Assembly (NCBI GenBank): GCA_937919625.1
Contig: CALFRK010000027.1
Location: 1 to 64,000, forward strand
DNA from: an uncultured Ilumatobacter sp.
GTDB taxonomy: Bacteria > Actinomycetota > Acidimicrobiia > Acidimicrobiales > Ilumatobacteraceae
Direction of reading: 5' to 3'
DNA: 64,000 nt
Under the pieces are notes generated by a model, which was given only the letters and a program-made list of their open reading frames with translations, was not told the DNA's origin and did no database searches. Numbering within the stretch: the stretch's first letter is position 1; every line of letters begins with the position of its first letter. This document shows positions 1-64,000 of this stretch, in pieces. Both the position numbers and the translations under genes were made by a program.

Positions 1-310
<310 letters not shown>

Positions 311-1054
311 CCATCGCACCTACCTCTGACCCGGGGTTTAGCGGTCCGATGATCCCGTCGTGACACGGATGTGACCCACGGTCTTAGAGCGCCTGGCGCG
401 ACCAGTCCGACGCTGCCCGTTCGATCGCCTCGCGGGTCTTCTCCTCATCGCTCGACCAGAAGTGCGTGTAAACGTCGAGAGTCTCTGCCGGCGATGCGTG
501 GCCGAGCACCGCCTGAACGGCACGAGCACAAGATTGTGCCGGCCCATCAACGTCACCACCGCCCGAGCCCTTCAGCTCAGCGTTTCAGGCCAGACCAGTT
601 ACACCGCGGACCCGAGTGTCACCGTGAGTGTGCCGGCCGCAGCAGCAGTCGCACAGGACCGGATCGCCCGCATCGCCACCGGATCCATAGGCACTCCAAA
701 CGGCGATCGGTCGTCTCGACCTGGTCCACCTACACCTGCGTGACGCCCGAGGCTTTCAAAAGCTGCGCAAGCCTTCCGATTTCGCTCGGCGCAGGCTTTC
801 CGGCCACACCGATCCGCACCGCCGCCCACATCTCAGCGAACGTGATGAACCCAACATCACACCCAGTCAGATTCGTGCAGATCGTGGTCCGCGAACCACC
901 ATGAGTCGGTGTGAATCGCCGTGAAGCGACAAGTAAGGAAACACCTGATAGATCAGCATTTCAATGCATCGTCCCTGGTGGCGAGAGTGCCTGTGGCATT
1001 CCAACGCTTGCAGGTCGACTCCCCGCCACCACTGAACAGGACGGATGTAGCCTG
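311..1054. other. Degraded intergenic stretch after rnpB
   Basis: No intact gene is visible here apart from the recombinase remnant at 384-530. On the minus strand a frame between stops at about 961 and 730 encodes a helix-like tail (around FAEMWAAVRIGV and SEIGRLAQLLKASG) but has no ATG, GTG or TTG start at its beginning, so it looks like a second gene fragment rather than a gene. The remaining open frames are compositionally like shadows of GC-rich DNA. The combination suggests decay of an inserted element. Confidence 0.5.
384..530 (-). pseudogene. Tyrosine recombinase (phage-type integrase) C-terminal remnant
   Basis: Reading the minus strand from about 530 to the TAA at 384-386 gives AVQAVLGHASPAETLDVYTH, then FWSSDEEKTREAIERA and a short tail. 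This matches the C-terminal end of tyrosine recombinases: the LGHAS box II segment and the catalytic Tyr within LDVYTHFW. The usual upstream HxLRH box, the first catalytic Arg and the whole N-terminal domain are absent. The frame is closed by a stop at about 585-587 and has no start codon, so only about 45 residues survive. It lies about 75 bp beyond the rnpB 3' end and is transcribed toward it, an arrangement expected for an element integrated near a structural RNA gene, but no second attachment site was seen. Confidence 0.75.
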
Positions 1055-2236
1055 CTACGGCTCCCAGGTGAGGGTGCCGAAGGAGTCGCCCGGCCCGGCG
1101 TCGGAGCTGGACGCGCGCACGGCCAATTCGAGGACCACCAACTCCGCCGGCGAATCGTTGCCGACGTTGTCGACGCTGACGACCACGGTGTCCGGGCTGG
1201 TCCATTCAGCAGTCATGACAGCATCGAGAACGAGGGTGCTGGCGGGACCCGAGAATGTCCTGCACCGAACATCTCGTCCTTGTGCCCAGGTGCAGTTGGC
1301 GTCGAATGTGCCGTCGGCAGTCGTGGTGATGAACGACAGGGAATACCAGCTGGTGCTCTCCAGTGCAGCCAACGCCTCGCCGTCTCCATCGACAGTCACC
1401 GTGTAGTGATGAGAAGCAAACTGGTAATCGAGAGTCTGGGGCGCTCCAGGTCCAATAACGACTTCCTCCAGCACCGTCACCGTCGGCTCCGGGTCCTCCT
1501 GCGCCGTCACCGTTACCGTCACCGTCGGCTCCGGGTCCTCCTGCGCCGTCACCGTTACTGTCACTTGGGCTGAGTCTGTCCCGTCCGGTTCCTCGGTTTG
1601 CTCGCCGACACTTGCGACGGGCTCAGGCTCGATGACGCCGTCACCGGTGAGCGTCACATACAAACCGCCCGCCATGACGAGGCCGAACAGGCCACCCGCG
1701 CTGAGCAGCAGCACCGTCTTGCTCGGGCCGAAGTTCGGCTTCGCTACCCGGTTCTCGGGCAGCTGATAATCACTGGGCACATCGTCGTCTCTATCCAAGT
1801 CATCGGCGTGCTGGCTTCCATTCGGCAGCGTGACGTAGACCCGACTAGGCGACGCGAACTTTGGGTCAGCCGGTTCATCAGCGATCTTCACGGCATAGGT
1901 GCGTTGCCATCCACGAAAGAACTTCAACTGACCTTCTGAACTCAACCGACCGAATTCCCATGCCCAGTCGACGTCTTCCCATGTCCAGTCCGCGTGGAGC
2001 AGGCCGGCGGGTGGAATGAGACGCGCGTTTCGGTCCAGTATGAGGAGCGCTTCCCCGTACTCCCTATCAATCTGATTCTTCGTATCAGTCGGCTTCCTGC
2101 CATCCATCTCCCTAGCCATCCCCAGATCAGATTCAAACGAGGGTTGGCGCTGAAGGACGTTTTCCTTGAACCATTGCTGCTTGCCTGCCGCATCGAGCTT
2201 CCAGAAGACTGCCTCGTCGGGCACATTCAGAGGCAC
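1055..2236 (-). CDS. Membrane-anchored hypothetical protein with V-T repeat stalk
   Basis: 393 residues, family not recognised. The N-terminal ~170 residues are charged, Trp-rich and soluble (a WTWEDVDWAWEFGRLS segment near 105-120 and FFRGWQRTY soon after). One hydrophobic helix (VLLLSAGGLFGLVMAGGLYV, about 175-195) follows. Then comes a Thr/Val/Glu/Pro stalk with two copies of VTVTVTAQEDPEPT, encoded by a 42-bp tandem repeat, and a C-terminal domain of about 140 residues with two Cys. This topology (cytoplasmic N-terminus, single pass, extracellular C-terminal domain) is an inference. The start is a GTG at 2234-2236, placed 3 nt after a 17-nt (AG)n tract that supplies the only Shine-Dalgarno-like sequence. 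It follows the GGDEF gene by 31 bp on the same strand and may be co-transcribed with it. Confidence 0.75.
   Translation of the reverse strand: MPLNVPDEAVFWKLDAAGKQQWFKENVLQRQPSFESDLGMAREMDGRKPTDTKNQIDREYGEALLILDRNARLIPPAGLLHADWTWEDVDWAWEFGRLSSEGQLKFFRGWQRTYAVKIADEPADPKFASPSRVYVTLPNGSQHADDLDRDDDVPSDYQLPENRVAKPNFGPSKTVLLLSAGGLFGLVMAGGLYVTLTGDGVIEPEPVASVGEQTEEPDGTDSAQVTVTVTAQEDPEPTVTVTVTAQEDPEPTVTVLEEVVIGPGAPQTLDYQFASHHYTVTVDGDGEALAALESTSWYSLSFITTTADGTFDANCTWAQGRDVRCRTFSGPASTLVLDAVMTAEWTSPDTVVVSVDNVGNDSPAELVVLELAVRASSSDAGPGDSFGTLTWEP
1479..1562. repeat. Two tandem copies of a 42-bp coding repeat
   Basis: A 42-bp unit containing CACCGTCGGCTCCGGGTCCT occurs twice in direct tandem with almost no divergence. 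It encodes the two identical 14-residue V-T/Q-E-D-P-E-P-T units in the stalk of the membrane protein. Unit number could change by slippage or recombination, which would lengthen or shorten the stalk in frame. Confidence 0.8.
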
Positions 2237-2239
2237 TTG

Positions 2240-2256
2240 TCTCTCTCTCTCTCTCT
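2240..2256 (-). repeat. (AG)8A dinucleotide tract at a ribosome binding site
   Basis: The plus strand reads (TC)8T, so the mRNA of the minus-strand gene carries AGAGAGAGAGAGAGAGA followed by CAA and the GTG start at 2236. The tract is the only purine-rich Shine-Dalgarno candidate for that gene. Copy-number changes would not shift the reading frame but could change initiation strength. Confidence 0.8.
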
Positions 2257-2267
2257 GGACTGGGCGC

Positions 2268-4261
2268 TCAGTGTACTAAACCGCCCCGGGTGTGCTCCTG
2301 TGCCCACTCGAAGGAGTCCCCGCCAGCCTGTTTGGCGGCATACATCGCCACATCCGCGGCCTCGATGAGGTTCTGGGCGGTCGTGTCGCTCCCAGGGTCT
2401 GACGCGGCGATACCGATCGAGCCGCGGACATTGGCAGAGCCCGCGGCCGTGGCGATGGGTTCTCGGAGGACGTTGAGTATTCGGGCCGCCATCCGCTCGA
2501 TGTCACTGTGCTCGCCTGCGTCGACCAGCACCACGACAAACTCGTCGCCGCCGTATCGAGCCAGGGTGTCGCTGGAGCGCACGACCGAACTGAGCCGTCG
2601 GGCTGCCTCCTTGAGCACTTCGTCCCCGGCGCCGTGACCGAGTGAGTCGTTGACTTCCTTGAACCCGTCGAGGTCGATGAAGCAGACGGCCACGCGGCCG
2701 CCGTGCCGTTCCTGGCGGGCGAGGTCTCGACGGAGGGCCACCCAGAGCAGAGGTCGGTTGGCAAGGTCGGTGAGTTCGTCGTGAGTCGCCTGCTTCTCCA
2801 ACTCTCGTTCGTGCCGCACCTGGGTGGTGACGTCTGTGAAGACGCCGACGTAGCGCTCGGGAGTGTTCGACTCGTCGACGATGACAGAAAACGACAGCAA
2901 CTGCACGAACGACGAGCCATCTGCCTTGTAGTCGTTGATCCGCCCCGTCCAGCGCCGGCTCGTGCTCAGCGTCTCCATGACCTCGTCGTAGAAGCCGGTG
3001 TCGTGGGACAGGGAGCGCAACGCGCGGAGGGGTTTGCCGAGGGTCGTGTCCTCATCGAACCCGGTGATCTCGGTGTAGGCGGGATTGATCGCGACGACCG
3101 TGAGGTCGGCGTCAGCCACCACGATGCCTTCGACGGGGGCGTTGAAGACGAAGTCAGCCTCCAGGAGGGCGAACCGGGATCTCCATTGGCCCGCGAGCGC
3201 CGCTGAGGCGACGGCCGAAAGCGCCCACAGGAGCGCCGCGATGCCTGCGGCGAGCCATGCCGCGTCACGAGTAACCGCGTGGGCACCCGCCTCGATCTCG
3301 GCTGCCGGAGCGAACGAGTACGCAGACCATTCGATTGTGCGCCCAGGGTTGGTCGTCACGTTCGGGAGGAAGGCCCGGATCTCTTCGAGCGGTGAGAGAT
3401 GTCGATGGGTGTAGAGCCCGAGTGACGTCTCGAACTGGAGCGGCCCGTCTCCGGCCATCACTGCCCATCCGGCGGCATCCCGGGCGCTCAGCGATCGATC
3501 GGGGTCATCGAACATGAATCCCCACTCATCCGTTGGGTCCGGGGCGATGAGCCAGTATCCGTCCTCGTTGGCGAGGTGGAATGTGGCGCCGATCGCGCCC
3601 GCGTCATCGCGGAGGGCGTTGAGCGCGATGTCTCCGAGGTAATTGAGATAAGAACCCCACGCTGCGTGCCATCGGCGGCGAACACTGGACTCCCCAATCG
3701 GAGCATCGGCTTGAGGGGGCGTTCGATCTCACCCTGTTCGACATTGAGGTCCAGGGGTGACACGAAGATGGCGCCCCGCGGCAAATCGACGGTGTTGGCG
3801 AAGTAGTAGCGGCCGGACTTGTCTTGGAGGTTGGCGACGCGCAGCACTTCGCCGCCGCGGAAGTCGACTCGCACGCGCTCCATGCCCGCCATGTCGATGA
3901 AGCGGATCTGGTCGTACACACGTCTAATCGACGAGAGCCCCTCGAAGATCCGAGCGACGGTATCGAGTTCGGCGTCCGTGGGTGTCGCCGACAGATCCGT
4001 CAGCGCGTCCTGCTCAGCGAGGATCGCCAGGTCGCCGGCTGCGTCCACGATCGGCTGGGTGAGCGTTTGACCGACGCCTTGAATGGCCGAGACCTGGTCC
4101 GCCCTGAACTCCTGCTCCCACGTATCGACCCGCGAGCGCTCGACAAAGATGAATCCCACCGCGGCGAGAAGCGTGGTCGCCGCAAAGAGCGGAACGAAGT
4201 ACCGCAGGAACGGGCGATTCCCGAGGAATGGCTTTCTGTGTCGCAAGGATGGAACAGTCAT
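2268..4261 (-). pseudogene. Cache-like sensor/PAS/GGDEF diguanylate cyclase, split by a 1-nt frameshift
   Basis: Diguanylate cyclases make cyclic di-GMP from two GTP. The N-terminal half (ATG at 4261) has a membrane helix (FLRYFVPLFAATTLLAAVGF) and an extracellular Cache-like sensor. After the DGTQRGVLI segment the frame shifts at about 3645-3650; restoring one base (ATCTC to ATCCTC) yields the expected GVLILNYLGD and continues in the second frame to the stop at 2268. That part has a second membrane helix, a PAS domain (with FNAPVEGIVVADAD), and a GGDEF domain with RYGGDEF and an intact RxxD inhibitory site (RSSD) exactly five residues before GGDEF. All catalytic parts are intact, so the break is either a recent mutation or a sequence error. 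A genuine frameshift would leave a soluble-sensor fragment plus an internally started cyclase. Confidence 0.85.
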
Positions 4262-4649
4262 AGGTCGATCACCATCAAACCGATTCGCCCGTAATCACAT
4301 TCTCGGGCTCGCAGGACATCATCACGGAAGGCGACCGAAAATCCTCCTCGAGCTCACCCGGCGGACTTCCATCGACCGCTGGTTGCAGACCGTCCATCGG
4401 CGCGATCGACCGAGAGGTCAAGTCGACGTCTGGCAGGACAGGAACCTTCACGCCACTTCATCGGCACGATGTCCCCCCGACACGACCGAAAGATGCCGAT
4501 CGCCTTGCACTCATCACAAGCCATCGGTCTGGCCAACACCACTGTTGATTCGCTCAACCCCACGAGTTCGGCGGACCCCTATGCCGCACTGTGCTTGATT
4601 GGGCACCCCGCCGGGATCTGGATAGCCTGGCTGGAGGAGGCCGATCGAG
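4262..4649. other. Divergent intergenic region without a supported gene
   Basis: 388 bp between the divergently transcribed GGDEF gene and the 62-codon ORF before the histidine kinase. It probably holds both promoters. No RNA gene, repeat or convincing coding frame was seen; a 69-codon minus-strand frame with several Cys lacks a ribosome binding site and recognisable similarity. Confidence 0.5.
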
Positions 4650-4838
4650 ATGCACCCCACCCTGTGTAGCGCACCAGCCAACGCGTCGGCCAAGATCACT
4701 ACTGAACGTCTTGGGCGCTTTCTCGCCGCCGAATTCGATGGTTATCTCGCCAAGCTGTCGGACCTGGCGCGTTCCAATCGAACCGTGGATAAGTTATTGA
4801 CAGCCGCTAGCACCGTTACAGCATCGGGAGAGACATGA
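4650..4838 (+). CDS. Small ORF translationally coupled to the hybrid histidine kinase
   Basis: 62 codons, family not recognised. Support comes from signals rather than homology: a strong GGAGGAGG Shine-Dalgarno 7-8 nt before the ATG, and a TGA that overlaps the kinase ATG in an ATGA arrangement at 4835-4838. The product has no membrane helix; a central amphipathic segment (LGRFLAAEFDGYLAKLSDLA) is predicted helical by eye. It could be a partner of the kinase or a coupling leader that sets kinase expression. Confidence 0.55.
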   Translation: MHPTLCSAPANASAKITTERLGRFLAAEFDGYLAKLSDLARSNRTVDKLLTAASTVTASGET

Positions 4839-7201
4839 GCGATCGGCTGGGCAGCGAACCAACCGATGATGCTCGCCAGCACCAGGACCAGACCCAGCTG
4901 GCGAGCGCCAACCAACGCTTCAGCGAGATCGTGCAGGCCATGCCCGACATCGTCATGGTCTTGGATCTGCAGGGACGCAATATCGAATGCAGCGACCACC
5001 CAAGCCTGGCTATGCCAAGAGTCGACCTGATCGGCAAACTTGTTGACGAGGTCATTCCCGGCCCCGCCGCCGATCAAGTGCACCAAGCGATCGCCGAAAC
5101 AACGGCCACTGGCGAAACGGTCAGCTTCGAATACAGTCTGGATCTCGTCGGTGGCATCAGAACCTTCAGTGCACGGATAAAGCTATTCGGTGAACAAGAC
5201 GTGTTGACGGTCATTCGCGACGTCACCGAGCAGCACGTGAGGACAAACGAACTGCGCCTGTTCAAGCAATCGCTCGACAGAACCCTCGACTGCGTGTTCA
5301 TGTTCGATGGTGAATCGTGGCAGTTCAACTATGTCAATCGGGGGGCGACCGAGCAACTCGGTTACACCGACGCCGAGCTGTTGCAGATGTACCCCTGGGA
5401 CATCAAACCGGAGTTCACCGAGGTCCAGTTCAAGAAGCTGATCGCACCGTTGGTGGCAGGCACCCAAGAGCACCTCAAGTTCGAGACCGTGCACCGCCGC
5501 AAGGACGGCCATCTGGTTCCAGTGGAAATATCATTGCAATACATTGCGGCGACAGAACACCCAGGTCGATTCGTCGCCGTGGTGAACGACATCACCGACC
5601 GCAAGAACGCCGAGGCGGCGCTTCGAGCCGTCAACGATCAGCTCGAAGAGCGTGTCGTAGAGCGCACCTCCCAGCTTACCCAACGTCAGTCGCAGCTAGA
5701 GCTGGCGCAAAAGCTCGCCCATATCGGCAATTGGAGCGCTGATCTGCGGACCGGTCACGTCATCTGGTCCGACGAGCTGTACGACATCTTCGGACGCGAC
5801 CCCACAACGTTCACTCCGAGCATCGACGCCATACTGGCCACGATCCACCCCGACGACCGTGAACAACTACAACAGTCGATCGACGATGCTCTAGCCACCG
5901 CGGGTGAGATCCGAGCCGACCACCGGATCGTGTTGCCAGACGGCTCGATCCGATGGGTATCTGACTCTGGTAAGGCCGAACGCGACGCGGACGGCCGACC
6001 ATGGCGGCTGACCGGCACGATTCAGGACATCACCACCCGCAAGGAGGCCGAGCAGGAACTGGTTCTTGCCCGTGACCAGGCCCAGAGCGCCAACCTGGCC
6101 AAGACCGAGTTTCTGTCGCACATGTCGCACGAATTGCGCACACCGCTCAATGCCGTGTTGGGATTCGCCCAGTTGCTCCGGCTCGACACGCTCACCTCGG
6201 ACCAGACGGAGTCCGTCGACGAGGTCTTGCGGGCCGGCGAGCATCTGCACGACATGGTCAACCAGATGCTCGACCTGGCGCTGATCAAATCAGGCGATCT
6301 GAAAATCGACGCCGAACCGGTACAGCTGCGACCGCTCGCCGAATCCTGTATCAATATCGTCCGTCCCTTCGCCGCCGAACGCGGTATCAGCATCAGCATC
6401 GACTTGGTCGACAACTGTGTTGTGTTCGCTGATCCGAAGCGGCTGCGCCAGGTGTTGAACAACCTGCTTTCCAACGCGGTCAAGTACAACAACGACGGCG
6501 GAACGATCGAAGTGCGTTGGAGCAGCGAGCTCCAACGGGTACAGATCAGCGTGCAAGACAACGGCATCGGCATCGCCCCAGAAGCCATTTCACGCCTGTT
6601 CACACCGTTCGAACGGCTCGAATCGACCTATTCCGGCAGGAACGGCGCCGGAATCGGGCTGGCTCTGTGCCAGCATCTGATGACGGCGATGCAGGGCCAA
6701 ATCGAGATCGACACCGAACTCGGCCGCGGTACCACCGTTCGGATCGAGTTACCCGAAGTGCCGGGTACCGGCAACACTGCGAGCACGACGCCGGACACAT
6801 CGCTCTCCACCGAACTTCACACCGTGCTCTGCGTCGAAGACAATCCGACCAATCTAAGCCTGCTGGAACGCATCCTCCTGCCGAGTAGGGGGTTCCGAAT
6901 GATCAAGGCAGAACGCGGCGACATCGTTCTCGACCTGGCGCGCCAACACCAGCCCGGCATCATCCTGCTCGACATCGGTCTTCCCGACATCGACGGCCAC
7001 GAGGTGTTGCGACAGTTGCGAGCCGACCCGCTGACCAGCGAGATCCCGGTAGTGGCCGTCACGGCCGACGCCACCGACCACAACAGACACCGCTCACTAG
7101 CAGAAGGATTCGTCGCCTACGTGACCAAACCCTTCGAAATACACCAACTGCTCGAGCTGATCGAGTATCACCTGTCGAAGGGCATCGAAGCCGACCCGTG
7201 A
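4835..7201 (+). CDS. Hybrid histidine kinase with three PAS domains and a receiver
   Basis: 788 residues without a membrane helix, so probably a cytoplasmic sensor. Order: PAS 1 (about 25-140), PAS 2 (about 145-270), a short coiled coil, PAS/PAC 3 (about 290-405, with PDGSIRWVSDSGKAE), HisKA dimerisation domain with SHELRTPLNA and phospho-acceptor His432, HATPase_c (about 530-645; N box LNNLLSNAVKYN, G1 DNGIGI, G2 GAGIGLAL), and a C-terminal receiver (about 660-785) with acidic pair VEDN and phospho-acceptor Asp713 in LLDIGLPD. All catalytic motifs are intact. No cognate output gene is adjacent; phosphotransfer to another protein is therefore expected. It is divergent from the GGDEF gene, so a joint role in second-messenger signalling is possible but unproven. 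Confidence 0.95.
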   Translation: MSDRLGSEPTDDARQHQDQTQLASANQRFSEIVQAMPDIVMVLDLQGRNIECSDHPSLAMPRVDLIGKLVDEVIPGPAADQVHQAIAETTATGETVSFEYSLDLVGGIRTFSARIKLFGEQDVLTVIRDVTEQHVRTNELRLFKQSLDRTLDCVFMFDGESWQFNYVNRGATEQLGYTDAELLQMYPWDIKPEFTEVQFKKLIAPLVAGTQEHLKFETVHRRKDGHLVPVEISLQYIAATEHPGRFVAVVNDITDRKNAEAALRAVNDQLEERVVERTSQLTQRQSQLELAQKLAHIGNWSADLRTGHVIWSDELYDIFGRDPTTFTPSIDAILATIHPDDREQLQQSIDDALATAGEIRADHRIVLPDGSIRWVSDSGKAERDADGRPWRLTGTIQDITTRKEAEQELVLARDQAQSANLAKTEFLSHMSHELRTPLNAVLGFAQLLRLDTLTSDQTESVDEVLRAGEHLHDMVNQMLDLALIKSGDLKIDAEPVQLRPLAESCINIVRPFAAERGISISIDLVDNCVVFADPKRLRQVLNNLLSNAVKYNNDGGTIEVRWSSELQRVQISVQDNGIGIAPEAISRLFTPFERLESTYSGRNGAGIGLALCQHLMTAMQGQIEIDTELGRGTTVRIELPEVPGTGNTASTTPDTSLSTELHTVLCVEDNPTNLSLLERILLPSRGFRMIKAERGDIVLDLARQHQPGIILLDIGLPDIDGHEVLRQLRADPLTSEIPVVAVTADATDHNRHRSLAEGFVAYVTKPFEIHQLLELIEYHLSKGIEADP

Positions 7202-7272
7202 GAAGCCAATCGCTCAGTTACGAATCGATCCTGATCCTCGACGACTCGAATGCCAACCTGGAGCTACCGGTG

Positions 7273-7734
7273 TTAGCGATCGGGGAAACTTTCGTCCCAG
7301 TCGCGTAGGGCGATCTCGACATCGTCGATGGCCCAAACCAGCTTGCCGTACTGGAGGATTGCTCCTCCAACAAAGAAGTTGAGACCGCCGTCGGCCAGAC
7401 CAGCGTCGCGTCGGCGCCACACCCGCCAATCGGTGGCAAGACCGACGATCCCTCGGTACCGAGCGGGTTGGGTTCGGATCAACTCGGAGAAGATCCCGAT
7501 CTCGCATGCTGTTCCGTCGTCGATCATCGGGCCATCGAGCCACGCCACGATCGCCTCGCTGCCATGCAGACCGGCCGAGTCGACGGCGAAGATTGTCGCC
7601 GCATCAAACGACTCGATCGTCTGCCGATGTGGCACAAAGCATTCGTGACCGACGCGCTCGAGACGTGACGCAAGATCTTCGAGGAACGTGCGATCACCAG
7701 GCGTGAAGAGAGGACCAGCGATGTAGAGCTTCAT
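7273..7734 (-). CDS. Nucleoside 2-deoxyribosyltransferase-like protein
   Basis: 153 residues matching the nucleoside 2-deoxyribosyltransferase (NDT-like) family, whose members swap bases between deoxynucleosides or hydrolyse nucleoside monophosphates. Seen: N-terminal MKLYIAGPLFTPGD, the classic first strand and phosphate/sugar loop; LDGPMIDDGTACEIGIF, which carries the conserved Asp pair and the putative catalytic Glu (Glu in CEIG); and a C-terminal strand ending in RDWDESF. The length fits the family. It stands alone, convergent with the kinase gene and 40 bp downstream of the M20 gene. Substrate cannot be told from sequence. Confidence 0.85.
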   Translation of the reverse strand: MKLYIAGPLFTPGDRTFLEDLASRLERVGHECFVPHRQTIESFDAATIFAVDSAGLHGSEAIVAWLDGPMIDDGTACEIGIFSELIRTQPARYRGIVGLATDWRVWRRRDAGLADGGLNFFVGGAILQYGKLVWAIDDVEIALRDWDESFPDR

Positions 7735-7776
7735 GCCAACATGGTTGCAGGCTGCGGCGGGATCGGTAACAACCGG

Positions 7777-9015
7777 TCAGCCGATCGACAGACGCTGCTC
7801 GTTCAGGATCGAGAACGACGCGTCGGCGACAACCTGACAACCGGTAACGATGTCGAGTTCGGTGCTGTCTTCGGAGAAGTCGTGGCTGACGCCGCCGATG
7901 CTGGGGATGAACAGCATCGCGCACGGCAGATGGTGCGAGATAACCATCGCGTCGTGCACCGCAGCACTCGGCATGTCGACCCACTCGGCGGGCACCCGCT
8001 GTTCGGCCGCCGCGGCAAGGTGCCCACGAAGCTCGGGATCCATGTCGGCCGGAGCCACCGGCTGACGTTGTGGCACCACCGTGACCTCGACAGGCCCGTC
8101 GTCGTTCATCGCAGTCGCGACGGCGACGACAGCGGCCTCCATTGCGTCGAGCACGCGCTCGCTGGGATCCCGAAACTGAATAACCATCTCGGCGCGACCG
8201 GGGATGATGCTCTCGCCACCGGGCAACAGGCGAGCGTTTCCGATGTTCCACACACTGACCGGGCCGGCCACCTCGGCCAGTCGTTCGCGAAGCGTGACCG
8301 CGTACGCGAACAACGCCGCCCCGGCATCCTTGCGGCGCGCCATCGGCGTACTGCCCGCATGGTTCTGCTCGCCAACAAACGTGACACGCATGCTTCGGAT
8401 GCCGACGATCGACGTGACGACTCCTACCCGTAGTCCGGCGTCTTCAAGATGTGGTCCCTGCTCGATATGAGGTTCTAGGTAGGCGACATGGCGACCCAGA
8501 TCGAGACGCTGTCGGGGTGTGCCGGTAAGACCTACCCGCTCGATCGCCTCGGCGACGGTCTCGCCTTCGGCGTTGGCATCTTGCAGCATGCTGTCGGTCA
8601 GGTCGCCGACAAACGAGTTGCTTCCGAGGAACGTCGTGTACGTGCCCTCCTCATCGGACCATGCCACCGCGTCGACCGCCAGGTGCGCCGTGGCTGGGTC
8701 TTCACGGAGAGCTCGGGCAATCTCGATTGCGTACATCACCCCCATCGCCCCATCGAGCCAGCCGCCATTGGGTTGAGTATCCGAATGCGAGCCGATGATC
8801 AGCGCCGGGCCGGGGTTTTGCGACCGCCCGACGACATTACCGACCCCGTCGATCGACGCCACGAGTCCGGCGAGCGTCAGCTCGTCACACAGCCAGCGGC
8901 GCGCCGCCATGTCGGGATCTGAGAACGTTTGGCGAACCACGCCGCTGCCAGACGCACCGAACGAGCGCAGTTTGTGGAGGCCTGCGAGTAGACGTTTGCC
9001 GTCGATCTCCGCCAT
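7777..9015 (-). CDS. M20 family Zn-dependent amidohydrolase (carbamoylase/allantoate amidohydrolase type)
   Basis: 412 residues of the hydantoinase/carbamoylase branch of peptidase family M20, which cleave N-carbamoyl-amino acids, allantoate or ureidoglycine. Metal-site motifs are all visible: IIGSHSDTQPNGGWLDGAMG (His and bridging Asp), AWSDEEGT (Glu-Glu), EPHIEQGP (His), and the C-terminal SIGGVSHDFSEDS (His). The lid/dimerisation segment is present between them (GEQNHAGSTPMARRKDAG). Which amide is the substrate is not clear; the gene is not next to a hydantoinase or purine-catabolism cluster. The ATG start at 9013-9015 gives the family's usual length. Confidence 0.9.
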   Translation of the reverse strand: MAEIDGKRLLAGLHKLRSFGASGSGVVRQTFSDPDMAARRWLCDELTLAGLVASIDGVGNVVGRSQNPGPALIIGSHSDTQPNGGWLDGAMGVMYAIEIARALREDPATAHLAVDAVAWSDEEGTYTTFLGSNSFVGDLTDSMLQDANAEGETVAEAIERVGLTGTPRQRLDLGRHVAYLEPHIEQGPHLEDAGLRVGVVTSIVGIRSMRVTFVGEQNHAGSTPMARRKDAGAALFAYAVTLRERLAEVAGPVSVWNIGNARLLPGGESIIPGRAEMVIQFRDPSERVLDAMEAAVVAVATAMNDDGPVEVTVVPQRQPVAPADMDPELRGHLAAAAEQRVPAEWVDMPSAAVHDAMVISHHLPCAMLFIPSIGGVSHDFSEDSTELDIVTGCQVVADASFSILNEQRLSIG

Positions 9016-9112
9016 CGTCGAACCCTACAACGAGCTGGAGCTGCCGGGTCGAACTCGGACGTCGGCTCGAACAACGCTGCCGGGTCGCATCTCATGAACG
9101 TTGGGCGACAAG

Positions 9113-9130
9113 CTGCCGGCTTGCCGGCAG
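9113..9130 (-). terminator. Hairpin after the phosphatase gene
   Basis: A 7-bp perfect stem (CTGCCGG/CCGGCAG) with a 4-nt loop lies 16 bp beyond the stop of the histidine phosphatase on the minus strand. There is no clear U tract, so its role as an intrinsic terminator for the PBP1A-to-phosphatase operon is tentative. Confidence 0.4.
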
Positions 9131-9145
9131 ACGGCTACACGGCGC

Positions 9146-9715
9146 TCAATCGATAGCAGCCTGCTCGTTGAAGCTGTGCAGCAACGGCCCGAAGCGACCC
9201 ATGTCGACACGGCACAGGCTGGCCTGCGACAAGTGGCAGTGGAACATGATGTCCATCGTGGTGTTCAGCGCCCAGCCCACAGCCGCCTTGATCGGCGACA
9301 CGTGGCTGACCACCACGATGTTGCGGCCATGGATCCTGTCGGCGAGGTCTTCGCATCCCGACCGCACCCTTGCGTCAAGGGCACCAAAGCTCTCTCCGCC
9401 CTTGGTTGCGAACATTGTGTTCGTCTTCCACGACTGCCACACCTCTGGCGGAACCTCCCCCGCCGGAACTCCCTCGTACTCGCCGTAAGCCAGTTCGATC
9501 CAACGGTCGTCGATCGCGACCTCACGCTGAAAGTAGGACGCCGTTTCAACTGCGCGGACCAACGAACTCGAGATCACCTCGTCGACCTCGCCGATCATGT
9601 TGGCGATTGCCGCCGCCTGTTTACGGCCGATCGCGTCGAGTGCGGGGTCGAGCCGGCCCTGCAACAACCCCTTGGCGTTGGCGTCAGTACGTCCGTGACG
9701 AACCAGGTAGAGCAC
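9146..9715 (-). CDS. Histidine phosphatase superfamily protein (phosphoglycerate-mutase-like)
   Basis: 189 residues. The family forms a phospho-His intermediate. Seen: N-terminal LVRHGRTDANAKG with the catalytic RHG, SSSLVRAVETA (second phosphate-binding Arg), the acidic ELAYGEYEG segment, and VVVSHVSPIKA with the second catalytic His. It is the last gene of a four-gene minus-strand run (PBP1A, zinc-ribbon protein, membrane protein, phosphatase) with gaps of 4-24 bp. Members act on small phosphometabolites or phosphoproteins; the substrate here is unknown. Confidence 0.88.
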   Translation of the reverse strand: MLYLVRHGRTDANAKGLLQGRLDPALDAIGRKQAAAIANMIGEVDEVISSSLVRAVETASYFQREVAIDDRWIELAYGEYEGVPAGEVPPEVWQSWKTNTMFATKGGESFGALDARVRSGCEDLADRIHGRNIVVVSHVSPIKAAVGWALNTTMDIMFHCHLSQASLCRVDMGRFGPLLHSFNEQAAID

Positions 9716-9739
9716 GGTCCAAGTGAACCACAGATCGCG

Positions 9740-10222
9740 TCACTGCCCAGGCAGTGAAAGCTGACCGGTGCTGCGGAACTGTGCCCGACGATCTGGCCGG
9801 CGCAGCTCGGCGCGCTGAACGATCCACCAGCACAACGCCAGCCCGATCAGCTCGAGCGGCACGTTCCACCAGCCACGTTCGGCAATCGGATGGGGCGCGT
9901 CGTCAAACCCGAATCCAAAGAATGGCCACCAGAACACATTGGTCTGTGTCCACGCACCGGTGAACACGAGATGTAGCAAGGTGCCAACCGGAAGTCCCAA
10001 CAGCATCTTGCGGGTCGGCTTGCGACCTGACGTCGCCAACATCAGCACGGTCAGCAGGACGATGCTGAACGTGACACTGTGCAGCACACGGGCACCACCG
10101 AAGATGGGGTCGACCAGCGCCGGCAGCAACGCACCGACCAGCAGCAACCGATAATCGAACGCCGGATCGCGGAACACGAACCACACGGCAACGACCACCG
10201 AACCCAAGAACCAGAAGAACAT
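9740..10222 (-). CDS. Membrane protein, YdjM/DUF457-like
   Basis: 160 residues with four hydrophobic helices beginning directly at the start (MFFWFLGSVVVAVWFVF). It contains LLPALVDPIFGG, an ARVLHSVTFSI segment and LHLVFTG followed by a Trp-rich VFWWPFFGFG. Spaced Asp and His residues in membrane helices, as in ARVLHS and LLHLV, resemble the LexA-regulated membrane-bound metal-dependent hydrolase family (YdjM/DUF457); this assignment is tentative. The ATG at 10220-10222 is chosen because it starts the first helix and sits 4 bp after the zinc-ribbon gene stop. A longer in-frame start would overlap that gene by almost 300 bp. Confidence 0.72.
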   Translation of the reverse strand: MFFWFLGSVVVAVWFVFRDPAFDYRLLLVGALLPALVDPIFGGARVLHSVTFSIVLLTVLMLATSGRKPTRKMLLGLPVGTLLHLVFTGAWTQTNVFWWPFFGFGFDDAPHPIAERGWWNVPLELIGLALCWWIVQRAELRRPDRRAQFRSTGQLSLPGQ

Positions 10223-10226
10223 CGAA

Positions 10227-10928
10227 TCAGCGCAGGAGTATGCGTCCGCACTGCGGACAATCGCCGACACCGCTGGAAGCGATCTCGTCTTTGACATCGT
10301 CGACCTCGTGTGCCGACAGGTCGAGGTGACATCCCTCACATCGTGAGCCGGCCAGCGTGGCTGCCGCCACGACGAAATGTTGGCGAAGCCGGTCGTAGCG
10401 CTTGAGCACGCCGGCATCGACCTTGGCCCGCAAGCCGTCAAGGCGCCCGGCGATGCGCTCCAACTCACCGTCAATGTCAAGTTCGGCGGCCGACATCGTC
10501 GCGTCGCACGCACTCAGCACTGAGCGCAGCGCGTGTTCCTGTCCGAGCAGCGTCGTGAGCTCGTCCTCGATCCGCGTCTGCTCCTCCATCGCCCCCAACT
10601 CGGCGTCGTCAAGGCTGCCGCGGCGTTCGTTCAGGGTGGCGATCTCGTGTTGCAGCGCCTCGGCCTCGCGCGGAGCGATCACGGTCTTCATCTGCGCTTC
10701 GAGCTTGGTGCGGTGTTTGTCGATGTCGTGCGACTCGGCCTCGCTCTTTTCGATCTGGGCGCCCAACTCGTCGAGCCGTTGGTGCATCAGCGCCCGTGAC
10801 TGATCCCATCGGAAGAGTTCGTTGCGGGCTGCCTGCACCTGTTCGCGCTCAGGAAGGTTTTGACGCCGGTGTTTGAGCTGGTCGGCCATCGTTTCGGCGG
10901 CCTGCAGTTCGAGGATCGGATGACTCAC
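10227..10928 (-). CDS. Coiled-coil zinc-ribbon protein (COG1579 family)
   Basis: 233 residues. A long antiparallel coiled coil occupies about 10-180, rich in Glu, Arg and Leu heptads (AELDIDGELERIAGRLDGLR). A C-terminal C4 zinc ribbon follows: CEGCHLDLSAHEV about 30 residues before CPQCGRILLR. This is the arrangement of the COG1579/CT398-like family found next to NIF3-like and RNase H genes in many actinobacteria; function in that family is not settled, and nucleic-acid or secretion-ring association has been suggested. GTG start at 10926-10928, 9 bp after the PBP1A stop. Confidence 0.88.
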   Translation of the reverse strand: MSHPILELQAAETMADQLKHRRQNLPEREQVQAARNELFRWDQSRALMHQRLDELGAQIEKSEAESHDIDKHRTKLEAQMKTVIAPREAEALQHEIATLNERRGSLDDAELGAMEEQTRIEDELTTLLGQEHALRSVLSACDATMSAAELDIDGELERIAGRLDGLRAKVDAGVLKRYDRLRQHFVVAAATLAGSRCEGCHLDLSAHEVDDVKDEIASSGVGDCPQCGRILLR

Positions 10929-10937
10929 GCCCGTACC

Positions 10938-13313
10938 TCAAACACAGGGCCCCACGACTTGTTCGAGCGGAACGGACGGCAACGGGGCTTTCGGGTCGAG
11001 TACATCGGGAGGGATCGTAGTGCCGCTCTCGATCTGCCCAAGGATCGGCACCGGCGGGAGCGTCGTCGTGGTCGTGGTCGGCGTCGTATCAGGCACCGTT
11101 GTGACGGGTGGTGTCGTCACCGGCGGTGTCGTCACCGGAGGCTGCGTGACCGGCGGCTGCGTGACCGGGGGCGCAGTCGATGGAGGAGTGTCGGTCGTCG
11201 GAGGCGCGGCGACCGCACGGCGAAATCCCTCAGGCGCGGGTGGCGCCACCTCAGCGGGCACCTCGCCCGGCAAGGTAGTCGTCGTCTCGTACCCGACGAT
11301 CTCGAACAGGCACTCTGTACCGGGCAGGTACAACCGGGCCGGTGGTCTGGGCTGTGGGCCGGGTCGATCCCAATCGACGAACTCGAACTGCTCGAGCCCG
11401 ATGTTCTCCATGTAGGCCCCCCAGATTCTCGCCGGGAAAGTGCCACCTTGAACACGATTCACACCAGCCGAGACGAACTCCGCAATGTCTCGCATTGGTG
11501 TGTAGCGGTCGGGGTCGCGCACCATCACCGCCGTCGACAGCTCCGGAGTGGCGCCAACAAAGAACGCCGTCCAGTTGTTCAGCTGGGTTCCGGTCTTACC
11601 GATCGCCGGGCGACGGCTGGCGAAGTCGGACAGCTCCCGCGACGCGGTTCCGCTGCGAAGCACACCTTTCATCACGTCGATTGCCGTGAGCGCCACTTGC
11701 CGGTCAAGCACCTCGACGCCGGCATCGAAGTGGGTATACACCCGGTTGCCGAACGCGTCGTCGATGTAGTCGACATAGTACGGCTGCTGGTGAACCCCCT
11801 CGTTGGCGATCGACTGGATACCTGCCGCCATGTCGAGCGTGCTCATCTCGTTGGCGCCGGTGGCGAACGAAGAGAAGGGCTGAATCGGCTCACGCTGCTG
11901 CGCCGACTGGCCGGGATAGAGATACGGGTTGCCGGCCATGCGGTAAACGGTGTCGACCATGCGGTTCAACCCGACGATCTGCGATGTGCGTGCAAAGGCG
12001 CAGTTGATCGATCGCACGGTGTGATTGCGAAGCGTGTCGATCCCTCCGTTGACGCCGCCGGTGATATCGAAGAACGGTTCGTTGGCGTTGCCCTCGTTCG
12101 GAAGCCGGCAGGGGTGAGTTCCATCTATCACGTCGTCTGGGGTCGCTCCGGCTTGCAGGGCAGCCGCCAGAATGAACAGTTTGATGCTCGACCCGGTCTG
12201 GCTGGGGGCCAGCGCCAGGTTGACCTCGTTTTGCCCGGGCACGAAGCCCTTGCCACCGACCATCGCCCTGATCGCACCCGTTTTGGTATCGAGCGATGTC
12301 AGCGCCGCATCGATCCCGGCAATGTTGTCGGGTAACTCGTTGCGGGCCCGTTCGGCTTCGGCCTGAAGGTTGGGATCGAGCGTGGTGTGGATGCTCAAAC
12401 CACCGCGGTGCAAGAAGGTGTACCGGTCTTCGTAGGTGGGTCCGAGGATGTCGGTGCGGTTCAACAAATAATCGCGCACCGCCTCGGTGAAATAGGTGCG
12501 TTGGGTCGCCCGTTCGGCGCGTCGGCGAACACGTTCTGGCAGCACGAACGACTCCTCCACCTCGATCCGCTCATCTTCGGTGACCAACTCGTCTTGTTCC
12601 AGACGATCCAGCACCTGCAAGAAACGGGCGCGACTGCGCTCGGGGTTGATAATTGGGTCGTAGCTGGATGGTGCCTGCACTAACCCAGCCAGAAATGCCG
12701 CCTCGACGAAGCTGAGCTGTTGCACCGGCTTGCCGAAATAGGTCTCGGCGGCGGCTCCGATCCCGTACGAGTTCTGGCCGAAGAAGACCGTGTTGAGGTA
12801 GCGCTCGAGGATCTCTTGCTTGGTCTTTTGCTTCTCGAGTCGAACGGCGTAGGTGATCTGCAACAGCTTGTAGCGCCCATCGCGGTCGAAGCCGGCCATG
12901 TAGTCGTTCTTGACGACCTGCATCGTGATCGTCGAGGCCCCCTGAATCGGGCCTTCCGAGGCGAAGTTCGACAGCATGGCGCGGAACAGGCTGCGGACGT
13001 TGACCCCCTTGTGCACCCAGAACTCGTTGTCCTCCACGGCGAGAAAGGCATCGACAACATGGTCGGGCACGTCGGAGAGCACGATCGGTTGGCTGTTCTG
13101 CACCTCGAACACACCGATCTCACGACCGCTGACGTCATACATGTACGAGCGTTGCGCCAAGGTCGCAAAGTCAGGCAACTCGACCGGCACCTCAACGTGA
13201 GAGTTGGCGATTCGCCAGACCCTGGGAGCTATCGCCACCACCGTCGCCGTCATCAGCAACGCGCCGGCACCGACCACCAAGGCCATTCGAATAACCCAAC
13301 TGAGGCGCATCAC
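10938..13313 (-). CDS. Bifunctional penicillin-binding protein (class A, PBP1A-type)
   Basis: 791 residues. Peptidoglycan glycosyltransferase and DD-transpeptidase acting outside the membrane. Seen: an N-terminal signal anchor (about 5-28), a GT51 domain with EDNEFWVHKGVN (catalytic Glu) and GASTITMQ, then a transpeptidase domain with SSIK (active-site Ser and Lys in SQTGSSIKLF), SIN near RSINCAFA, and KTGTQLNNWTAFFVG. The C-terminal ~100 residues are low complexity: Pro/Thr repeats of the PPVTQ/TPPVT type, as in many actinobacterial PBPs, ending with PCV. It is the first gene of a run with the zinc-ribbon and two further genes. Confidence 0.95.
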   Translation of the reverse strand: MMRLSWVIRMALVVGAGALLMTATVVAIAPRVWRIANSHVEVPVELPDFATLAQRSYMYDVSGREIGVFEVQNSQPIVLSDVPDHVVDAFLAVEDNEFWVHKGVNVRSLFRAMLSNFASEGPIQGASTITMQVVKNDYMAGFDRDGRYKLLQITYAVRLEKQKTKQEILERYLNTVFFGQNSYGIGAAAETYFGKPVQQLSFVEAAFLAGLVQAPSSYDPIINPERSRARFLQVLDRLEQDELVTEDERIEVEESFVLPERVRRRAERATQRTYFTEAVRDYLLNRTDILGPTYEDRYTFLHRGGLSIHTTLDPNLQAEAERARNELPDNIAGIDAALTSLDTKTGAIRAMVGGKGFVPGQNEVNLALAPSQTGSSIKLFILAAALQAGATPDDVIDGTHPCRLPNEGNANEPFFDITGGVNGGIDTLRNHTVRSINCAFARTSQIVGLNRMVDTVYRMAGNPYLYPGQSAQQREPIQPFSSFATGANEMSTLDMAAGIQSIANEGVHQQPYYVDYIDDAFGNRVYTHFDAGVEVLDRQVALTAIDVMKGVLRSGTASRELSDFASRRPAIGKTGTQLNNWTAFFVGATPELSTAVMVRDPDRYTPMRDIAEFVSAGVNRVQGGTFPARIWGAYMENIGLEQFEFVDWDRPGPQPRPPARLYLPGTECLFEIVGYETTTTLPGEVPAEVAPPAPEGFRRAVAAPPTTDTPPSTAPPVTQPPVTQPPVTTPPVTTPPVTTVPDTTPTTTTTTLPPVPILGQIESGTTIPPDVLDPKAPLPSVPLEQVVGPCV
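11085..11175. repeat. 15-bp repeats coding the Pro/Thr tail of PBP1A
   Basis: Imperfect direct repeats of a 15-bp unit related to GGTGTCGTCACCGGC (plus strand), about five copies. They encode PPVT-Q/T pentapeptides in the extracellular tail. Repeat number is a likely site of length variation between strains. Confidence 0.7.
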
Positions 13314-13376
13314 AGTGCGACTGACACTACCGACGGGTCGAGCCCTGACGGTGGCAGCCGTCTACGGTGGCAACTC

Positions 13377-14321
13377 ATGACGAGCGCACAGCGGCCATTT
13401 CGATTCGGAGTTCAGACGGGAGCAACCGGCGACTTGAAGGAATGGACCGACGTCGCCCGACGGGTGGAGGCAAACGGCTACTCGACCTTGACGATGCCCG
13501 ATCACTTCGATGGGCAATTGGCGCCGGTGCCGGCGCTGCAGTGCGCCGCCGATGTCACGTCGACATTGCGGCTGGGCGCGCTGGTGTACGACAACGACTA
13601 CAAGCACCCCGTCGTACTCGCCAAGGAGTTGGCGACGATGGACGTGCTGTCCGAGGGCCGAGTCGAGATCGGACTCGGCGCCGGTTGGATGGCCACCGAC
13701 TACGCCCAGTCCGGAATTCCGTACGACCCACCCGGCGTGCGTGTCAGCCGCATGATCGAGGGCCTTGCCGTGATCAAGGGCGCGCTCGACTCAGAGCCGT
13801 TCTCGTTCTCGGGCGAGTACTACACGATCACCGATTACAACGGACTCCCGAAGCCGATCCAGTTACCGCCACCCGTGTTGATCGGCGGTGGCGGATCGCG
13901 CGTGCTGAAGTTCGCCGCCCGTCAGGCTGACATCGTTGGCATAAATGCGACGCTCACCTCGGGCGCTGTAGACGAAGCGACGTTCGCCTCGATGACGGCC
14001 GAGCAGGTCGAGCACAAGGTGCAGATCGTCCGCGAGGCAGCAACGGCGGCGGGCCGTATGGCCGCGATCGAGATGAATATCCGAACGTTCATGGTGTTCA
14101 TCACCGAAAACATCGACAATGCGCTCGACACTCTGGCCAGCTTCACGGGGGCGCCCAAAGATGTCATCGCCGAGTCACCGTTTGCACTCGTCGGTCCGCC
14201 GAGCAAGATCATCGATGATCTACGTGAACGCCGCGATAGGTGGGGGTTCAGCTACGTGATCGTCGGCCAGAACGACATCGATCCGTTCGCACCGGTGGTC
14301 GCCGCCCTCACCGGCTCCTGA
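13377..14321 (+). CDS. LLM-class F420-dependent oxidoreductase
   Basis: 314 residues of the luciferase-like monooxygenase fold, in the subgroup typical of F420-using actinobacteria. Seen: N-terminal FRFGVQTGATGD, a conserved TLTMPDHFDGQ strand-loop, LGALVYDNDYKHPVVLAKE, the EIGLGAGWMATDY signature (about 95-108) and PPPVLIGGGGSRVLK (phosphate-binding loop). The ATG at 13377 is chosen because the conserved FGVQT strand begins just after it; the open frame extends far upstream, overlapping the PBP gene on the other strand, and that part is not real. Substrate unknown. F420 rather than FMN is inferred from family membership. Confidence 0.9.
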   Translation: MTSAQRPFRFGVQTGATGDLKEWTDVARRVEANGYSTLTMPDHFDGQLAPVPALQCAADVTSTLRLGALVYDNDYKHPVVLAKELATMDVLSEGRVEIGLGAGWMATDYAQSGIPYDPPGVRVSRMIEGLAVIKGALDSEPFSFSGEYYTITDYNGLPKPIQLPPPVLIGGGGSRVLKFAARQADIVGINATLTSGAVDEATFASMTAEQVEHKVQIVREAATAAGRMAAIEMNIRTFMVFITENIDNALDTLASFTGAPKDVIAESPFALVGPPSKIIDDLRERRDRWGFSYVIVGQNDIDPFAPVVAALTGS

Positions 14322-14352
14322 GCACCGTGGCATCTGTCGGTCGCCGGCCAAT

Positions 14353-14393
14353 GCGTGAACAACTTGCGCACTATTTGCGCAAGTTGTTCACGC
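14353..14393. terminator. Bidirectional terminator hairpin
   Basis: A perfect 18-bp inverted repeat (GCGTGAACAACTTGCGCA and its complement) with a 5-nt loop lies between the convergent ends of the LLM oxidoreductase (stop at 14321) and glgC (stop at 14403). Its position and symmetry suit a terminator for both strands, although U tracts are weak. Confidence 0.85.
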
Positions 14394-14402
14394 GTTCGGG
14401 AT

Positions 14403-15629
14403 TCAGCGCTGAATAATTTGGCCTTTGCTGACAACGACGATGCCGTTGGTGCTGATCGTGTAGTGCTTGGCGTCCTGCGCTGGATCGTGGCCGATGTTGG
14501 CCCAGTTGGGGACCACGACGTTCTTGTCGACGATGCATCGCCGAAGACGGGCGCCGGCACCGACATGAACACCTTCCATCAGGATCGAGTCGATGACGTG
14601 AGCGTCGTGGTCGATAAACACACTCGGGCTGATGATCGAGCGTTCGACATGTGAACCGGACACGATCGATCCCTGGGACAGCAGCGAGCCGTCAACGAAC
14701 GACGGCTCTCCTGCGACACCTCTGGAAACCTTGGCCGGCGGTAGCGCCTTGCGGTGCGTGAACACGGGCCAATGATCGTTGTACAGGTTGAACACGGGCA
14801 CCGGCGCGATCAGGTCCATGTTGGCCTCGTAGTAGGCGTCGATCGATCCCACGTCGCGCCAGTAACCCCGTTCGCGCTCGTCTTGACCCGGAACGATGTT
14901 TTTCGAAAAGTCATAGACGTAGGCGACGCCCTGTTTCGTAAGCGCTGGGATCACGTCGCCACCCATGTCGGTCAGCGGGTGTTCTTGATTGGGTGTGACA
15001 ATGTCGATCAACGTCTGGGTGTCGAACACATAGTTGCCCATGCTGGCCAGGCAGCGACTGTCGTCACCCGGCATCGTGGGCGGGTTGGACGACTTTTCGT
15101 GGAACTCGATGATCTTGCCGCCGTCGTCCGACTCGATCACGCCGAACTCGAGCGCCTCTTGTTTCGACACTGGAATCGCGGCGACCGTTACGCCGGCCCC
15201 GCTGGCCACATGGTGGTCGACCATCTGACGCGGGTCCATCCGATAGATGTGGTCGGCTCCGAACACGCACACGATGTCGGGACGCTCGTCGTTGATCAGG
15301 TTGAGGTTCTGATAGATCGCGTCGGCCGAGCCCTGAAACCATCGTGGACCTCGCCGCATCTGAGCCGGCACGGTGGTCACATAGTTGTCGAGCAGATCGG
15401 AAAAGCGCCAGGTCTGGCTGATGTGACGGTCGAGGCTGTGGCTCTTGTACTGGGTCAGCACAACGATCTTGAGGTAACGAGAGTTGGCGAAATTCGACAA
15501 CGCGAAGTCGATGATGCGGTACGTGCCGCCGAACGGCACAGCCGGTTTGGCACGATCATTCGTGAGTGGCAACAGGCGTTTGCCCTCACCGCCGGCCAGC
15601 ACTATTACGAGAACCTTGGGATCAGCCAT
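14403..15629 (-). CDS. glgC: Glucose-1-phosphate adenylyltransferase
   Basis: 408 residues. Makes ADP-glucose from glucose-1-phosphate and ATP, the committed step of glycogen synthesis. Seen: the nucleotidyltransferase start VLAGGEGKRLLPLTNDRAKPA, FGGTYRIIDFALSN, the GSADAIYQN loop, VFGADHIYRMD with the metal-binding Asp, and a C-terminal left-handed beta-helix region with hexapeptide-like strands (about 290-400). Length equals that of typical GlgC. It is divergent from ppc, with about 100 bp between the starts. Confidence 0.95.
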   Translation of the reverse strand: MADPKVLVIVLAGGEGKRLLPLTNDRAKPAVPFGGTYRIIDFALSNFANSRYLKIVVLTQYKSHSLDRHISQTWRFSDLLDNYVTTVPAQMRRGPRWFQGSADAIYQNLNLINDERPDIVCVFGADHIYRMDPRQMVDHHVASGAGVTVAAIPVSKQEALEFGVIESDDGGKIIEFHEKSSNPPTMPGDDSRCLASMGNYVFDTQTLIDIVTPNQEHPLTDMGGDVIPALTKQGVAYVYDFSKNIVPGQDERERGYWRDVGSIDAYYEANMDLIAPVPVFNLYNDHWPVFTHRKALPPAKVSRGVAGEPSFVDGSLLSQGSIVSGSHVERSIISPSVFIDHDAHVIDSILMEGVHVGAGARLRRCIVDKNVVVPNWANIGHDPAQDAKHYTISTNGIVVVSKGQIIQR

Positions 15630-15726
15630 TGCTTGTCAGAATACACAGTGCCGCACTTCGGCCGACCAGGGCCAATTGAAACATTTGTCCAACGAACCAC
15701 GCCGATTGGGTCCAGACTGGTCGACA

Positions 15727-18480
15727 ATGACCGATACATCGGCGGCCGATGCCAGCGACGACATCCGACTGCTGGGGCGACTGATCGGCGACGTGCTGCG
15801 CGAGCAGGCTGGAGATGCCACCTTCGACCTCGTCGAACAGGTTCGCCGTATCGCCGTTGATGCGCGCCGCAGCGGCGACAACCCGATCCACGCCCTCAGC
15901 CAAGCATTGGGCGGCGTCGACATCGAAAACCAGTTGCACGTCATCCGTGCCTTCGGATGGCAATCGCTGCTCGCCAATACCGCAGAGGATCTCCACCAAG
16001 AACGCCGCAGGCGCCATCACCGCGACATAGGGTCAGCCGCGCAGGAGGGCAGCCTCGAAGCCAGCCTCGACCGGCTGCTGGCGCTCGGAGTGCCACGCCA
16101 CCGGATCGTCGCTGAACTCAGCGACCTCACCGTGTCGCCCGTGATCACCGCCCACCCCACAGAGGTTCGCCGCAAGACCGTGCTCGATCGTGTCGACGTC
16201 GTCGCCCAACTTCTCGATCGGCGTACCCGAGCCGGCGCCAGCCCGAGCGAGGTGGCAGAGATCGATGCCGAGCTGCGCCGCGAGATCCTGTCGTTGTGGC
16301 AAACCGCGATACTTCGCCTGTCAAAGCTACGCGTGCGTGACGAGATCAACGAGTCGCTGCGCTACTACCGATCCAGTCTTTTCGCCACGGTGCCCACCCT
16401 GCAACGCGATCTCGAGCGGCAGGTACACGACCGGCTCGGCGAGTCGATGCATAACCCGCGAGTCATCTCGATGGGCTCGTGGATCGGAGGCGACCGCGAC
16501 GGCAACCCGTTCGTCAATGCCTCGGTTCTTCGCCTTGCAGTGGCTGCCCAAGCAACCGAGGCGTACCGACACCATCTTGCGTCGTTGCACAAGTTGGCGA
16601 CGACCCTGTCGATGTCGAGCCGGCTGATCACCCCAACGCCGGCCCTGCTGAAACTCGCCGACGCATCGGGCGACGACTCGCGGTTCCGTGCCGACGAGCC
16701 ATACCGGCGTGCGTTCCGCGGTATGCATGCTCGACTGTGGGCACTGGCGGCGATCGTGCTCGACGAAGCCCCCGGTCCGCCTCCACACGCCGACCTCGCG
16801 CCGTACGAGACGATCGACGAACTGGTCAACGACCTCCACATCGTCGTAGTCTCATTGACATCGCACGGCGCGGCGGCGCTCGCCGAGGCGCTTGTCGAAC
16901 CGGTTCGCGGCGGTGTCGAAATCTTCGGCACCCACCTGTGCGGGCTGGATTTGCGCCAGAACTCGGGTGTTCACGAAGAGGTGCTGGCCGAGCTGTTCAC
17001 GGTTGGCGGCGTCACTGATTCCTATCTCGATCTCGACGAGCCCGACCGGATCGAGATCCTAACCAACGAGCTACGCGGCCAGCGTCCGCTGGCAAGCCCC
17101 TTTGCCACATACTCTGAGACAACGACTGGCGAACTCGACGTGTTGCGGGCCGCCGCAGACGCGCATCGACGCTTTGGTCGCCGTTCGATCCCGCATTATG
17201 TGATCTCGATGGCGACCTCGGTCAGCGATGTGCTCGAAGTGGTCGTCTTGCTCAAAGAGGTTGGACTGGTCACGGTCAACCCTGGCACCGGTGCGATCTC
17301 CGGGGCGATCGACGTCGCTCCGTTGTTCGAAACGATCGACGACCTCGAACAGTCGGGCGAGACACTCGCCAATCTCCTACATCACGACCGATATCGAGAG
17401 CTGCTCGACAGCCGCGGCGGGTGGCAAGAGGTCATGATCGGCTACTCAGACTCGAACAAGGACGGTGGCTACGTCACGTCGCAGTGGGCTCTGTACCGGG
17501 CCCAACGAGCGCTCGTCTCAGCAGCCGCCGAGTCGGGCATACGGATCCGGCTGTTCCACGGGCGTGGCGGCACCGTCGGGCGCGGTGGTGGTCCGGCCTA
17601 CCAGGCGATCCTTGCCCAGCCGGCCGGCTCCGTTCACGGCGCATTGCGGATCACCGAGCAGGGTGAGATGGTGTCCGCCAAATACGCCAAACCGGCGTCG
17701 GCGCGGCGCAACCTCGAAACACTCGTCTCAGCCACGCTCGAGGCGAGTTGTCTTGATGACGAACGACCGAGCGATGACGCGGCACGGTTCACCGCCGCAA
17801 TGGAGTCACTCGCCAAGTCGGCCCTTGAGGCCTATCGCAACCTGATCGACAACTCGTCTGACCGCTTTGTCGACTTCTTCAGGTCGATCACACCGGTTGG
17901 CGAGATCGCCAGTTTGAACGTCGGCAGTCGGCCGGCGTCGCGCAAGAACTCGAATCGAATCCAGGATCTGCGAGCAATCCCATGGGTGTTCGGTTGGAGT
18001 CAATGCAGACTGAACATCCCTGGCTGGTTCGGCGCCGGAAGCGCATTCGAAGCCTTCGCCTCGAATGCCGGCGGCGAGGCCACATTGACCGAGATGCACG
18101 GCCAATGGCCCTTCTTTCGGGCGATGCTCAACAATATGGGCATGGTGCTCGCCAAGACCGACCTCACAATCGGACGCCACTACGCGGACGCCTTGGTCGC
18201 CGATCAGACAGCCCGCGACGAGATCTTCGGTTTGATCCAAAGCGAGCATGCGTTGACGTGCAAGTGGCACGCCCGGCTCAGCGGATCGAACGATCCGCTG
18301 TTCGACAACCCGGTTTTGGCGCGCAGCATCCGTAACCGATTCCCTTATCTCGATCCGCTCCACGTGATGCAGGTCGACCTACTGCGCCGCTACCGAGCGG
18401 GCGAGCAGAACGAACTCGTCGAGCGCGGCATTCAGCTAACGCTCAACACGATTGCCACGGGTCTACGCAATAGCGGTTGA
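15727..18480 (+). CDS. ppc: Phosphoenolpyruvate carboxylase
   Basis: 917 residues. Adds bicarbonate to phosphoenolpyruvate to give oxaloacetate, an anaplerotic step. Signature motifs are present: TAHPTEVRRKT with the catalytic His (about 143), GGDRDGNPFV, EIFGTHLCGLDLRQNS, GYSDSNKDGGYVTSQW, and the glycine-rich FHGRGGTVGRGGGPAY loop. The C-terminus ends ATGLRNSG, the normal end of the family. The ATG at 15727 is chosen; the longer open frame upstream overlaps glgC on the other strand. In this window it may feed carbon together with the malic enzyme at 58733. Confidence 0.96.
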   Translation: MTDTSAADASDDIRLLGRLIGDVLREQAGDATFDLVEQVRRIAVDARRSGDNPIHALSQALGGVDIENQLHVIRAFGWQSLLANTAEDLHQERRRRHHRDIGSAAQEGSLEASLDRLLALGVPRHRIVAELSDLTVSPVITAHPTEVRRKTVLDRVDVVAQLLDRRTRAGASPSEVAEIDAELRREILSLWQTAILRLSKLRVRDEINESLRYYRSSLFATVPTLQRDLERQVHDRLGESMHNPRVISMGSWIGGDRDGNPFVNASVLRLAVAAQATEAYRHHLASLHKLATTLSMSSRLITPTPALLKLADASGDDSRFRADEPYRRAFRGMHARLWALAAIVLDEAPGPPPHADLAPYETIDELVNDLHIVVVSLTSHGAAALAEALVEPVRGGVEIFGTHLCGLDLRQNSGVHEEVLAELFTVGGVTDSYLDLDEPDRIEILTNELRGQRPLASPFATYSETTTGELDVLRAAADAHRRFGRRSIPHYVISMATSVSDVLEVVVLLKEVGLVTVNPGTGAISGAIDVAPLFETIDDLEQSGETLANLLHHDRYRELLDSRGGWQEVMIGYSDSNKDGGYVTSQWALYRAQRALVSAAAESGIRIRLFHGRGGTVGRGGGPAYQAILAQPAGSVHGALRITEQGEMVSAKYAKPASARRNLETLVSATLEASCLDDERPSDDAARFTAAMESLAKSALEAYRNLIDNSSDRFVDFFRSITPVGEIASLNVGSRPASRKNSNRIQDLRAIPWVFGWSQCRLNIPGWFGAGSAFEAFASNAGGEATLTEMHGQWPFFRAMLNNMGMVLAKTDLTIGRHYADALVADQTARDEIFGLIQSEHALTCKWHARLSGSNDPLFDNPVLARSIRNRFPYLDPLHVMQVDLLRRYRAGEQNELVERGIQLTLNTIATGLRNSG

Positions 18481-18487
18481 TCACACG

Positions 18488-18503
18488 CCGTCGGCGCCGA
18501 CGG
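18488..18503. other. Perfect 16-nt palindrome between ppc and the SelW-like gene
   Basis: CCGTCGGCGCCGACGG reads identically on both strands and lies 8 bp after the ppc stop and 13 bp before the SelW-like ATG. It could be a ppc terminator element or a protein-binding site; nothing else supports either choice. Confidence 0.5.
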
Positions 18504-18515
18504 TACGCTCAAGAC

Positions 18516-18785
18516 ATGTCGAGCCACAGCGTCAGCATTACCTACTGCGTTCCTTGAGACTATTCCGAGCGCGCCGTGGGCGCTGCACGAGACCTCGCTC
18601 ACCACTACCAGCACATCATCGCCGACTTGACATTGGTGATGGCTTCCAAGGGCATTTTTGACGTTGTCGTAGACGGCCGGACTCTGTACTCGAAGCACGA
18701 GACCGGCCGACACGCCGAACCTGGTGAGGTGTTGGCGCTGTTTCGGGAGCAATATGCCGCCGACGTCACGCCCTACGAACGCTAG
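18516..18785 (+). CDS. SelW/Rdx-family protein with in-frame UGA (candidate selenoprotein)
   Basis: 89 residues if the TGA at 18555-18557 is read as selenocysteine (residue 14). Reading through gives ITYCVPU followed by DYSERAVGAARDLAHHY, then KGIFDVVVDGRTLYSKHETG and RHAEPGEVLALFRE. This is a nearly complete match to the SelT/SelW/SelH (Rdx) thioredoxin-like family, whose redox motif is YCxxC or YCxxU. The UGA sits exactly at the second redox residue. Homology continues without a break on both sides of the UGA, so a shorter protein started at a downstream ATG (18576) would lack the active site. A hairpin just after the UGA fits a bacterial SECIS. Rdx proteins are small oxidoreductases. The ATG at 18516 has only a weak Shine-Dalgarno. 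No selA, selB, selC or selD lies in the window. Confidence 0.85.
18568..18584 (+). promoter_or_regulatory. Candidate bacterial SECIS hairpin
   Basis: AGCGC/GCGCT forms a 5-bp GC-rich stem with a 7-nt apical loop GCCGUGG. The loop starts 16 nt after the UGA and its first base is G, which fits the published spacing and loop rule for bacterial SECIS elements (apical loop about 16-37 nt after UGA, G near the loop start). The lower stem is not extended by perfect pairs, so structure prediction is needed. Confidence 0.5.
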
Positions 18786-18816
18786 AGAACACGTTCGAAG
18801 CCAGAAGGGGTTTTGG

Positions 18817-19017
18817 TCAAACGACCCTGACGCCGGTCGCCTCTGGGCCCTTGCGCCCAGCAGCGATCTCGAATTCGACCTGCTGGCCGTCGAGGAGGGT
18901 GCGACGTCCGGTGCCTTCGATGTTGCTGAAGTGAACAAAAACGTCATCACCGTCGTCGCGGCTGATGAATCCAAAGCCCTTCTGATCGTTGAAGAACTTC
19001 ACGGTGCCGATTGCCAT
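18817..19017 (-). CDS. Cold-shock domain protein (CspA family)
   Basis: 66 residues, one OB-fold cold-shock domain that binds single-stranded RNA and DNA. Seen: N-terminal [16 protein letters not shown] containing RNP1 (KGFGFI), and [12 protein letters not shown] containing RNP2 (VFVHF). Length is standard. The gene is convergent with the SelW-like gene and divergent from the phosphofructokinase; a leader of up to a few hundred bases upstream is possible, as is usual for regulated csp genes, but no specific element was identified. Confidence 0.95.
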
Positions 19018-19273
19018 TGCTTTACTACTTTCTGTATTCGCCAGCCACCACTGTGGCAGCAGACGAAGCGAACGTTATCGAGCGCTCCACCAGATTGCGC
19101 TGTCGGGCACAAGGGCTTTTCTCGGATGCTCCGGCGACCGCACGTGAAGGGCCGAAAGACACCAGGCATCGGCACCGGTACCACGGTAGGTTCGAAGACG
19201 TAGAAGAGCCGAATCGATCATCCCGAGCGGCTTCCCGACGCCGTCCACGACATCGATGTCTGCGACAACATCG

Positions 19274-19299
19274 ACATCTTCTGAAAACATCTTCTGAAA
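19274..19299. repeat. 13-bp tandem duplication at the phosphofructokinase ribosome binding site
   Basis: ACATCTTCTGAAA occurs twice, back to back, immediately before GGAACCAAC and the GTG start. The second copy forms the GAAAGGA Shine-Dalgarno together with the next bases. It looks like a recent slippage or repair duplication. Confidence 0.7.
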
Positions 19300-19308
19300 G
19301 GAACCAAC

Positions 19309-20457
19309 GTGCGCATCGGAATCTTGACAGGGGGCGGCGACGTCCCCGGCCTCAACGCCGCAATCAAGGCAGTGGTCATCAGGGCCGCCGAAAAGGGCCA
19401 CGAGGTCGTCGGCCTGCGCCGTGGCTGGGCTGGGTTGCTGTACATGGACCCCGACCATCCCGAATCGCTGCGTGAGTTCACCCAACCGATGGACATGAAT
19501 TGGGTCCGCACGATCGATCGGTCGGGTGGCACGATCCTGCACAGCTCGCGAACCCATCCCGGCAAGGTCAAGGCCGACGCCGTCCCCGACTTTCTTCAGC
19601 CACCCGAGGGCGCCGAGCCGCCTTACGATTTCACACCGCACGCCATGAAAGTGATCGACACCCTTGGTATCGACGTGCTGATCCCGATCGGCGGCGATGA
19701 CACACTGTCTTACGGCCTGCGACTGCACCAGGAGGGCGTGCCTGTCATCGCGATCCCGAAAACGATGGACAACGACGTACATGGCACCGACTACTGCATC
19801 GGCTTCTCGACCGCCGTCACCAGGGGTGTTCAGTTCATCAGCAACCTGCGCACGAGCACCGGCTCGCACGAACGGATCGCCGTCGTCGAGCTGTTCGGCA
19901 GGTACAGCGGCGAGACGTCGCTGATCACCGCCTACCTGGCCGGTGTCGACCGGGCGGTCATCTCGGAGGTGCCGGTCGACATCGACCGGCTGGCCGCATT
20001 CTTGGTCGCTGACCGTGCGTCGAATCCCAGTAACTACGCAATGGTCACGATCTCGGAAGGCGCCGTGATCGAGGGCGGCGAGATGTCATTGCGCGGCGAA
20101 GAAGACGCCTACGGGCATCGTAAGCTCGGCGGTATCGGCGAGCAGCTCGGTTCGATGCTTCAAGCAGTAACCGGCGTCAACATCATCAACCAGACGATCG
20201 GATACCTGATGCGTTCGGGCAGTCCCGACTCGCTCGATCTGATGGTTGCCAACAACTATGCAGTGATGGCCGCCGACCTTGCCATGGAAGGCCAGTCGGG
20301 CCGCATGGTCGCACTCCGCGGCGGTACCTACACCAATGTGCCGATCTCGACGATCGGCGAAGGCGTCAAGCGCGTCGACGTCGGTGAGATGTACGACCCC
20401 GAGCAGTACAAGCCGAAGATTCGCCATGTGGGCGGCAAGCCGATGTTCCTGTACTGA
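19309..20457 (+). CDS. 6-phosphofructokinase, pyrophosphate-dependent type by signature
   Basis: 382 residues. Phosphorylates fructose-6-phosphate. Seen: [18 protein letters not shown], substrate loop, and the donor-specificity pair: GGDD (Asp131) where ATP enzymes have GGDG, plus PKTMDND (Lys151). By the known Asp104/Lys124 rule (E. coli numbering), this pair marks PPi-dependent and reversible enzymes. Later motifs [12 protein letters not shown] and [11 protein letters not shown] are normal. GTG start with GAAAGGA upstream. Followed after 60 bp by a second phosphofructokinase on the same strand, so the two are probably co-transcribed. Confidence 0.92.
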
Positions 20458-20517
20458 TCGTCGTATCCTGCACGATCGAACACGCATCCAGGAGAGACCC
20501 AAGGAGATGAACACGAC

Positions 20518-21537
20518 ATGAGTGTCATCGGAGTGCTCACGGCTGGCGGTGACTGCCCCGGCCTAAATGCTGTCATCCGGGGCATCGTCACCCGAGCTAC
20601 CCAAACACACGACGCCGAAGTCGTCGGGATCATGAATGGCTGGGAAGGGTTGATGGACGGCGACGTCAACCTGCTCGACGAGCGCGATGTTCGTGGCATC
20701 CTCGGCAAGGGCGGCACGATCCTCGGCACGTCGCGCAAGGATCCGTACGTGCATGGCGAGGGTTTCGCCAGCGTGGCAAAAACACTCGAGCGCAACGACA
20801 TCGACTCGCTGGTGGTGATCGGGGGCGACGGCACCCTTCGCACCGCGTTACGGCTGGAGCAGGATGGCGCCAAGGTGATCGGCGTTCCTAAGACGATCGA
20901 CAACGACATCGCCGGAACCGACTTCACGTTCGGATTCGACACGGCCGTGCAGATCGTCACCGATGCGATCGACCGACTCACCACTACCGCCGAAGCGCAC
21001 AACCGCGTGATCCTGGTCGAGGTGATGGGTCGAACCAAAGGCTGGATCGCCACCTATGGCGGGATCGCAGGCGGTGCTCAGGTGATTTTGATCCCTGAGG
21101 TGCCATATGACCTCGAGGAAGTGGCGGCACTGATTCGACGTCGCCACCGACGCGGCGAGAAGTACTCGGTGGTCGTGGTTGCCGAAGGTGTCGCGCCGCC
21201 ACACGAGACCGAAATGCAGAAAGACGCGTTCGGGTTCGACCGGCTCGGTGGGGTTGCCTATCAACTCGCCCCGCTGATCGAAGACCTGACCGGTTACGAA
21301 ACACGGGTCACAGTGCTCGGCCATCTCCAGCGAGGCGGCACCCCATCGGCGTTCGACCGGGTGCTTGCCACCCGTATGGGCACCAAAGCAGCCGACCTGG
21401 CGATCGAGGGGCAGTCCGGTGTGATGGTGGCGATGCGAGGCGCCGAGATCGTCAGCGTTCCGCTCGCCCTGGGGTGTTCGGAGATCCGCGGCGTCGACGA
21501 CGATCTCTACAACACAGCAGAGACGTTCTTCGGCTGA
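20518..21537 (+). CDS. 6-phosphofructokinase, ATP-dependent type by signature
   Basis: 339 residues, a paralogue of the preceding gene. N-terminal LTAGGDCPGLNAVIRGIVTRA; donor loop GGDGT with Gly105; PKTIDND with Lys125; VEVMGRTKGWIA; HLQRGGTPSAFDRVLA with effector/substrate Arg. Gly at the 104 position points to ATP use; the Gly/Lys pair is the form seen in several actinobacterial ATP enzymes. The start ATG overlaps a good GGAGAGACCCAAGGAG leader region. Convergent with boxB, whose stop is 16 bp away. Confidence 0.93.
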   Translation: MSVIGVLTAGGDCPGLNAVIRGIVTRATQTHDAEVVGIMNGWEGLMDGDVNLLDERDVRGILGKGGTILGTSRKDPYVHGEGFASVAKTLERNDIDSLVVIGGDGTLRTALRLEQDGAKVIGVPKTIDNDIAGTDFTFGFDTAVQIVTDAIDRLTTTAEAHNRVILVEVMGRTKGWIATYGGIAGGAQVILIPEVPYDLEEVAALIRRRHRRGEKYSVVVVAEGVAPPHETEMQKDAFGFDRLGGVAYQLAPLIEDLTGYETRVTVLGHLQRGGTPSAFDRVLATRMGTKAADLAIEGQSGVMVAMRGAEIVSVPLALGCSEIRGVDDDLYNTAETFFG

Positions 21538-21553
21538 CCGCAGCGACGGCTCG

Positions 21554-22975
21554 TCAGAGCTTGACGTAGTCGAAGTCGACGGGCTGCTGGTGGATGCCCG
21601 CCGACGGAGGCGCCACCCATCCCGCCATCTTGCCCGGCTCGGCGATACCGACCATCAACGATTCGACGTGGGCGCGATCGCCCATTGTCGGCAGCCAGTC
21701 GACGACGTGAAAGTTCCATTCGGCAGCGGTTACAACTCGGCCGTCGGGGCTGATGTCGTAATCGCTGAAGTCGCCGACGTTCCGGTTGAATCCGACATGC
21801 GGCAGCCGCAACTCGCGGTTCACCTCTGCCAACGTGCGGTTCCAGCGGGTTAGCCCTGGTACACAATCTTCGGCATAGTCCTCGCGCAGCGTCTCGTTGA
21901 GGGCGTTCAACAGCGGCGCCTCGCGCCCGGCGATTTGGCCGTGAAGCACGGTCGGCACGATACGAGTGAGGTTGTGCAGGCGATGATCGTCGTCGCGTGA
22001 TTCTTCCTTGAATCGCCCCTTCAGGCCGGCCGCAAAATAGTTGGCGGCGTTGGTCGAGGTCTCTGCGCCGAACAGGTCGAGTGACACGCTGAAGTGGAAG
22101 TTGATGTACTTCTGCAGGGTGTCGACGTCGATTCCGCCGAACTGGCTGATGTCGTCGGTGTCGTGCTGCTTCATCAACTCGACCGTGCGCTCGACGACAC
22201 GGCCCACGCCCGTCGCTCCGACGAACATGTGGTGCGCCTCTTCTTTCAGCATGAAGTCGCATGTGCGTGACAGCGGGTCGAAGCCCGACTCGCGAAGTGA
22301 GGCGAGCTGGTATTTGCCGTCGCGATCGGTGAAGTACGTGAACATGTAGAACGACAGCCAGTCAGGCGTCGGCTCGTTGAAGGCGCCCAGAATTCGGGGG
22401 CTGTCGATATCGCCCGAGTGGCGTTCGAGCATCTCGTCGGCCTCGTCGCGGCCGTCGCGGCCGAAGTAGCGCTGCAGCAGGTACACCATCGCCCACAGGT
22501 GACGGCCCTCTTCGACATTGACCTGGAACAGATTTCGCATGTCGTACAACGACGGCGCCGTGAGGCACAAGTGGCGCTGTTGCTCGACCGACGCCGGCTC
22601 GGTGTCGCCCTGCACGACCAGCAGACGCCTCAGGTCAGCTCGGTACTCGCCAGGCACGTCCTGCCACACCGGTTCGCCCTTGTGGTCACCAAACGCGATC
22701 GTGCGGTCTGGTTCGGGTTCGGCCAGGAATACGCCCCAGCGGTAGTCAGGCATCGAAACGTGGCCGAAGTTGGCCCACCCTTCGCGGCCGACCGATACGG
22801 CCGTGCGCAGGTAGACCGGGTTGTCCTTGAAGGCCACCGGGCCGAGGTCGCGCCACCATTGCAGGAAACGTGGTTGCCAGCCCTCGAGTGCTCGCTGTAA
22901 GCGGCGGTCGTCGGCGAGTCCGACATTGTTCGGGATCTTGGCGTCGATATCGATGGGCGTAAACGCTGCGCTCAT
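21554..22975 (-). CDS. boxB: Benzoyl-CoA 2,3-epoxidase subunit B (di-iron oxygenase)
   Basis: 473 residues. BoxB is the di-iron oxygenase that, with the reductase BoxA, converts benzoyl-CoA to its 2,3-epoxide in the aerobic CoA-dependent benzoate pathway. Seen: N-terminal IDIDAKIPNNVGL, typical of the family; NVEEGRHLWAMVYLL with the Glu/His iron ligands (about 150-153); a DGKYQLASL segment; and FMLKEEAHHMFVG with the second Glu/His pair (about 240-243). Length equals known BoxB proteins. It lies 2 bp after boxC, so the two are one transcript. BoxA and benzoate-CoA ligase are not in the window. Confidence 0.94.
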   Translation of the reverse strand: MSAAFTPIDIDAKIPNNVGLADDRRLQRALEGWQPRFLQWWRDLGPVAFKDNPVYLRTAVSVGREGWANFGHVSMPDYRWGVFLAEPEPDRTIAFGDHKGEPVWQDVPGEYRADLRRLLVVQGDTEPASVEQQRHLCLTAPSLYDMRNLFQVNVEEGRHLWAMVYLLQRYFGRDGRDEADEMLERHSGDIDSPRILGAFNEPTPDWLSFYMFTYFTDRDGKYQLASLRESGFDPLSRTCDFMLKEEAHHMFVGATGVGRVVERTVELMKQHDTDDISQFGGIDVDTLQKYINFHFSVSLDLFGAETSTNAANYFAAGLKGRFKEESRDDDHRLHNLTRIVPTVLHGQIAGREAPLLNALNETLREDYAEDCVPGLTRWNRTLAEVNRELRLPHVGFNRNVGDFSDYDISPDGRVVTAAEWNFHVVDWLPTMGDRAHVESLMVGIAEPGKMAGWVAPPSAGIHQQPVDFDYVKL

Positions 22976-22977
22976 AC

Positions 22978-24675
22978 TCAGACTCGATTTCTGTCGTACT
23001 CAGGGCGCGACCCGGTGCCGAACCGTTGTAAGGCGCCGTTGGGGCCGACCGCGTTGGGGCGTTGGAACACCCAGTTTTGCCAGGCGGTCAGGCGCGAGAA
23101 GATCTTGGTCTCCATCGTTTCCGGCCCCACGAACCGGTAATTGGCTTCCATCGCGGTCAACGCGTCGGGCGAAAAGCTGCAGCGCTCGGCGATCATCACC
23201 GGCACTTCATCGTCCCAGTCGATGTCGTCCATCGCGAACGTGACAAGTTCGGCGACCGCTGCGGCCTCAGCGTTCAGATCCTTACCCATCAGGTCGCGCA
23301 CAACGGCGTAGGCATCGTCGCGGTGCCAGAACCGAGTGGCGAGACGGGAGATGCCGTTGGACATGTGATACCACCCGAAGTTGGCGTCGGTCAGAACCAT
23401 CTTCGGAGCCGGCTGGTCCGAGCCTTCACGTTGACCGTCGAGCATGATTGCCCGATCGGCGGCGAAGGCGAGCTCGGCAAGCGTGCCCGCGAAACAGCTG
23501 CCCTCGTCGATCATCGCGATCAACGATCGGGAGGACAGATCGAGCCGCTTGAGGGTGCGGGTCCACAGCAGACGCACCTCACGAACAAACCAGTTTTCGG
23601 GCTCGCGTTCGATGACAGCTTCGGCCGCCAGCACTGCGTCATCGTCGCCTTCCGTGTGCAACAGCCAGGTGCCGATCAGCGGCTCGTTGAGGCGCAGCAG
23701 AAGGATTGCATAGTCGAGTTCGAGCGCCGTGTTCAATAGCCATCCGTCGGCGCCCGCCTCGATCAGCTGTTCGGCTGTGCCGGGCTGCAACGTGGAAGGG
23801 CCGCGAACAACGAAAGCGGCTGTGCCCAACTGACGATCGATGCTGACATCGACGTTGCGCCCTATCAGCCCGTCGGCGCCGACCGTGGTAGTGCTGCCGA
23901 AGATCGGAAGCGGCACGCCCGGACAGCCGTCGGGCCGCGACGATGTCGCCGCCCGAGCGGCCGCCCGCCCGGCGACGAGAGAATCAAAGTTGCTCTTCGG
24001 GGCGATCGCATCGACAAGCCGCCAATCGACGGCTTGTTGGCCCTTGACCCCCTCGATTCGCGTGGTGAACACATCGGCTAGGTCGCGGCGTACGCGGCGC
24101 TTATCGACGACCCTGGTCAATCCACCAGTACCGGGCAAGACAGCCAACAGAGGAACCTCAGGGAGCGACACGGCCGACGCCAGATCGTCGACCAAAAGGA
24201 TCTCGTCGCAGGCCAGTGCCAGCTCGTAGCCACCGCCGGCCGCAGTGCCGTTGACCGCCGCGATCCAAGTTTGACCGGAGTACTCGGTGGCCTCCTCGAT
24301 CGAGTTGCGAGTCTCGTTGGTGAACTTGCAAAAGTTGACCTTGTGACCGTGGGTCGCCCCCGCAAGCATCTGGATGTTGGCACCGGCGCAGAAGATCTTG
24401 TCAAGCCCACCGGTCAGCACGACTGCCTTGACACCAGCGTGTTCGAATCGCAGACGCTGGGCGATGTCGTGCAGTTCGATGTCGACGGCCAGATCGTACG
24501 AGTTGGTCTTGAGCTCGTAGCCGGTGCTTAGCCCGGCATCCGGTGTGACCGCCATCGTGACCGTGGCGACACTGCCGTCGATGTCGACCGACCAGTGCCG
24601 ATAGTTGGATGGATCGACCCCAAACTCGGTCCTGGCCTCGACGATTCCCTCGCCACCTTCAGCTGACTGGCTCAT
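22978..24675 (-). CDS. boxC: Benzoyl-CoA-dihydrodiol lyase
   Basis: 565 residues. BoxC opens the epoxide ring of 2,3-epoxybenzoyl-CoA with loss of formate. Seen: an N-terminal crotonase fold with VVLTGGLDKIFCAGANIQML and NGTAAGGGYELALACDEI (oxyanion-hole loops), and a second crotonase-like half containing GSCFAGTLAELAFAADRA. The C-terminus carries the AWQNWVFQRPNAVGPNGALQ segment typical of BoxC. The ATG at 24673-24675 gives the normal length; the frame is open further upstream through the intergenic repeat, which is not coding. A purine-rich stretch precedes the ATG. boxB follows at once. Confidence 0.94.
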   Translation of the reverse strand: MSQSAEGGEGIVEARTEFGVDPSNYRHWSVDIDGSVATVTMAVTPDAGLSTGYELKTNSYDLAVDIELHDIAQRLRFEHAGVKAVVLTGGLDKIFCAGANIQMLAGATHGHKVNFCKFTNETRNSIEEATEYSGQTWIAAVNGTAAGGGYELALACDEILLVDDLASAVSLPEVPLLAVLPGTGGLTRVVDKRRVRRDLADVFTTRIEGVKGQQAVDWRLVDAIAPKSNFDSLVAGRAAARAATSSRPDGCPGVPLPIFGSTTTVGADGLIGRNVDVSIDRQLGTAAFVVRGPSTLQPGTAEQLIEAGADGWLLNTALELDYAILLLRLNEPLIGTWLLHTEGDDDAVLAAEAVIEREPENWFVREVRLLWTRTLKRLDLSSRSLIAMIDEGSCFAGTLAELAFAADRAIMLDGQREGSDQPAPKMVLTDANFGWYHMSNGISRLATRFWHRDDAYAVVRDLMGKDLNAEAAAVAELVTFAMDDIDWDDEVPVMIAERCSFSPDALTAMEANYRFVGPETMETKIFSRLTAWQNWVFQRPNAVGPNGALQRFGTGSRPEYDRNRV

Positions 24676-24757
24676 GCGGGCGCTCCTAACGACTGATCCT
24701 GATACTACGTTCCGACCGACCGCTGCGACCCGTGGTCGGCGGCCGGAACCACCAGCG

Positions 24758-24887
24758 TGAGTTGGGAGTTGTGCCTGGAGCGTGAGCCGATAGGCGAACT
24801 GCGACCAATCGTGACGGGGGATTCGTGCGGAATGAAAAGGAGCGAAGCGACCTATCCGCTGAATCCCCTGGCACAACTGCCAACTCA
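24758..24887. repeat. Structured inverted-repeat element, copy 1
   Basis: About 130 bp bounded by 21-nt arms (24758-24778 and 24867-24887) complementary at 19 of 21 positions. Inside, GGGGATTC (24817-24824) pairs with GAATCCCC (24861-24868). It shares GCCGATAGGCGAA, CTGCGACC and CCTGGCACAACT with the element at 34707-34840. It lies between the stop of the ROK kinase gene and boxC, with its right arm covering the ROK stop codon. It could be a structured RNA or leader, a terminator, or a miniature mobile element. Confidence 0.75.
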
Positions 24888-26051
24888 GGGGCGGATGGCG
24901 TGCAGTGCCGCCAGCGCTGAGCCCCGCGCTCCGGCCATGTCGAGATCTGACACCAGCGCGAACTGGACGACTTCGATCTGCTCGACCCGCAGTGTGGTGG
25001 CGTCGCGAACCGAGTCGAGAAACCAGGTTCGAAAGTGTGGCTCGGCCTCGATCACTCCACCACCGACGAAATAGGCGTCGGGGTCGGTGAAGTTGGCAGC
25101 GATCGTGAACAGTCGGCCAATGGCGATCGCCTGCTGCTCGAAAATCTTGAGCGCCATCTCGTCGCCGGCCTCGGCGCACGAACGGATCTGGCGCGCCGCC
25201 TCCTTGCTGGGCAGCGCCGCAACGGGGTGCTCGGGATACTTCGTCAACCAGTACGGGAGCAGATTGCGCTCGAGACCGCTCAGCGACGCAACGCTCTCTG
25301 CATCGCCGACAAAACCACAATTACAGATCGGCGCCGGTTGACCGTCGCCGAGCAGGCCATGCATGGGAATCTGCACGTGCCCGAGTTCGCCTGCCATACC
25401 CGTTGCACCACGAATCACCCGGCCCGATTCGATGACGCCGCCTCCGAGGCCGGTGCCGACGATCGCCGACACCGATGAGCGGTGATCGGCATCGGCACCG
25501 AACAGCTGATCGTGGGCGTACAAGGCGGCCGCGTTGCCATCGTTGTTGTAGATGACAGGTAGGCCCAGGTCGCGTTCGACCATCGTTCGGAAGTCGAAAC
25601 CCCACCAGGCCGGCTGTGAGAAGTTGGTTGCACCTCGTTTGGCGATCACTCCCGTTGCTGTCGCTGGACCGGGCGTGTCGAGGCCGATCGCCCTGACCGC
25701 CTCTGCGGAAGCGCCGGCGGCGTGCAGCACCAACTGCAGCACCTCGCGAATCGCCTCGAGCGCGGCGTCTGGCCCGTCGCCGACCCGGCTCGGCGTTTCG
25801 ACCATGCGATCGATCAGAAATACTCCGCTCTCGTCGAGCACGGTGGCATTCGTCTTGGTGCCGCCAACATCGAGTCCGACGACGACCGCCGAGCGGGCTG
25901 ACGAGGGTGCTGACGAGCGCGATCTGGGGTTCGAGGCAGGTTTCGAGGCGATCAGCACAGGGTAGTGCCCGGTTGGGGCTACAGATCTTCCGATAGGCCG
26001 GTATCGGGAGAATCCACCGAGGACGTTCCGGCTTGACCGGGTCGCCGGCAT
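24885..26051 (-). CDS. ROK-family sugar kinase
   Basis: ROK proteins phosphorylate hexoses such as glucose, N-acetylglucosamine or mannose. Seen: the phosphate-1 motif VVGLDVGGTKTNATVLDE, LDTPGPATATG, NNDGNAAALYAHD with the catalytic Asp, VGTGLGGGVIESGRVIRGA, the ROK zinc site GELGHVQIP with a CNCGFVGDAES Cys cluster, and adenosine loop FVGGGVIEAE. The kinase core starts about 55 residues into the longest frame. The upstream residues are low complexity, and a GTG at 25956-25958 may be the true start. There is no clear ribosome binding site at either. Divergent from the TetR gene. Confidence 0.88.
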   Translation of the reverse strand: MPATRSSRNVLGGFSRYRPIGRSVAPTGHYPVLIASKPASNPRSRSSAPSSARSAVVVGLDVGGTKTNATVLDESGVFLIDRMVETPSRVGDGPDAALEAIREVLQLVLHAAGASAEAVRAIGLDTPGPATATGVIAKRGATNFSQPAWWGFDFRTMVERDLGLPVIYNNDGNAAALYAHDQLFGADADHRSSVSAIVGTGLGGGVIESGRVIRGATGMAGELGHVQIPMHGLLGDGQPAPICNCGFVGDAESVASLSGLERNLLPYWLTKYPEHPVAALPSKEAARQIRSCAEAGDEMALKIFEQQAIAIGRLFTIAANFTDPDAYFVGGGVIEAEPHFRTWFLDSVRDATTLRVEQIEVVQFALVSDLDMAGARGSALAALHAIRP

Positions 26052-26082
26052 TCTGCTGAAGCGCGGCGACCAGCACTGGACA

Positions 26083-26100
26083 ACCTAACGCCCGTTAGGT
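26083..26100. promoter_or_regulatory. Palindromic operator upstream of tetR
   Basis: ACCTAACG-CC-CGTTAGGT is a perfect 8-bp inverted repeat with a 2-nt spacer, ending 12 bp before the TetR ATG. Size and place fit an autoregulatory operator for this TetR protein, which would then also control the carboxylase operon that follows it. Confidence 0.75.
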
Positions 26101-26112
26101 ACGGTTATCGGC

Positions 26113-26715
26113 ATGGCCGTCACCAAACAATCCGAGGCCCGACCCGACTCGGGACGCGACCGGATCATGGACGAGGCAGCCACACTATTCCTACAACGCG
26201 GGTACGAGGCCACATCGCTCCGCGTTCTCGCCGGTGTCGTCGGCATCAAGGCGGGCTCGATCTACTACCACTTTGCCTCCAAGGACGAACTCTTGACAGA
26301 GATCCTGCGGCGCGGCATCGCGGTGATGCAGGTTGCCTTCGACGAGGCCCAACAGATTTCTTCGGGACAATCATCTGTCGCCCGCATCGAGGTCCACGTT
26401 CGCGCTCACCTGGCGGCGCTGTACGAGAATGGGCCCTACACCGCCGCCCACGTCGTGACGTTTCGCACTGCCCCGGCGGCGGTCCGCGAGCAGATCGTGC
26501 CGATCCGCGATGCCTATGAGGCGCGCTGGACCCGAGTGCTGCGCGAGCTACAGGCCGACGGGGCAATTCCGCCGATGATCGACGTCAATGTTGCACGACT
26601 CGTGTTGTTCGGCGCCATGAACTCGTCGATCGACTGGTTCGATTTCGGTCGCGGCAATCTCGATCGATTCGCGGCGGCTATCACCCATCAGTTTTGGAAC
26701 GGAGTCGCGGCATGA
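26113..26715 (+). CDS. TetR-family transcriptional regulator
   Basis: 200 residues. Helix-turn-helix N-terminus: RDRIMDEAATLFLQRGYEAT, then SLRVLAGVVGIKAGSIYYHF. The C-terminal ligand domain ends near residue 198. The stop overlaps the next ATG (ATGA at 26712-26715), so regulator and carboxylase operon are one transcript. A perfect palindrome lies just upstream. By position it should sense an acyl-CoA intermediate of the pathway it precedes; that is inference from the similar layout of leucine/isovalerate clusters. Confidence 0.92.
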   Translation: MAVTKQSEARPDSGRDRIMDEAATLFLQRGYEATSLRVLAGVVGIKAGSIYYHFASKDELLTEILRRGIAVMQVAFDEAQQISSGQSSVARIEVHVRAHLAALYENGPYTAAHVVTFRTAPAAVREQIVPIRDAYEARWTRVLRELQADGAIPPMIDVNVARLVLFGAMNSSIDWFDFGRGNLDRFAAAITHQFWNGVAA

Positions 26716-28334
26716 GGGCGATCGAAACACGGATCGACACCGGGTCAGCGCAGTTCGCCACCAACCGTAAGACGTACGAGCAACTCGTCACAACGTTGCG
26801 CGAACGACAGCAGTGGGCGATCGACGGCGGCACAGGGCGGCAACGATCGATCGAGCGTCACATCGCTCGCGGCAAGGTGATCGTGCGCGACCGGATCGAC
26901 ATGGTGATCGACGACGGCACACCATTTCTCGAGTTCTCGACACTCGGCGGCTTCGGCCAATACGACAACGGCGCCCCTGGCGCAGGCATCATCACCGGGG
27001 TAGGCGTGGTGCAAGGGGTTCCATACGTGTTCATCGCCAATGACGCCACCGTCAAGGGCGGGTCGCTGCTGCCGATCTCGATCAAGAAACACGTTCGAGC
27101 TCAGCAGATCGCCGAGGAGAATGGGCTCGGCGTGATCTATCTCGTCGACTCGGGCGGCGCATTTTTGCCCCTGCAAGACGACATTTTCCCCGACAAAGAC
27201 CACTTCGGAGGCTCGTTCTACCGTCAGGCGCGACTTTCGGCAATGGGCCTGCCCCAGCTCTCGGTTGTACTCGGCGGCTGCACGGCCGGCGGTGCCTACG
27301 TACCGGCCCTCAGCGACGAGGTGATCATGGTCGAAGGCATCGGCCGAATCTTCCTCGGAGGCCCGCCGATCGTTAAGGCGGCGCTGGGCGAGATCATCGA
27401 GCCCGACGATCTAGGTGGCGCCGAACTGCACACCCGCGTGTCTGGTGTCAGCGATTATCTGGCCGACACCGAGGCCGAGGCCTACGGCAAGCTGCGCGAG
27501 ATCTGCGAAACCACCAGCCAGCGCCGCGTCGAAGACCGACAGGGCTGGTGCGACTGGGCCGAGCCAGAGCCGCCGCTGTTCGACCCCAACGAGCTGTACG
27601 GCATCATCAGCGCCGACGACCGGATTCCGTTCGATGCCACCGAGGTCATCGCCCGCATCGTCGACGGCTCGCGGTTCTCTCCGTTCAAGCCCGAGTGGGG
27701 CGAATCGATCGTGTGCGGATTCGCCCGGATCTGGGGCCACCTGGTCGGCGTCATCGCCAACAACGGAATCATCTTCAGCGAATCGGCACTAAAGGCGGCG
27801 CACTTCATCGAGCTGTGCGAGCAGCGCCGGGTGCCGCTGCTGTTCCTCCAGAACACGTCGGGCTACATGGTCGGCCGCGACTCAGAAGCGGGAGGGATCG
27901 CCAAAAACGGCGCAAAGATGGTCGCTGCGGTCGCCAACGCGACAGTCCCCCGGTACACGGTGTTGATCGGCGGTTCTTACGGAGCGGGCAACTACGGCAT
28001 GTGTGGGCGAGGGTTCAACCCGCGGTTTCTGTTCGCCTGGCCCAACTCGCGGATCGCCACGATGTCGGCCGAGACCGCTCAGACCGTGCTGGTCGACATT
28101 CGCCTGGCCGGCATGAAGGGCGACGAGACCACCCCCGAACATGTGCAGGAACTGCGCGACGAGGTGGCGCTGCAGTACAAGACCCAAAGCGATCCGTACT
28201 ACGCCACATCCCGATTGTGGGACGACGGCCTGATCGATCCGGTCGACACCCGCGACGCCCTCGGCCTGTGTCTGGCACTCGCCGCACGACAAGACGAACC
28301 CGCCCCGGGGCCCGGCCTCGTGTACCGGATGTGA
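26712..28334 (+). CDS. Acyl-CoA carboxylase beta subunit (methylcrotonyl-CoA carboxylase type)
   Basis: 540 residues. Carboxyltransferase subunit that moves CO2 from biotin to an acyl-CoA. Seen: IERHIARGKVIVRDRID at the N-terminus, LGVIYLVDSGGAFLPLQDDIFPD (typical of 3-methylcrotonyl-CoA and geranyl-CoA carboxylases rather than propionyl-CoA carboxylases), GGCTAGGAYVPALSDE, IFLGGPPIVKAA, and the C-terminal oxyanion loop GGSYGAGNYGMCGRGF. ATG overlaps the tetR stop. The alpha subunit follows after 16 bp. Choice between methylcrotonyl- and geranyl-CoA is not possible by eye; the neighbouring genes favour leucine breakdown. Confidence 0.93.
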   Translation: MRAIETRIDTGSAQFATNRKTYEQLVTTLRERQQWAIDGGTGRQRSIERHIARGKVIVRDRIDMVIDDGTPFLEFSTLGGFGQYDNGAPGAGIITGVGVVQGVPYVFIANDATVKGGSLLPISIKKHVRAQQIAEENGLGVIYLVDSGGAFLPLQDDIFPDKDHFGGSFYRQARLSAMGLPQLSVVLGGCTAGGAYVPALSDEVIMVEGIGRIFLGGPPIVKAALGEIIEPDDLGGAELHTRVSGVSDYLADTEAEAYGKLREICETTSQRRVEDRQGWCDWAEPEPPLFDPNELYGIISADDRIPFDATEVIARIVDGSRFSPFKPEWGESIVCGFARIWGHLVGVIANNGIIFSESALKAAHFIELCEQRRVPLLFLQNTSGYMVGRDSEAGGIAKNGAKMVAAVANATVPRYTVLIGGSYGAGNYGMCGRGFNPRFLFAWPNSRIATMSAETAQTVLVDIRLAGMKGDETTPEHVQELRDEVALQYKTQSDPYYATSRLWDDGLIDPVDTRDALGLCLALAARQDEPAPGPGLVYRM

Positions 28335-28350
28335 GCGAAGGATCATCACG

Positions 28351-30276
28351 ATGCGCATCCTGATTGCCAACCGAGGCGAGATCGCTCGCCGCATCATCCA
28401 AACCGCTCACCGGCTCGGCCACGAAACCGTCGCCGCCTACGCCGACCCCGATCGCGACGCGCCGTTCGTGCACGAGGCAACAATGTCGTTCCGGCTCGGA
28501 CCATCCAACTTGTCAGCCTCGTACCTGTCGGTCGAGCGGATCCTCGCCGCCATCGCTGCAACCGCAGCCGACGCCGTCCACCCTGGCTACGGCTTTCTCG
28601 CCGAGAACGGGCCCTTCGCCCGCGCCGTCACCGGCGCCGGGTGCGTCTGGATCGGACCCAACCCCGATGCGGTCGAATCGATGGGCTCGAAGATCGAGGC
28701 CAGACGGCTTGCCGAAGCCGCGAAAGTGCCGATCATCCCCGGCTACGACGCCTCGCAAAAACTATCCGACCTGGCGGCTGCCGCCGATCGGATCGGCTAT
28801 CCCGTGCTGGTCAAGGCTGCTGCCGGGGGCGGCGGTAAAGGGATCCGGATCGTGCATGACGCGGCCGGGTTCGACGCCGCCCTGCACGAGGCATCGTCGG
28901 AGGCGAAGCGTTCGTTCGGTAACGGGGCGATGATCGTCGAGCGCTACATCCAGCGCCCGCGCCATGTCGAGGTTCAGATTGTCGGTGACCAACACGGCAA
29001 TGTGGTGCATCTCGGCACCCGCGAGTGTTCGGTGCAACGTCGTTACCAAAAGGTGCTCGAGGAAGCGCCGGCACCAAATCTGCCGGACACGACACGTGAC
29101 GGACTGCACACCTCGGCCGTCAAACTGGCACAGGCGATCGGCTACGACTCGGCCGGCACCGTCGAGTTCATCGTCGACGACGAATCGGGTGACTACTTCT
29201 TCTTGGAGATGAACACCCGTCTGCAGGTCGAGCACCCGGTCACCGAGTCGGTCACGGGGGTCGATCTGGTCGAACTGATGATCCGGTCGGCGGCGGGTGA
29301 GCCACTCACCATCTCGCAGCACACGATCACGTTCACCGGGCACGCCTTCGAGGCACGTATCAACGCCGAGGATCCGTCGAACGGATTCGCACCTCAGATC
29401 GGCACAGTGTCACATCTGCGAGTTCCCGACTGGGTGCGGTGGGACAGTGCCGTGGTCGAGGGCAACGAGATCAGCTCGTTCTACGACCCGATGATCGCCA
29501 AGCTGATCGTCGACGGGGCCGAACGCGACACCGCCCGGCGACGGCTCGCCAAAGCGCTAGACGAACTCGTCGTGGGCGGCCTGGTCACCAACACCGGGTT
29601 GCACCGATGGTTGATCGAGCAGCCTCCGATTGTCGAAGGCCGCGTCACGACCCGCTTTCTCGACGAGACCGAGTTGCCCGCTGCTCCCCCGCCGGCGCTC
29701 GCCGAAGCAGTCGCCGTCTGGCGAAAAGCTCAGCATGCGGCTCGCAGCACCGCCCCGTGGCAGGCGCTCGGCACGTTCAGGATCACGCCACACCACAACA
29801 CACAGGCGACCGGGCTTCGCTCGCTCGACGGCCAGCTACACGAGTCGGTTGGTTTGGAGGCAGACGCTGCGCTGCCTATCGCTGGCGTCTCACTGGCCCG
29901 ACGTTCGGTCGCCGTCAATGTCGGCGGTCACACGCACACATTCAGTGTTCCGACTCGAAGCGAGCGCTGGGCACCCGCCAATTCGGAGGGCCATGGTCAC
30001 GCCAGCGCGATCGTCGCACCGTTCCCTGGTGCCATCACCGAGGTGCCGGTCGTACTCGGCCAGCACGTCGCCGGCGGTGAACCGGTCGTGGTGATCGAGG
30101 CGATGAAAATGCTGCACACGCTCACCGCTGCCGGCCCCGGGATTGTGGCCGAAGTCCGCGTTTCCGCCGGCGACCAGGTCGCCTCGAGCCATGTACTCGT
30201 CACCTTCGAGCCGCCCGAAGCCGCACGCGAATCACCACGTGAAGCACAACTCGAACCACCAGAGGTATCCGAATGA
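28351..30276 (+). CDS. Acyl-CoA carboxylase alpha subunit (biotin carboxylase plus biotin carrier)
   Basis: 641 residues. Biotin carboxylase domain first: MRILIANRGEIARRIIQTA, then HPGYGFLAENGPFA and the ATP-grasp glycine loop KAAAGGGGKGIRIVHD; EMNTRLQVEHPVTE with catalytic residues; and a BC C-terminal domain to about 450. A linker leads to a biotinyl domain with EAMKMLHT, whose Lys carries biotin (about residue 587). A Pro/Glu-rich tail follows. The stop overlaps the acyl-CoA dehydrogenase start (ATGA, 30273). SD GAAGGA precedes the ATG. Forms a holoenzyme with the upstream beta subunit. Confidence 0.95.
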   Translation: MRILIANRGEIARRIIQTAHRLGHETVAAYADPDRDAPFVHEATMSFRLGPSNLSASYLSVERILAAIAATAADAVHPGYGFLAENGPFARAVTGAGCVWIGPNPDAVESMGSKIEARRLAEAAKVPIIPGYDASQKLSDLAAAADRIGYPVLVKAAAGGGGKGIRIVHDAAGFDAALHEASSEAKRSFGNGAMIVERYIQRPRHVEVQIVGDQHGNVVHLGTRECSVQRRYQKVLEEAPAPNLPDTTRDGLHTSAVKLAQAIGYDSAGTVEFIVDDESGDYFFLEMNTRLQVEHPVTESVTGVDLVELMIRSAAGEPLTISQHTITFTGHAFEARINAEDPSNGFAPQIGTVSHLRVPDWVRWDSAVVEGNEISSFYDPMIAKLIVDGAERDTARRRLAKALDELVVGGLVTNTGLHRWLIEQPPIVEGRVTTRFLDETELPAAPPPALAEAVAVWRKAQHAARSTAPWQALGTFRITPHHNTQATGLRSLDGQLHESVGLEADAALPIAGVSLARRSVAVNVGGHTHTFSVPTRSERWAPANSEGHGHASAIVAPFPGAITEVPVVLGQHVAGGEPVVVIEAMKMLHTLTAAGPGIVAEVRVSAGDQVASSHVLVTFEPPEAARESPREAQLEPPEVSE

Positions 30277-31430
30277 CCCACCGCAACATCTACATGACCG
30301 ACGAGTTGCAGGCGATCTATGACCAGACGATCGAATTTGTTTCGAGGGAGGTCGCGCCCCACGGCGACCAGTGGGAACAAGACGGCAAGGTACCGCGCCA
30401 CGTGCTCCGCCAGATGGGCGAGCTCGGCATGTTCAGCCTGCGGGTGCCAGAAGAGCTCGGGGGGCTCGGGATGGGCATGCTCGCCTCAGCGACGCTAGCG
30501 GAGGCGCTCGGCTCGTCGACGTTCGCGGGATTCGATGTAACCGTGCTGGTGCACACCGATATGGCCGGCCCGCACCTGGTCCATTCTGGCTCGCCCGCTC
30601 AGCACGAACAGTGGCTACCGGGCATGATGTCGGGCGAGACGATTCTGTCGATCGGCGTCAGCGAACCCGACGCTGGCAGCGACGTGGCAGGCATCCGTAC
30701 AAGCGCCGTGAAAGATGGCGACGGGTGGCGGATCAACGGCACCAAGACGTTCATCACCAACGCCGTCTACGGCGGTCTCACGATCATCGCCGCCAAGACC
30801 GACGCAGGCAACAAGTACGGCATCACCATGTTTCTTGTGCCGGCCGGAACCGAAGGGTTCGCGGTCGCCAAAAAGCTCGACAAACATGGCTGGCGCTGCA
30901 GCGACACCGCCGAACTGGTGCTAGACGATGTGTGGGTGCATGACGACCAGGTGCTCGGCACGGTCCACCGCGGTTTCTACGAGACGATGCGCAACTTCCA
31001 GAACGAGCGTATGGTGCTGATCGGAATGGGCTGTGGGGCCGCCCAGGCGGCGATCGACCAGACGCTCGCATACACGCAAGAACGCAAAGCATTCGACGGC
31101 CACCTTTACGACCTCGGCGCGATCCGGCAGCGGATGGCGATGAACCAGGCCAAGCTCGACGCCGTTCGGGCCTCGATGTACCACGCCGCCTGGATCGGCG
31201 ACCAAGGGCTCGACAACGTAAAAGAGATGTCGGGCGTCAAGGCGTTCGGCGCCGAGGCGATCAACCAGATCATGTACGACTGTGTGCAGTTCCACGGCGG
31301 CATGGGTTACATGCGCGAAACGCCCGTCGAGCGCATGTACCGCGACGCCCGGATCCTCCCGATCGGGGGTGGCGCCACCGAGGTGATGCTCGAAGAGGTC
31401 GCCAAACGTTCGATCATCGGTGCCACGTGA
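30273..31430 (+). CDS. Acyl-CoA dehydrogenase (isovaleryl/long-chain type)
   Basis: 385 residues. Flavoprotein that makes the 2,3-double bond in an acyl-CoA. Seen: LGMFSLRVPEELGGLGMG, the ISIGVSEPDAGSDVAG-like FAD segment (IGVSEPDAGSDVAGIR), GTKTFITNAVYGG, and the C-terminal RDARILPIGGGATEVM. In the last motif the Glu of the medium-chain type (YEGT) is replaced by Gly. This is the pattern of isovaleryl-CoA and long-chain type enzymes, which take their base from another helix. Between the carboxylase and a CitE-like lyase, isovaleryl-CoA or a related branched acyl-CoA is the likely substrate. Confidence 0.93.
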   Translation: MTHRNIYMTDELQAIYDQTIEFVSREVAPHGDQWEQDGKVPRHVLRQMGELGMFSLRVPEELGGLGMGMLASATLAEALGSSTFAGFDVTVLVHTDMAGPHLVHSGSPAQHEQWLPGMMSGETILSIGVSEPDAGSDVAGIRTSAVKDGDGWRINGTKTFITNAVYGGLTIIAAKTDAGNKYGITMFLVPAGTEGFAVAKKLDKHGWRCSDTAELVLDDVWVHDDQVLGTVHRGFYETMRNFQNERMVLIGMGCGAAQAAIDQTLAYTQERKAFDGHLYDLGAIRQRMAMNQAKLDAVRASMYHAAWIGDQGLDNVKEMSGVKAFGAEAINQIMYDCVQFHGGMGYMRETPVERMYRDARILPIGGGATEVMLEEVAKRSIIGAT

Positions 31431-32275
31431 AGCAGATCGGCCGCCTGCGGTCGCTGTTGTTCGCGCCCGCCGTGCGACCCGACTTCGTCGCCAAGCTGGC
31501 CAAGCGCGGCGCCGATGCCGTCGTGCTCGACTGCGAGGACGCGACGCCGGCCAATGCCAAGGCGGAAGGGCGCGCCAATAGTCGCCGGTTGGCGCCGGCG
31601 CTGGCGGCGGCCGGTTGCCAGGTGATGGTCCGAGTAAACGGTCAGCTGACCGAGTGGTTCGTCGACGACATCCGCGAAGGGCTCACGGCCGATCTGGTGA
31701 CGGTCGTCGTGCCGAAAATCGAAACTCTGGCCGGGCTCGATGCGGTCGGCACCGCGCTCGCTGCTGCCGGCTTCAGCGACTTGGGTGTGATGGCGGGGAT
31801 CGAGACCGCGCTTGGCGTCGCCGACGCCCGCATCTTGCTCGCTCACCCTCTCGTCGTGGCCGGGTATTTCGGGGCCGAGGACTTCATCGCCGACATGGGC
31901 GGCATGCGCACCGACGGCAACCAGGAAGTGATTTTTGCCCGTTCGACGGTGGCCCTCGCCGGTCGTCTGGCCGGAGTACCTGTGCTCGATCAGGTCGTCA
32001 CCGACTTCCGCAACGGCGACCGATTTGGGCGCGAGGCCGCCGAGGCCCGAGCGCTGGGCTATTCGGGCAAGCTGTGCATCCATCCTGGTCAGGTGGCGAT
32101 CGCCAACGACGCTTTTGTGCCGACCGCCGACGAACTCGACCGCGCCCAACGGTTGCTGACTGCCTACCAAGCGGCCTCGTCCGCCGGGGTTGCGGCGATC
32201 GACTTCGAGGGCCAGATGGTCGACGAGCCGCTCGCTGCCCAGGCCCGGCGGATCATCGCACTCGCCACGCCCTGA
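31427..32275 (+). CDS. CitE-like CoA-ester lyase (HpcH/HpaI superfamily)
   Basis: 282 residues, TIM-barrel lyase cleaving hydroxyacyl-CoA esters. Seen: LRSLLFAPAVRPDFVAKLAK, ADAVVLDCEDAT with metal-binding Asp/Glu, MVRVNGQLTEWF, LVTVVVPKIET, FGAEDFIADMGG, and a C-terminal GKLCIHPGQVAIAN. GTG start overlaps the dehydrogenase stop (GTGA). The same gene order (accD1, accA1, fadE19, then a MaoC gene and citE) occurs in mycobacteria, where the CitE-like protein (Rv2498c) has been described as acting on citramalyl-CoA and HMG-CoA; a similar last step of leucine breakdown is inferred here. Confidence 0.9.
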   Translation: MKQIGRLRSLLFAPAVRPDFVAKLAKRGADAVVLDCEDATPANAKAEGRANSRRLAPALAAAGCQVMVRVNGQLTEWFVDDIREGLTADLVTVVVPKIETLAGLDAVGTALAAAGFSDLGVMAGIETALGVADARILLAHPLVVAGYFGAEDFIADMGGMRTDGNQEVIFARSTVALAGRLAGVPVLDQVVTDFRNGDRFGREAAEARALGYSGKLCIHPGQVAIANDAFVPTADELDRAQRLLTAYQAASSAGVAAIDFEGQMVDEPLAAQARRIIALATP

Positions 32276-32283
32276 CCCCACCA

Positions 32284-32327
32284 CGTTCTTGTCGCCAAGC
32301 TGCGCCACTTGCGAGGCGAGCAGAACG
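32284..32327. terminator. Hairpin between convergent citE-like and maoC-like genes
   Basis: CGTTCTTGTCGCC (32284-32296) and GGCGAGCAGAACG (32315-32327) are complementary at 11 of 13 positions around an 18-nt loop. The hairpin lies just past the lyase stop at 32275 and just before the maoC stop at 32330, so it can terminate transcription from both sides. Confidence 0.55.
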
Positions 32328-32329
32328 GA

Positions 32330-32803
32330 CTATTCGTTTTCGGGACGCTTGTGCATCAGCGCGTCGCGGACAGCGCGGCATACCAGGGCGCCATGTTGGT
32401 TGAACGCCCGGTGTTCGAACGTGACGATGCCCTGCGTGGGGCGTGACTTCGATTGGCGAGCGGCGCGCACCTCCGTCTCGACCCGCAACGTGTCGCCGTG
32501 GAAAATCGGAGCGGGGAACACGACCTCGCTGAAACCGAGGTTGGCAACCGTGGTTCCGAGCGTGGTCTCGTGAACACTGATGCCGATCACCATCGCGATC
32601 GTGAGCATCGAGTTGACGATCGGCTTGCCGAACTCTGTTTCGTTCTCGGCGTAATCAAAATCGAGGTGCAGCCAGGCCGGGTTCATCGTCATCGACGTGA
32701 ACATCACATTGTCGGACTCGGTGATCGTGCGCCTGATGGCGTGTTGGATCACACGCCCAGGAGCGAGTTCCTCATACCACTTGCCTGTATGGGGGCGTTC
32801 CAT
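32330..32803 (-). CDS. MaoC-family hydratase
   Basis: 157 residues, hot-dog fold (R)-hydratase/dehydratase. Seen: [20 protein letters not shown], the N-terminal motif of the family; [20 protein letters not shown] (hydratase-2-like Asp and His positions in the substrate tunnel); [16 protein letters not shown]; and [13 protein letters not shown] at 32801-32803 with AAAGGA 9 nt upstream. In mycobacteria the homologue is inside the carboxylase operon on the same strand; here it is on the opposite strand and convergent. It probably hydrates an enoyl-CoA of the same pathway. Confidence 0.9.
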
Positions 32804-32808
32804 GTGGC

Positions 32809-32907
32809 TCAATCCTTTGGTTCGTCGCAGATCGGGAGCAATTCTTGACCACCCACGAAGTTGGGCTTCAACGGCGCCGGGCCGCCTGCCAAATCGATCG
32901 CCTTCAT
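32809..32907 (-). CDS. Possible small ORF upstream of the MaoC gene
   Basis: A 32-codon frame beginning [13 protein letters not shown] and ending PICDEPKD stops 5 bp before the maoC ATG and could be translated ahead of it. The product resembles nothing recognised, has no membrane segment and no strong ribosome binding site. It is listed because the frame continues open upstream and the stretch is otherwise empty; it may be only leader sequence. Confidence 0.25.
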
Positions 32908-33030
32908 GCAGGTAACGATGTCGCGTGGGGCCCGAACTCCAATCACAGTAGTGGTTTGACGGTGCCATGTTGTGGGCGAGCCCGTCGTGCCCAGCTCTGC
33001 TCGGGCGTACGCTCGCAAGCGATCCCAATC

Positions 33031-33951
33031 ATGACCGCACAACACACGCCCATTCCGCCGCTGGCGCCGCGGCCGCTGCTGAGTTGGCTCTGGCAACTCG
33101 CCAAAGACGTCTGGAACGAGTATCGAACCGACAATGCCGGCGATCTCGCCGCCTCGATCACCTTCTGGACAATCCTGTCGATCCCGGCCGCTGCTTTGGC
33201 GCTCGTCAGCACTCTCAGTTCGCTCGAGGCGATCGCCGGCACCTCTGTGTCAAACGATGTCGAGAATGAGATCCAACAGTTCATCGCCGACACCCTGGTC
33301 GACTCGGACACCCTGGCGACAGCGATCTCCGAGTTGTTCGCCGGCTCGAACGCCGGCGTCGCCACGATCGCCACGATCGCCGCACTGTTCACCCTGTCGC
33401 GGGCGTTCGCCGGACTGATCCGGGCGATGGACATTGCCTACGAGGTGCACGATGGCCGTTCATGGTGGAAGCTGCGGCTGGCAGCGATCGGTCTCGGAAT
33501 TGGCACCATCATCGTCGCCGCCGGATCGGCGACCGTTCTGGCTGTGCTGCCGTCGCTGCCGCTGAGCGTGGTGACGCGATGGTTGACTGCACCCACCGTG
33601 TTCGCCGCCGTGGTGCTGTGGTGCGCCACCTTGTTTCACATCGGTCCGAACCACCGCACCCCGTGGCGATACGACCTGCCCGGCGCATTCGTCACCGCCG
33701 CCGGCTGGGTCGCCGCCAGCCAGTTGTTCGCCTTGTACGTCCGGTTCGCCGGCAGCGCCAACGAGGTCCAAACGGGCGTAGGCGCGATCCTGTTGGCACT
33801 CAGCCTGGTCTATGTGCTCAGTCTCGTTCTGGTAATCGGGGCCGAAGTCAACGACGTGATCGCCCGTCGCGCCGGCGTCGTCGGTCTACCGATTTCTGCA
33901 CGTTCGCGGGCACGGGCGTGGCGGTCGCGGCGCGACGATCCACAAACCTGA
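33031..33951 (+). CDS. YihY/BrkB-family inner membrane protein
   Basis: 306 residues with five to six membrane helices. Seen: the family's N-terminal DNAGDLAASITFWTILSIPAA region, RAFAGLIRAMDIAYEV, WWKLRLAAIGLGIGTIIV, PWRYDLPGAFVTAAGWVAAS and a last helix region LVLVIGAEVNDVI. All are characteristic positions of YihY/UPF0761 proteins, which were once wrongly called RNase BN; function remains unclear. The ATG at 33031 is placed at the family's usual N-terminus; the frame is open 186 bp further upstream. Convergent with the prolyl-hydroxylase-like gene (6 bp between stops). Confidence 0.9.
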   Translation: MTAQHTPIPPLAPRPLLSWLWQLAKDVWNEYRTDNAGDLAASITFWTILSIPAAALALVSTLSSLEAIAGTSVSNDVENEIQQFIADTLVDSDTLATAISELFAGSNAGVATIATIAALFTLSRAFAGLIRAMDIAYEVHDGRSWWKLRLAAIGLGIGTIIVAAGSATVLAVLPSLPLSVVTRWLTAPTVFAAVVLWCATLFHIGPNHRTPWRYDLPGAFVTAAGWVAASQLFALYVRFAGSANEVQTGVGAILLALSLVYVLSLVLVIGAEVNDVIARRAGVVGLPISARSRARAWRSRRDDPQT

Positions 33952-33957
33952 TGCGTG

Positions 33958-34689
33958 TTAACGGTTCTTCTTGCGGGCTGCCCGCTGGGCCTTGCGATTC
34001 GAGCGATTCGGGCCGTAGCCGGGGCCCCCTGGCACAGATCGGCCCTTGACCGTGGAGGGAGCCCTACCTTGGTAGCGCTCTTCACGAAACCACAGGTTGC
34101 ATGCCCACTTCTCGCCGGCCAGCACCGGCGTGCCACCGTGTAACGAATCGACATGGCGCTCGCTCGAGTCCGGGTACAGGTCGTGAAATATGCACATTCG
34201 GCCAGGAATCGCCTCGACCTCGATACCGAGGTTCGGAAAGCTGGTGCCGCCACCCTGATCCACCTCGTTGAGGTACATCAGCACCGTCACCAGCCGGTTG
34301 CCGCCGATCGCCGTCTTCTCGCGACCCTTTGCTGTGTTGATGTCCCAGGCGTCGTAGTGCGGGCGGTACTCCTGTGTCTCACCATAATGGATCACCTGCA
34401 GCGACTCGGAGTGGTTGGCCGGCACGCCGATCAGATCGCTCACGCGCTTGACGAGGCCACGGACGATCGGCGTCTGGTCATGCTTGACCCAAGCGACGCT
34501 GCCGGTTCGCTTTTCGCTGATCGCATCGGTGCCAAACCGGCTGACCTTGGCCTCGGCAACCCGGATCGCAGCAATCTGCACGATGTGTTCGCATTCGACC
34601 TCGGTGACAAAGTCGTCGACCACCCACACGAGCGGATCGTTCGACAATTGTTCCCCGATTTCATACCCGCTCTTCAACGTCACCGACAT
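33958..34689 (-). CDS. 2-oxoglutarate/Fe(II) dioxygenase, prolyl-4-hydroxylase type
   Basis: 243 residues. Uses 2-oxoglutarate, O2 and iron to hydroxylate a peptide proline or another target. Seen: VVDDFVTEVECEHIV at the N-terminus, SLQVIHYGETQEYRPHYDAW with the HxD iron ligands, GNRLVTVLMYLNEVDQGGGTSFP, and SLHGGTPVLAGEKWACNLWF, supplying the distal His and the 2-oxoglutarate-binding Lys. A basic C-terminal tail (RKAQRAARKKNR) could bind nucleic acid or ribosomes. ATG at 34687-34689. The second structured repeat begins 18 bp upstream. Confidence 0.9.
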   Translation of the reverse strand: MSVTLKSGYEIGEQLSNDPLVWVVDDFVTEVECEHIVQIAAIRVAEAKVSRFGTDAISEKRTGSVAWVKHDQTPIVRGLVKRVSDLIGVPANHSESLQVIHYGETQEYRPHYDAWDINTAKGREKTAIGGNRLVTVLMYLNEVDQGGGTSFPNLGIEVEAIPGRMCIFHDLYPDSSERHVDSLHGGTPVLAGEKWACNLWFREERYQGRAPSTVKGRSVPGGPGYGPNRSNRKAQRAARKKNR

Positions 34690-34706
34690 GACTGCATTGT
34701 CGCACG

Positions 34707-34840
34707 CCAGAGTTGGAAGATGCGCCAGTCGAGTTGGCCGATAGGCGAAACTGCGACCGATCGTTGCGGGAGAACCGGGCGCAATCAAAAGCGGCGCAGC
34801 TACCCATCAACTGGGTTCCCTGGCACAACTCCGCTCTGGC
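34707..34840. repeat. Structured inverted-repeat element, copy 2
   Basis: About 134 bp in the divergent region between the prolyl-hydroxylase-like gene and the enoyl-CoA hydratase. The outer arms begin GCCAGAG and end CTCTGGC. Inside, GGGA(GA)ACC-type left strand (34768-34776) pairs with GGTTCCC (34814-34820). Compared with copy 1 the pairing is kept while the bases differ. Shared blocks: GCCGATAGGCGAA, CTGCGACC, ATCGT, CCTGGCACAACT. Confidence 0.7.
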
Positions 34841-34865
34841 GAGCGCGAGATGGCAAGCTCGGCGC

Positions 34866-35702
34866 ATGACTCGCGCGATCGATACCGAAACCGAAGATCT
34901 GCTCGCCCATGTCGACGGCAATGTCGGCGTGATCATGTTCAACCGACCAGAGCGCAGGAACGCCCTGTCGAACGCTATGTACGGCGGGTTCGATCGGGCG
35001 TTGATGGCGATGACGCTCGACGCCGATATCCGCGTGGTCATGGTGACGGGCGCCGGTGGCGCGTTCTGCGCAGGGGGCGACGTGAAGAGCATGAACGAGT
35101 CGCATCGCACCGGCGCAACTCGCCCTGGCAGGTCGAACAACTATGACGACAGCGTCGCCCAGCTACGCAACTCACAGCGTGCGATCTCGCTCGCCTTGCA
35201 TCAGTTTCCGAAGCCGGTGGTCGCCGCCCTGCCGGGTGCTGCTGCGGGCGCCGGCCTGTCGATCGCTTTGTCTGCCGACATTCGGCTCGCTGCCGAGCGG
35301 GCAGTGCTGGTAACAGCATTCGCCGGTGTCGGCGCCTCCGGAGATTTCGGTGGATCTTGGTTCCTCACGCAGCTGGTCGGCACCGCCAAGGCGAAGGAGC
35401 TGTATTTCACATCCCCAAGATTGACGGCCGCGGAGGCGCATGGCCTCGGGATGATCAATCAGGTACTGCCCGACATCGGTTTTGAGTCGGCGGCACTGGC
35501 GTGGTGTCAGTCGTTGGCCGAGCGAGCCCCGATCGCCACCCGGTTGATGAAAGAGAACCTCAACCGGGCGATCACATCGGACCTGGCTACCGCCCTCGAC
35601 GCAGAGGCGACCAACATGGTTCGCGCCATGTCGACAGCCGATCACCGAGAGGCCGCCGCCGCGTTCGTCGAAAAGCGCACCCCGATCTTCCGCGGCGAGT
35701 AG
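34866..35702 (+). CDS. Enoyl-CoA hydratase/isomerase (PaaG-like crotonase)
   Basis: 278 residues. Seen: GVIMFNRPERRNALSN, VVMVTGAGGAFCAGGDVK (oxyanion-hole loop), PGAAAGAGLSIALSADIRLA, and FAGVGASGDFGGSWFLTQLVG. In the last motif the usual pair of catalytic Glu is replaced by an Asp-containing GDFGGSW, as in PaaG-like isomerases and some hydratases. The ATG at 34866 gives the typical length. The frame open upstream runs through the structured repeat and is not coding. It may serve the nearby branched-chain pathway or the box pathway; neither is shown. Confidence 0.9.
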   Translation: MTRAIDTETEDLLAHVDGNVGVIMFNRPERRNALSNAMYGGFDRALMAMTLDADIRVVMVTGAGGAFCAGGDVKSMNESHRTGATRPGRSNNYDDSVAQLRNSQRAISLALHQFPKPVVAALPGAAAGAGLSIALSADIRLAAERAVLVTAFAGVGASGDFGGSWFLTQLVGTAKAKELYFTSPRLTAAEAHGLGMINQVLPDIGFESAALAWCQSLAERAPIATRLMKENLNRAITSDLATALDAEATNMVRAMSTADHREAAAAFVEKRTPIFRGE

Positions 35703-35715
35703 GCGGTTACCGGGT

Positions 35716-36411
35716 TCAGCCCGTGATCAGCTGGAAGGTGCAGCCACAAATCTCGGTACGTCCGACTCGGCTCGGATCAGATGCCCTCAGCACGAATCCA
35801 GCAACTCCCTCGCCGCGCTGGCCAGCGCGGACAAATCGAATTTCGCCCTCGTCGAGAGTGACCGTGTTCTCGATTGTCTGACGGTCGAGCACCTCACCCC
35901 AGCGAGCCGACATGGCGGCCGGGTCGGTTGCCGCGATCTCGACGGCCAACACTTCCGACACGACATCGTCCCGCACGTGCCGGCGCCAGACCGGACCGGC
36001 CCACGGCCATTCGCCCCACGCATCGGCCTGGTCGAGCGACAGGATCGCCCCGCCGACGTCTGCTGGATGGAGGTGGAGTCCGACGATGCCCTCGCCGACC
36101 GCCTCGTACGCCACTCGGGCGCCGACCTGGTCGAAGCGCCGACGCAGCGCGTCGAGGTCGCCGACCTCGAGGATCACCATGTAGCCCCCGTCGCCGCCGC
36201 GCTTGTCGAGCAGGCGTCCTGCCGTTGTTCCCTCCTTGGTCGGAGAGACGATCTCGAGCAGCTTGTCACCGATCGGAAACAGGGCATTCTCAAGCCCAAA
36301 CGCAGCGACCCCTGGATCGCGGTAGCAGAGCTCGACACCGAGTTCGGTCTCGACCCGTCGCTCAGCCGCCTCGAGGTCGGCCGCAACTATCACGATCTGG
36401 CGAAGACGCAT
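35716..36411 (-). CDS. VOC (glyoxalase-fold) family protein
   Basis: 231 residues. Vicinal oxygen chelate fold: RLRQIVIVAADLEAAERRVE at the N-terminus, YRDPGVAAFGLENALFPIGD, GGDGGYMVILEVGDLDALR, and a second module in the C-terminal half (VLAVEIAATDP, FVRAGQRGEGVAG). Metal-ligand His/Glu are not obvious at all expected places, so activity is uncertain. Start: the ATG at 36409-36411 has AGGAG 6 nt upstream; another ATG lies two codons earlier within that Shine-Dalgarno spacing. Convergent with the hydratase gene. Confidence 0.82.
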   Translation of the reverse strand: MRLRQIVIVAADLEAAERRVETELGVELCYRDPGVAAFGLENALFPIGDKLLEIVSPTKEGTTAGRLLDKRGGDGGYMVILEVGDLDALRRRFDQVGARVAYEAVGEGIVGLHLHPADVGGAILSLDQADAWGEWPWAGPVWRRHVRDDVVSEVLAVEIAATDPAAMSARWGEVLDRQTIENTVTLDEGEIRFVRAGQRGEGVAGFVLRASDPSRVGRTEICGCTFQLITG

Positions 36412-36472
36412 ACGCATCTCCTGATTGTGCCGAACACCCGACGGCCAGACCGAGTTGGCCAATCGAGCAATG

Positions 36473-39130
36473 TCAGGTCGCTCCAACCACCGAACGTCCA
36501 GCACCCCTGGCGATCGAGAACCCGATACCGACCACGAGGCTCAGGGCGACTCCGGCCAAGAGACCCATCAACAACAACGGGACCGACGATGAGGACTTAG
36601 AACTGGCAGCCAGGATCGCCTCACCGACGGGAGCTTCGCCAGAGCCATTGCTGATGGCTGAGATACCGGCCACCTCGTCGGGGATCACTTCGTCGGCCGG
36701 AATCACGGTGATCGAACCGATCATGAACGGATGCAGGATGCAGGTGTACGTGTAGGTGCCCAACGTGTCGAACGTGAATGTGAATGCGTCACCTGGCTGC
36801 AGGATTCCGGAGTCGAACGACCCGTCGTCAGCGGTGACCGTGTGCGGCAACACACCGCCGAACCGCCACCGCACGGTGTCGCCCTGGTGCACCACGATGT
36901 CGGCCGGTTCAAAACCTGTGTCGGTCACGTTCACGATCGGGGCCGTGCCCGCGTCGGCCGCCGTGTCGGCGGGTGTCACCACGATGATGCCGCGCATGTG
37001 TGGATGGAGATCGCAGCTGTACGGATAGATCCCCGGCTCGGTGAAGACGTGCTCGAACTGGGTGCCGGGGCTCATGAACTTCTCGCTGATGAACGAGCCG
37101 TCCCGAGCGATCACGTTGTGGGCAACGTCATCATTGTTGATCCAGGTGACGGTCTGCCCGGCGGTGACGGTCGTGACGGCCGGGAAGACGTCGCTTTCGA
37201 TCGAGATCGTTACTCGCTCGACGAGGGCGGATCCGCCACTCTCGCTCGATGCCGGCTGGCCGTCGCCAGCCACACCGGCTTCGATCAGCCCGTCGGCCGA
37301 CGTCGACGCTTGTGTTCCTTCTGAACCGCCGCCGGCCGTCGAGCCGGCAGCAGCCTCCAGAACCTGAACCGTGCCATTCATGCCCGGGTGCAGCGTGCAC
37401 CGGTAGGCCACTGTGCCGGGCGTTGTGAACGTCCGTTTGAACGTGTCGCCGGGCATCATGATCCCGCTGTCGAACGAGCCATCCTCGGCGGTGACCGTAT
37501 GCGGCATCGAGTCACTGTTCGTCCACGTCACCGAGCCCCCGTTACCAACCGTGACCGTGGTTGGCTGAAACTGAAGGTTGCCCATCCCGACAGTTGCACT
37601 GCCGGGAGCAGCAGTCCCTGACGCCGCCCCGGCGCTCGAGCCGACCGACGAACCACCGTTGGCGGCAACGCCGGTCGTGCCGGTGGAGCCGGTGACCACG
37701 GGAGGAGTGGCTGCGCCCGGAGTCGTGACCACGATCGTTGCCGTCATCGACGGATGAATCTCACAGAAGTAGCTGTAAGTACCTGGAGTGGGGAACGTAC
37801 GAGACCATCGATCACCTTGCATCAGGATCCCGCTGTCGAAGCTGCGGTCCGTTGCGGTGACGGTGTGCGGAACGGCATCCTGGTTGACCCAGTTGACCGT
37901 GCCGCCAACGGCGACCGTGAACGTCTGGGGCGAGTATCGATTGCCGACGATCGCCACCGATCCGGTCGTGGGGAGGTTGGCGACAGTACCGGACGGCGTG
38001 GTCGTAGCGGTCGTACCCGACGGTGTAGTTCCAGGCGTCGCGAGCGGTGTCGTCGTTGCTGGGGGTTGCGTGGTGGCAGGCGCCGGCGAGCCAGGCTGAA
38101 CGACTGTCACAGTGGCTGTCATTTCTGGGTGAAGCGTGCAGAAGTAGTTGTATGCGCCGACCGTTTGAAAGGTCCGGGAGAACTGATCACCCTTCCTCAA
38201 GAAGGGACTGGGACCGAACAGGCCGGTCGTCGAACTGACCGTGTGGAGTACTGAGTCCTGGTTGGTCCAAGTCACGGTTCCGCCGGCGGTGACCGTGATG
38301 TTCTGCGGAGTGAATCGGTTGCCACTGATCGCCACCGGTGCCGTGGCGGGCGCTGTAGACCCACCGCCGCCTCCGGCCGGCACTGTCGTCGCTGGCGGCA
38401 CGGTGGTTGCGGGCGGCACCGTGGTCGCCGGTGGCGCAGTAGTCGGGGGCGGCGTACCGCCGCCACCCGGGCCCTGCACGACGACCGTGCCGGTCATGTC
38501 CGAGTGAAGTTCGCAGAAGTAGGCGAAGCTGCCAATGTCCGGGAACGTACGACTCCAAGTTCCGCTCGAGAAGACGCCGCTATCGAAAGAACCGTCGTTG
38601 GCGGTGACGGTATGAGCCCCATCCGTGTTGGTCCAGGTCACGGTGCCGCCCTGCGCAACCGTCACGGTGCTCGGGATGAAGACCCGGTCGGGGATCGAGA
38701 CGGAGACGGCGTTCGGTGCGGCCACCGTGGTCGGAGGCGGCGAGGTCGGGTCGGTCGTGGTCGTGATCGCCGAGTCGCTCACCGTGATGCTGCCGAAATA
38801 GGACGAGTTTCCGGTGTTGCGCTCATCTCGGTACTGATACGTGCCCGTCGAACGGAGCGTGACCGTGAAGCTGTCGCCATTATCGAGGTTGCCCGAATCG
38901 AACTCCACGGGCGCCGAGGTCGTCCGAACTCGGTGCCGGGCGCCGTCATCGTTCACAAACGTCACGGTGGTGTCGCGAGGCACGGTCACCGAGGCGGGAT
39001 TGAGCGTGTTGCCGATGTGAATCGTCGTGGTCGCCGCTTCGGCGGAGCCGGGGCTAGCGAGGGCAGCGTAGCTCAGCACCACCGCGCTGAACAGGGCCAC
39101 AATCGTGCGAGACCGCGCGCCGGAATTCAT
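36473..39130 (-). CDS. Secreted, membrane-anchored protein with seven cupredoxin-like repeats
   Basis: 885 residues. Signal peptide (1-32, cut near AEA). Seven plastocyanin-like domains of ~80 residues at about 35-118, 142-218, 265-343, 391-468, 512-590, 640-718 and 731-809. Domains 2-7 each keep the full copper set His plus CxxHxxM: H173/C206/H209/M212, H296/C331/H334/M337, H422/C456/H459/M462, H544/C578/H581/M584, H671/C706/H709/M712 and H763/C797/H800/M803. Domain 1 has lost Cys and Met. Linkers are Pro/Thr/Gly-rich (PPATTV repeats before domain 3). A C-terminal membrane helix (about 849-873) ends in a basic tail. The start ATG (39128-39130) has GGAG 6 nt upstream. Expected to bind about six Cu and to face outward. 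Electron-transfer wire, copper store and scavenger are all possible. Confidence 0.92.
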   Translation of the reverse strand: MNSGARSRTIVALFSAVVLSYAALASPGSAEAATTTIHIGNTLNPASVTVPRDTTVTFVNDDGARHRVRTTSAPVEFDSGNLDNGDSFTVTLRSTGTYQYRDERNTGNSSYFGSITVSDSAITTTTDPTSPPPTTVAAPNAVSVSIPDRVFIPSTVTVAQGGTVTWTNTDGAHTVTANDGSFDSGVFSSGTWSRTFPDIGSFAYFCELHSDMTGTVVVQGPGGGGTPPPTTAPPATTVPPATTVPPATTVPAGGGGGSTAPATAPVAISGNRFTPQNITVTAGGTVTWTNQDSVLHTVSSTTGLFGPSPFLRKGDQFSRTFQTVGAYNYFCTLHPEMTATVTVVQPGSPAPATTQPPATTTPLATPGTTPSGTTATTTPSGTVANLPTTGSVAIVGNRYSPQTFTVAVGGTVNWVNQDAVPHTVTATDRSFDSGILMQGDRWSRTFPTPGTYSYFCEIHPSMTATIVVTTPGAATPPVVTGSTGTTGVAANGGSSVGSSAGAASGTAAPGSATVGMGNLQFQPTTVTVGNGGSVTWTNSDSMPHTVTAEDGSFDSGIMMPGDTFKRTFTTPGTVAYRCTLHPGMNGTVQVLEAAAGSTAGGGSEGTQASTSADGLIEAGVAGDGQPASSESGGSALVERVTISIESDVFPAVTTVTAGQTVTWINNDDVAHNVIARDGSFISEKFMSPGTQFEHVFTEPGIYPYSCDLHPHMRGIIVVTPADTAADAGTAPIVNVTDTGFEPADIVVHQGDTVRWRFGGVLPHTVTADDGSFDSGILQPGDAFTFTFDTLGTYTYTCILHPFMIGSITVIPADEVIPDEVAGISAISNGSGEAPVGEAILAASSKSSSSVPLLLMGLLAGVALSLVVGIGFSIARGAGRSVVGAT

Positions 39131-39349
39131 TTCAACTCCGTTTCGTGGGGGGAGCTCATTGACCGGTGACACGCCCAAGACGTCGTCCAGGTTGGGCTGC
39201 AGCTGAAATAGATCGGGCCGGCGTCCCGCTTGGGCATCATGCTCTGACTGTGACACCTTCGAGGTCGAGACAGATAGGGACCAAGGTCCAAACTCTTGTG
39301 ATCACGATGTTTGTCTTCGCATGCAATTCTGCTCGCGTCGCCCGAACGA
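39131..39349. other. Intergenic leader of the poly-cupredoxin gene
   Basis: About 220 bp upstream of the poly-cupredoxin ATG and downstream of the serine hydrolase on the same strand. It should hold the cupredoxin promoter. No palindromic copper-regulator box or RNA element was recognised. Confidence 0.4.
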
Positions 39350-40582
39350 TCAGTCGACGATGGCGCTGTAGACAAGGCTGCGCAACTGGCCACGAAAGTC
39401 GAAGGAGGACGACGGCATCAGCTGGGTCATGAAGATCACCCACAGATCTTCAACGGAGTCGACCCAGAACGCGGTGGATGCTGCACCGCCCCAGTAGAAA
39501 TCACCGCGCGCCAGCGCCCCGGTGGCGACCTGGTCGATCGTGGACGCGAAGCCGAGTCCGAAACCGACACCGACACTGCCTCTGGGCATCAACAAAGCGA
39601 CATCGACCGAGGCGAGGTCCTCGCCGCCCGGGAGATGATTCATCTTCATCAGATCGAGCGTGCGCGGCCCGATGATCCGATGACCATCGAGCTCGCCTCC
39701 CTGCCTGAGCATCTCGCAGAACCGGATGTAGTCGGCCATCGTGCCCGTCAGGCCCCCGCCACCCGACACGAAGTCGGGTGGTCGGGTAAATGCGCTCGTC
39801 ACCGGGTCATCCAGAAGGGTGGTCGTCTTGTCGGGGTTGCGGCTGTAGTTGGCGGCAAACCGGTCGAGTTTCTCGGGCACAACGTGGAATGCCGTGTCGA
39901 CCATGCCGAGCGGTTCGAAGATGTTGTGCTGCAAGTACTCCGCGAACGGGACGCCGGAGATCCGCTCGACCAACGCCCCACAGGCGTCGGTCGACAACGA
40001 GTACATGTAGGCCGTGCCCGGTTGGTAACGCAGCGGAACCTGGCCGAGCTTGTCCATCAAGTCGGTCATCGCGGTCGGCACACCGGCGCTGCGGACCTGC
40101 AGCGACCGATACAACTCATCGACCGTGTGTTGGTCGCCCATCCCTGGCAACATGCCACCGTAGGTAAGGCCACCTGTGTGGCTGAGCAGATCGCGGAACG
40201 ACACCGGACGATGCGCCGGCTCGGTCACCATTTCGTCGCCCGAACCCGACACCCAGACACGGTGTTGGCGCCACGACGGAAAGAACCGGGCGATCGGATC
40301 GTCGAGCTGGAACATGCCCCGCTCGAACAACTGCATCAACGCGATCGAGGTGATCGGCTTGGTCATCGAGTAGATCCGAAAGATCGTGTCGTCGCCGATC
40401 GCCACGCCGCGCTCGCGATCCCGTTGCCCCAACGACGCCTGGTAGGCCACCAGACCGCGTCGCCCGACGGCGACCTGGCAACCGACGATCTTGCCCGGCT
40501 CGAGATAATGGCGCTCGAGATGGGTGGCGATGCGGTCGAGGCGTTGTGCGTCGAACCCGGCTACCGAACGTTGCAGATTCAC
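39350..40582 (-). CDS. Serine hydrolase, beta-lactamase class C/esterase family
   Basis: 410 residues. Seen: DTIFRIYSMTKPITSIALMQLF with the SxxK nucleophile motif (SMTK), the YSLS segment (AYMYSLSTDACG) at the Tyr position, and a late GGAASTAFWVD in place of the KTG-like strand (HxG or GGA in esterases). This set is typical of EstB-like esterases and small-molecule hydrolases, not of resistance enzymes. There is no signal peptide, so it is cytoplasmic. GTG at 40580-40582 is chosen because AAGGGG lies 7 nt before it and the conserved GFDAQRLDRIA follows; the frame is open for 25 more codons. Confidence 0.88.
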   Translation of the reverse strand: MNLQRSVAGFDAQRLDRIATHLERHYLEPGKIVGCQVAVGRRGLVAYQASLGQRDRERGVAIGDDTIFRIYSMTKPITSIALMQLFERGMFQLDDPIARFFPSWRQHRVWVSGSGDEMVTEPAHRPVSFRDLLSHTGGLTYGGMLPGMGDQHTVDELYRSLQVRSAGVPTAMTDLMDKLGQVPLRYQPGTAYMYSLSTDACGALVERISGVPFAEYLQHNIFEPLGMVDTAFHVVPEKLDRFAANYSRNPDKTTTLLDDPVTSAFTRPPDFVSGGGGLTGTMADYIRFCEMLRQGGELDGHRIIGPRTLDLMKMNHLPGGEDLASVDVALLMPRGSVGVGFGLGFASTIDQVATGALARGDFYWGGAASTAFWVDSVEDLWVIFMTQLMPSSSFDFRGQLRSLVYSAIVD

Positions 40583-40595
40583 GAAATCCCCTTCT

Positions 40596-40625
40596 GATGC
40601 CTTGCGATGCCTTGCGATGCCTTGT
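40596..40625. repeat. Three tandem copies of a 10-bp unit
   Basis: GATGCCTTGC is repeated three times (last copy ends GATGCCTTGT), just upstream of the serine hydrolase Shine-Dalgarno. One turn of the helix per unit; probably slippage-prone. Confidence 0.75.
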
Positions 40626-40736
40626 GTGCGGCCGTCCGGATGATCGCAGGTCACCACCGCGTTCGCCGGATCGTTCGGCCGCCTCCGTCTTGGCGTCGTC
40701 TGACCGCCAGCTGACTAACCAGTATGAACCCCGAGG

Positions 40737-41180
40737 ATGATGCAGAGGCGTGCTACGTCAGCCGTGACCGTCGACTCGACTCGTCACGGGGCGTGTCAGA
40801 CTGCGTTGATCGACAGCGCAAGGATCGACCAATGGCTTCAAGCAGTGCGGCTCACCAAAACACGTTCCGACGCGGCCGACGCCTGCCGAGGCGGCCATGT
40901 CGAGATCAACGGCAAACAGGCCAAGCCGGCGTCGGTCGTGAAGGTCGGTGATCGGGTCGAGGTACTCGTCAATCAGCGCCAACGGATCGTCGACGTCACG
41001 CGGGTCATCACCAAACGGGTCGGAGCAGCGATCGCCCTGGAGTGCTTCGAGGACCACAGCGCTCCCCCACCCGAACGCGACAACTTGCGGCTGCTGTTCG
41101 GCGAGCGCGACCGGGGAACCGGACGACCCACCAAACGCGACCGTCGAAAGATCGACCAGCTCCGCGGCCGCCGGTCCTGA
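40737..41180 (+). CDS. S4-domain RNA-binding protein (Hsp15-like)
   Basis: 147 residues from the ATG at 40737. S4 fold: ARIDQWLQAVRLTKTRSDAADACRGGHVEING with the KxR turn, then KVGDRVEVLV. The basic tail (RGTGRPTKRDRRKIDQLRG) is usual in the family. Hsp15 homologues bind free 50S subunits carrying nascent chains. The true start may be the TTG at 40806, since the conserved domain begins just after; the first 23 codons are unlike the family. It overlaps no neighbour; the DUF3516 helicase is convergent (44 bp between ends). Confidence 0.85.
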   Translation: MMQRRATSAVTVDSTRHGACQTALIDSARIDQWLQAVRLTKTRSDAADACRGGHVEINGKQAKPASVVKVGDRVEVLVNQRQRIVDVTRVITKRVGAAIALECFEDHSAPPPERDNLRLLFGERDRGTGRPTKRDRRKIDQLRGRRS

Positions 41181-41224
41181 TCCCGGCGTATCAGTCGACG
41201 GACTGCTGCGGGTCGACCACTGCG

Positions 41225-44023
41225 TCAGGGGCGTTCGACTGCGATCAGCGCCGCGACGAGACGACCTTCAGCCCGGGACGCAACGAGATCGACCTGACCG
41301 ACGAGGCGCCACTCATCGTGGCCGTCGGGGTCGTGCAAGGTTTGCACGACCCGCCCCCCGATGGCGTCGAAGTTGAAACGCGAGGCGTGCCGAGCGTCGC
41401 CGTTCGTCTCGATCGCGTCGTACTCGACCCAGTAGTCGGCCATCTCGGATCGAACGTCCAGACCTTCGATCGTTCCGGCGGGCCGGCGATGGCGCGCCAG
41501 TTGCTCGACCCACCCGAAGGCCTCGTTGCGCACCATCGTTCGGAACGCACGCGCATCTGTGGTGATGTTGACGTCGGAACTGTCGATCGTGTGCACAGAG
41601 CGCCCGGTGGCGACGTCATCATCGGGGTTCTGTAGGCGTTCCCATTCGTCAAGCAGGCTCGAGTCGACCTGACGGACCAGCGTGCCGAGCCAGTGCGTGA
41701 TCTCGTCGAGTTCGTCGCTGCCCGCCTCGGCCGGAACGTTCTGTGTCAGCCCCTTGTAGACATCAGAGAGGTACCGCAGCACGGCACCCTCTGACTGCTT
41801 GAGCCCGTAGAAATCGATGTACTCGCCGAACGTCATGGCTCGCTCGAACAGGTCGCGGACGACCGATTTCGGTTTCACGGTGTCGCCGCCAACCCACGGG
41901 TGCTTCGAGCGGAAGTTGTTGAAGTCGCCGTACATCCAGTCTTTGAGCGGACGCGGTGGCTCGACCTTGGAAAGGCGCTCCATACGTTCCTCGTACTCGA
42001 CCCCGGCCGACTTCATCTCGCTCATCAGTTCGTCCTTGGCCCGCCGGAGTTGGGCGGCGATAACGACGGCCGGGTTCTCTTGAACAGCCTCGATGATGGT
42101 CACGATCGCCAATGATCGATCGATGTCGCCCGTGGCCGCAACCGCAACGACCTCTGTGCCCGCCTCCCCCGGATCGACATCGTGAACATCGATCGCGTTG
42201 GTCAGTTCCGGCTGATAAGGGTCAGGCTGATCGATTTTCGGCTGATCCGCCTCGGCGGCGGTCACTTCGTCGTCAGCGAAGTCCAGCAACTCCGCCAGCC
42301 CGGCGAAGGCACCGCCGGTCACCGCTGCTCGGCCTTGTAGGCGATCGCTCTCGCCAGTTCGGTGTTCCCGTTGTCGTCGCGACGTGCCAGACCGGCGGAT
42401 CGGTATCTCGATCTCGCGGTCGAGGTGCTGAATCGCGTCGATCGCCCACAAAGAGAGCGGCTGATGCAGCGCGAACTCGTCCTGTAGGTCGAAGTTGACG
42501 CGCACCCGCCTGCCCAACTCGTCGGGGTGTTCGGGAAACTCGAGCAACCCGGCATCGACGAGCGACCGGTAGATCGCGATCGTGCGCCGGATGTGGTTGC
42601 GCTGCCTGCGCCGCGGCTCGTGGTTGTCGACCATCAGTCGCCGAACGGCAGCGCAACCATCCCCAGGCCGATCGAGCAGGCTCATGACCATCTGATGGTT
42701 GACATCAAAACTCGAACTCAGCGGCTCGGGATCACCGCTGACCAGCTTGTCGAATGTCTCCTCGTTCCAGTGCGCATAGCCGCGGTCGGGTGCCTTCTTC
42801 TTCACCAATTTCTTCTTCTTTTTGGCGTCAGTCTCGGCTTGTAGGGCGGCTTGCTGGTTGCCAACGACGTGTTCTGGCGCCTGAGCCCAGACGTCACCTC
42901 GATCGTCGAAACCCTTACGCCCGGCACGCCCTGAGATCTGTTGAAACTCGCGAACGCTGAGCACTCGCACACTGCTCCCGTCGTACTTACACAGCTTGGT
43001 AAACAACACCGACCGGATCGGCACATTGACGCCGACCCCAAGCGTGTCGGTGCCACAGATGATCTTCAGCAGCCCGGCCTGTGCCAACCGTTCGACCAGC
43101 AGCCGGTACTTCGGCAGCAGACCGGCGTGGTGTACACCGATCCCACCCACCAAGAAGCTGCGGAAGCTCTTGCCGAACGGAGAATCGAACCGGAAACCGC
43201 CGATCAGCTCTTTGACCTGCTGCTTTTCGTCCTTGGTGAGCGGGTTCAAGCTGAGGAACCCCTGCGCTGCCTCGGTCGCCTCACGCTGCGTGAAATGGAC
43301 GAGATAGATCGGGGCTCGGCCCGAGATCAGCAGCTCCTCGATCGAACGATGCAGCGTCGATGTTCGATACGCGAAGTCGAGCGGTACGGGCCGGTCGGAC
43401 GACTTCACGAGCACGGTCGCCCGCCCGGTCCGATTGGTGAGGTCGTGCTCGAAGAAGGTCGTCGGGCCAAGCGTCGCAGACATCAGCAAAAACTGGCATC
43501 GCGGCATCTCTAGCAATGGCAGCTGCCACGCCCAACCCCGTTGCGGGTCGGCGTAGAAGTGAAACTCGTCGGCGACGACGACATCAACCGGGGTGTCGGA
43601 TCCATCGCGCAACGCCCAGTTGGCCAAAATCTCAGCGGTGCAACAGATGATCGGCGCATCGGCGTTGACGCTGCCATCGCCTGTGATCATGCCAACCAGG
43701 TCAGAGCCGAATGTTCGGCACAGCTCGAAGAACTTTTCCGATACCAACGCCTTGATCGGTGCGGTGTACACGCTGCGCTGATCGCGGCCGAGCGCAAGGA
43801 AGTGGGCCGCAACCGCAACCAGTGACTTACCCGACCCGGTCGGAGTGGCAAGGATCACGTGGTTGCCGGCGATCAGCTCGAGTGTTGCCTCCTCCTGCGC
43901 CGGATACATCTCGATCCCCTGCTCGGCGACGTAGGCGGTGAACCCATCGAGCAACGCCCCCTCGTCCGGCGCGGGTGGCAGGTGACGCAGGATCGGCTGC
44001 GGCGGATTCGGGTCGACGGGCAT
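41225..44023 (-). CDS. SKI2-like DEAD/DEAH-box helicase with DUF3516
   Basis: 932 residues. N-terminal helicase core: QGIEMYPAQEEATLELI (Q-like motif), ATPTGSGKSLVAVA (motif I), VADEFHFYADPQRG (motif II, DEFH), LLMSATLGPTT (III), VLSVREFQQISGRAGRKGFD (VI). A basic insert follows (DAKKKKKLVKKKA, about 410). The second half is the DUF3516 domain of actinobacterial helicases related to HelY and Mtr4/Ski2 (DPGEAGTEVV to the VERP end). Its role is thought to be RNA handling but is not established. Single gene, convergent with the S4 protein and divergent from the universal stress protein. Confidence 0.93.
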   Translation of the reverse strand: MPVDPNPPQPILRHLPPAPDEGALLDGFTAYVAEQGIEMYPAQEEATLELIAGNHVILATPTGSGKSLVAVAAHFLALGRDQRSVYTAPIKALVSEKFFELCRTFGSDLVGMITGDGSVNADAPIICCTAEILANWALRDGSDTPVDVVVADEFHFYADPQRGWAWQLPLLEMPRCQFLLMSATLGPTTFFEHDLTNRTGRATVLVKSSDRPVPLDFAYRTSTLHRSIEELLISGRAPIYLVHFTQREATEAAQGFLSLNPLTKDEKQQVKELIGGFRFDSPFGKSFRSFLVGGIGVHHAGLLPKYRLLVERLAQAGLLKIICGTDTLGVGVNVPIRSVLFTKLCKYDGSSVRVLSVREFQQISGRAGRKGFDDRGDVWAQAPEHVVGNQQAALQAETDAKKKKKLVKKKAPDRGYAHWNEETFDKLVSGDPEPLSSSFDVNHQMVMSLLDRPGDGCAAVRRLMVDNHEPRRRQRNHIRRTIAIYRSLVDAGLLEFPEHPDELGRRVRVNFDLQDEFALHQPLSLWAIDAIQHLDREIEIPIRRSGTSRRQREHRTGESDRLQGRAAVTGGAFAGLAELLDFADDEVTAAEADQPKIDQPDPYQPELTNAIDVHDVDPGEAGTEVVAVAATGDIDRSLAIVTIIEAVQENPAVVIAAQLRRAKDELMSEMKSAGVEYEERMERLSKVEPPRPLKDWMYGDFNNFRSKHPWVGGDTVKPKSVVRDLFERAMTFGEYIDFYGLKQSEGAVLRYLSDVYKGLTQNVPAEAGSDELDEITHWLGTLVRQVDSSLLDEWERLQNPDDDVATGRSVHTIDSSDVNITTDARAFRTMVRNEAFGWVEQLARHRRPAGTIEGLDVRSEMADYWVEYDAIETNGDARHASRFNFDAIGGRVVQTLHDPDGHDEWRLVGQVDLVASRAEGRLVAALIAVERP

Positions 44024-44145
44024 GACTCGTCGTAGTCTGGTCGATAGAGCGCTCGGTAGGTTCAGTCCTCCTCAACGCCGCCCGACCACCGAAGTGTCTT
44101 AGGATCGACTCAAATCCGATTTCCTTCGACGAACGAGGAGCCGAT

Positions 44146-44658
44146 ATGCACGTCATGATCGCCACCGATGGCAGTCTCGATACTCAGAAGATGTCGGCGC
44201 TCGCGGCCAGCTTGACTGCTGACAGCGGGCACGTGACCGTCTTCTCGGTTGTCGAGGTGCCGCGCCAGATGCTCACCGAGATGCGTCATGCGGCTACCGA
44301 CGCCACCGCGGCGGCCGCAGGCGAACTCGAACCCGAGTATCGACGAACGCAGGCGATCGTCGATCCTGTCACCCATTGGGATGGTGACGATGCCGTCATC
44401 TTGCGCTACGTCAACCGCATCGTCGCAACACGGACCGCCGATCTCATCGCCGAACTTGATGAAGCAGGCGTCGAGTACACGGTTGTCGGAGTCGAGGGCG
44501 AGAACGCGGCACGATCAGTCCTCGCCGCGGCAGCCGAGTACCAGCCGGATGTGTTGTGCCTCGGCACCCACGGGATGGGCCGATTCGAAGGCATGCTCGG
44601 CTCGTTGTCCACCAAGATCGCCCGACTGGCCCCGTGTTCGGTGCTGCTCGTCCGCTGA
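44146..44658 (+). CDS. Universal stress protein (UspA family)
   Basis: 170 residues. Starts MHVMIATDGSLDTQK, with the first strand and ATP-site Asp, and ends with GTHGMGRFEGMLGSLSTKIA, the GxxG-(x)9-G-S/T ATP-binding motif, then PCSVLLVR. The middle insertion (YRRTQAIVDPVTHWDGDD) is slightly longer than in simple Usp proteins. ATP binding is likely. GAGGAG precedes the ATG. Followed after 51 bp by the methyltransferase. Confidence 0.92.
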   Translation: MHVMIATDGSLDTQKMSALAASLTADSGHVTVFSVVEVPRQMLTEMRHAATDATAAAAGELEPEYRRTQAIVDPVTHWDGDDAVILRYVNRIVATRTADLIAELDEAGVEYTVVGVEGENAARSVLAAAAEYQPDVLCLGTHGMGRFEGMLGSLSTKIARLAPCSVLLVR

Positions 44659-44709
44659 CGAGGGCCGGCGCTGCGCATTGTCAGAGCGGATCGCAACAGA
44701 GGAGATCGA

Positions 44710-45312
44710 ATGGTCGAACAAAGCGGTTGGGTCAACATCACCAAGGCAAATCCGGATCACTCGGCCTGGTACATCGAACGGTTCAGATCGATGGCGGCGG
44801 CCGGTGACGATCTCGCCGGCGAAGCACGGTTCGTCGATGCGTTGGCACCGCGGGCCGGTCGGATTCTCGATGCCGGCTGCGGCCCCGGCCGTGTTGGTTC
44901 GGCGCTTGCTGCGCTCGGTCACGACGTCGTCGGTGTCGACGTCGATCCCGAGTTGATCGCCGCCGCCGAAGAGGATCATCCGGGGCCAGTGTGGCTGGTC
45001 GGCGATCTGGCCGAACTCGACCTGCCGGCGATGGGTATCACCGAAGGGTTCGACCTGATCCTGTCGGTCGGCAACGTGATGCCGTTCCTTGCCCCGAGCA
45101 CTCGCCGGACGGTGCTGACCTGTCTGCGCGCCCACCTCCGACAAAACGGACGGGTCGTGATCGGTTTCGGGTCAGGACGCGGTTATGAGTTCATTGAGTT
45201 CTTCGACGATGCCGCACAGGTCGGCCTGGTGCACGAGCTGAGCGTGGCGACGTGGGACCTGCGCCCCCTCACGGACGAATCTGACTTCCTGGTGGCGGTC
45301 TTCAGCGCCTGA
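44710..45312 (+). CDS. Class I SAM-dependent methyltransferase
   Basis: 200 residues. Motif I is clear: RILDAGCGPGRVGSALAALGHDVVGVDVDPELI. Then LVGDLAELDLP (motif II), FDLILSVGNVMPFL (post-I/motif IV) and a C-terminal strand (SVATWDLRPL). Small-molecule methyltransferases of this size are common; the substrate cannot be told. GAGGAG lies upstream of the ATG. Shares direction with the UspA and SRPBCC genes. Confidence 0.9.
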   Translation: MVEQSGWVNITKANPDHSAWYIERFRSMAAAGDDLAGEARFVDALAPRAGRILDAGCGPGRVGSALAALGHDVVGVDVDPELIAAAEEDHPGPVWLVGDLAELDLPAMGITEGFDLILSVGNVMPFLAPSTRRTVLTCLRAHLRQNGRVVIGFGSGRGYEFIEFFDDAAQVGLVHELSVATWDLRPLTDESDFLVAVFSA

Positions 45313-45371
45313 CTTGCTGCACTCGAGAGACCTTGGGGTACTTGCGAACCCTGGCACCCTGACACGATCCG

Positions 45372-45393
45372 GGGTAGGTTCACGCCCCTACCC
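45372..45393 (+). promoter_or_regulatory. Hairpin in the SRPBCC gene leader
   Basis: GGGTAGG and CCTACCC form a 7-bp stem with an 8-nt loop that ends 3 nt before the AGAGGAG Shine-Dalgarno of the next gene. It could influence translation or be the end of the preceding transcript. Confidence 0.4.
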
Positions 45394-45408
45394 ATAGAGG
45401 AGCCCAAT

Positions 45409-45801
45409 GTGGCAAGTATCAACCTGAAGACCACGCTCGCGGTCAGCGCCGACGAATTGTGGGCACATGTACAAGATGTAGGTGCCGTCGCGGGACTGCT
45501 CGACATTATCAGTGACAGCTCGATCGACGGCGACCAGCGAAGCTGCACGATGGCAGACGGCGCCGAGCTCTCCGAGACGATCATCAGCATCGACCAGGAA
45601 CATCGACGGGTCGCTTACACGATCACCGACAGCCCGTTCCCGATCCAGGCCCACGCCGCCTCGATGCAGGTTTCCGACGCCGGCAACGGCAAATCGACGT
45701 TCCATTGGATCACCGATGTGAAGCCTGACGAATTGGCCGGCGCCCTCGGGCCGATGTTGGCCGGAAGCGTCGCTTCGATGGAGCAGCGCTTCGGCACCTG
45801 A
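45409..45801 (+). CDS. SRPBCC-family protein
   Basis: 130 residues from a GTG with AGAGGAG upstream. START-like helix-grip fold: INLKTTLAVSADELWAHVQD at the N-terminus, a long amphipathic C-terminal helix (LAGALGPMLAGSVASMEQRF), and ERRVAYTI-like and STFHWITDV strands between. Such proteins bind small hydrophobic ligands or act as polyketide-cyclase-like enzymes; nothing more can be said. Confidence 0.85.
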   Translation: MASINLKTTLAVSADELWAHVQDVGAVAGLLDIISDSSIDGDQRSCTMADGAELSETIISIDQEHRRVAYTITDSPFPIQAHAASMQVSDAGNGKSTFHWITDVKPDELAGALGPMLAGSVASMEQRFGT

Positions 45802-45874
45802 TCACCGCCGAGCTGGTCAGCTATCTCGAGCATTACTTCCCGAGGCAGCTGACGGGCTGTGCGTGGATCTCGGA

Positions 45875-46930
45875 TTACCTTCCGACTTGTTCGGTGAAGT
45901 CGGCGACATAGATCCCGAGCGCGGTCGCCACAAACAGTCCGGCGATCAGCCAGAAACGAATGATGACCCGGGTTTCCGGCCAGCCGGCGAGCTCGAAATG
46001 GTGATGCACCGGCGACAAACGGAACAGTCGACGCCGCCGCCCGGTAGCTCGGAACACTCCCATCTGCAATGCCACTGAACCGATCTCGAGCACGTTGAGG
46101 CCGCAGATCAGTGGCAACAGGAGATGGGTGTTGGTGGTCAGCGCCAACACGGCCAGCGCCGTACCGATCGCCAACGCACCGACGTCTCCCATGAAGATCA
46201 ACGCCGGGGCCGCATTCATCCAGAGGAACCCGATGCAGGCGCCGGCGAACGCCGCTGAAAACACGGCCAGATCGTACGGGTGCACGATCGAGCCGTACAC
46301 CTCTGGGGTTCGGAATCCGGCGTAGGCGATACCGGTGAAGGCGATGAAGCCGAACAGCGCTGCTCCACTCGCCAACCCATCGAGGCCGTCGGTCACGTTC
46401 ACCGCGTTGGCCGTGCTGAAAATGATCAAACCCGCCCAAATCGTCCACCCCACGGACCCGAGTTCCCACCCAGGGAAGTCGGCGCGTGTCAGCGACAACC
46501 GCGTGTCGATGTCGGTGAAGATCACCAGGCTGCTTGCGATGGCGAACGATGCCATCAACGTGATTACGCCCTTCAGCTTCCAGAACAATCCTCGGTTCTG
46601 GCGAGCACGAACCTTCATCACGTCGTCGATCAACCCGATCGACGCCATCAGGATCACACCCCCGAAGGCGATCAGCGTTTGGTTGGAGAACACGACACCG
46701 TCGCGCAGATGACTGACCAGATAGCCAAGCAGCGCCGCGCCCAGGATTGCGATCCCGCCCATCGTGGGCGTCCCCGCCTTGTGCTGATGCTCGGGGGCCA
46801 CCAGGTTATCGGCATTGCGTTGCAGGATCGGCTGGCTGCGACCCCGTTTACGAAGCGCGTGTGCGAGCCAGTAGCTCCCGGCAAGCGAGACGGCGGCGGC
46901 GATCACGCTGCTCAAGAACAGGGCGATCAT
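45875..46930 (-). CDS. mraY: Phospho-N-acetylmuramoyl-pentapeptide transferase
   Basis: 351 residues with about ten membrane helices. Makes lipid I from UDP-MurNAc-pentapeptide and undecaprenyl phosphate. Seen: KAGTPTMGGIAILGA, IGLIDDVMKVRARQN with the Mg-binding Asp pair, NAVNVTDGLDGLASG, FMGDVGALAIG, and the SPVHHHFELAGWPETRVIIRFW segment with the HHH loop. The canonical GSLALG is here GALAIG. ATG at 46928-46930 starts the first helix. It is not in a division/cell-wall cluster: no murE, murF, murD or murG is near. Confidence 0.94.
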   Translation of the reverse strand: MIALFLSSVIAAAVSLAGSYWLAHALRKRGRSQPILQRNADNLVAPEHQHKAGTPTMGGIAILGAALLGYLVSHLRDGVVFSNQTLIAFGGVILMASIGLIDDVMKVRARQNRGLFWKLKGVITLMASFAIASSLVIFTDIDTRLSLTRADFPGWELGSVGWTIWAGLIIFSTANAVNVTDGLDGLASGAALFGFIAFTGIAYAGFRTPEVYGSIVHPYDLAVFSAAFAGACIGFLWMNAAPALIFMGDVGALAIGTALAVLALTTNTHLLLPLICGLNVLEIGSVALQMGVFRATGRRRRLFRLSPVHHHFELAGWPETRVIIRFWLIAGLFVATALGIYVADFTEQVGR

Positions 46931-47065
46931 GGGCGGGGCGCTCCGGCACTGCGGCGCAAAAGGAGCGGCGACATCACGATCGCCAATCTGTCGACCATAA
47001 AGCATCGGTGACAGGGCACAAGGTCACCGGCATTCCTGTCGAACGGCGGCTTTGGCATGCACGAC

Positions 47066-47647
47066 TCACAGCGATTTCGCAATGTCCTCGGACCGCATCC
47101 GAACCTCGCCGACCTGCTCAGGGAACTTGCCCTGCTTGTCGGCGTAAAACGACCGGAAGACAGCCATATCGGCATCGAGGTCATCGGTTGGCTGCACCAC
47201 CAGCCCGAATCCGCCGACGCGGTGCTGATAGTCGAGGTAGCCACACACGATTGGCACCTGCGCCGCGACGGCGACCCGATAGAAGCCAGATTTCCAATGA
47301 TCGGTATAGCTGCGTGTTGCCTCCGCCGGGATCACGATCACAAGCGACTCGGCCCGCTGGAACTGGTCGACCAGCGACTCGACCATTCCGGATCGTTTGC
47401 CGCGGGGCACCGGCACCCCGCCGAAACGACGCAGCACAAAGCCCATCGGGCCCCTGAAAAGCGAGTCCTTGCCCAGCCATGACACCTTTACGCCAAGGTG
47501 GAACGACAGGGCAAGCAGGTACAGCAGATCCCAGTTGCTCGTGTGCGGGGCGGCGATCAACACATACTTCTGCTCGGTGGGCGCCGAACCCTCAGCCTTC
47601 CACCTGGCGAGGCGAAGCACGAGACGTCCGATGCTTCTCCTGATCAT
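47066..47647 (-). CDS. 1-acyl-sn-glycerol-3-phosphate acyltransferase-like protein
   Basis: 193 residues of the PlsC/LPLAT fold. Seen: VLIAAPHTSNWDLLYLLA with the HxxxxD catalytic motif (HTSNWD), GKDSLFRGPMGFVLRRFGGVPVPRGKR (motif II region), and LVIVIPAEATRSYTDHWKSGFYRVA, in place of the usual FPEGTR. The AEATRS variant fits a subgroup acting outside core phospholipid synthesis. No membrane helix. A strong terminator hairpin lies between it and hemG upstream. Confidence 0.88.
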   Translation of the reverse strand: MIRRSIGRLVLRLARWKAEGSAPTEQKYVLIAAPHTSNWDLLYLLALSFHLGVKVSWLGKDSLFRGPMGFVLRRFGGVPVPRGKRSGMVESLVDQFQRAESLVIVIPAEATRSYTDHWKSGFYRVAVAAQVPIVCGYLDYQHRVGGFGLVVQPTDDLDADMAVFRSFYADKQGKFPEQVGEVRMRSEDIAKSL

Positions 47648-47666
47648 GCCAGAACCTTACCCAACC

Positions 47667-47698
47667 ACCGTTACCAAAGGGCCAGCTTTGGTAACGGT
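47667..47698. terminator. Strong intrinsic terminator of the hem operon
   Basis: ACCGTTACCAAAG and its exact complement form a 13-bp stem with a 6-nt loop (GGCCAG). It lies 27 bp beyond the hemG stop on the minus strand and ahead of the acyltransferase gene. On the minus strand the stem is followed by GGTTGGGTAAGG, without a long U run. Confidence 0.85.
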
Positions 47699-47724
47699 CT
47701 GAGCGGAACCATGGGGGCTTGGGC

Positions 47725-49050
47725 CTACGATCGGGTGAGGGATTCGCCCAGTTGCGAGGCGTGCTTGGCCAGCGATGACACGCCGATTCCGCGGTAGCCC
47801 CACCCGGCAAAATGCAGTCCCGAAAGTTCGGCGGTGGCTGCGTCAAGTCGGTCGACCCACGCCAGGTGTCCAACGTTGTACTGGGGGATCCCCTGCGAAT
47901 GTCGCACGACGCGGGTCCACGTGGGCTGCGGAATCACGCCGAGTATCCGGCCGGCTTCCTCGACAGCCAGGTCGACCAACTGCCCGTCGGTGAGGGCCAG
48001 CACCGACGGGTCTGCGGCGCCCCCGTAGATCCCCTTGAGCAGCCGATGCCGGGCGGGCGCCCGCCCTGGTGCGTACGACGACTCAAACAAGAGACCGAGC
48101 ACACGTACACCCGAGTCGGGACCCGTGAGTGCCCCAAATCCGGCCGGCGCCGGCACATCGGCCGACGTTCCCCCGAGGCCGACCACGGCAACAGGGGCCG
48201 CACTCGGTTCGCCCAACAACGCCGACACCGGCTCAGGAACAAGCCTGGCGGCTGCCGCTGGGGCGAGCGCGATCACGACCGACGGCGCCCATTCTTCGCC
48301 GGCCGCACTGCTCACCTTCCATCCGTCGCCATCACGCCGAACCTGATCGACGGGCCAGTCCGAGCGGAAGTTGGCGCCGAGATGGGCGGCCAGTTCGGCG
48401 GCCAGCCCGGCCATGCCGTCAGGAGCGACGTGCACCTTCGGGCGCGGTACACCCTTGGGACGCTCCCGCATCCTCTTGACGCCGCCGCGCACCAGGCTGC
48501 CGGCCTTGTCCTCGAGTTCCGTAAAGGCGGGGAAGGCAGCGCCCGCCGATAGTCGATCGGGATCACCGGCGAATACACCGTGGGCCATCAACGTTGCGCC
48601 AATCCGACCCATTTCGGGGCCGAACCGACGCTCGAAGAAACTGCGCAGCGACTCGTCGGCACGATTCGTCGGCGGTTTGACCCATGGTTCGCGGAGCATC
48701 CGGAGCTTGCCGCGCACGGACACCAGCCCGGTCGCCAGCGACGCGGGTCCTGCCAACTCGAACAGCGTGCCGCGGTCGTAGACAAATCGGCGATGCGACG
48801 CCGCGTTGGCGGGTACGACCGACACACCCGCCGACTCGAGAATCGGTGTCAGCTGAGGGTGAGGGAGCAGAAACGAGCCGGCGGCAGGTTCGAGCAGATA
48901 GCCGCTGTCGCGGATCGTGGCCGCCACTCCCCCTGCTGCGTGGCCGGCCTCGAGCACCAGCGGCCTGCCGCCGCGTCGGGCGACCTCGCAGGCGACCAGC
49001 AAGCCGCCTAGCCCACCCCCGACGACGATGACGTCAGCACTTTCGCTCAC
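47725..49050 (-). CDS. hemG: Protoporphyrinogen/coproporphyrinogen III oxidase
   Basis: 441 residues of the FAD-dependent HemY/PPOX family. N-terminal Rossmann motif VIVVGGGLGGLLVACEVARR and an early VLEAGHAAGGVAATI, then EPAAGSFLLPHPQL; C-terminal GLHFAGWGYRGIGVSSLAKHAS is the FAD-binding end of the family. In Actinobacteria many such proteins are coproporphyrinogen oxidases (CgoX), so which porphyrinogen is used is open; the HemN neighbour favours protoporphyrinogen. GTG start overlaps the hemH stop (GTGA, 49047-49050). Confidence 0.9.
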   Translation of the reverse strand: MSESADVIVVGGGLGGLLVACEVARRGGRPLVLEAGHAAGGVAATIRDSGYLLEPAAGSFLLPHPQLTPILESAGVSVVPANAASHRRFVYDRGTLFELAGPASLATGLVSVRGKLRMLREPWVKPPTNRADESLRSFFERRFGPEMGRIGATLMAHGVFAGDPDRLSAGAAFPAFTELEDKAGSLVRGGVKRMRERPKGVPRPKVHVAPDGMAGLAAELAAHLGANFRSDWPVDQVRRDGDGWKVSSAAGEEWAPSVVIALAPAAAARLVPEPVSALLGEPSAAPVAVVGLGGTSADVPAPAGFGALTGPDSGVRVLGLLFESSYAPGRAPARHRLLKGIYGGAADPSVLALTDGQLVDLAVEEAGRILGVIPQPTWTRVVRHSQGIPQYNVGHLAWVDRLDAATAELSGLHFAGWGYRGIGVSSLAKHASQLGESLTRS

Positions 49051-50015
49051 AGGTATCCCTCCACGATGTCGGCCAACATCGGCCCCACGATCGGGTCGCG
49101 GTCGAGGCACCTGCTGCGTCGGAACTCGAGCACGCCGGCCGCCTCGGCGATCGCCTTGAGTTCGATGTCGAGTTCGAAACTGGTCTCCACATGTTCGGAT
49201 ACGAACGAGACAGGCACGATACCGAGCCACGTCTTTCCGTCGGCCGGCGCCTCGGCGACGACGTTTCGCACATCGGGGCCGACCCAACGGATAGGCCCAG
49301 CACGCGATTGATAGGCGGTCGAATAATCGATCGATCGCCTGAGCCGAGCGACGATCCCGGCGATCGTTGCGTCGATCTCTTCCAGGTACGGGTCACCGCC
49401 ATCGACGATCCGCTGCGGCAGGCCATGGGCCGAAAACACCAGCAGCGCGCGGGCAAGCTCGTCGTCTGGCAGCGCCTTCAACATCTCCTCGATCAACTGT
49501 GCCTGAGCGTCGAGATAGCTGGGGTGCTCGCACCAGGATCGGACGACCCGCAGATCGATATCGGAATCACGATCGCTCAGGACCCGCCGCAGCTCGGCCT
49601 CAGATGAGCCGGTTGTCGCCGCAGAGTATTGAGGAAACAAGGGCAACAGCACCACGCGTTCAACGCCGGCTGCCAACAAAGCGTCGATGGCATCGTCGGT
49701 ATTGGGACGGCTGTAGCGGTGGGCGACGACAACGATCACGTCATGGCCGCGCGCCCCGAGTTGGGTTGCGAGGGCATCAGCCTGGAGCTGTGTGGTTGCC
49801 ACGATGGGAGACCCACCGCCGATCGCGGCGTAGTTGGATCGAGACCGGCGACCACGCAGGCGGGCCACCAGCGTGCTGACGGCCGACCTCGTTCTCGGCC
49901 CACCGGGGAGAGGCACGAGGCGAGGATCGGCGAAGATCGCCCGGATGAACGGCTCGACGTCAGAAAGTTGCTCCGGCCCGCCGAGTTGGGCGACGAGGAT
50001 CCCCGTACGTTGCAT
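49047..50015 (-). CDS. hemH: Ferrochelatase
   Basis: 322 residues. Inserts Fe2+ into a porphyrin. Seen: GILVAQLGGPEQLSDVEPFI, NYAAIGGGSPIVATTQ, VVVAHRYSRPNTDDAI, LLPLFPQYSAATTGSS, and the catalytic FSAHGLPQRIVDGGDPY with the active-site His. The C-terminus has VSEHVET followed by FELDIE, with the conserved Glu. ATG at 50013-50015 is one base from the hemN stop; the longer frame overlaps hemN and is not used. Protoporphyrin or coproporphyrin as substrate depends on the pathway branch discussed for hemG. Confidence 0.93.
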   Translation of the reverse strand: MQRTGILVAQLGGPEQLSDVEPFIRAIFADPRLVPLPGGPRTRSAVSTLVARLRGRRSRSNYAAIGGGSPIVATTQLQADALATQLGARGHDVIVVVAHRYSRPNTDDAIDALLAAGVERVVLLPLFPQYSAATTGSSEAELRRVLSDRDSDIDLRVVRSWCEHPSYLDAQAQLIEEMLKALPDDELARALLVFSAHGLPQRIVDGGDPYLEEIDATIAGIVARLRRSIDYSTAYQSRAGPIRWVGPDVRNVVAEAPADGKTWLGIVPVSFVSEHVETSFELDIELKAIAEAAGVLEFRRSRCLDRDPIVGPMLADIVEGYL

Positions 50016-50016
50016 G

Positions 50017-51432
50017 TCAGACCGTCCGCGAGAAGACCTGTTTGCCTTTGGTCGCAGCGAGGCGAGTGTCGAACACCATGGCGACGTTGCGAATGAACGG
50101 GCGGCCCAATGACGTTGCCTCGATGTCGCCATCGGCAACTTGAACCATGCCGGCCTCCACCAGCCCGCCCGACGCCTGCAGCGCTTCGAGCTCGGCGGCG
50201 AAGTGGGTCGCCACATCGACACCGAACCGCTCGGCCACCTCGGTCGACCGAAGCCGGCCGTTGCACATCAGTTCGGTGATCACGAAACGCCGGAGCCGAT
50301 CGTCTGCATCGAGGGCGATACCGCGCTCGACCGGAATCGCGCCGGAGTCGACCGACTCATAGTACGAGGCGAGGCGACGGTGATTCTGGGCGTAGGCATC
50401 GGCGACATCGCTGATCGCCGAGCTGCCCAGGCCGATGATCTCGGTACCGCGCTTGGTGGTGTAGCCCATGAAGTTTCGCGACAATGTGCGATCGTCATGG
50501 GCGATCGCCAACTCATCGTCGGGCAGCGCGAAGTGGTCCATGCCGATCTGGCGATACCCGGCGTCGGTGAGTCGGGAAATTGCCAGTGAGAGCAACCCGA
50601 ACTTCAGGTCGCGGTCGGGAAGCCGGGCGGTATCGATCCGCTTTTGGTGAGGACGCATCCACGGAACGAGTGCGAACGAATAGACGGCCAGCCGATCCGG
50701 CCGCAGTTCCAGAACGAGATCGAGCGAGCGCGAGAAAGTCCGCTCGTCCTGACCGGGAAGGCCATAGATCAGATCGATGTTGATCGACCCGTATCCGAGG
50801 CGGCGAGCGGTGGCGTGGAGGTTTGCCGTCTGCTCCCAGGTCTGGTGCCTGCCGATCAGCTGCTGCACCTCTTCGTCGGCATCCTGCACACCCATCGAGA
50901 TCCGGTTGAAGCCCAACTCGCGCAACGCAACCAGGTGTTCATCGGTGGTGACGCGGGGATCGACCTCGAGCGCGACCTCGGCACCGGGTGCCAACTCGAA
51001 CTCGGAGGTCAGCTGCCGGTGCAGCTCGACCAAAGCCGCCGGCGGGTAGTAAGTGGGCGTGCCGCCGCCCCAGTGGTATTGCTGGAGTACCCGTCGGTCG
51101 CCCAACCTGGCTGCCGTTGCACGGGCTTCGGCGACAACTCGGTCGAGGTAGGCATCGGCCACACTCTGCTTGCCGGTTACCACGACGTGGCAGGCGCAGA
51201 ACGAGCAGCGCTGTTCGCAGAAGGGCAGATGAACATACAGCGAGAGGGGGTCGTCGACCCGTTGCGCAGCATCGGCAAGCCGGTCGGCGTAGTCGTCTGG
51301 GCCGAAACCGTCGTGAAACTCGACCGCCGTGGGGTACGACGTGTACCGCGGCCCCGGCCGGTCGTACTTGGCCAACAGATCCGGTGTCACGACAATTCGT
51401 GGTTCGACCGCGTCGGCTTCGGCTGCCGTCAT
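50017..51432 (-). CDS. hemN: Oxygen-independent coproporphyrinogen III oxidase (radical SAM)
   Basis: 471 residues. Converts coproporphyrinogen III to protoporphyrinogen IX by two radical decarboxylations. Seen: YDRPGPRYTSYPTAVEF, the typical HemN N-terminus, then LPFCEQRCSFCACHVVVT, which has CxxxC, C, plus the extra Cys (CxxxCxxCxC) of true HemN and not of the heme chaperone HemW. Later YHWGGGTPTYYP, EVDPRVTT, and a C-terminal winged-helix domain (GIALDADDRLRRFVITELM). Start: ATG at 51430-51432 chosen; a TTG 18 codons earlier is also in frame. First gene of hemN-hemH-hemG. Confidence 0.93.
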   Translation of the reverse strand: MTAAEADAVEPRIVVTPDLLAKYDRPGPRYTSYPTAVEFHDGFGPDDYADRLADAAQRVDDPLSLYVHLPFCEQRCSFCACHVVVTGKQSVADAYLDRVVAEARATAARLGDRRVLQQYHWGGGTPTYYPPAALVELHRQLTSEFELAPGAEVALEVDPRVTTDEHLVALRELGFNRISMGVQDADEEVQQLIGRHQTWEQTANLHATARRLGYGSINIDLIYGLPGQDERTFSRSLDLVLELRPDRLAVYSFALVPWMRPHQKRIDTARLPDRDLKFGLLSLAISRLTDAGYRQIGMDHFALPDDELAIAHDDRTLSRNFMGYTTKRGTEIIGLGSSAISDVADAYAQNHRRLASYYESVDSGAIPVERGIALDADDRLRRFVITELMCNGRLRSTEVAERFGVDVATHFAAELEALQASGGLVEAGMVQVADGDIEATSLGRPFIRNVAMVFDTRLAATKGKQVFSRTV

Positions 51433-51630
51433 GCGTTCACCCGCCGGTCGATGCGACTCATCATCCGCGACCCTATGCGTGTGCAACGGCCTACCACATG
51501 GGTCTTATGACCCCAATCGTTCGGAGAATCGGTTTGAGCCTGGCCCTGAAGAAGCGCGACGATTCGGGTCCTACGTGAGGCGCCGCTGGTGGACCGTCGA
51601 GGCCAAAGACCACGCCCTGCTCGTGTGGCA

Positions 51631-54102
51631 TCACATCCGCACGCGCTCGCCGCGCGGGTCGTACATGGGTCGCAACGAAGCCGCGGCGGACACCATCTGC
51701 CCGGCGACCTGGATCTGGTAGACGCCTTCGCGGACAAAGTCCGGGGTGACGCCGCCGTCGTGCTCGACGTACCCGAAACCCATTGCACCGCCGAGCGTGT
51801 GGCCAAAGTTGCCCGAGCGGAGATACCCGACCCGTTCGCCATCGCGGAAGATCGGTTCCTCCCCGAACAACAGCGGATCGGGGTCGTCGAGCAGGAACTG
51901 CACGAGCCTGCGCCGAGAAGGGCCCGCTTGTTTCTCAGCCAGCAAGGCATCACGTCCGACGAAACCACCCGGCTTGTCGAAATCGACGGCAAACCCGAGA
52001 CCGGCTTCGAGTGGCGAATCGGTGTTCTCCATGTCGAGCCCGTAGTCCTTACGACCTGCCTCGGTACGTGTGCTCTCCAACGTGACCATGCCGGCATGGA
52101 CGAGACCGAGGTCAGCGCCCTCTCGCACGAGAGCGTCGTAGACCCCGAGTGCGAACTCGCTGGGCACATAGAGCTCCCAACCCAGCTCGCCGACGAAACT
52201 CATCCGGAACGCCCACCCAAGGGCGAACTCGAGATCGATCTGTTGTGCGGTGAAGTACGGGAACGCCTGACTGGAGAGATCGGCGTCAGAGATCCGTGCC
52301 AGCAACTCACGCGACTTCGGCCCTTGCACGCTGATCATCGTCAGACCCGACGTTGCATCGGTCACCCACACACGGTCGTCGGCCTGGATCAAACGGCGCA
52401 GCATGGTCTCGGTGCGGCGATGGAATCCTTCGGCTACCACCACCATGAACCGGTCGTCAGCGAGCCGGGTGACGGTTAGGTCGGCCAGCACCTTGCCCGC
52501 TGGACTCATCCATTGCGTGTACACGCATGTGCCGGGTTCCACGGCAACGTTGTTGCCGCTCAGACGGTTGAGGATCCGTTCGGCGTCCGGACCCTCGACC
52601 ATCAGATTCGACATCGACGACATGTCGTACAGCGCCACGTCGTTCCGGGTGGCGTGATGTTCGGCTTCGTGGTGCGCCCACCATCCCGGTCGCCGATACG
52701 TTGCCTCGTAGGGAAACTGGGTATCCGGAGGGCCGAACCAAGCGGTGTTCTCCCACCCCGCCGACTCACCAAAGTGGGCGCCGACTGCCGCCAGTCGGTC
52801 GTGCAACACCGACATGCGGGCGTTGCGGGCGCGGGCCGGTTGCGAATGTGGCCACGACCCGGTCGAGTGCAAACGGCCAAGCAGCTCGATCGTGCGGGTC
52901 TCCCGGAAGCGTCGCGTGGTCTGGAAAGGGTGCACGCGGGCGATATCGACCTCGCTGACATCGACCTGCGGGTCGCCCTCAGCAATCCAGTGCGCGATCA
53001 GCTTGCCGGCGCCGCCCCCGAGCAAGATGCCAAGCGAATTGAACCCGGCTGCCACCCAGAAGTTCTCGACCTCTGGCGACGGGCCCATCAACGAACCATT
53101 GTCGGCCGTGAAGCTCTCCGGGCCGGTGAAGAACTTACGGATGCCGACGTCGCGAAGCGTCGGGAGTGGTTCCATCGCCACCTCGACGAAGGGGGCCAGC
53201 CGGTCCCAGTCGGTGTCGATTTCGCCGAAACTGAAATCGTTCGGAACCTCGTCGACGCTCCAAGCCGCTCCGAGCGGTTCGAACAGCCCGATCATCAAGC
53301 CGCCCGTCTCCTCGCGGTAGTAGGCGAAACGGTCGGGGTCCTCGACGATCGGCATGTCGCGCGACATGGCAGGGATCTGGTCGGTGATCAAGTAGGCGTG
53401 TTCGGCAGCTTGGAGTGGCACAGCGACGCCAGCCATCGCACCGATCTGGCGGGCCCACATGCCGCCGCAGTTGACGACGTGCTCACACTCGATATCGCCT
53501 TCTGTCGTGTGCACGCCAACGACACGACCATCTCGAATCGTGAACCCGGTAACCCGGGTGTCCTGCACGATCTGTGCACCACCCATACGGGCGCCCTTCG
53601 CAAGCGACATGGCGCAGTTGGCCGCGTCGGCGCGCCCCTCGTTGGCGGTGTAGAAGCCGGCGATCATGCCGCTGGTGTCAAGCATCGGCCACATGTTCTG
53701 TACCTCGGCCGGCGAGATCTCCTCACGCTCGATGCCGACGCCTCTCAGGAAGTCTGCTTCCCGGCGCAGCTTGTCGATTCGATCTGAGGTGGCTCCGGTC
53801 TGGATGTAGCCGACGGGAACAAACCCGGTCGAGAGCTCGGTCTCGTGCTCCAGTTGTTCGTACAGCTCTCGGGTGTACTTGGCCATCCACGCCGAGGTCT
53901 CGGTGGTCATCCCACCCGACACGATCAGGCCTGCAGCATGCCATGTCGTGCCAGACGTGAGCTTGCTCTGCTCGATCAACACCACATCGTTCCACCCCAG
54001 CTTGGTGAGGTGGTAGGCAACGCTCGCTCCGATCACGCCGCCGCCGACGACCACTACCTGCGCCCGATCGGGTAACCGCTTGGCGCGCCTGTCGTTGTTC
54101 AT
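51631..54102 (-). CDS. FAD-dependent dimethylglycine/sarcosine dehydrogenase-like protein with GcvT domain
   Basis: 823 residues. FAD Rossmann start VVVVGGGVIGASVAYHLTKLGW, then TSGTTWHAAGLI, in which the His of WHAAGL corresponds to the site of covalent FAD attachment in DMGDH and sarcosine dehydrogenase. The DAO domain runs to about 380, followed by an FAO-linker and a C-terminal aminomethyltransferase (GcvT) domain (about 430-810) with GMVTLESTRTEAGRKDYG and GFVGRDALL; that domain uses tetrahydrofolate for the one-carbon unit. ATG at 54100-54102 has GGAG 6 nt upstream. Oxidative N-demethylation of a methylated glycine or betaine is the likely role. Confidence 0.92.
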   Translation of the reverse strand: MNNDRRAKRLPDRAQVVVVGGGVIGASVAYHLTKLGWNDVVLIEQSKLTSGTTWHAAGLIVSGGMTTETSAWMAKYTRELYEQLEHETELSTGFVPVGYIQTGATSDRIDKLRREADFLRGVGIEREEISPAEVQNMWPMLDTSGMIAGFYTANEGRADAANCAMSLAKGARMGGAQIVQDTRVTGFTIRDGRVVGVHTTEGDIECEHVVNCGGMWARQIGAMAGVAVPLQAAEHAYLITDQIPAMSRDMPIVEDPDRFAYYREETGGLMIGLFEPLGAAWSVDEVPNDFSFGEIDTDWDRLAPFVEVAMEPLPTLRDVGIRKFFTGPESFTADNGSLMGPSPEVENFWVAAGFNSLGILLGGGAGKLIAHWIAEGDPQVDVSEVDIARVHPFQTTRRFRETRTIELLGRLHSTGSWPHSQPARARNARMSVLHDRLAAVGAHFGESAGWENTAWFGPPDTQFPYEATYRRPGWWAHHEAEHHATRNDVALYDMSSMSNLMVEGPDAERILNRLSGNNVAVEPGTCVYTQWMSPAGKVLADLTVTRLADDRFMVVVAEGFHRRTETMLRRLIQADDRVWVTDATSGLTMISVQGPKSRELLARISDADLSSQAFPYFTAQQIDLEFALGWAFRMSFVGELGWELYVPSEFALGVYDALVREGADLGLVHAGMVTLESTRTEAGRKDYGLDMENTDSPLEAGLGFAVDFDKPGGFVGRDALLAEKQAGPSRRRLVQFLLDDPDPLLFGEEPIFRDGERVGYLRSGNFGHTLGGAMGFGYVEHDGGVTPDFVREGVYQIQVAGQMVSAAASLRPMYDPRGERVRM

Positions 54103-54234
54103 CGATCGCTCCGTTCCTTGCTCGCCCAAGGAACGGTACGACACGGGCTCTGTTTGCTACACATGCGACAGGCGGGTTCGTTGCGAACGCCACGGGGGCA
54201 TGGTCAGCTGGAGTGATTACCAAGGAGGCATGAG

Positions 54235-54639
54235 ATGGGCGAGCAACCACCAACGAGCGTGCGTAATGGCTTCGTTCCGGTCATCAAGGGCGGCACGGTC
54301 GACATGAGGAACGCCGGCGCGCTAGCGGTGCTGGCGCATGCCGACATCAACATTCGCGAAGGCGGGGCGCTGGTGATGCTGGCCGGCGGCGACCTCTCGG
54401 TCGAACAGGGCGGGGCTCAGATGATGCTGGCGCGAGGCAACATCGCGATGAACGACGCCGGAGCGATGTTCGCCACTGGGGCAACCGTCGAGGTCGTCGA
54501 CGGTTGGGTTGGCATCGCGGTCGGCAGGCGCGTCGACATCAGCAACTCACGCGTGCTGCTCGGCCCATTCCAAGCACTCGGCTTCGGCGTCGGACTTGGA
54601 ATCGCCCTGTCGTTCGCTCGTCGTATCTTCAAGAACTGA
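54235..54639 (+). CDS. Repetitive beta-helix-like protein with C-terminal membrane helix
   Basis: 134 residues, family not recognised. From residue 16 to 110 the chain consists of about six imperfect 15-17-residue units of alternating short strands and Gly turns (for example INIREGGALVMLAGG, LSVEQGGAQMMLARG, IAMNDAGAMFATGA), the pattern of a small right-handed beta-helix like that of bactofilins or pentapeptide-like repeats. It ends with one hydrophobic helix (ALGFGVGLGIALSFA) and RRIFKN. AAGGAGG lies 6 nt before the ATG, so it is clearly translated. A membrane-tethered polymerising or scaffold protein is one possibility. Confidence 0.75.
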   Translation: MGEQPPTSVRNGFVPVIKGGTVDMRNAGALAVLAHADINIREGGALVMLAGGDLSVEQGGAQMMLARGNIAMNDAGAMFATGATVEVVDGWVGIAVGRRVDISNSRVLLGPFQALGFGVGLGIALSFARRIFKN

Positions 54640-54695
54640 CGGTCAGATAGCGCCGGGAGTGCGAAGTCGGTCTGGCCGTGGCATCGTGGTCGGCT

Positions 54696-55499
54696 ATGAC
54701 CGATAGCGACACGCGAGTTTTGTGTATACCCCATGGCGGTGGGCCGATGCCGGTGATGGGTGACCCGTCCCACGCACGGATGGTCGAGTTCCTGCGGTCT
54801 ACCGAGAGCTCGATCGGCCGACCGTCAGCGATCGTGGTGGTCAGCGCCCACTGGGAGTGTGCCCAACCGACCATCACCTCTGGCAGTGCACCCGGCCTGA
54901 TCTATGACTATGGCGGCTTCCCCGAGGAGACCTACCAACTCGAGTACCCGGCGCCGGGTGCGCCGGACCTGGCGGGCAGCATCGCTCGGCTGTTGACCGA
55001 TGCCGGGTTCGAACCGCAGCTCGACCCGAACCGCGGGTTCGACCACGGCGTGTTCATCCCACTCTTGTTGATGTATCCCGATGCAACGATCCCGGTGATC
55101 CAGCTCTCGATGCTGAGCAGTCTCGACCCTGCCGCCCACATCGCGATGGGTGCCGCCTTGGCGTCACTGGCTCACGACGACGTGCTGGTGCTCGGCTCAG
55201 GCTTCACGTTCCACAACATGAACGCCTTCGGCCCCACACATCCGGTCACCGGCGGCGACCCCGGAAACGAGGCCTTCGAGACCTGGCTCGGCGACACGTG
55301 CACGAACACCGACATCTCCGAGGCCGAACGCACACAACGCCTGATCGATTGGGCCGACGCCCCAGGGGCCCGCTGGTGCCATCCCCGCGAGGAGCACCTA
55401 CTTCCGCTGCACGTTTGCTACGGCGCCGGGGGTGGCCCGGCCACACAGGCTTTCGACGACCTCGTGCTGGGCAAACGGGCCAGCGGCTACGCCTGGTAA
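54696..55499 (+). CDS. DODA-type extradiol dioxygenase-like protein (LigB family)
   Basis: 267 residues. Non-haem Fe(II) enzyme fold shared by LigB, DOPA-4,5-dioxygenase and YgiD. Seen: VLCIPHGGGPMPVMGD (first His ligand), VVVSAHWECAQPTITSG (second His), YDYGGFPEETYQLEYPAPG, and RGFDHGVFIPLLLMYPDA (third His/Asp region). Late GSGFTFHNM holds another His. ATG at 54696 starts just before the first strand. Substrate may be a catechol or DOPA-like compound. The PanB-like gene follows 6 bp later. Confidence 0.9.
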   Translation: MTDSDTRVLCIPHGGGPMPVMGDPSHARMVEFLRSTESSIGRPSAIVVVSAHWECAQPTITSGSAPGLIYDYGGFPEETYQLEYPAPGAPDLAGSIARLLTDAGFEPQLDPNRGFDHGVFIPLLLMYPDATIPVIQLSMLSSLDPAAHIAMGAALASLAHDDVLVLGSGFTFHNMNAFGPTHPVTGGDPGNEAFETWLGDTCTNTDISEAERTQRLIDWADAPGARWCHPREEHLLPLHVCYGAGGGPATQAFDDLVLGKRASGYAW

Positions 55500-55505
55500 C
55501 GCAAC

Positions 55506-56330
55506 ATGCCACGGATACTCGATTACAACGGACAAGACGTGTTCCGTACCGTGACGGTGGCGGAGCTCGTTGCGCTCAGGCATGGGGATCGCAAGCTCGC
55601 TCAAGTCACGGCCGGAACCGCCGCCGAGGCCGCCGCAGCCGAAGCGGCCGGCGTCGAGATGGTGGTTTGCATGTCCGAGTCGGTATCGGCCGTGCGACAG
55701 GGTTCGTCGCGGGTATTCGTGACGGCAGCGATCGACTTCACCGGCGCGGTGACACTCGACGAGCTGTTGGGCGTCGCTCTCGAGTCGTTGTCCAACGGCG
55801 CGGATGCCGTTATCACGGCGCGCCGGTTGGATGTCGTTCGCCGGCTCGCCGACGAGGAGATTCCCGTGATGGGTCATCTCGGCTTCGTCCCCAAGAAGTC
55901 GACCCTGTACGGCGGGATACGCGCTGTCGGAAAGACCGCCGACGAAGCAGCGACGCTGTGGAGGAAGTTCCAGCTTCTCGAAGATGCCGGTGCGTTCGCT
56001 GTCGAGTGCGAACTGATCCCGGCCAAGGTCATGGCTGAAATTAATCGGCGGACCGGCTTGACCACAATTTCGCTCGGTTCGGGCCCTGACGCCGACGTGA
56101 TGTTCCTGTTCAGCTCGGACATCTGCGGAGAAAGCGAACGAACCCCGCGCCATGCTCGGGTGTATGGCGATGTAGCCGCGCTGCATCGCCAGATCGCCGA
56201 CGAGCGAGTGCGGGCGTTGATCTCGTTTCGAGCCGATGTCGCCGACGGAAACTTCCCCGACGACACCGAAGTCGCCCAGATCGACGAAGCTGAGCTGGCA
56301 CGGTTCGTGGATCTGCTCGGCAACGACTGA
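55506..56330 (+). CDS. PanB-like ketopantoate hydroxymethyltransferase family protein
   Basis: 274 residues of the PEP-mutase/PanB TIM-barrel family. Seen: IPVMGHLGFVPKKSTLYGGI, QLLEDAGAFAVECELIPAKV with the catalytic Glu, and TTISLGSGPDADVMFLFSSDICG, matching GAGxxxDGQxLVxxD of PanB in altered form. However, the PanB hallmark MLTAYD is missing and the N-terminus reads LAQVTAGTAAEAAAA. It is therefore a divergent member and may act on another oxo-acid. It is co-directional with the LigB-like gene. Confidence 0.72.
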   Translation: MPRILDYNGQDVFRTVTVAELVALRHGDRKLAQVTAGTAAEAAAAEAAGVEMVVCMSESVSAVRQGSSRVFVTAAIDFTGAVTLDELLGVALESLSNGADAVITARRLDVVRRLADEEIPVMGHLGFVPKKSTLYGGIRAVGKTADEAATLWRKFQLLEDAGAFAVECELIPAKVMAEINRRTGLTTISLGSGPDADVMFLFSSDICGESERTPRHARVYGDVAALHRQIADERVRALISFRADVADGNFPDDTEVAQIDEAELARFVDLLGND

Positions 56331-56446
56331 CAGCGCTCAGATGACTGAGTGTTGTCCGTCACGTCCGCACTTCGATCGCCGTCGTGATTCGATTCAGGGG
56401 TGGTCTGTGGCGGAGGCGTTCAGCGCTCGACAACTGGTGCAGCGCC

Positions 56447-57232
56447 TCATCTGATCGCCACGCCGGGTGAGGCTGAATCGGAGTCGCTCGGGTCCAACAA
56501 CGAGGCGAGGCCGCCCCGGTCGACGAGGTCGATGCACCGATAGCGGAGCTCGATCAATCCTGCGGACTCGAGCATCTTGAGTACGCGCTGCACGCTGGAG
56601 CGCTGAGCTCCGAGCATGCCGGCCAGGCTGCTCTGCGTCGCCTGCACGCGGCCTTGGGCATCGGCCTCCCGGAGCAGGATCGACGCCAGCTGAGATTCGA
56701 TGCCTCCTGCCAACAGGTCGACAAGACGGTTCTGCAGGCCGGCCATCCGCTCGGCCAGCGACACGAACCAGCGTCTGGCGACCAGTGGTCGCGTCTGTAG
56801 CAGGTGATACAGCGCCGCCGAGTCGAGTTCGAGCACTGTGCAGTCCTCAACAGCTCTGGCATCGAATGGCTCGGGATCGCCGAGGAAAACCGGCACGTCG
56901 CCGAACACGTCACCAGGTCGGAGTACCTGCAGGATTACCCGACGCCCCTTGACCTCCCTCGACAACTCGACGGAACCTGTTCGCACCACGTGAACCCTGG
57001 CTGCCGGATCGCCCTGGCGGAACACGAACGTGCCACCTGCGTATGACTGTTCGCCCATCTCCTGGGCGAGCAGCTCGACATCGCCCTCGCCGAGCGGAGA
57101 TCGCGGGCCGCGGCTGAGACAACACGCCAGCCAGGTGCCATAACGTGCCAATCTTGATCCCATCGCACTGAACATACGCCCTGGCGGCCTCGTTGTCGCC
57201 AGCCGATCCGTATCAGACGGACCATGCGGCAT
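56447..57232 (-). CDS. Crp/Fnr-family transcriptional regulator
   Basis: 261 residues. Cyclic-nucleotide-binding fold (about 55-165) with SYAGGTFVFRQGDPAARVHVV, LRPGDVFGDVPVFLGD; then a C-terminal helix-turn-helix (about 190-240) with QATQSSLAGMLGAQRSSVQRVLKMLESAGLIEL. The ligand-binding Glu/Arg pair of cAMP-CRP is not clearly conserved (GDVFGDVPVF), so the signal may differ. There is a positively charged N-terminal extension. Divergent from and next to the NAD(P)HX epimerase gene: the ends are 14 bp apart. Confidence 0.9.
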   Translation of the reverse strand: MPHGPSDTDRLATTRPPGRMFSAMGSRLARYGTWLACCLSRGPRSPLGEGDVELLAQEMGEQSYAGGTFVFRQGDPAARVHVVRTGSVELSREVKGRRVILQVLRPGDVFGDVPVFLGDPEPFDARAVEDCTVLELDSAALYHLLQTRPLVARRWFVSLAERMAGLQNRLVDLLAGGIESQLASILLREADAQGRVQATQSSLAGMLGAQRSSVQRVLKMLESAGLIELRYRCIDLVDRGGLASLLDPSDSDSASPGVAIR

Positions 57233-57246
57233 TGAGGAAGGTGTAC

Positions 57247-58077
57247 CTACGTCACGGCTCTTTCAGCGTCTTCGTTCGTCAGGATGACGCGAAGAATGCT
57301 GCTGCTCGTGAAGTCGGGTGCTGGTCCGGCGCCGATGGCGTCGTACACGGACGGCGGGATCGAGATGTCAGCGAGATACAACTCACCAACACAAACATTG
57401 CCGCGGAGGCCAACCTTGGGTAAACCCAACGTCATCGTCATATTGGCGTTCACCGCCACCCCTGGCGCTGAACCGTCGGTGACGTTGACTCCCGACGGCG
57501 TATCGAGCGACACGACGTGATCACCTAAGTCACCGATCCGGCCGACGAGTTCGCCGATCCGGCCCCGCGGCGCACCCTTCAGGCTGTACCCGATCAGAGC
57601 GTCGATGACGACATCTGAGCGATGGGGCTCGTCCACGACCGGCACCCCCATCCGTTGCAGAATCTCGTACTGATGTACCGGCACCGGAGCGAGCGCTTTC
57701 GCTTGTCGTCCGAGGGTCACGCACACCTCAACTCCGCGGTTGGCAAGGTGGCGCGCGGCGACCAGGCCGCCGCCGCCGTTGCCTCCCGAGCCTGCGAGCA
57801 CCGTGACGGTCGCCGGGCTGAACCTTTTCAGCACCAGTTCGGCCAGATTGCGGCCGGCGTTCTCCATCATCTGAATGAGTTCAATCCGTAGGTCGTGCAT
57901 CATCACTCGGTCGACTTCGATCATCTCTATCACCGTCAACCAACCGATCTCGTCGGATCGGACCGTCGGGTACCTCACGATCCTGATGCCCGGTGGGCGC
58001 TGGATGCGTTCAAAATCTGACTCGGCGACGGTTCCATCTCGATCAAGGCCACGGGAGATTGTCGCATATGACGACAT
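57247..58077 (-). CDS. NAD(P)H-hydrate epimerase
   Basis: 276 residues, YjeF N-terminal domain only. Equilibrates the two epimers of hydrated NAD(P)H for repair. Seen: ELIQMMENAGRNLAELVLKRF, VTVLAGSGGNGGGGLVAARHL (phosphate loop), VVIDALIGYSLKGAPRG with the catalytic Asp, and VVSLDTPSGVNVTDGS. The linked dehydratase domain (NnrD) is absent here. The first ~45 residues are outside the usual domain, so translation may start later at an internal Met. It precedes the Crp gene on the same strand. Confidence 0.88.
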   Translation of the reverse strand: MSSYATISRGLDRDGTVAESDFERIQRPPGIRIVRYPTVRSDEIGWLTVIEMIEVDRVMMHDLRIELIQMMENAGRNLAELVLKRFSPATVTVLAGSGGNGGGGLVAARHLANRGVEVCVTLGRQAKALAPVPVHQYEILQRMGVPVVDEPHRSDVVIDALIGYSLKGAPRGRIGELVGRIGDLGDHVVSLDTPSGVNVTDGSAPGVAVNANMTMTLGLPKVGLRGNVCVGELYLADISIPPSVYDAIGAGPAPDFTSSSILRVILTNEDAERAVT

Positions 58078-58169
58078 CTGGTTGATCGGCAGGTCTCAGA
58101 GGCGTTTGCTGCAATCGACTCGAAGCGCTGCGCCCGCGCAGGCTTCACAACGCTCAAGGAGATTTCGAC

Positions 58170-58685
58170 ATGCATGTATCAACTCTGGCTGTATCGCTGG
58201 CCGGCAACTACGAAGCAGACAGCGCCATCATCGCCGGCCTCGTCGGCGGCGTCGCGATGCTGATGGTCATCTACGGCGGTCGCGCCATGAAGATGACCTC
58301 GATGGATCTGCTACGCACCTTGGGCACCATGATCGTGCCGAAGGCCGCCAAGAACGTCGTCTACGCCGTTGGGCTGATGATGCACCTCATGATGAGCGCA
58401 GGCTTCGGTCTCGTGCATGCCGGTTTGCTCCACGCAGTCGACCCGACCTCCGACGGTGGCGCTGCCGGCCTCGGCGCACTGTTCGGACTCGTCCACGGCG
58501 GAATGGTCACCATCATGATGCCGATCATGTTGACGATGGCCCACCCCCTGGTGCGCAACGGCGACATGCCGGCACCCGGCACCGCAATGACCGGCTTCGG
58601 AAAGCTGACCGCCGCAGGCATTGTGATGGCGCACGTCGTGTTCGGACTGGTAGCCGGTGCGATCTATGTTGCAGCCGCGGGCTGA
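58170..58685 (+). CDS. Met/His-rich four-helix membrane protein
   Basis: 171 residues with four hydrophobic helices. Met and His are concentrated at the helix ends: VGLMMHLMMSAGFGLVHAG, GLVHGGMVTIMMPIMLTMAHP. The pattern resembles actinobacterial DUF6789-type membrane proteins by eye, without firm family assignment. AAGGAG lies 8 nt before the ATG. Malic enzyme and a formate/nitrite transporter follow on the same strand, 47 bp on. The Met/His content suggests metal handling, which is inference only. Confidence 0.75.
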   Translation: MHVSTLAVSLAGNYEADSAIIAGLVGGVAMLMVIYGGRAMKMTSMDLLRTLGTMIVPKAAKNVVYAVGLMMHLMMSAGFGLVHAGLLHAVDPTSDGGAAGLGALFGLVHGGMVTIMMPIMLTMAHPLVRNGDMPAPGTAMTGFGKLTAAGIVMAHVVFGLVAGAIYVAAAG

Positions 58686-58715
58686 ACGCCGACGCCAGGC
58701 CAGGAGGATCCCCAC

Positions 58716-58736
58716 ATGACAGCCAACCCAGCATGA
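58716..58736 (+). CDS. Six-codon leader peptide before malic enzyme
   Basis: ATG ACA GCC AAC CCA GCA TGA encodes MTANPA and its TGA overlaps the malic enzyme ATG (ATGA at 58733-58736). CAGGAGGATC supplies a strong Shine-Dalgarno for this ATG, not for the enzyme, whose own ATG has none. Translation of the enzyme probably depends on reinitiation after this peptide. Confidence 0.55.
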   Translation: MTANPA

Positions 58737-60421
58737 CGGTTCCGGCAGTTTCGACATCGCTACGAGGGCGAGCGCTGTTGAACGACGCATCTCTCAACAA
58801 GGGCACGGCGTTCACATCGGGCGAGCGACAGGCGCTCGGCATCGCCGGGCTACTGCCGCCGCGAATCGAGGCAAGTGATGAACAATGCGCTCGCCTTCGT
58901 GACAAGTACGACCGGCTCCACGACGATCTCGAACGACACATCTTCCTGCGCGCCCTGCAAGACACCAATCAGGTGTTGTTTTATGCGTTTGTCGAGACGC
59001 ATCTGGCCGAAATGCTCCCGGTGCTGTACACGCCGACGGTCGGTGCCGCTTGCCAGCAGTTCAGTCATGTCTATCGCCGACCGCTCGGACTATTCCTGAG
59101 CTATCCCGACCGAGATCAGATCGCGAAGCAACTCGGCGCCGTCGAGGGCGACGTCGACATCGTCGTGGTCACCGACGGTGAACGAATCCTCGGGCTCGGC
59201 GACCAGGGTCTCGGCGGAATGGGCATCCCGATCGGGAAACTGTCGCTGTACACCGCGGCGGGGGGAGTCGATCCGAGGCGCACAATCCCAATCCTGCTCG
59301 ATGTCGGCACCAACAACATCGAACTGCTCGAAGACCCGCTCTACCTCGGTTGGCGTCACGAAAGGGTCACCGGGGCCGAGTACGACGACTTCATCGAACA
59401 ATTCGTGACCACACTCGATTCTCGATTTCCGGGTGTCTTGCTGCAATGGGAAGACTTCGCCGGCCACCACGCCACGCCACTGTTGCACCGATACCGCGAT
59501 CGCCTGCTCAGTTTCAACGACGACATACAGGGCACGGCAGCGGTGGCGCTGGCCACGATTCACGCGGCCGCGACAGTCCAGGGATCGACCCTGGCGGAAC
59601 AAACGATCTGCATCGTGGGGGCCGGATCAGCCGGCACCGGGATCGCCTCAATGTTGCGCGACGCGTTGGCCGAGGACGGCGTCGCAGAATCCGGAGCTCA
59701 GCTCTTCCTCACAGATGCAAACGGCCTGCTGCATGACCGGCGCGACGACCTGCTCAACTTCCAGCTCCCGTTTGCGCAGCCCTGGGATGCGGTCGCCTCG
59801 TGGGCCGACAACGACGGGCCGACGCCCCTCGCCACCGTCGTCGAGCGGGCGCGCTCAACGGTCCTGGTCGGCGTGTCGGGCCAGCCGGGATTGTTCACCG
59901 AGACCATCGTCTCGTCGATGCTGGCGGCAACCGACCGGCCGATCATCCTCCCGCTGTCGAACCCCACGAGCCACGCCGAGGCAATACCGTCAGACCTGTT
60001 TCGTTGGTCCGGCGGCCGGGCGTTGATCGCCACCGGAAGCCCGTTCGACGATGTCGTCCACGATGGGGTGGCCCACACGATTTCCCAGGCAAACAACGTC
60101 TATGTCTTCCCTGGCGTTGGTATGGGAGCCGTGATCTCGAACGCTTCGACGATCACCGATCGGATGCTGCTGGCGGCAGCCCGCAGCGTCGCCGATCACA
60201 GCCCCTGTCGAACCGGGGACACGACCAAGGGTGTACTCCCGCCACTCGAACAGGTACAGACGGTCAGCCGCAGGATCGCCCACGCAGTAGCCGCCGCAGC
60301 AGCAGTTGACGGTGTTGGCGATGACATTGATGGCGAAGAGATCAGTCGCCGCGTCGCACAACGTTGGTGGAACCCCGAATATCCCGAGATCACTCCGAAC
60401 AACAACGAGAGGCCAGAATGA
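58733..60421 (+). CDS. NAD-dependent malic enzyme (malate dehydrogenase, decarboxylating)
   Basis: 562 residues, the long bacterial form. Oxidises and decarboxylates malate to pyruvate. Seen: NQVLFYAFVETHLAEMLPVLYTPTVG (catalytic Tyr in LYTPTVG), the FNDDIQGTAAVALA motif (metal-binding Asp pair), DGERILGLGDQGLGGMGIPIGKL, NAD Rossmann loop CIVGAGSAGTGIASML, and PLSNPTSHAEA. Although the frame is open for 286 codons upstream, the conserved family N-terminus begins here. The stop overlaps the transporter ATG. Confidence 0.94.
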   Translation: MTVPAVSTSLRGRALLNDASLNKGTAFTSGERQALGIAGLLPPRIEASDEQCARLRDKYDRLHDDLERHIFLRALQDTNQVLFYAFVETHLAEMLPVLYTPTVGAACQQFSHVYRRPLGLFLSYPDRDQIAKQLGAVEGDVDIVVVTDGERILGLGDQGLGGMGIPIGKLSLYTAAGGVDPRRTIPILLDVGTNNIELLEDPLYLGWRHERVTGAEYDDFIEQFVTTLDSRFPGVLLQWEDFAGHHATPLLHRYRDRLLSFNDDIQGTAAVALATIHAAATVQGSTLAEQTICIVGAGSAGTGIASMLRDALAEDGVAESGAQLFLTDANGLLHDRRDDLLNFQLPFAQPWDAVASWADNDGPTPLATVVERARSTVLVGVSGQPGLFTETIVSSMLAATDRPIILPLSNPTSHAEAIPSDLFRWSGGRALIATGSPFDDVVHDGVAHTISQANNVYVFPGVGMGAVISNASTITDRMLLAAARSVADHSPCRTGDTTKGVLPPLEQVQTVSRRIAHAVAAAAAVDGVGDDIDGEEISRRVAQRWWNPEYPEITPNNNERPE

Positions 60422-61284
60422 TCCACGCTGCGCAGCCGGACCGAGATTTCCCGGCAGCTCAACATCTCGCTCCGGAGGTCGTGTTGATCGAGATGGCCGA
60501 GGCCGGCTCGAAACGAGCGATGTCGCTGACCAGCCTGCAGGTTCTGATTCTCAGCACGGTTGCCGGCGGGTTCATCACTATCGGGGCGCTATTCAGCACG
60601 CTCATAGCAACAGGCACAGAGAACGAAGGCGTCAAACGTCTGCTGGAAGGTTTTGGGTTCTCTGTCGGATTCTTCCTGGTCGTGCTCAGTGGCGCATTGT
60701 TGTTCACCGAGGTCAACGTCGAACTTCCGGCGACCATGCTCAGCCGCAAACGGGCGGGCAAGAGTTCGTCGTCGATTCGTTCTGCGATCCTGCGCCTCTG
60801 GGTCCTGGCTGCGCTCGGCAACATGATCGGGGCGTTCCTGGTTGGTCAGCTCGTCAGTTACACGCAGAGCTATGGCGCCGGATACGAGGAGCTGCTGAGC
60901 GAGGTTGTTACCTCGAAGATGCGGTACCAAGAGATCGGTGGTTTCGAGGGTGTTCTCCAAGCGGTCCTCTCTGGGGTCATGGGGAACTGGCTTGTCGGAA
61001 TGGCAGCGTTCCTGGCGACGATGGGGCGCACCATCATCGGCAAGTTCATTCCCGTCGTCGTCGTCGTGATGGCCTTCGTAGCAGGTGGGTTTCTGCACAG
61101 TCCCGCCAACATGGCCTACCTCTCGCTGATCCAACCGCTCGAGAATGGGCCCGGCTGGGGAGATGGGCTGGCTTGGGCGGTGGCACCGGCCGCCGTCGGC
61201 AACATCATCGGCGCTTTCTTTCTCGTCGCACTTCCATTCTGGATCGCGAGCAACCGCAACCAAGACGCATCGATCGGCGGCTGA
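60418..61284 (+). CDS. Formate/nitrite transporter (FNT family)
   Basis: 288 residues with six membrane helices. Seen: LQVLILSTVAGGFITIGALF, LVVLSGALLFTEVNVELPATML, LWVLAALGNMIGAFLVGQL, MGNWLVGMAAFLATM, HSPANMAYLSLI and NIIGAFFLVALPFWIASN, the FNT pattern of related half-repeats. FNT proteins move formate, nitrite, hydrosulfide or lactate. Start at the ATG overlapping the malic enzyme stop (ATGA); GAGAGG is close upstream. Coupling to malic enzyme suggests a monocarboxylate as substrate. Note also that BoxC releases formate. Confidence 0.9.
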   Translation: MIHAAQPDRDFPAAQHLAPEVVLIEMAEAGSKRAMSLTSLQVLILSTVAGGFITIGALFSTLIATGTENEGVKRLLEGFGFSVGFFLVVLSGALLFTEVNVELPATMLSRKRAGKSSSSIRSAILRLWVLAALGNMIGAFLVGQLVSYTQSYGAGYEELLSEVVTSKMRYQEIGGFEGVLQAVLSGVMGNWLVGMAAFLATMGRTIIGKFIPVVVVVMAFVAGGFLHSPANMAYLSLIQPLENGPGWGDGLAWAVAPAAVGNIIGAFFLVALPFWIASNRNQDASIGG

Positions 61285-61567
61285 CCCGATGATGCGCGAC
61301 CGGCGCCTTGCTGATCATTGGAAGTCGCTCCCCGTGAGACGGGTTCTCATTATGTGCAACCCGAACCTGTGAGCCGCTGAGCCGTGGACTACTGCTCGTT
61401 CCTCGCCTACCAGCAACTTGGGCGCCGTTCCGGAGCGCCGAAGCACAACAAGAAGCCACCCAAGGCGAGCGCCTTCAGATCTGTCAGACTTTGGATCTCG
61501 AGGCGCGCCGCACGAATCCTGGGGCTCGTCCGCTCGCAGCGTGCTGACGGCGGCGGTCTCGACACGC

Positions 61568-62074
61568 ATGTCTAAGCGATCGATAGCGTCGCGCGGCGGT
61601 AGCTACGTGGCCGGTTCGGCGATGTCGCTCGCATGCATGTCGGTCGCTCCCACTATCCGACTGACGCCGGAATCGGTCAGGGTCGGCATCTCCCCGACGG
61701 ATGTGATCGCCCAGTTTCGGGCTCGGATGAGCGACGGCGCCGACGTCGTGGCGGCGGGCAGTGACACAGTCGTACGTCGGTTCTCAGGTCAAGCCGGCCA
61801 TTTCCGGTACTCGACCGTCGAGGTCGTCACGTTCGGACCGACATGGCTGACCTTCGAACACCTGAAAGGCCCATACAAATCGTGCAACGAGCGGTTCGAG
61901 GCTGCCCCGACCTCCGACGGTGCGCAACTGACACATACGGGTACGTTCGCCCTCAGAGGCGGCCTGCTCACCTGGCCACTCGCCCGAACCGCCGTGAAAC
62001 GCTCCTTCGAACAGCATGTACGAGATCACATGCAGGCACTTCGGCTGGAGCACATCGACCGCCACCCAGATTAG
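61568..62074 (+). CDS. SRPBCC-family protein (polyketide-cyclase-like)
   Basis: 168 residues from the ATG at 61568; a shorter form may start at an internal Met near 61620. START-like fold: SVRVGISPTDVIAQFRARMS, RYSTVEVVTFGPTWLTFEHL, FEAAPTSDGAQLTHTGTFAL, and a long C-terminal helix (VKRSFEQHVRDHMQALRLEH). Such proteins bind hydrophobic ligands. There is no recognised partner; the glutaredoxin gene is convergent. Confidence 0.7.
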   Translation: MSKRSIASRGGSYVAGSAMSLACMSVAPTIRLTPESVRVGISPTDVIAQFRARMSDGADVVAAGSDTVVRRFSGQAGHFRYSTVEVVTFGPTWLTFEHLKGPYKSCNERFEAAPTSDGAQLTHTGTFALRGGLLTWPLARTAVKRSFEQHVRDHMQALRLEHIDRHPD

Positions 62075-62117
62075 GCATCGATGTCATTGGCTCGGCTTGG
62101 CGGCGACTGTGACCCCG

Positions 62118-62465
62118 TCAAGCGGCCGCTGCGTTGCCGTTCAACTTGGCGGACAGCCAACGACCAAATCGGCCGGGCTGTCGTGGCTCCCAACCATCGG
62201 GTACCGCCCAGGGAACATGTTCCTTCGCTGTCGTCAAAATGTCGTCGAGTCTCGGGTTCACAAGAGTGACCGGCCCAACGGTGACAGTGGGGACTGTTTC
62301 GTTGCCACGGGCAGCGGCGCGCACCACCGCCCCGGCTCGCGGGTCGGCCCAGATGTCGACACGCCGATGCGGTATCGCATGCTGGTCGAGTTGGCGCAGA
62401 AGTCGGGCACAGAAGCCGCAACCGGGCCGCCAGTACACCGTGATGTCGGGTTCACGCTTGGACAT
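62118..62465 (-). CDS. Glutaredoxin/mycoredoxin-like protein
   Basis: 115 residues. Thioredoxin fold with redox motif RPGCGFC (CGFC), ITVYWRPGCGFCARLL, and the cis-Pro loop in ETVPTVTVG (TVPTV), then LVNPRLDDIL. The CGFC sequence is close to the CGYC of actinobacterial mycoredoxins, which act with mycothiol; this partner is inferred. A C-terminal tail of ~30 residues (PDGWEPRQPGRFGRWLSAKLN) extends beyond the basic fold. ATG at 62463-62465. Confidence 0.88.
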   Translation of the reverse strand: MSKREPDITVYWRPGCGFCARLLRQLDQHAIPHRRVDIWADPRAGAVVRAAARGNETVPTVTVGPVTLVNPRLDDILTTAKEHVPWAVPDGWEPRQPGRFGRWLSAKLNGNAAAA

Positions 62466-62576
62466 GTACGGGGAACCCCGGAACAATGGATTCGACTTCC
62501 CGAGGCGGAGCGATACCGGGTCGCCTTCTGAAACTTCGACCGGGAAGCACACAAGCAGCGAGGTGGTTTCCTGTGC

Positions 62577-63095
62577 ATGTCGCCCAATGCCGCCATCGAT
62601 CAGACCGGTTTCGGCAATGGCAGGGCTCGCGTGCTGGCTGTGGCTGGTATCACACTGTTCGTCGATCAGATGTCCAAGAGCATCGCGGTCGAGGCGTTCG
62701 CCGACGAATCCAGGCAGTGGGGGCCCTTGCATCTCACCCTGATCCGCAATTCCGGAGGACCGTTCGGGCTGGCATCGGGAGCATCGCTGTTCTGGACGGC
62801 AGTTACCGTGACCGGAACGCTGGCGCTACTCATCGTCGCAACAACCGGACGTTGGAGCGCGGCCCCGGCGCTCGCAGTCGGCGCACTTGCAGGCGGCGCG
62901 GCCGGAAACCTCGTCGACCGCATCGTGCGGGCGCCCGGTTCTGGACGCGGGGCAGTGGTCGATTGGATCGTGGTGGACCCATATCCGCGGGTCTTCAATA
63001 TTGCCGACGTCGCGCTTCGAGGCGGAGCGGTCGTCCTCCTCGTCTCCCTCATCTTTGGTGGACAAACGGTGACCGGATCATTGCAACGAACGTGA
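62577..63095 (+). CDS. lspA: Lipoprotein signal peptidase
   Basis: 172 residues, four membrane helices. Cleaves the signal peptide of prolipoproteins after lipid attachment. Seen: FVDQMSKSIAVEAF, RNSGGPFGLASG (in place of NTGAAFGL), GAAGNLVDRIVRAP with the first catalytic Asp, and VFNIADVALRGG with the second. Convergent with the gene at 63194, itself a predicted lipoprotein that would be a substrate. Confidence 0.9.
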   Translation: MSPNAAIDQTGFGNGRARVLAVAGITLFVDQMSKSIAVEAFADESRQWGPLHLTLIRNSGGPFGLASGASLFWTAVTVTGTLALLIVATTGRWSAAPALAVGALAGGAAGNLVDRIVRAPGSGRGAVVDWIVVDPYPRVFNIADVALRGGAVVLLVSLIFGGQTVTGSLQRT

Positions 63096-63167
63096 CCAGG
63101 GCCCAGCAATGGTCGATCGGGTCGGGGCGTCCAACCTGGACACCCCGCCCCGATCGATCTACGACAC

Positions 63168-63199
63168 GTCTAGTGCCGCATCAGCAAACGGCACTAGAC
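63168..63199. terminator. Bidirectional terminator between lspA and the cupredoxin lipoprotein
   Basis: GTCTAGTGCCG and CGGCACTAGAC are exact complements (11 bp) around a 10-nt loop. The right arm includes the stop codon of the minus-strand gene (63194-63196). The hairpin is 72 bp past the lspA stop. Confidence 0.8.
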
Positions 63200-63661
63200 G
63201 CCAGGAAGCAGAGCGCCAACCATGCCGGCTGTGCGGTGGTACTTGCAGATATAGACGAGCGGTACCTCGCCGACGGCGATCTCGACGACAACCGTCTCGC
63301 CAGGCTTGATGTCGACATCGATACTCTGATCGGCGACTGACACGTTGTGCAAGATGCCGCCACTGTTGGTCACCGTCATCGAGACCGTGTCACCGGCACC
63401 GTTGACCGAGCAGGTCGGCCCGAAGAAGAAATCCCCGGCGTCGATCACCAACTCACCGTCGGCAACCGCACCAACACCATGATCGGCAACCGGCCCGGCG
63501 TACCCGTCGATCGGTGGGCACACCACGTCGGTCAGCACGATCTCGCCGGCCCCGGTCTGTAGCCGCGGACGGATGTCTGCAGCATGACCGGGCCCGTCAT
63601 CTCCACATGCGGAGAGCAACAGCACCAAACCTCCAAGGCCGACGAGGATCGCTCGGCTCAT
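63194..63661 (-). CDS. Cupredoxin-like lipoprotein
   Basis: 155 residues. Lipoprotein signal with lipobox LLSAC (Cys19). The C-terminal ~100 residues form a plastocyanin-like domain with copper ligands His in ILHNVSVADQS and Cys/His/Met in YICKYHRTAGM (CxxHxxxxM); ADQSIDVDIKPGETVVVEIAV is the usual strand before. A conserved Cys pair earlier (VVCPPI, FGPTCSV) might form a disulfide. It overlaps the upstream gene (ATGA at 63658-63661). Related in fold to the repeats of the 885-residue protein at 36473, but with a different metal spacing. Confidence 0.88.
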   Translation of the reverse strand: MSRAILVGLGGLVLLLSACGDDGPGHAADIRPRLQTGAGEIVLTDVVCPPIDGYAGPVADHGVGAVADGELVIDAGDFFFGPTCSVNGAGDTVSMTVTNSGGILHNVSVADQSIDVDIKPGETVVVEIAVGEVPLVYICKYHRTAGMVGALLPGV

Positions 63662-64000
63662 CCGACTGTGACCTCGACCTCAGCGGCTACCGCGTTCATC
63701 AGCGGAGCATGTCCGTTGTCGGCGAGTACTGCGATGACGCTGTGCGCCGAACCCGATTCCAGTCCAACGGTCGATGCCGCGAACGTCGTCGAGCAGCTCA
63801 TGCCCATCATGCTGCCCATGCCCATCATCGGACCGTCGGTGCTATCGAGGTGCATGTGGTAGTGGCCGTAACCCAGCAAGCCTGGCTTCCCGAACAGGTC
63901 GCAGCTCAACTCGTAGTTCTCGACTTCGATGACGATGTCGAAGTCACCGCTGACCACATCGCCGGCCTGGGGCGAGACGATCCGGATCACCGGATCGGCG
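63658..64000 (-). CDS. Met/His-rich protein, probably copper-related (5' end outside window)
   Basis: At least 114 residues; the frame is open to the right edge, so the N-terminus is missing. Contains IRIVSPQAGDVVSGDFDIVIEVENYEL, similar to beta-sandwich CopC/DUF4399-like domains, and the sequence YGHYHMHLDSTDGPMMGMGS, followed by MMGMSCS, very rich in Met and His. It is translationally coupled with the cupredoxin lipoprotein that follows. A periplasmic copper-binding role is inferred from composition and neighbour. Confidence 0.7.
   Translation of the reverse strand, partial: ADPVIRIVSPQAGDVVSGDFDIVIEVENYELSCDLFGKPGLLGYGHYHMHLDSTDGPMMGMGSMMGMSCSTTFAASTVGLESGSAHSVIAVLADNGHAPLMNAVAAEVEVTVG

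Follow-up and report, generated by a model that had tools for sequence, protein, structure and literature searches.

The window, which is the whole stretch of 64,000 nucleotides analysed here from an uncultured Ilumatobacter sp., carries a SelW-like gene of the Rdx family with a CxxU motif on its forward strand (18516 to 18785; 89 residues plus the TAG stop codon at 18783 to 18785). When translated throughout, this frame reads MSSHSVSITYCVP*DYSERAV...TPYER* and contains one internal stop, a UGA at codon 14 (18555 to 18557, forward strand), which is the proposed codon for selenocysteine (Sec; U). A sequence-only reading of this DNA had placed the UGA at the second redox residue of the Rdx motif, and this position is confirmed, given that the codon closes the redox motif C-V-P-U (codons 11 to 14; 18546 to 18557, forward strand) within the context YCVPU. 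Gene callers had also been expected to start past the UGA; the mechanical list of open reading frames indeed begins this frame at GTG 18576 (69 amino acids).

The read-through protein scores 59.2 bits against Pfam Rdx (PF10262; cut-off 22.6) and 42.7 bits against TIGR02174 (CXXU_selWTH; cut-off 34.2). Taken on its own, the part past the UGA reaches 32.7 bits with Pfam Rdx, above the cut-off, and 22.6 bits with TIGR02174, below it. Similarity to the family thus lies on both sides of the UGA, as the sequence-only reading had held. The narrower NCBIfam equivalog NF041051 (SelTWH_Campy) is not reached by the window protein (67.9 bits; cut-off 88), which is therefore not placed in it.

A structure model was built with AlphaFold2 from a 33-row alignment (pLDDT 94.9). 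The modelled strands cover residues 4–11, 35–43, 48–52 and 55–59, and the helices residues 17–34, 60–63 and 71–80, with the motif C11-V-P-U14 at the end of the first strand and ahead of the first helix, a position as in the Rdx/SelW-like family. A structure search with the model returned 21 PDB chains at E ≤ 0.001, all from the entries 3dex, 2fa8, 2obk, 2oka, 2p0g and 2ojl, which also match the window protein by sequence. The best structural match is 3dex (SAV_2001; TM 0.82), and the bacterial Rdx structures, 2fa8 and others included, resemble the model with TM values of 0.77–0.83. The window protein is thus predicted by the model to adopt the thioredoxin-like Rdx fold. In the two alignments inspected, 3dex and 2fa8 differ from the window protein in having Cys where it has Sec. 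Mouse SelW (mammalian SELENOW; PDB 2npb) has a similar fold (TM 0.60, E 0.002), and mammalian SELENOW carries a CxxU motif like that of the window protein. However, in eukaryotes the Sec insertion element (SECIS) is located in the 3′-UTR (PMC1088965), whereas the SECIS predicted for the window gene lies in the coding region just past the UGA.

Conservation of the UGA among relatives

A search of the class with the window protein matched 156 of 395 sampled genomes. Among the matches listed (150 rows), every row has at least one in-frame TGA, so that an Rdx gene with a UGA is found in 148 of the 395 genomes. In a separate search, which may miss the closest sequences, the nearest named records were MAGs of Acidimicrobiaceae (88%) and Ilumatobacter (84%). 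The Rdx genes of the class are probably widely misannotated. Eight matching genomes outside the listed rows were examined with Pfam Rdx: five have one TGA, G004 has a Cys form of a different type (CTQC), G152 has a contig-edge fragment that begins past the motif, and G010 has no Pfam Rdx match. In the window's own family, Pfam Rdx found no match in 20 searched genomes, which were drawn from 23 unmatched in the class search. The class, as examined, has almost solely Sec forms of Rdx and is suited to asking why Sec is kept. Cys homologues are reported to be few among Sec users (PMC1794560).

Every one of the 117 fetched loci, which comprise 109 distinct sequences, shows TGA at column 14. It had been argued that a random stop would not be expected to fall on this one residue, and the recurrence of TGA in the exact same column takes its placement beyond chance. 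In a sample of the phylum, 50 of 396 genomes match, with TGA in 40 of 51 rows and no stop in the remaining 11. The four no-stop rows inspected (L157–L160, from other Actinomycetota) have Cys at the Sec column; an alignment with Cys and Sec forms had been proposed as a check. Used as a query, the window protein thus picks up Cys forms as well. Among viral contigs, 82 pattern matches included no relative, where one of the two patterns took the Sec site as Cys.

The codons ahead of the UGA are conserved as protein. In the 33-row alignment (Sec printed as Cys), all rows share Tyr 10, and either Cys or Sec stands at residue 11. Between the window gene and L055, pN/pS is 0.17 before the UGA and 0.18 after it; across eight relatives it ranges from 0.15 to 0.58 before and from 0.17 to 0.37 after, and for ten sequences pooled it is 0.50 and 0.34, respectively. 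By these ratios, the coding sequence is under purifying selection both before and after the UGA.

Start, predicted SECIS hairpin and proposed decoding of the UGA

A −10 box, TACGCT (18504 to 18509, forward strand), is predicted by consensus match only, 6 nt ahead of the start codon. Among 104 distinct relatives, which are related rows with five distant ones excluded and starts set by rule (nearest ATG first), 86 have a TANNNT box ending 4–9 nt (mostly 6 or 7) ahead of the start, against 4.8 expected from single-base shuffles. Given this spacing, transcription probably starts at the AUG, ahead of the UGA, and the window mRNA may be leaderless. In some of the rows that lack the box, a Shine-Dalgarno-like stretch is seen in its place. 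The TANNNT boxes ahead of Rdx genes within L020–L136 possibly mark leaderless selenoprotein mRNAs across the class; a literature search that mostly did not extend to subscription papers turned up no description of a bacterial selenoprotein mRNA that is leaderless.

A bacterial SECIS hairpin is predicted at 18569 to 18586 (forward strand), beginning 11 nt past the UGA, with the stem GCGCGCC, the loop GUG and the returning strand GGCGC, a bulged U at 18584, and GC. A start 11 nt past the UGA and a bulged U are features of the minimal SECIS of E. coli fdhF as well. Covariation was assessed in 40 segments hand-picked for diversity from 80 non-redundant ones, leaving out four proteobacterial rows, L096 and L098, which fold differently. 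In this set, paired cells in the 6-bp hairpin amount to 86.7% compared with 80.3 in shuffled data, and 24 cells are changed on both sides compared with 7.5 ± 2.0 in shuffles (reached in 0 of 500); the best slid control gave 8. Of the five covariation measures, two are unremarkable, namely both-side-changed pairs (37 of 500 shuffles) and the number of further pair types (189 of 500). RNAalifold recovers the inner four pairs. The predicted fold contains the inner stem in 61 of the 67 distinct segments of 20 nt (missing in L075, L077, L078 and L096–L098) and in 65 of 80 segments of 48 nt, the other 15 preferring another fold.

Codon choice was also considered. Across 104 distinct sequences, synonymous choice is frozen right at the place of the hairpin, at codons +4, +6, +7 and +8 (GAG in 29 of 29, GCC in 94 of 101, GTG in 94 of 104 and AGC in 69 of 75). 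A test against random synonymous codons, which applied the codon usage of the window's genome to all segments, gave p < 0.05 in 28 of 62 segments with a mean z of −1.54; for the window sequence alone the hairpin is not significant (p 0.073). The fold of the 66 nt past the UGA in the window sequence alone has a z of −0.42, and the SECIS is therefore visible only by comparing relatives. An Rfam search returned no SECIS match. By comparison of relatives, the hairpin behaves as would a bacterial SECIS with a G in the apical loop.

The sequence-only reading had proposed a search for selA, selB, selC (tRNA-Sec) and selD, and all four are present in the window's own genome (G000; 4.1 Mb in 185 contigs, 98.73% complete, 3.05% contaminated). 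SelB (262 bits; cut-off 242.25) and tRNA-Sec (63.9 bits; cut-off 47; ARAGORN anticodon tca), whose joint absence had been named as evidence against a selenoprotein, are both found. SelA scores 406.9 bits (cut-off 267.9), with its gene adjoining selB on contig C1, and selD scores 322.7 bits (cut-off 125); the latter is, judged by its motif, presumably a Cys form. Within the order (151 genomes), tRNA-Sec was counted at E < 1e-9, a threshold put at a gap in the listed values, and is found in 35 of 37 Rdx-carrying genomes compared with 38 of the 114 in which no Rdx was matched (Fisher p 1.7e-11, uncorrected for relatedness). The two Rdx genomes without tRNA-Sec are G252, in which selA is present, and G265. 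The 38 genomes with tRNA-Sec and without Rdx indicate that Rdx is not the sole use of Sec in the order.

The same genome also contains a formate dehydrogenase-like gene with a UGA in NRTUHAPS (G000:C37:11030-12901; L144, L151), which we take to be the Sec site of FdhA. This gene scores 649.8 bits against its model, below the cut-off of 666.25, and model positions 1–50 match another place on the contig. It is a likely second selenoprotein of the window's genome. A home-made scan for further Sec UGAs, covering the window and four genome stretches, was uninformative, as its printed rows lacked even the Rdx gene. Reassignment of UGA was considered and rejected, given that UGA otherwise serves as the usual stop: among long open reading frames it ends 31 of 41 in the window and, in stretches of two genomes with a UxxU motif, 8 of 22 and 10 of 25.

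The family match, the Sec machinery and the conservation together support the earlier proposal that the UGA is the Sec codon of a SelW/Rdx selenoprotein, and the window gene very probably reads this apparent stop as Sec in its active site. It is almost certain, in our assessment, that the locus encodes an 89-residue SelW-like/Rdx selenoprotein with a Cys-x-x-Sec pair, its UGA being decoded via the downstream SECIS and SelB. Sequence analysis establishes the frame, the UGA, the family, the machinery, the conservation and the covarying hairpin, and from these we infer Sec insertion, a leaderless start and redox activity. Transcription would probably start at the AUG itself, yielding a leaderless mRNA. 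The hairpin 11 nt downstream of the UGA would recruit SelB with Sec-tRNA(Sec), made by SelA using selenophosphate from SelD, and owing to this SelB the ribosome would decode codon 14 as Sec. The product would be a small thiol/selenol oxidoreductase with a thioredoxin-like fold.

Three other accounts of the locus were weighed. An in-frame stop close to the start of a small gene, in an assembly split over 185 contigs, could be a damaged Cys codon, arising either in a dead gene or through a sequencing error. Yet the UGA recurs across many assemblies in every fetched locus, pN/pS is below 1 on either side of it, and the promoter-like box and the hairpin are retained in relatives, which makes this doubt, raised by the sequence-only reading itself, very unlikely to the point of being negligible. 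Were the UGA a true stop, the product would run for 69 residues from GTG 18576 without the active site; this equals the mechanical open reading frame, which passes the Pfam Rdx cut-off unaided. Such a start is nevertheless highly improbable, since it leaves unexplained the protein-level conservation ahead of the UGA (Tyr 10, Cys or Sec at residue 11, and the low pN/pS against L055) and the −10-like box placed ahead of the upstream ATG. The minus strand is also open across the locus (18432 to 18974, 180 amino acids). This frame has no Pfam match at E ≤ 1 and overlaps a cold-shock gene (18817 to 19017) on the same strand in another frame, whereas the plus frame matches Rdx over the cut-off and is conserved across the class; there is hardly any chance that the minus-strand frame is the gene.

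The Sec-containing Rdx gene of the window is a further member of the long-known SelW-like CxxU selenoproteins and no new kind. These are a known bacterial family, abundant in marine data according to the sections consulted of two accounts (PMC1088965, PMC2398784), and the window gene shares with them the family (Pfam Rdx), the CxxU motif and a UGA with a hairpin just downstream. The window's lineage is unnamed in the consulted parts of these accounts, and a literature search on selenoproteins and Acidimicrobiia, in which subscription papers were mostly out of reach, found no report of selenoproteins of this lineage.

A predicted UxxU branch in a related genus

A group of cousins of the window gene seems, from its sequences, to use Sec twice in the active site. 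This set (L040, L047, L079, L080 and L119–L132) belongs to the genus of G322, in the same order as the window and in another family. The gene is present in 20 of 22 species of this genus, with two TGAs in 16 and one in 4. The two TGAs lie 9 nt apart, and the motif is Y-U-V-P-U in all 16 two-TGA genes; one of these proteins (L040) scores 57.5 bits against Pfam Rdx. Outside this genus, the extra TGA of two-TGA rows sits at the gene end (L109, L113, L114 and L115), as it does in G475 (L156). A tree gives UxxU one origin inside CxxU with support of 97/79, although it has few columns and the bootstrap is not settled. SelA is found in 21 of the 22 genomes of the genus and tRNA-Sec over the cut-off in 17; G322 and G410, which are single-contig genomes with UxxU genes, have both. 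Five of the 16 UxxU assemblies are without tRNA-Sec over the cut-off (G252, G399, G401, G405 and G409) and one is without selA (G397), and none is without both.

UxxU forms of SELENOW have been reported from amphioxus and Ostreococcus lucimarinus (PMC7539508); like the proteins predicted in the genus of G322, they have a motif with two Sec residues. Those proteins are eukaryotic, whereas the genus is bacterial and the window gene itself is CxxU. Two reviews of prokaryotic selenoproteins, in the portions consulted, give SELENOW-like proteins solely as CxxU, one of them with ‘1’ Sec, although UxxU appears in them for other families of bacteria, Prx-like proteins among them (PMC13188914, PMC9312934). 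A literature search, to which subscription papers were mostly closed, yielded no account of a UxxU Rdx in bacteria.

On balance, we lean towards the view that in the genus of G322 a CxxU protein became a diselenide-type UxxU Rdx. In this view a single SECIS hairpin on a leaderless mRNA would serve both UGAs, which lie 9 nt apart, and a Cys in the SK-loop, whose position differs between two UxxU subclades, would be a third candidate redox residue. If true, this would be a counterpart in bacteria, independently evolved, to the UxxU SELENOW known from amphioxus and Ostreococcus, and two Sec residues would be inserted with the help of one bacterial SECIS. The genus would make it possible to ask directly whether a single SECIS in a bacterium can serve two neighbouring UGAs, and what is gained from a diselenide. 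A Cys lies at most six residues after SK in 15 of 15 distinct UxxU proteins compared, once five distant rows are set aside, with 1 of 88 distinct CxxU proteins. Because the sequences are related, this contrast represents few events, and its p-value overstates it. This Cys occurs as DDC or ATDC, at two positions.

Genomic surroundings

Neighbours recur sparsely among the 117 loci, whose flanks mostly extend 1.5–2 kb. With the window's own copy counted, ppc is found 8 times, csp 4 times and pfk 4 times, and therefore no conserved operon is seen within the fetched flanks. In the window, two phosphofructokinase-type genes with quite unlike scores stand in tandem (19309 to 20457 and 20518 to 21537). 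On the minus strand at 21554 to 25320 lie boxB (768.7 bits) and boxC (813.5 bits), both over their cut-offs, which are genes of aerobic benzoyl-CoA epoxidation; about 230 residues precede the matched part of the boxC frame. A bacterial class A RNase P RNA (175.7 bits), cut by the window edge, occupies positions 1 to 314.
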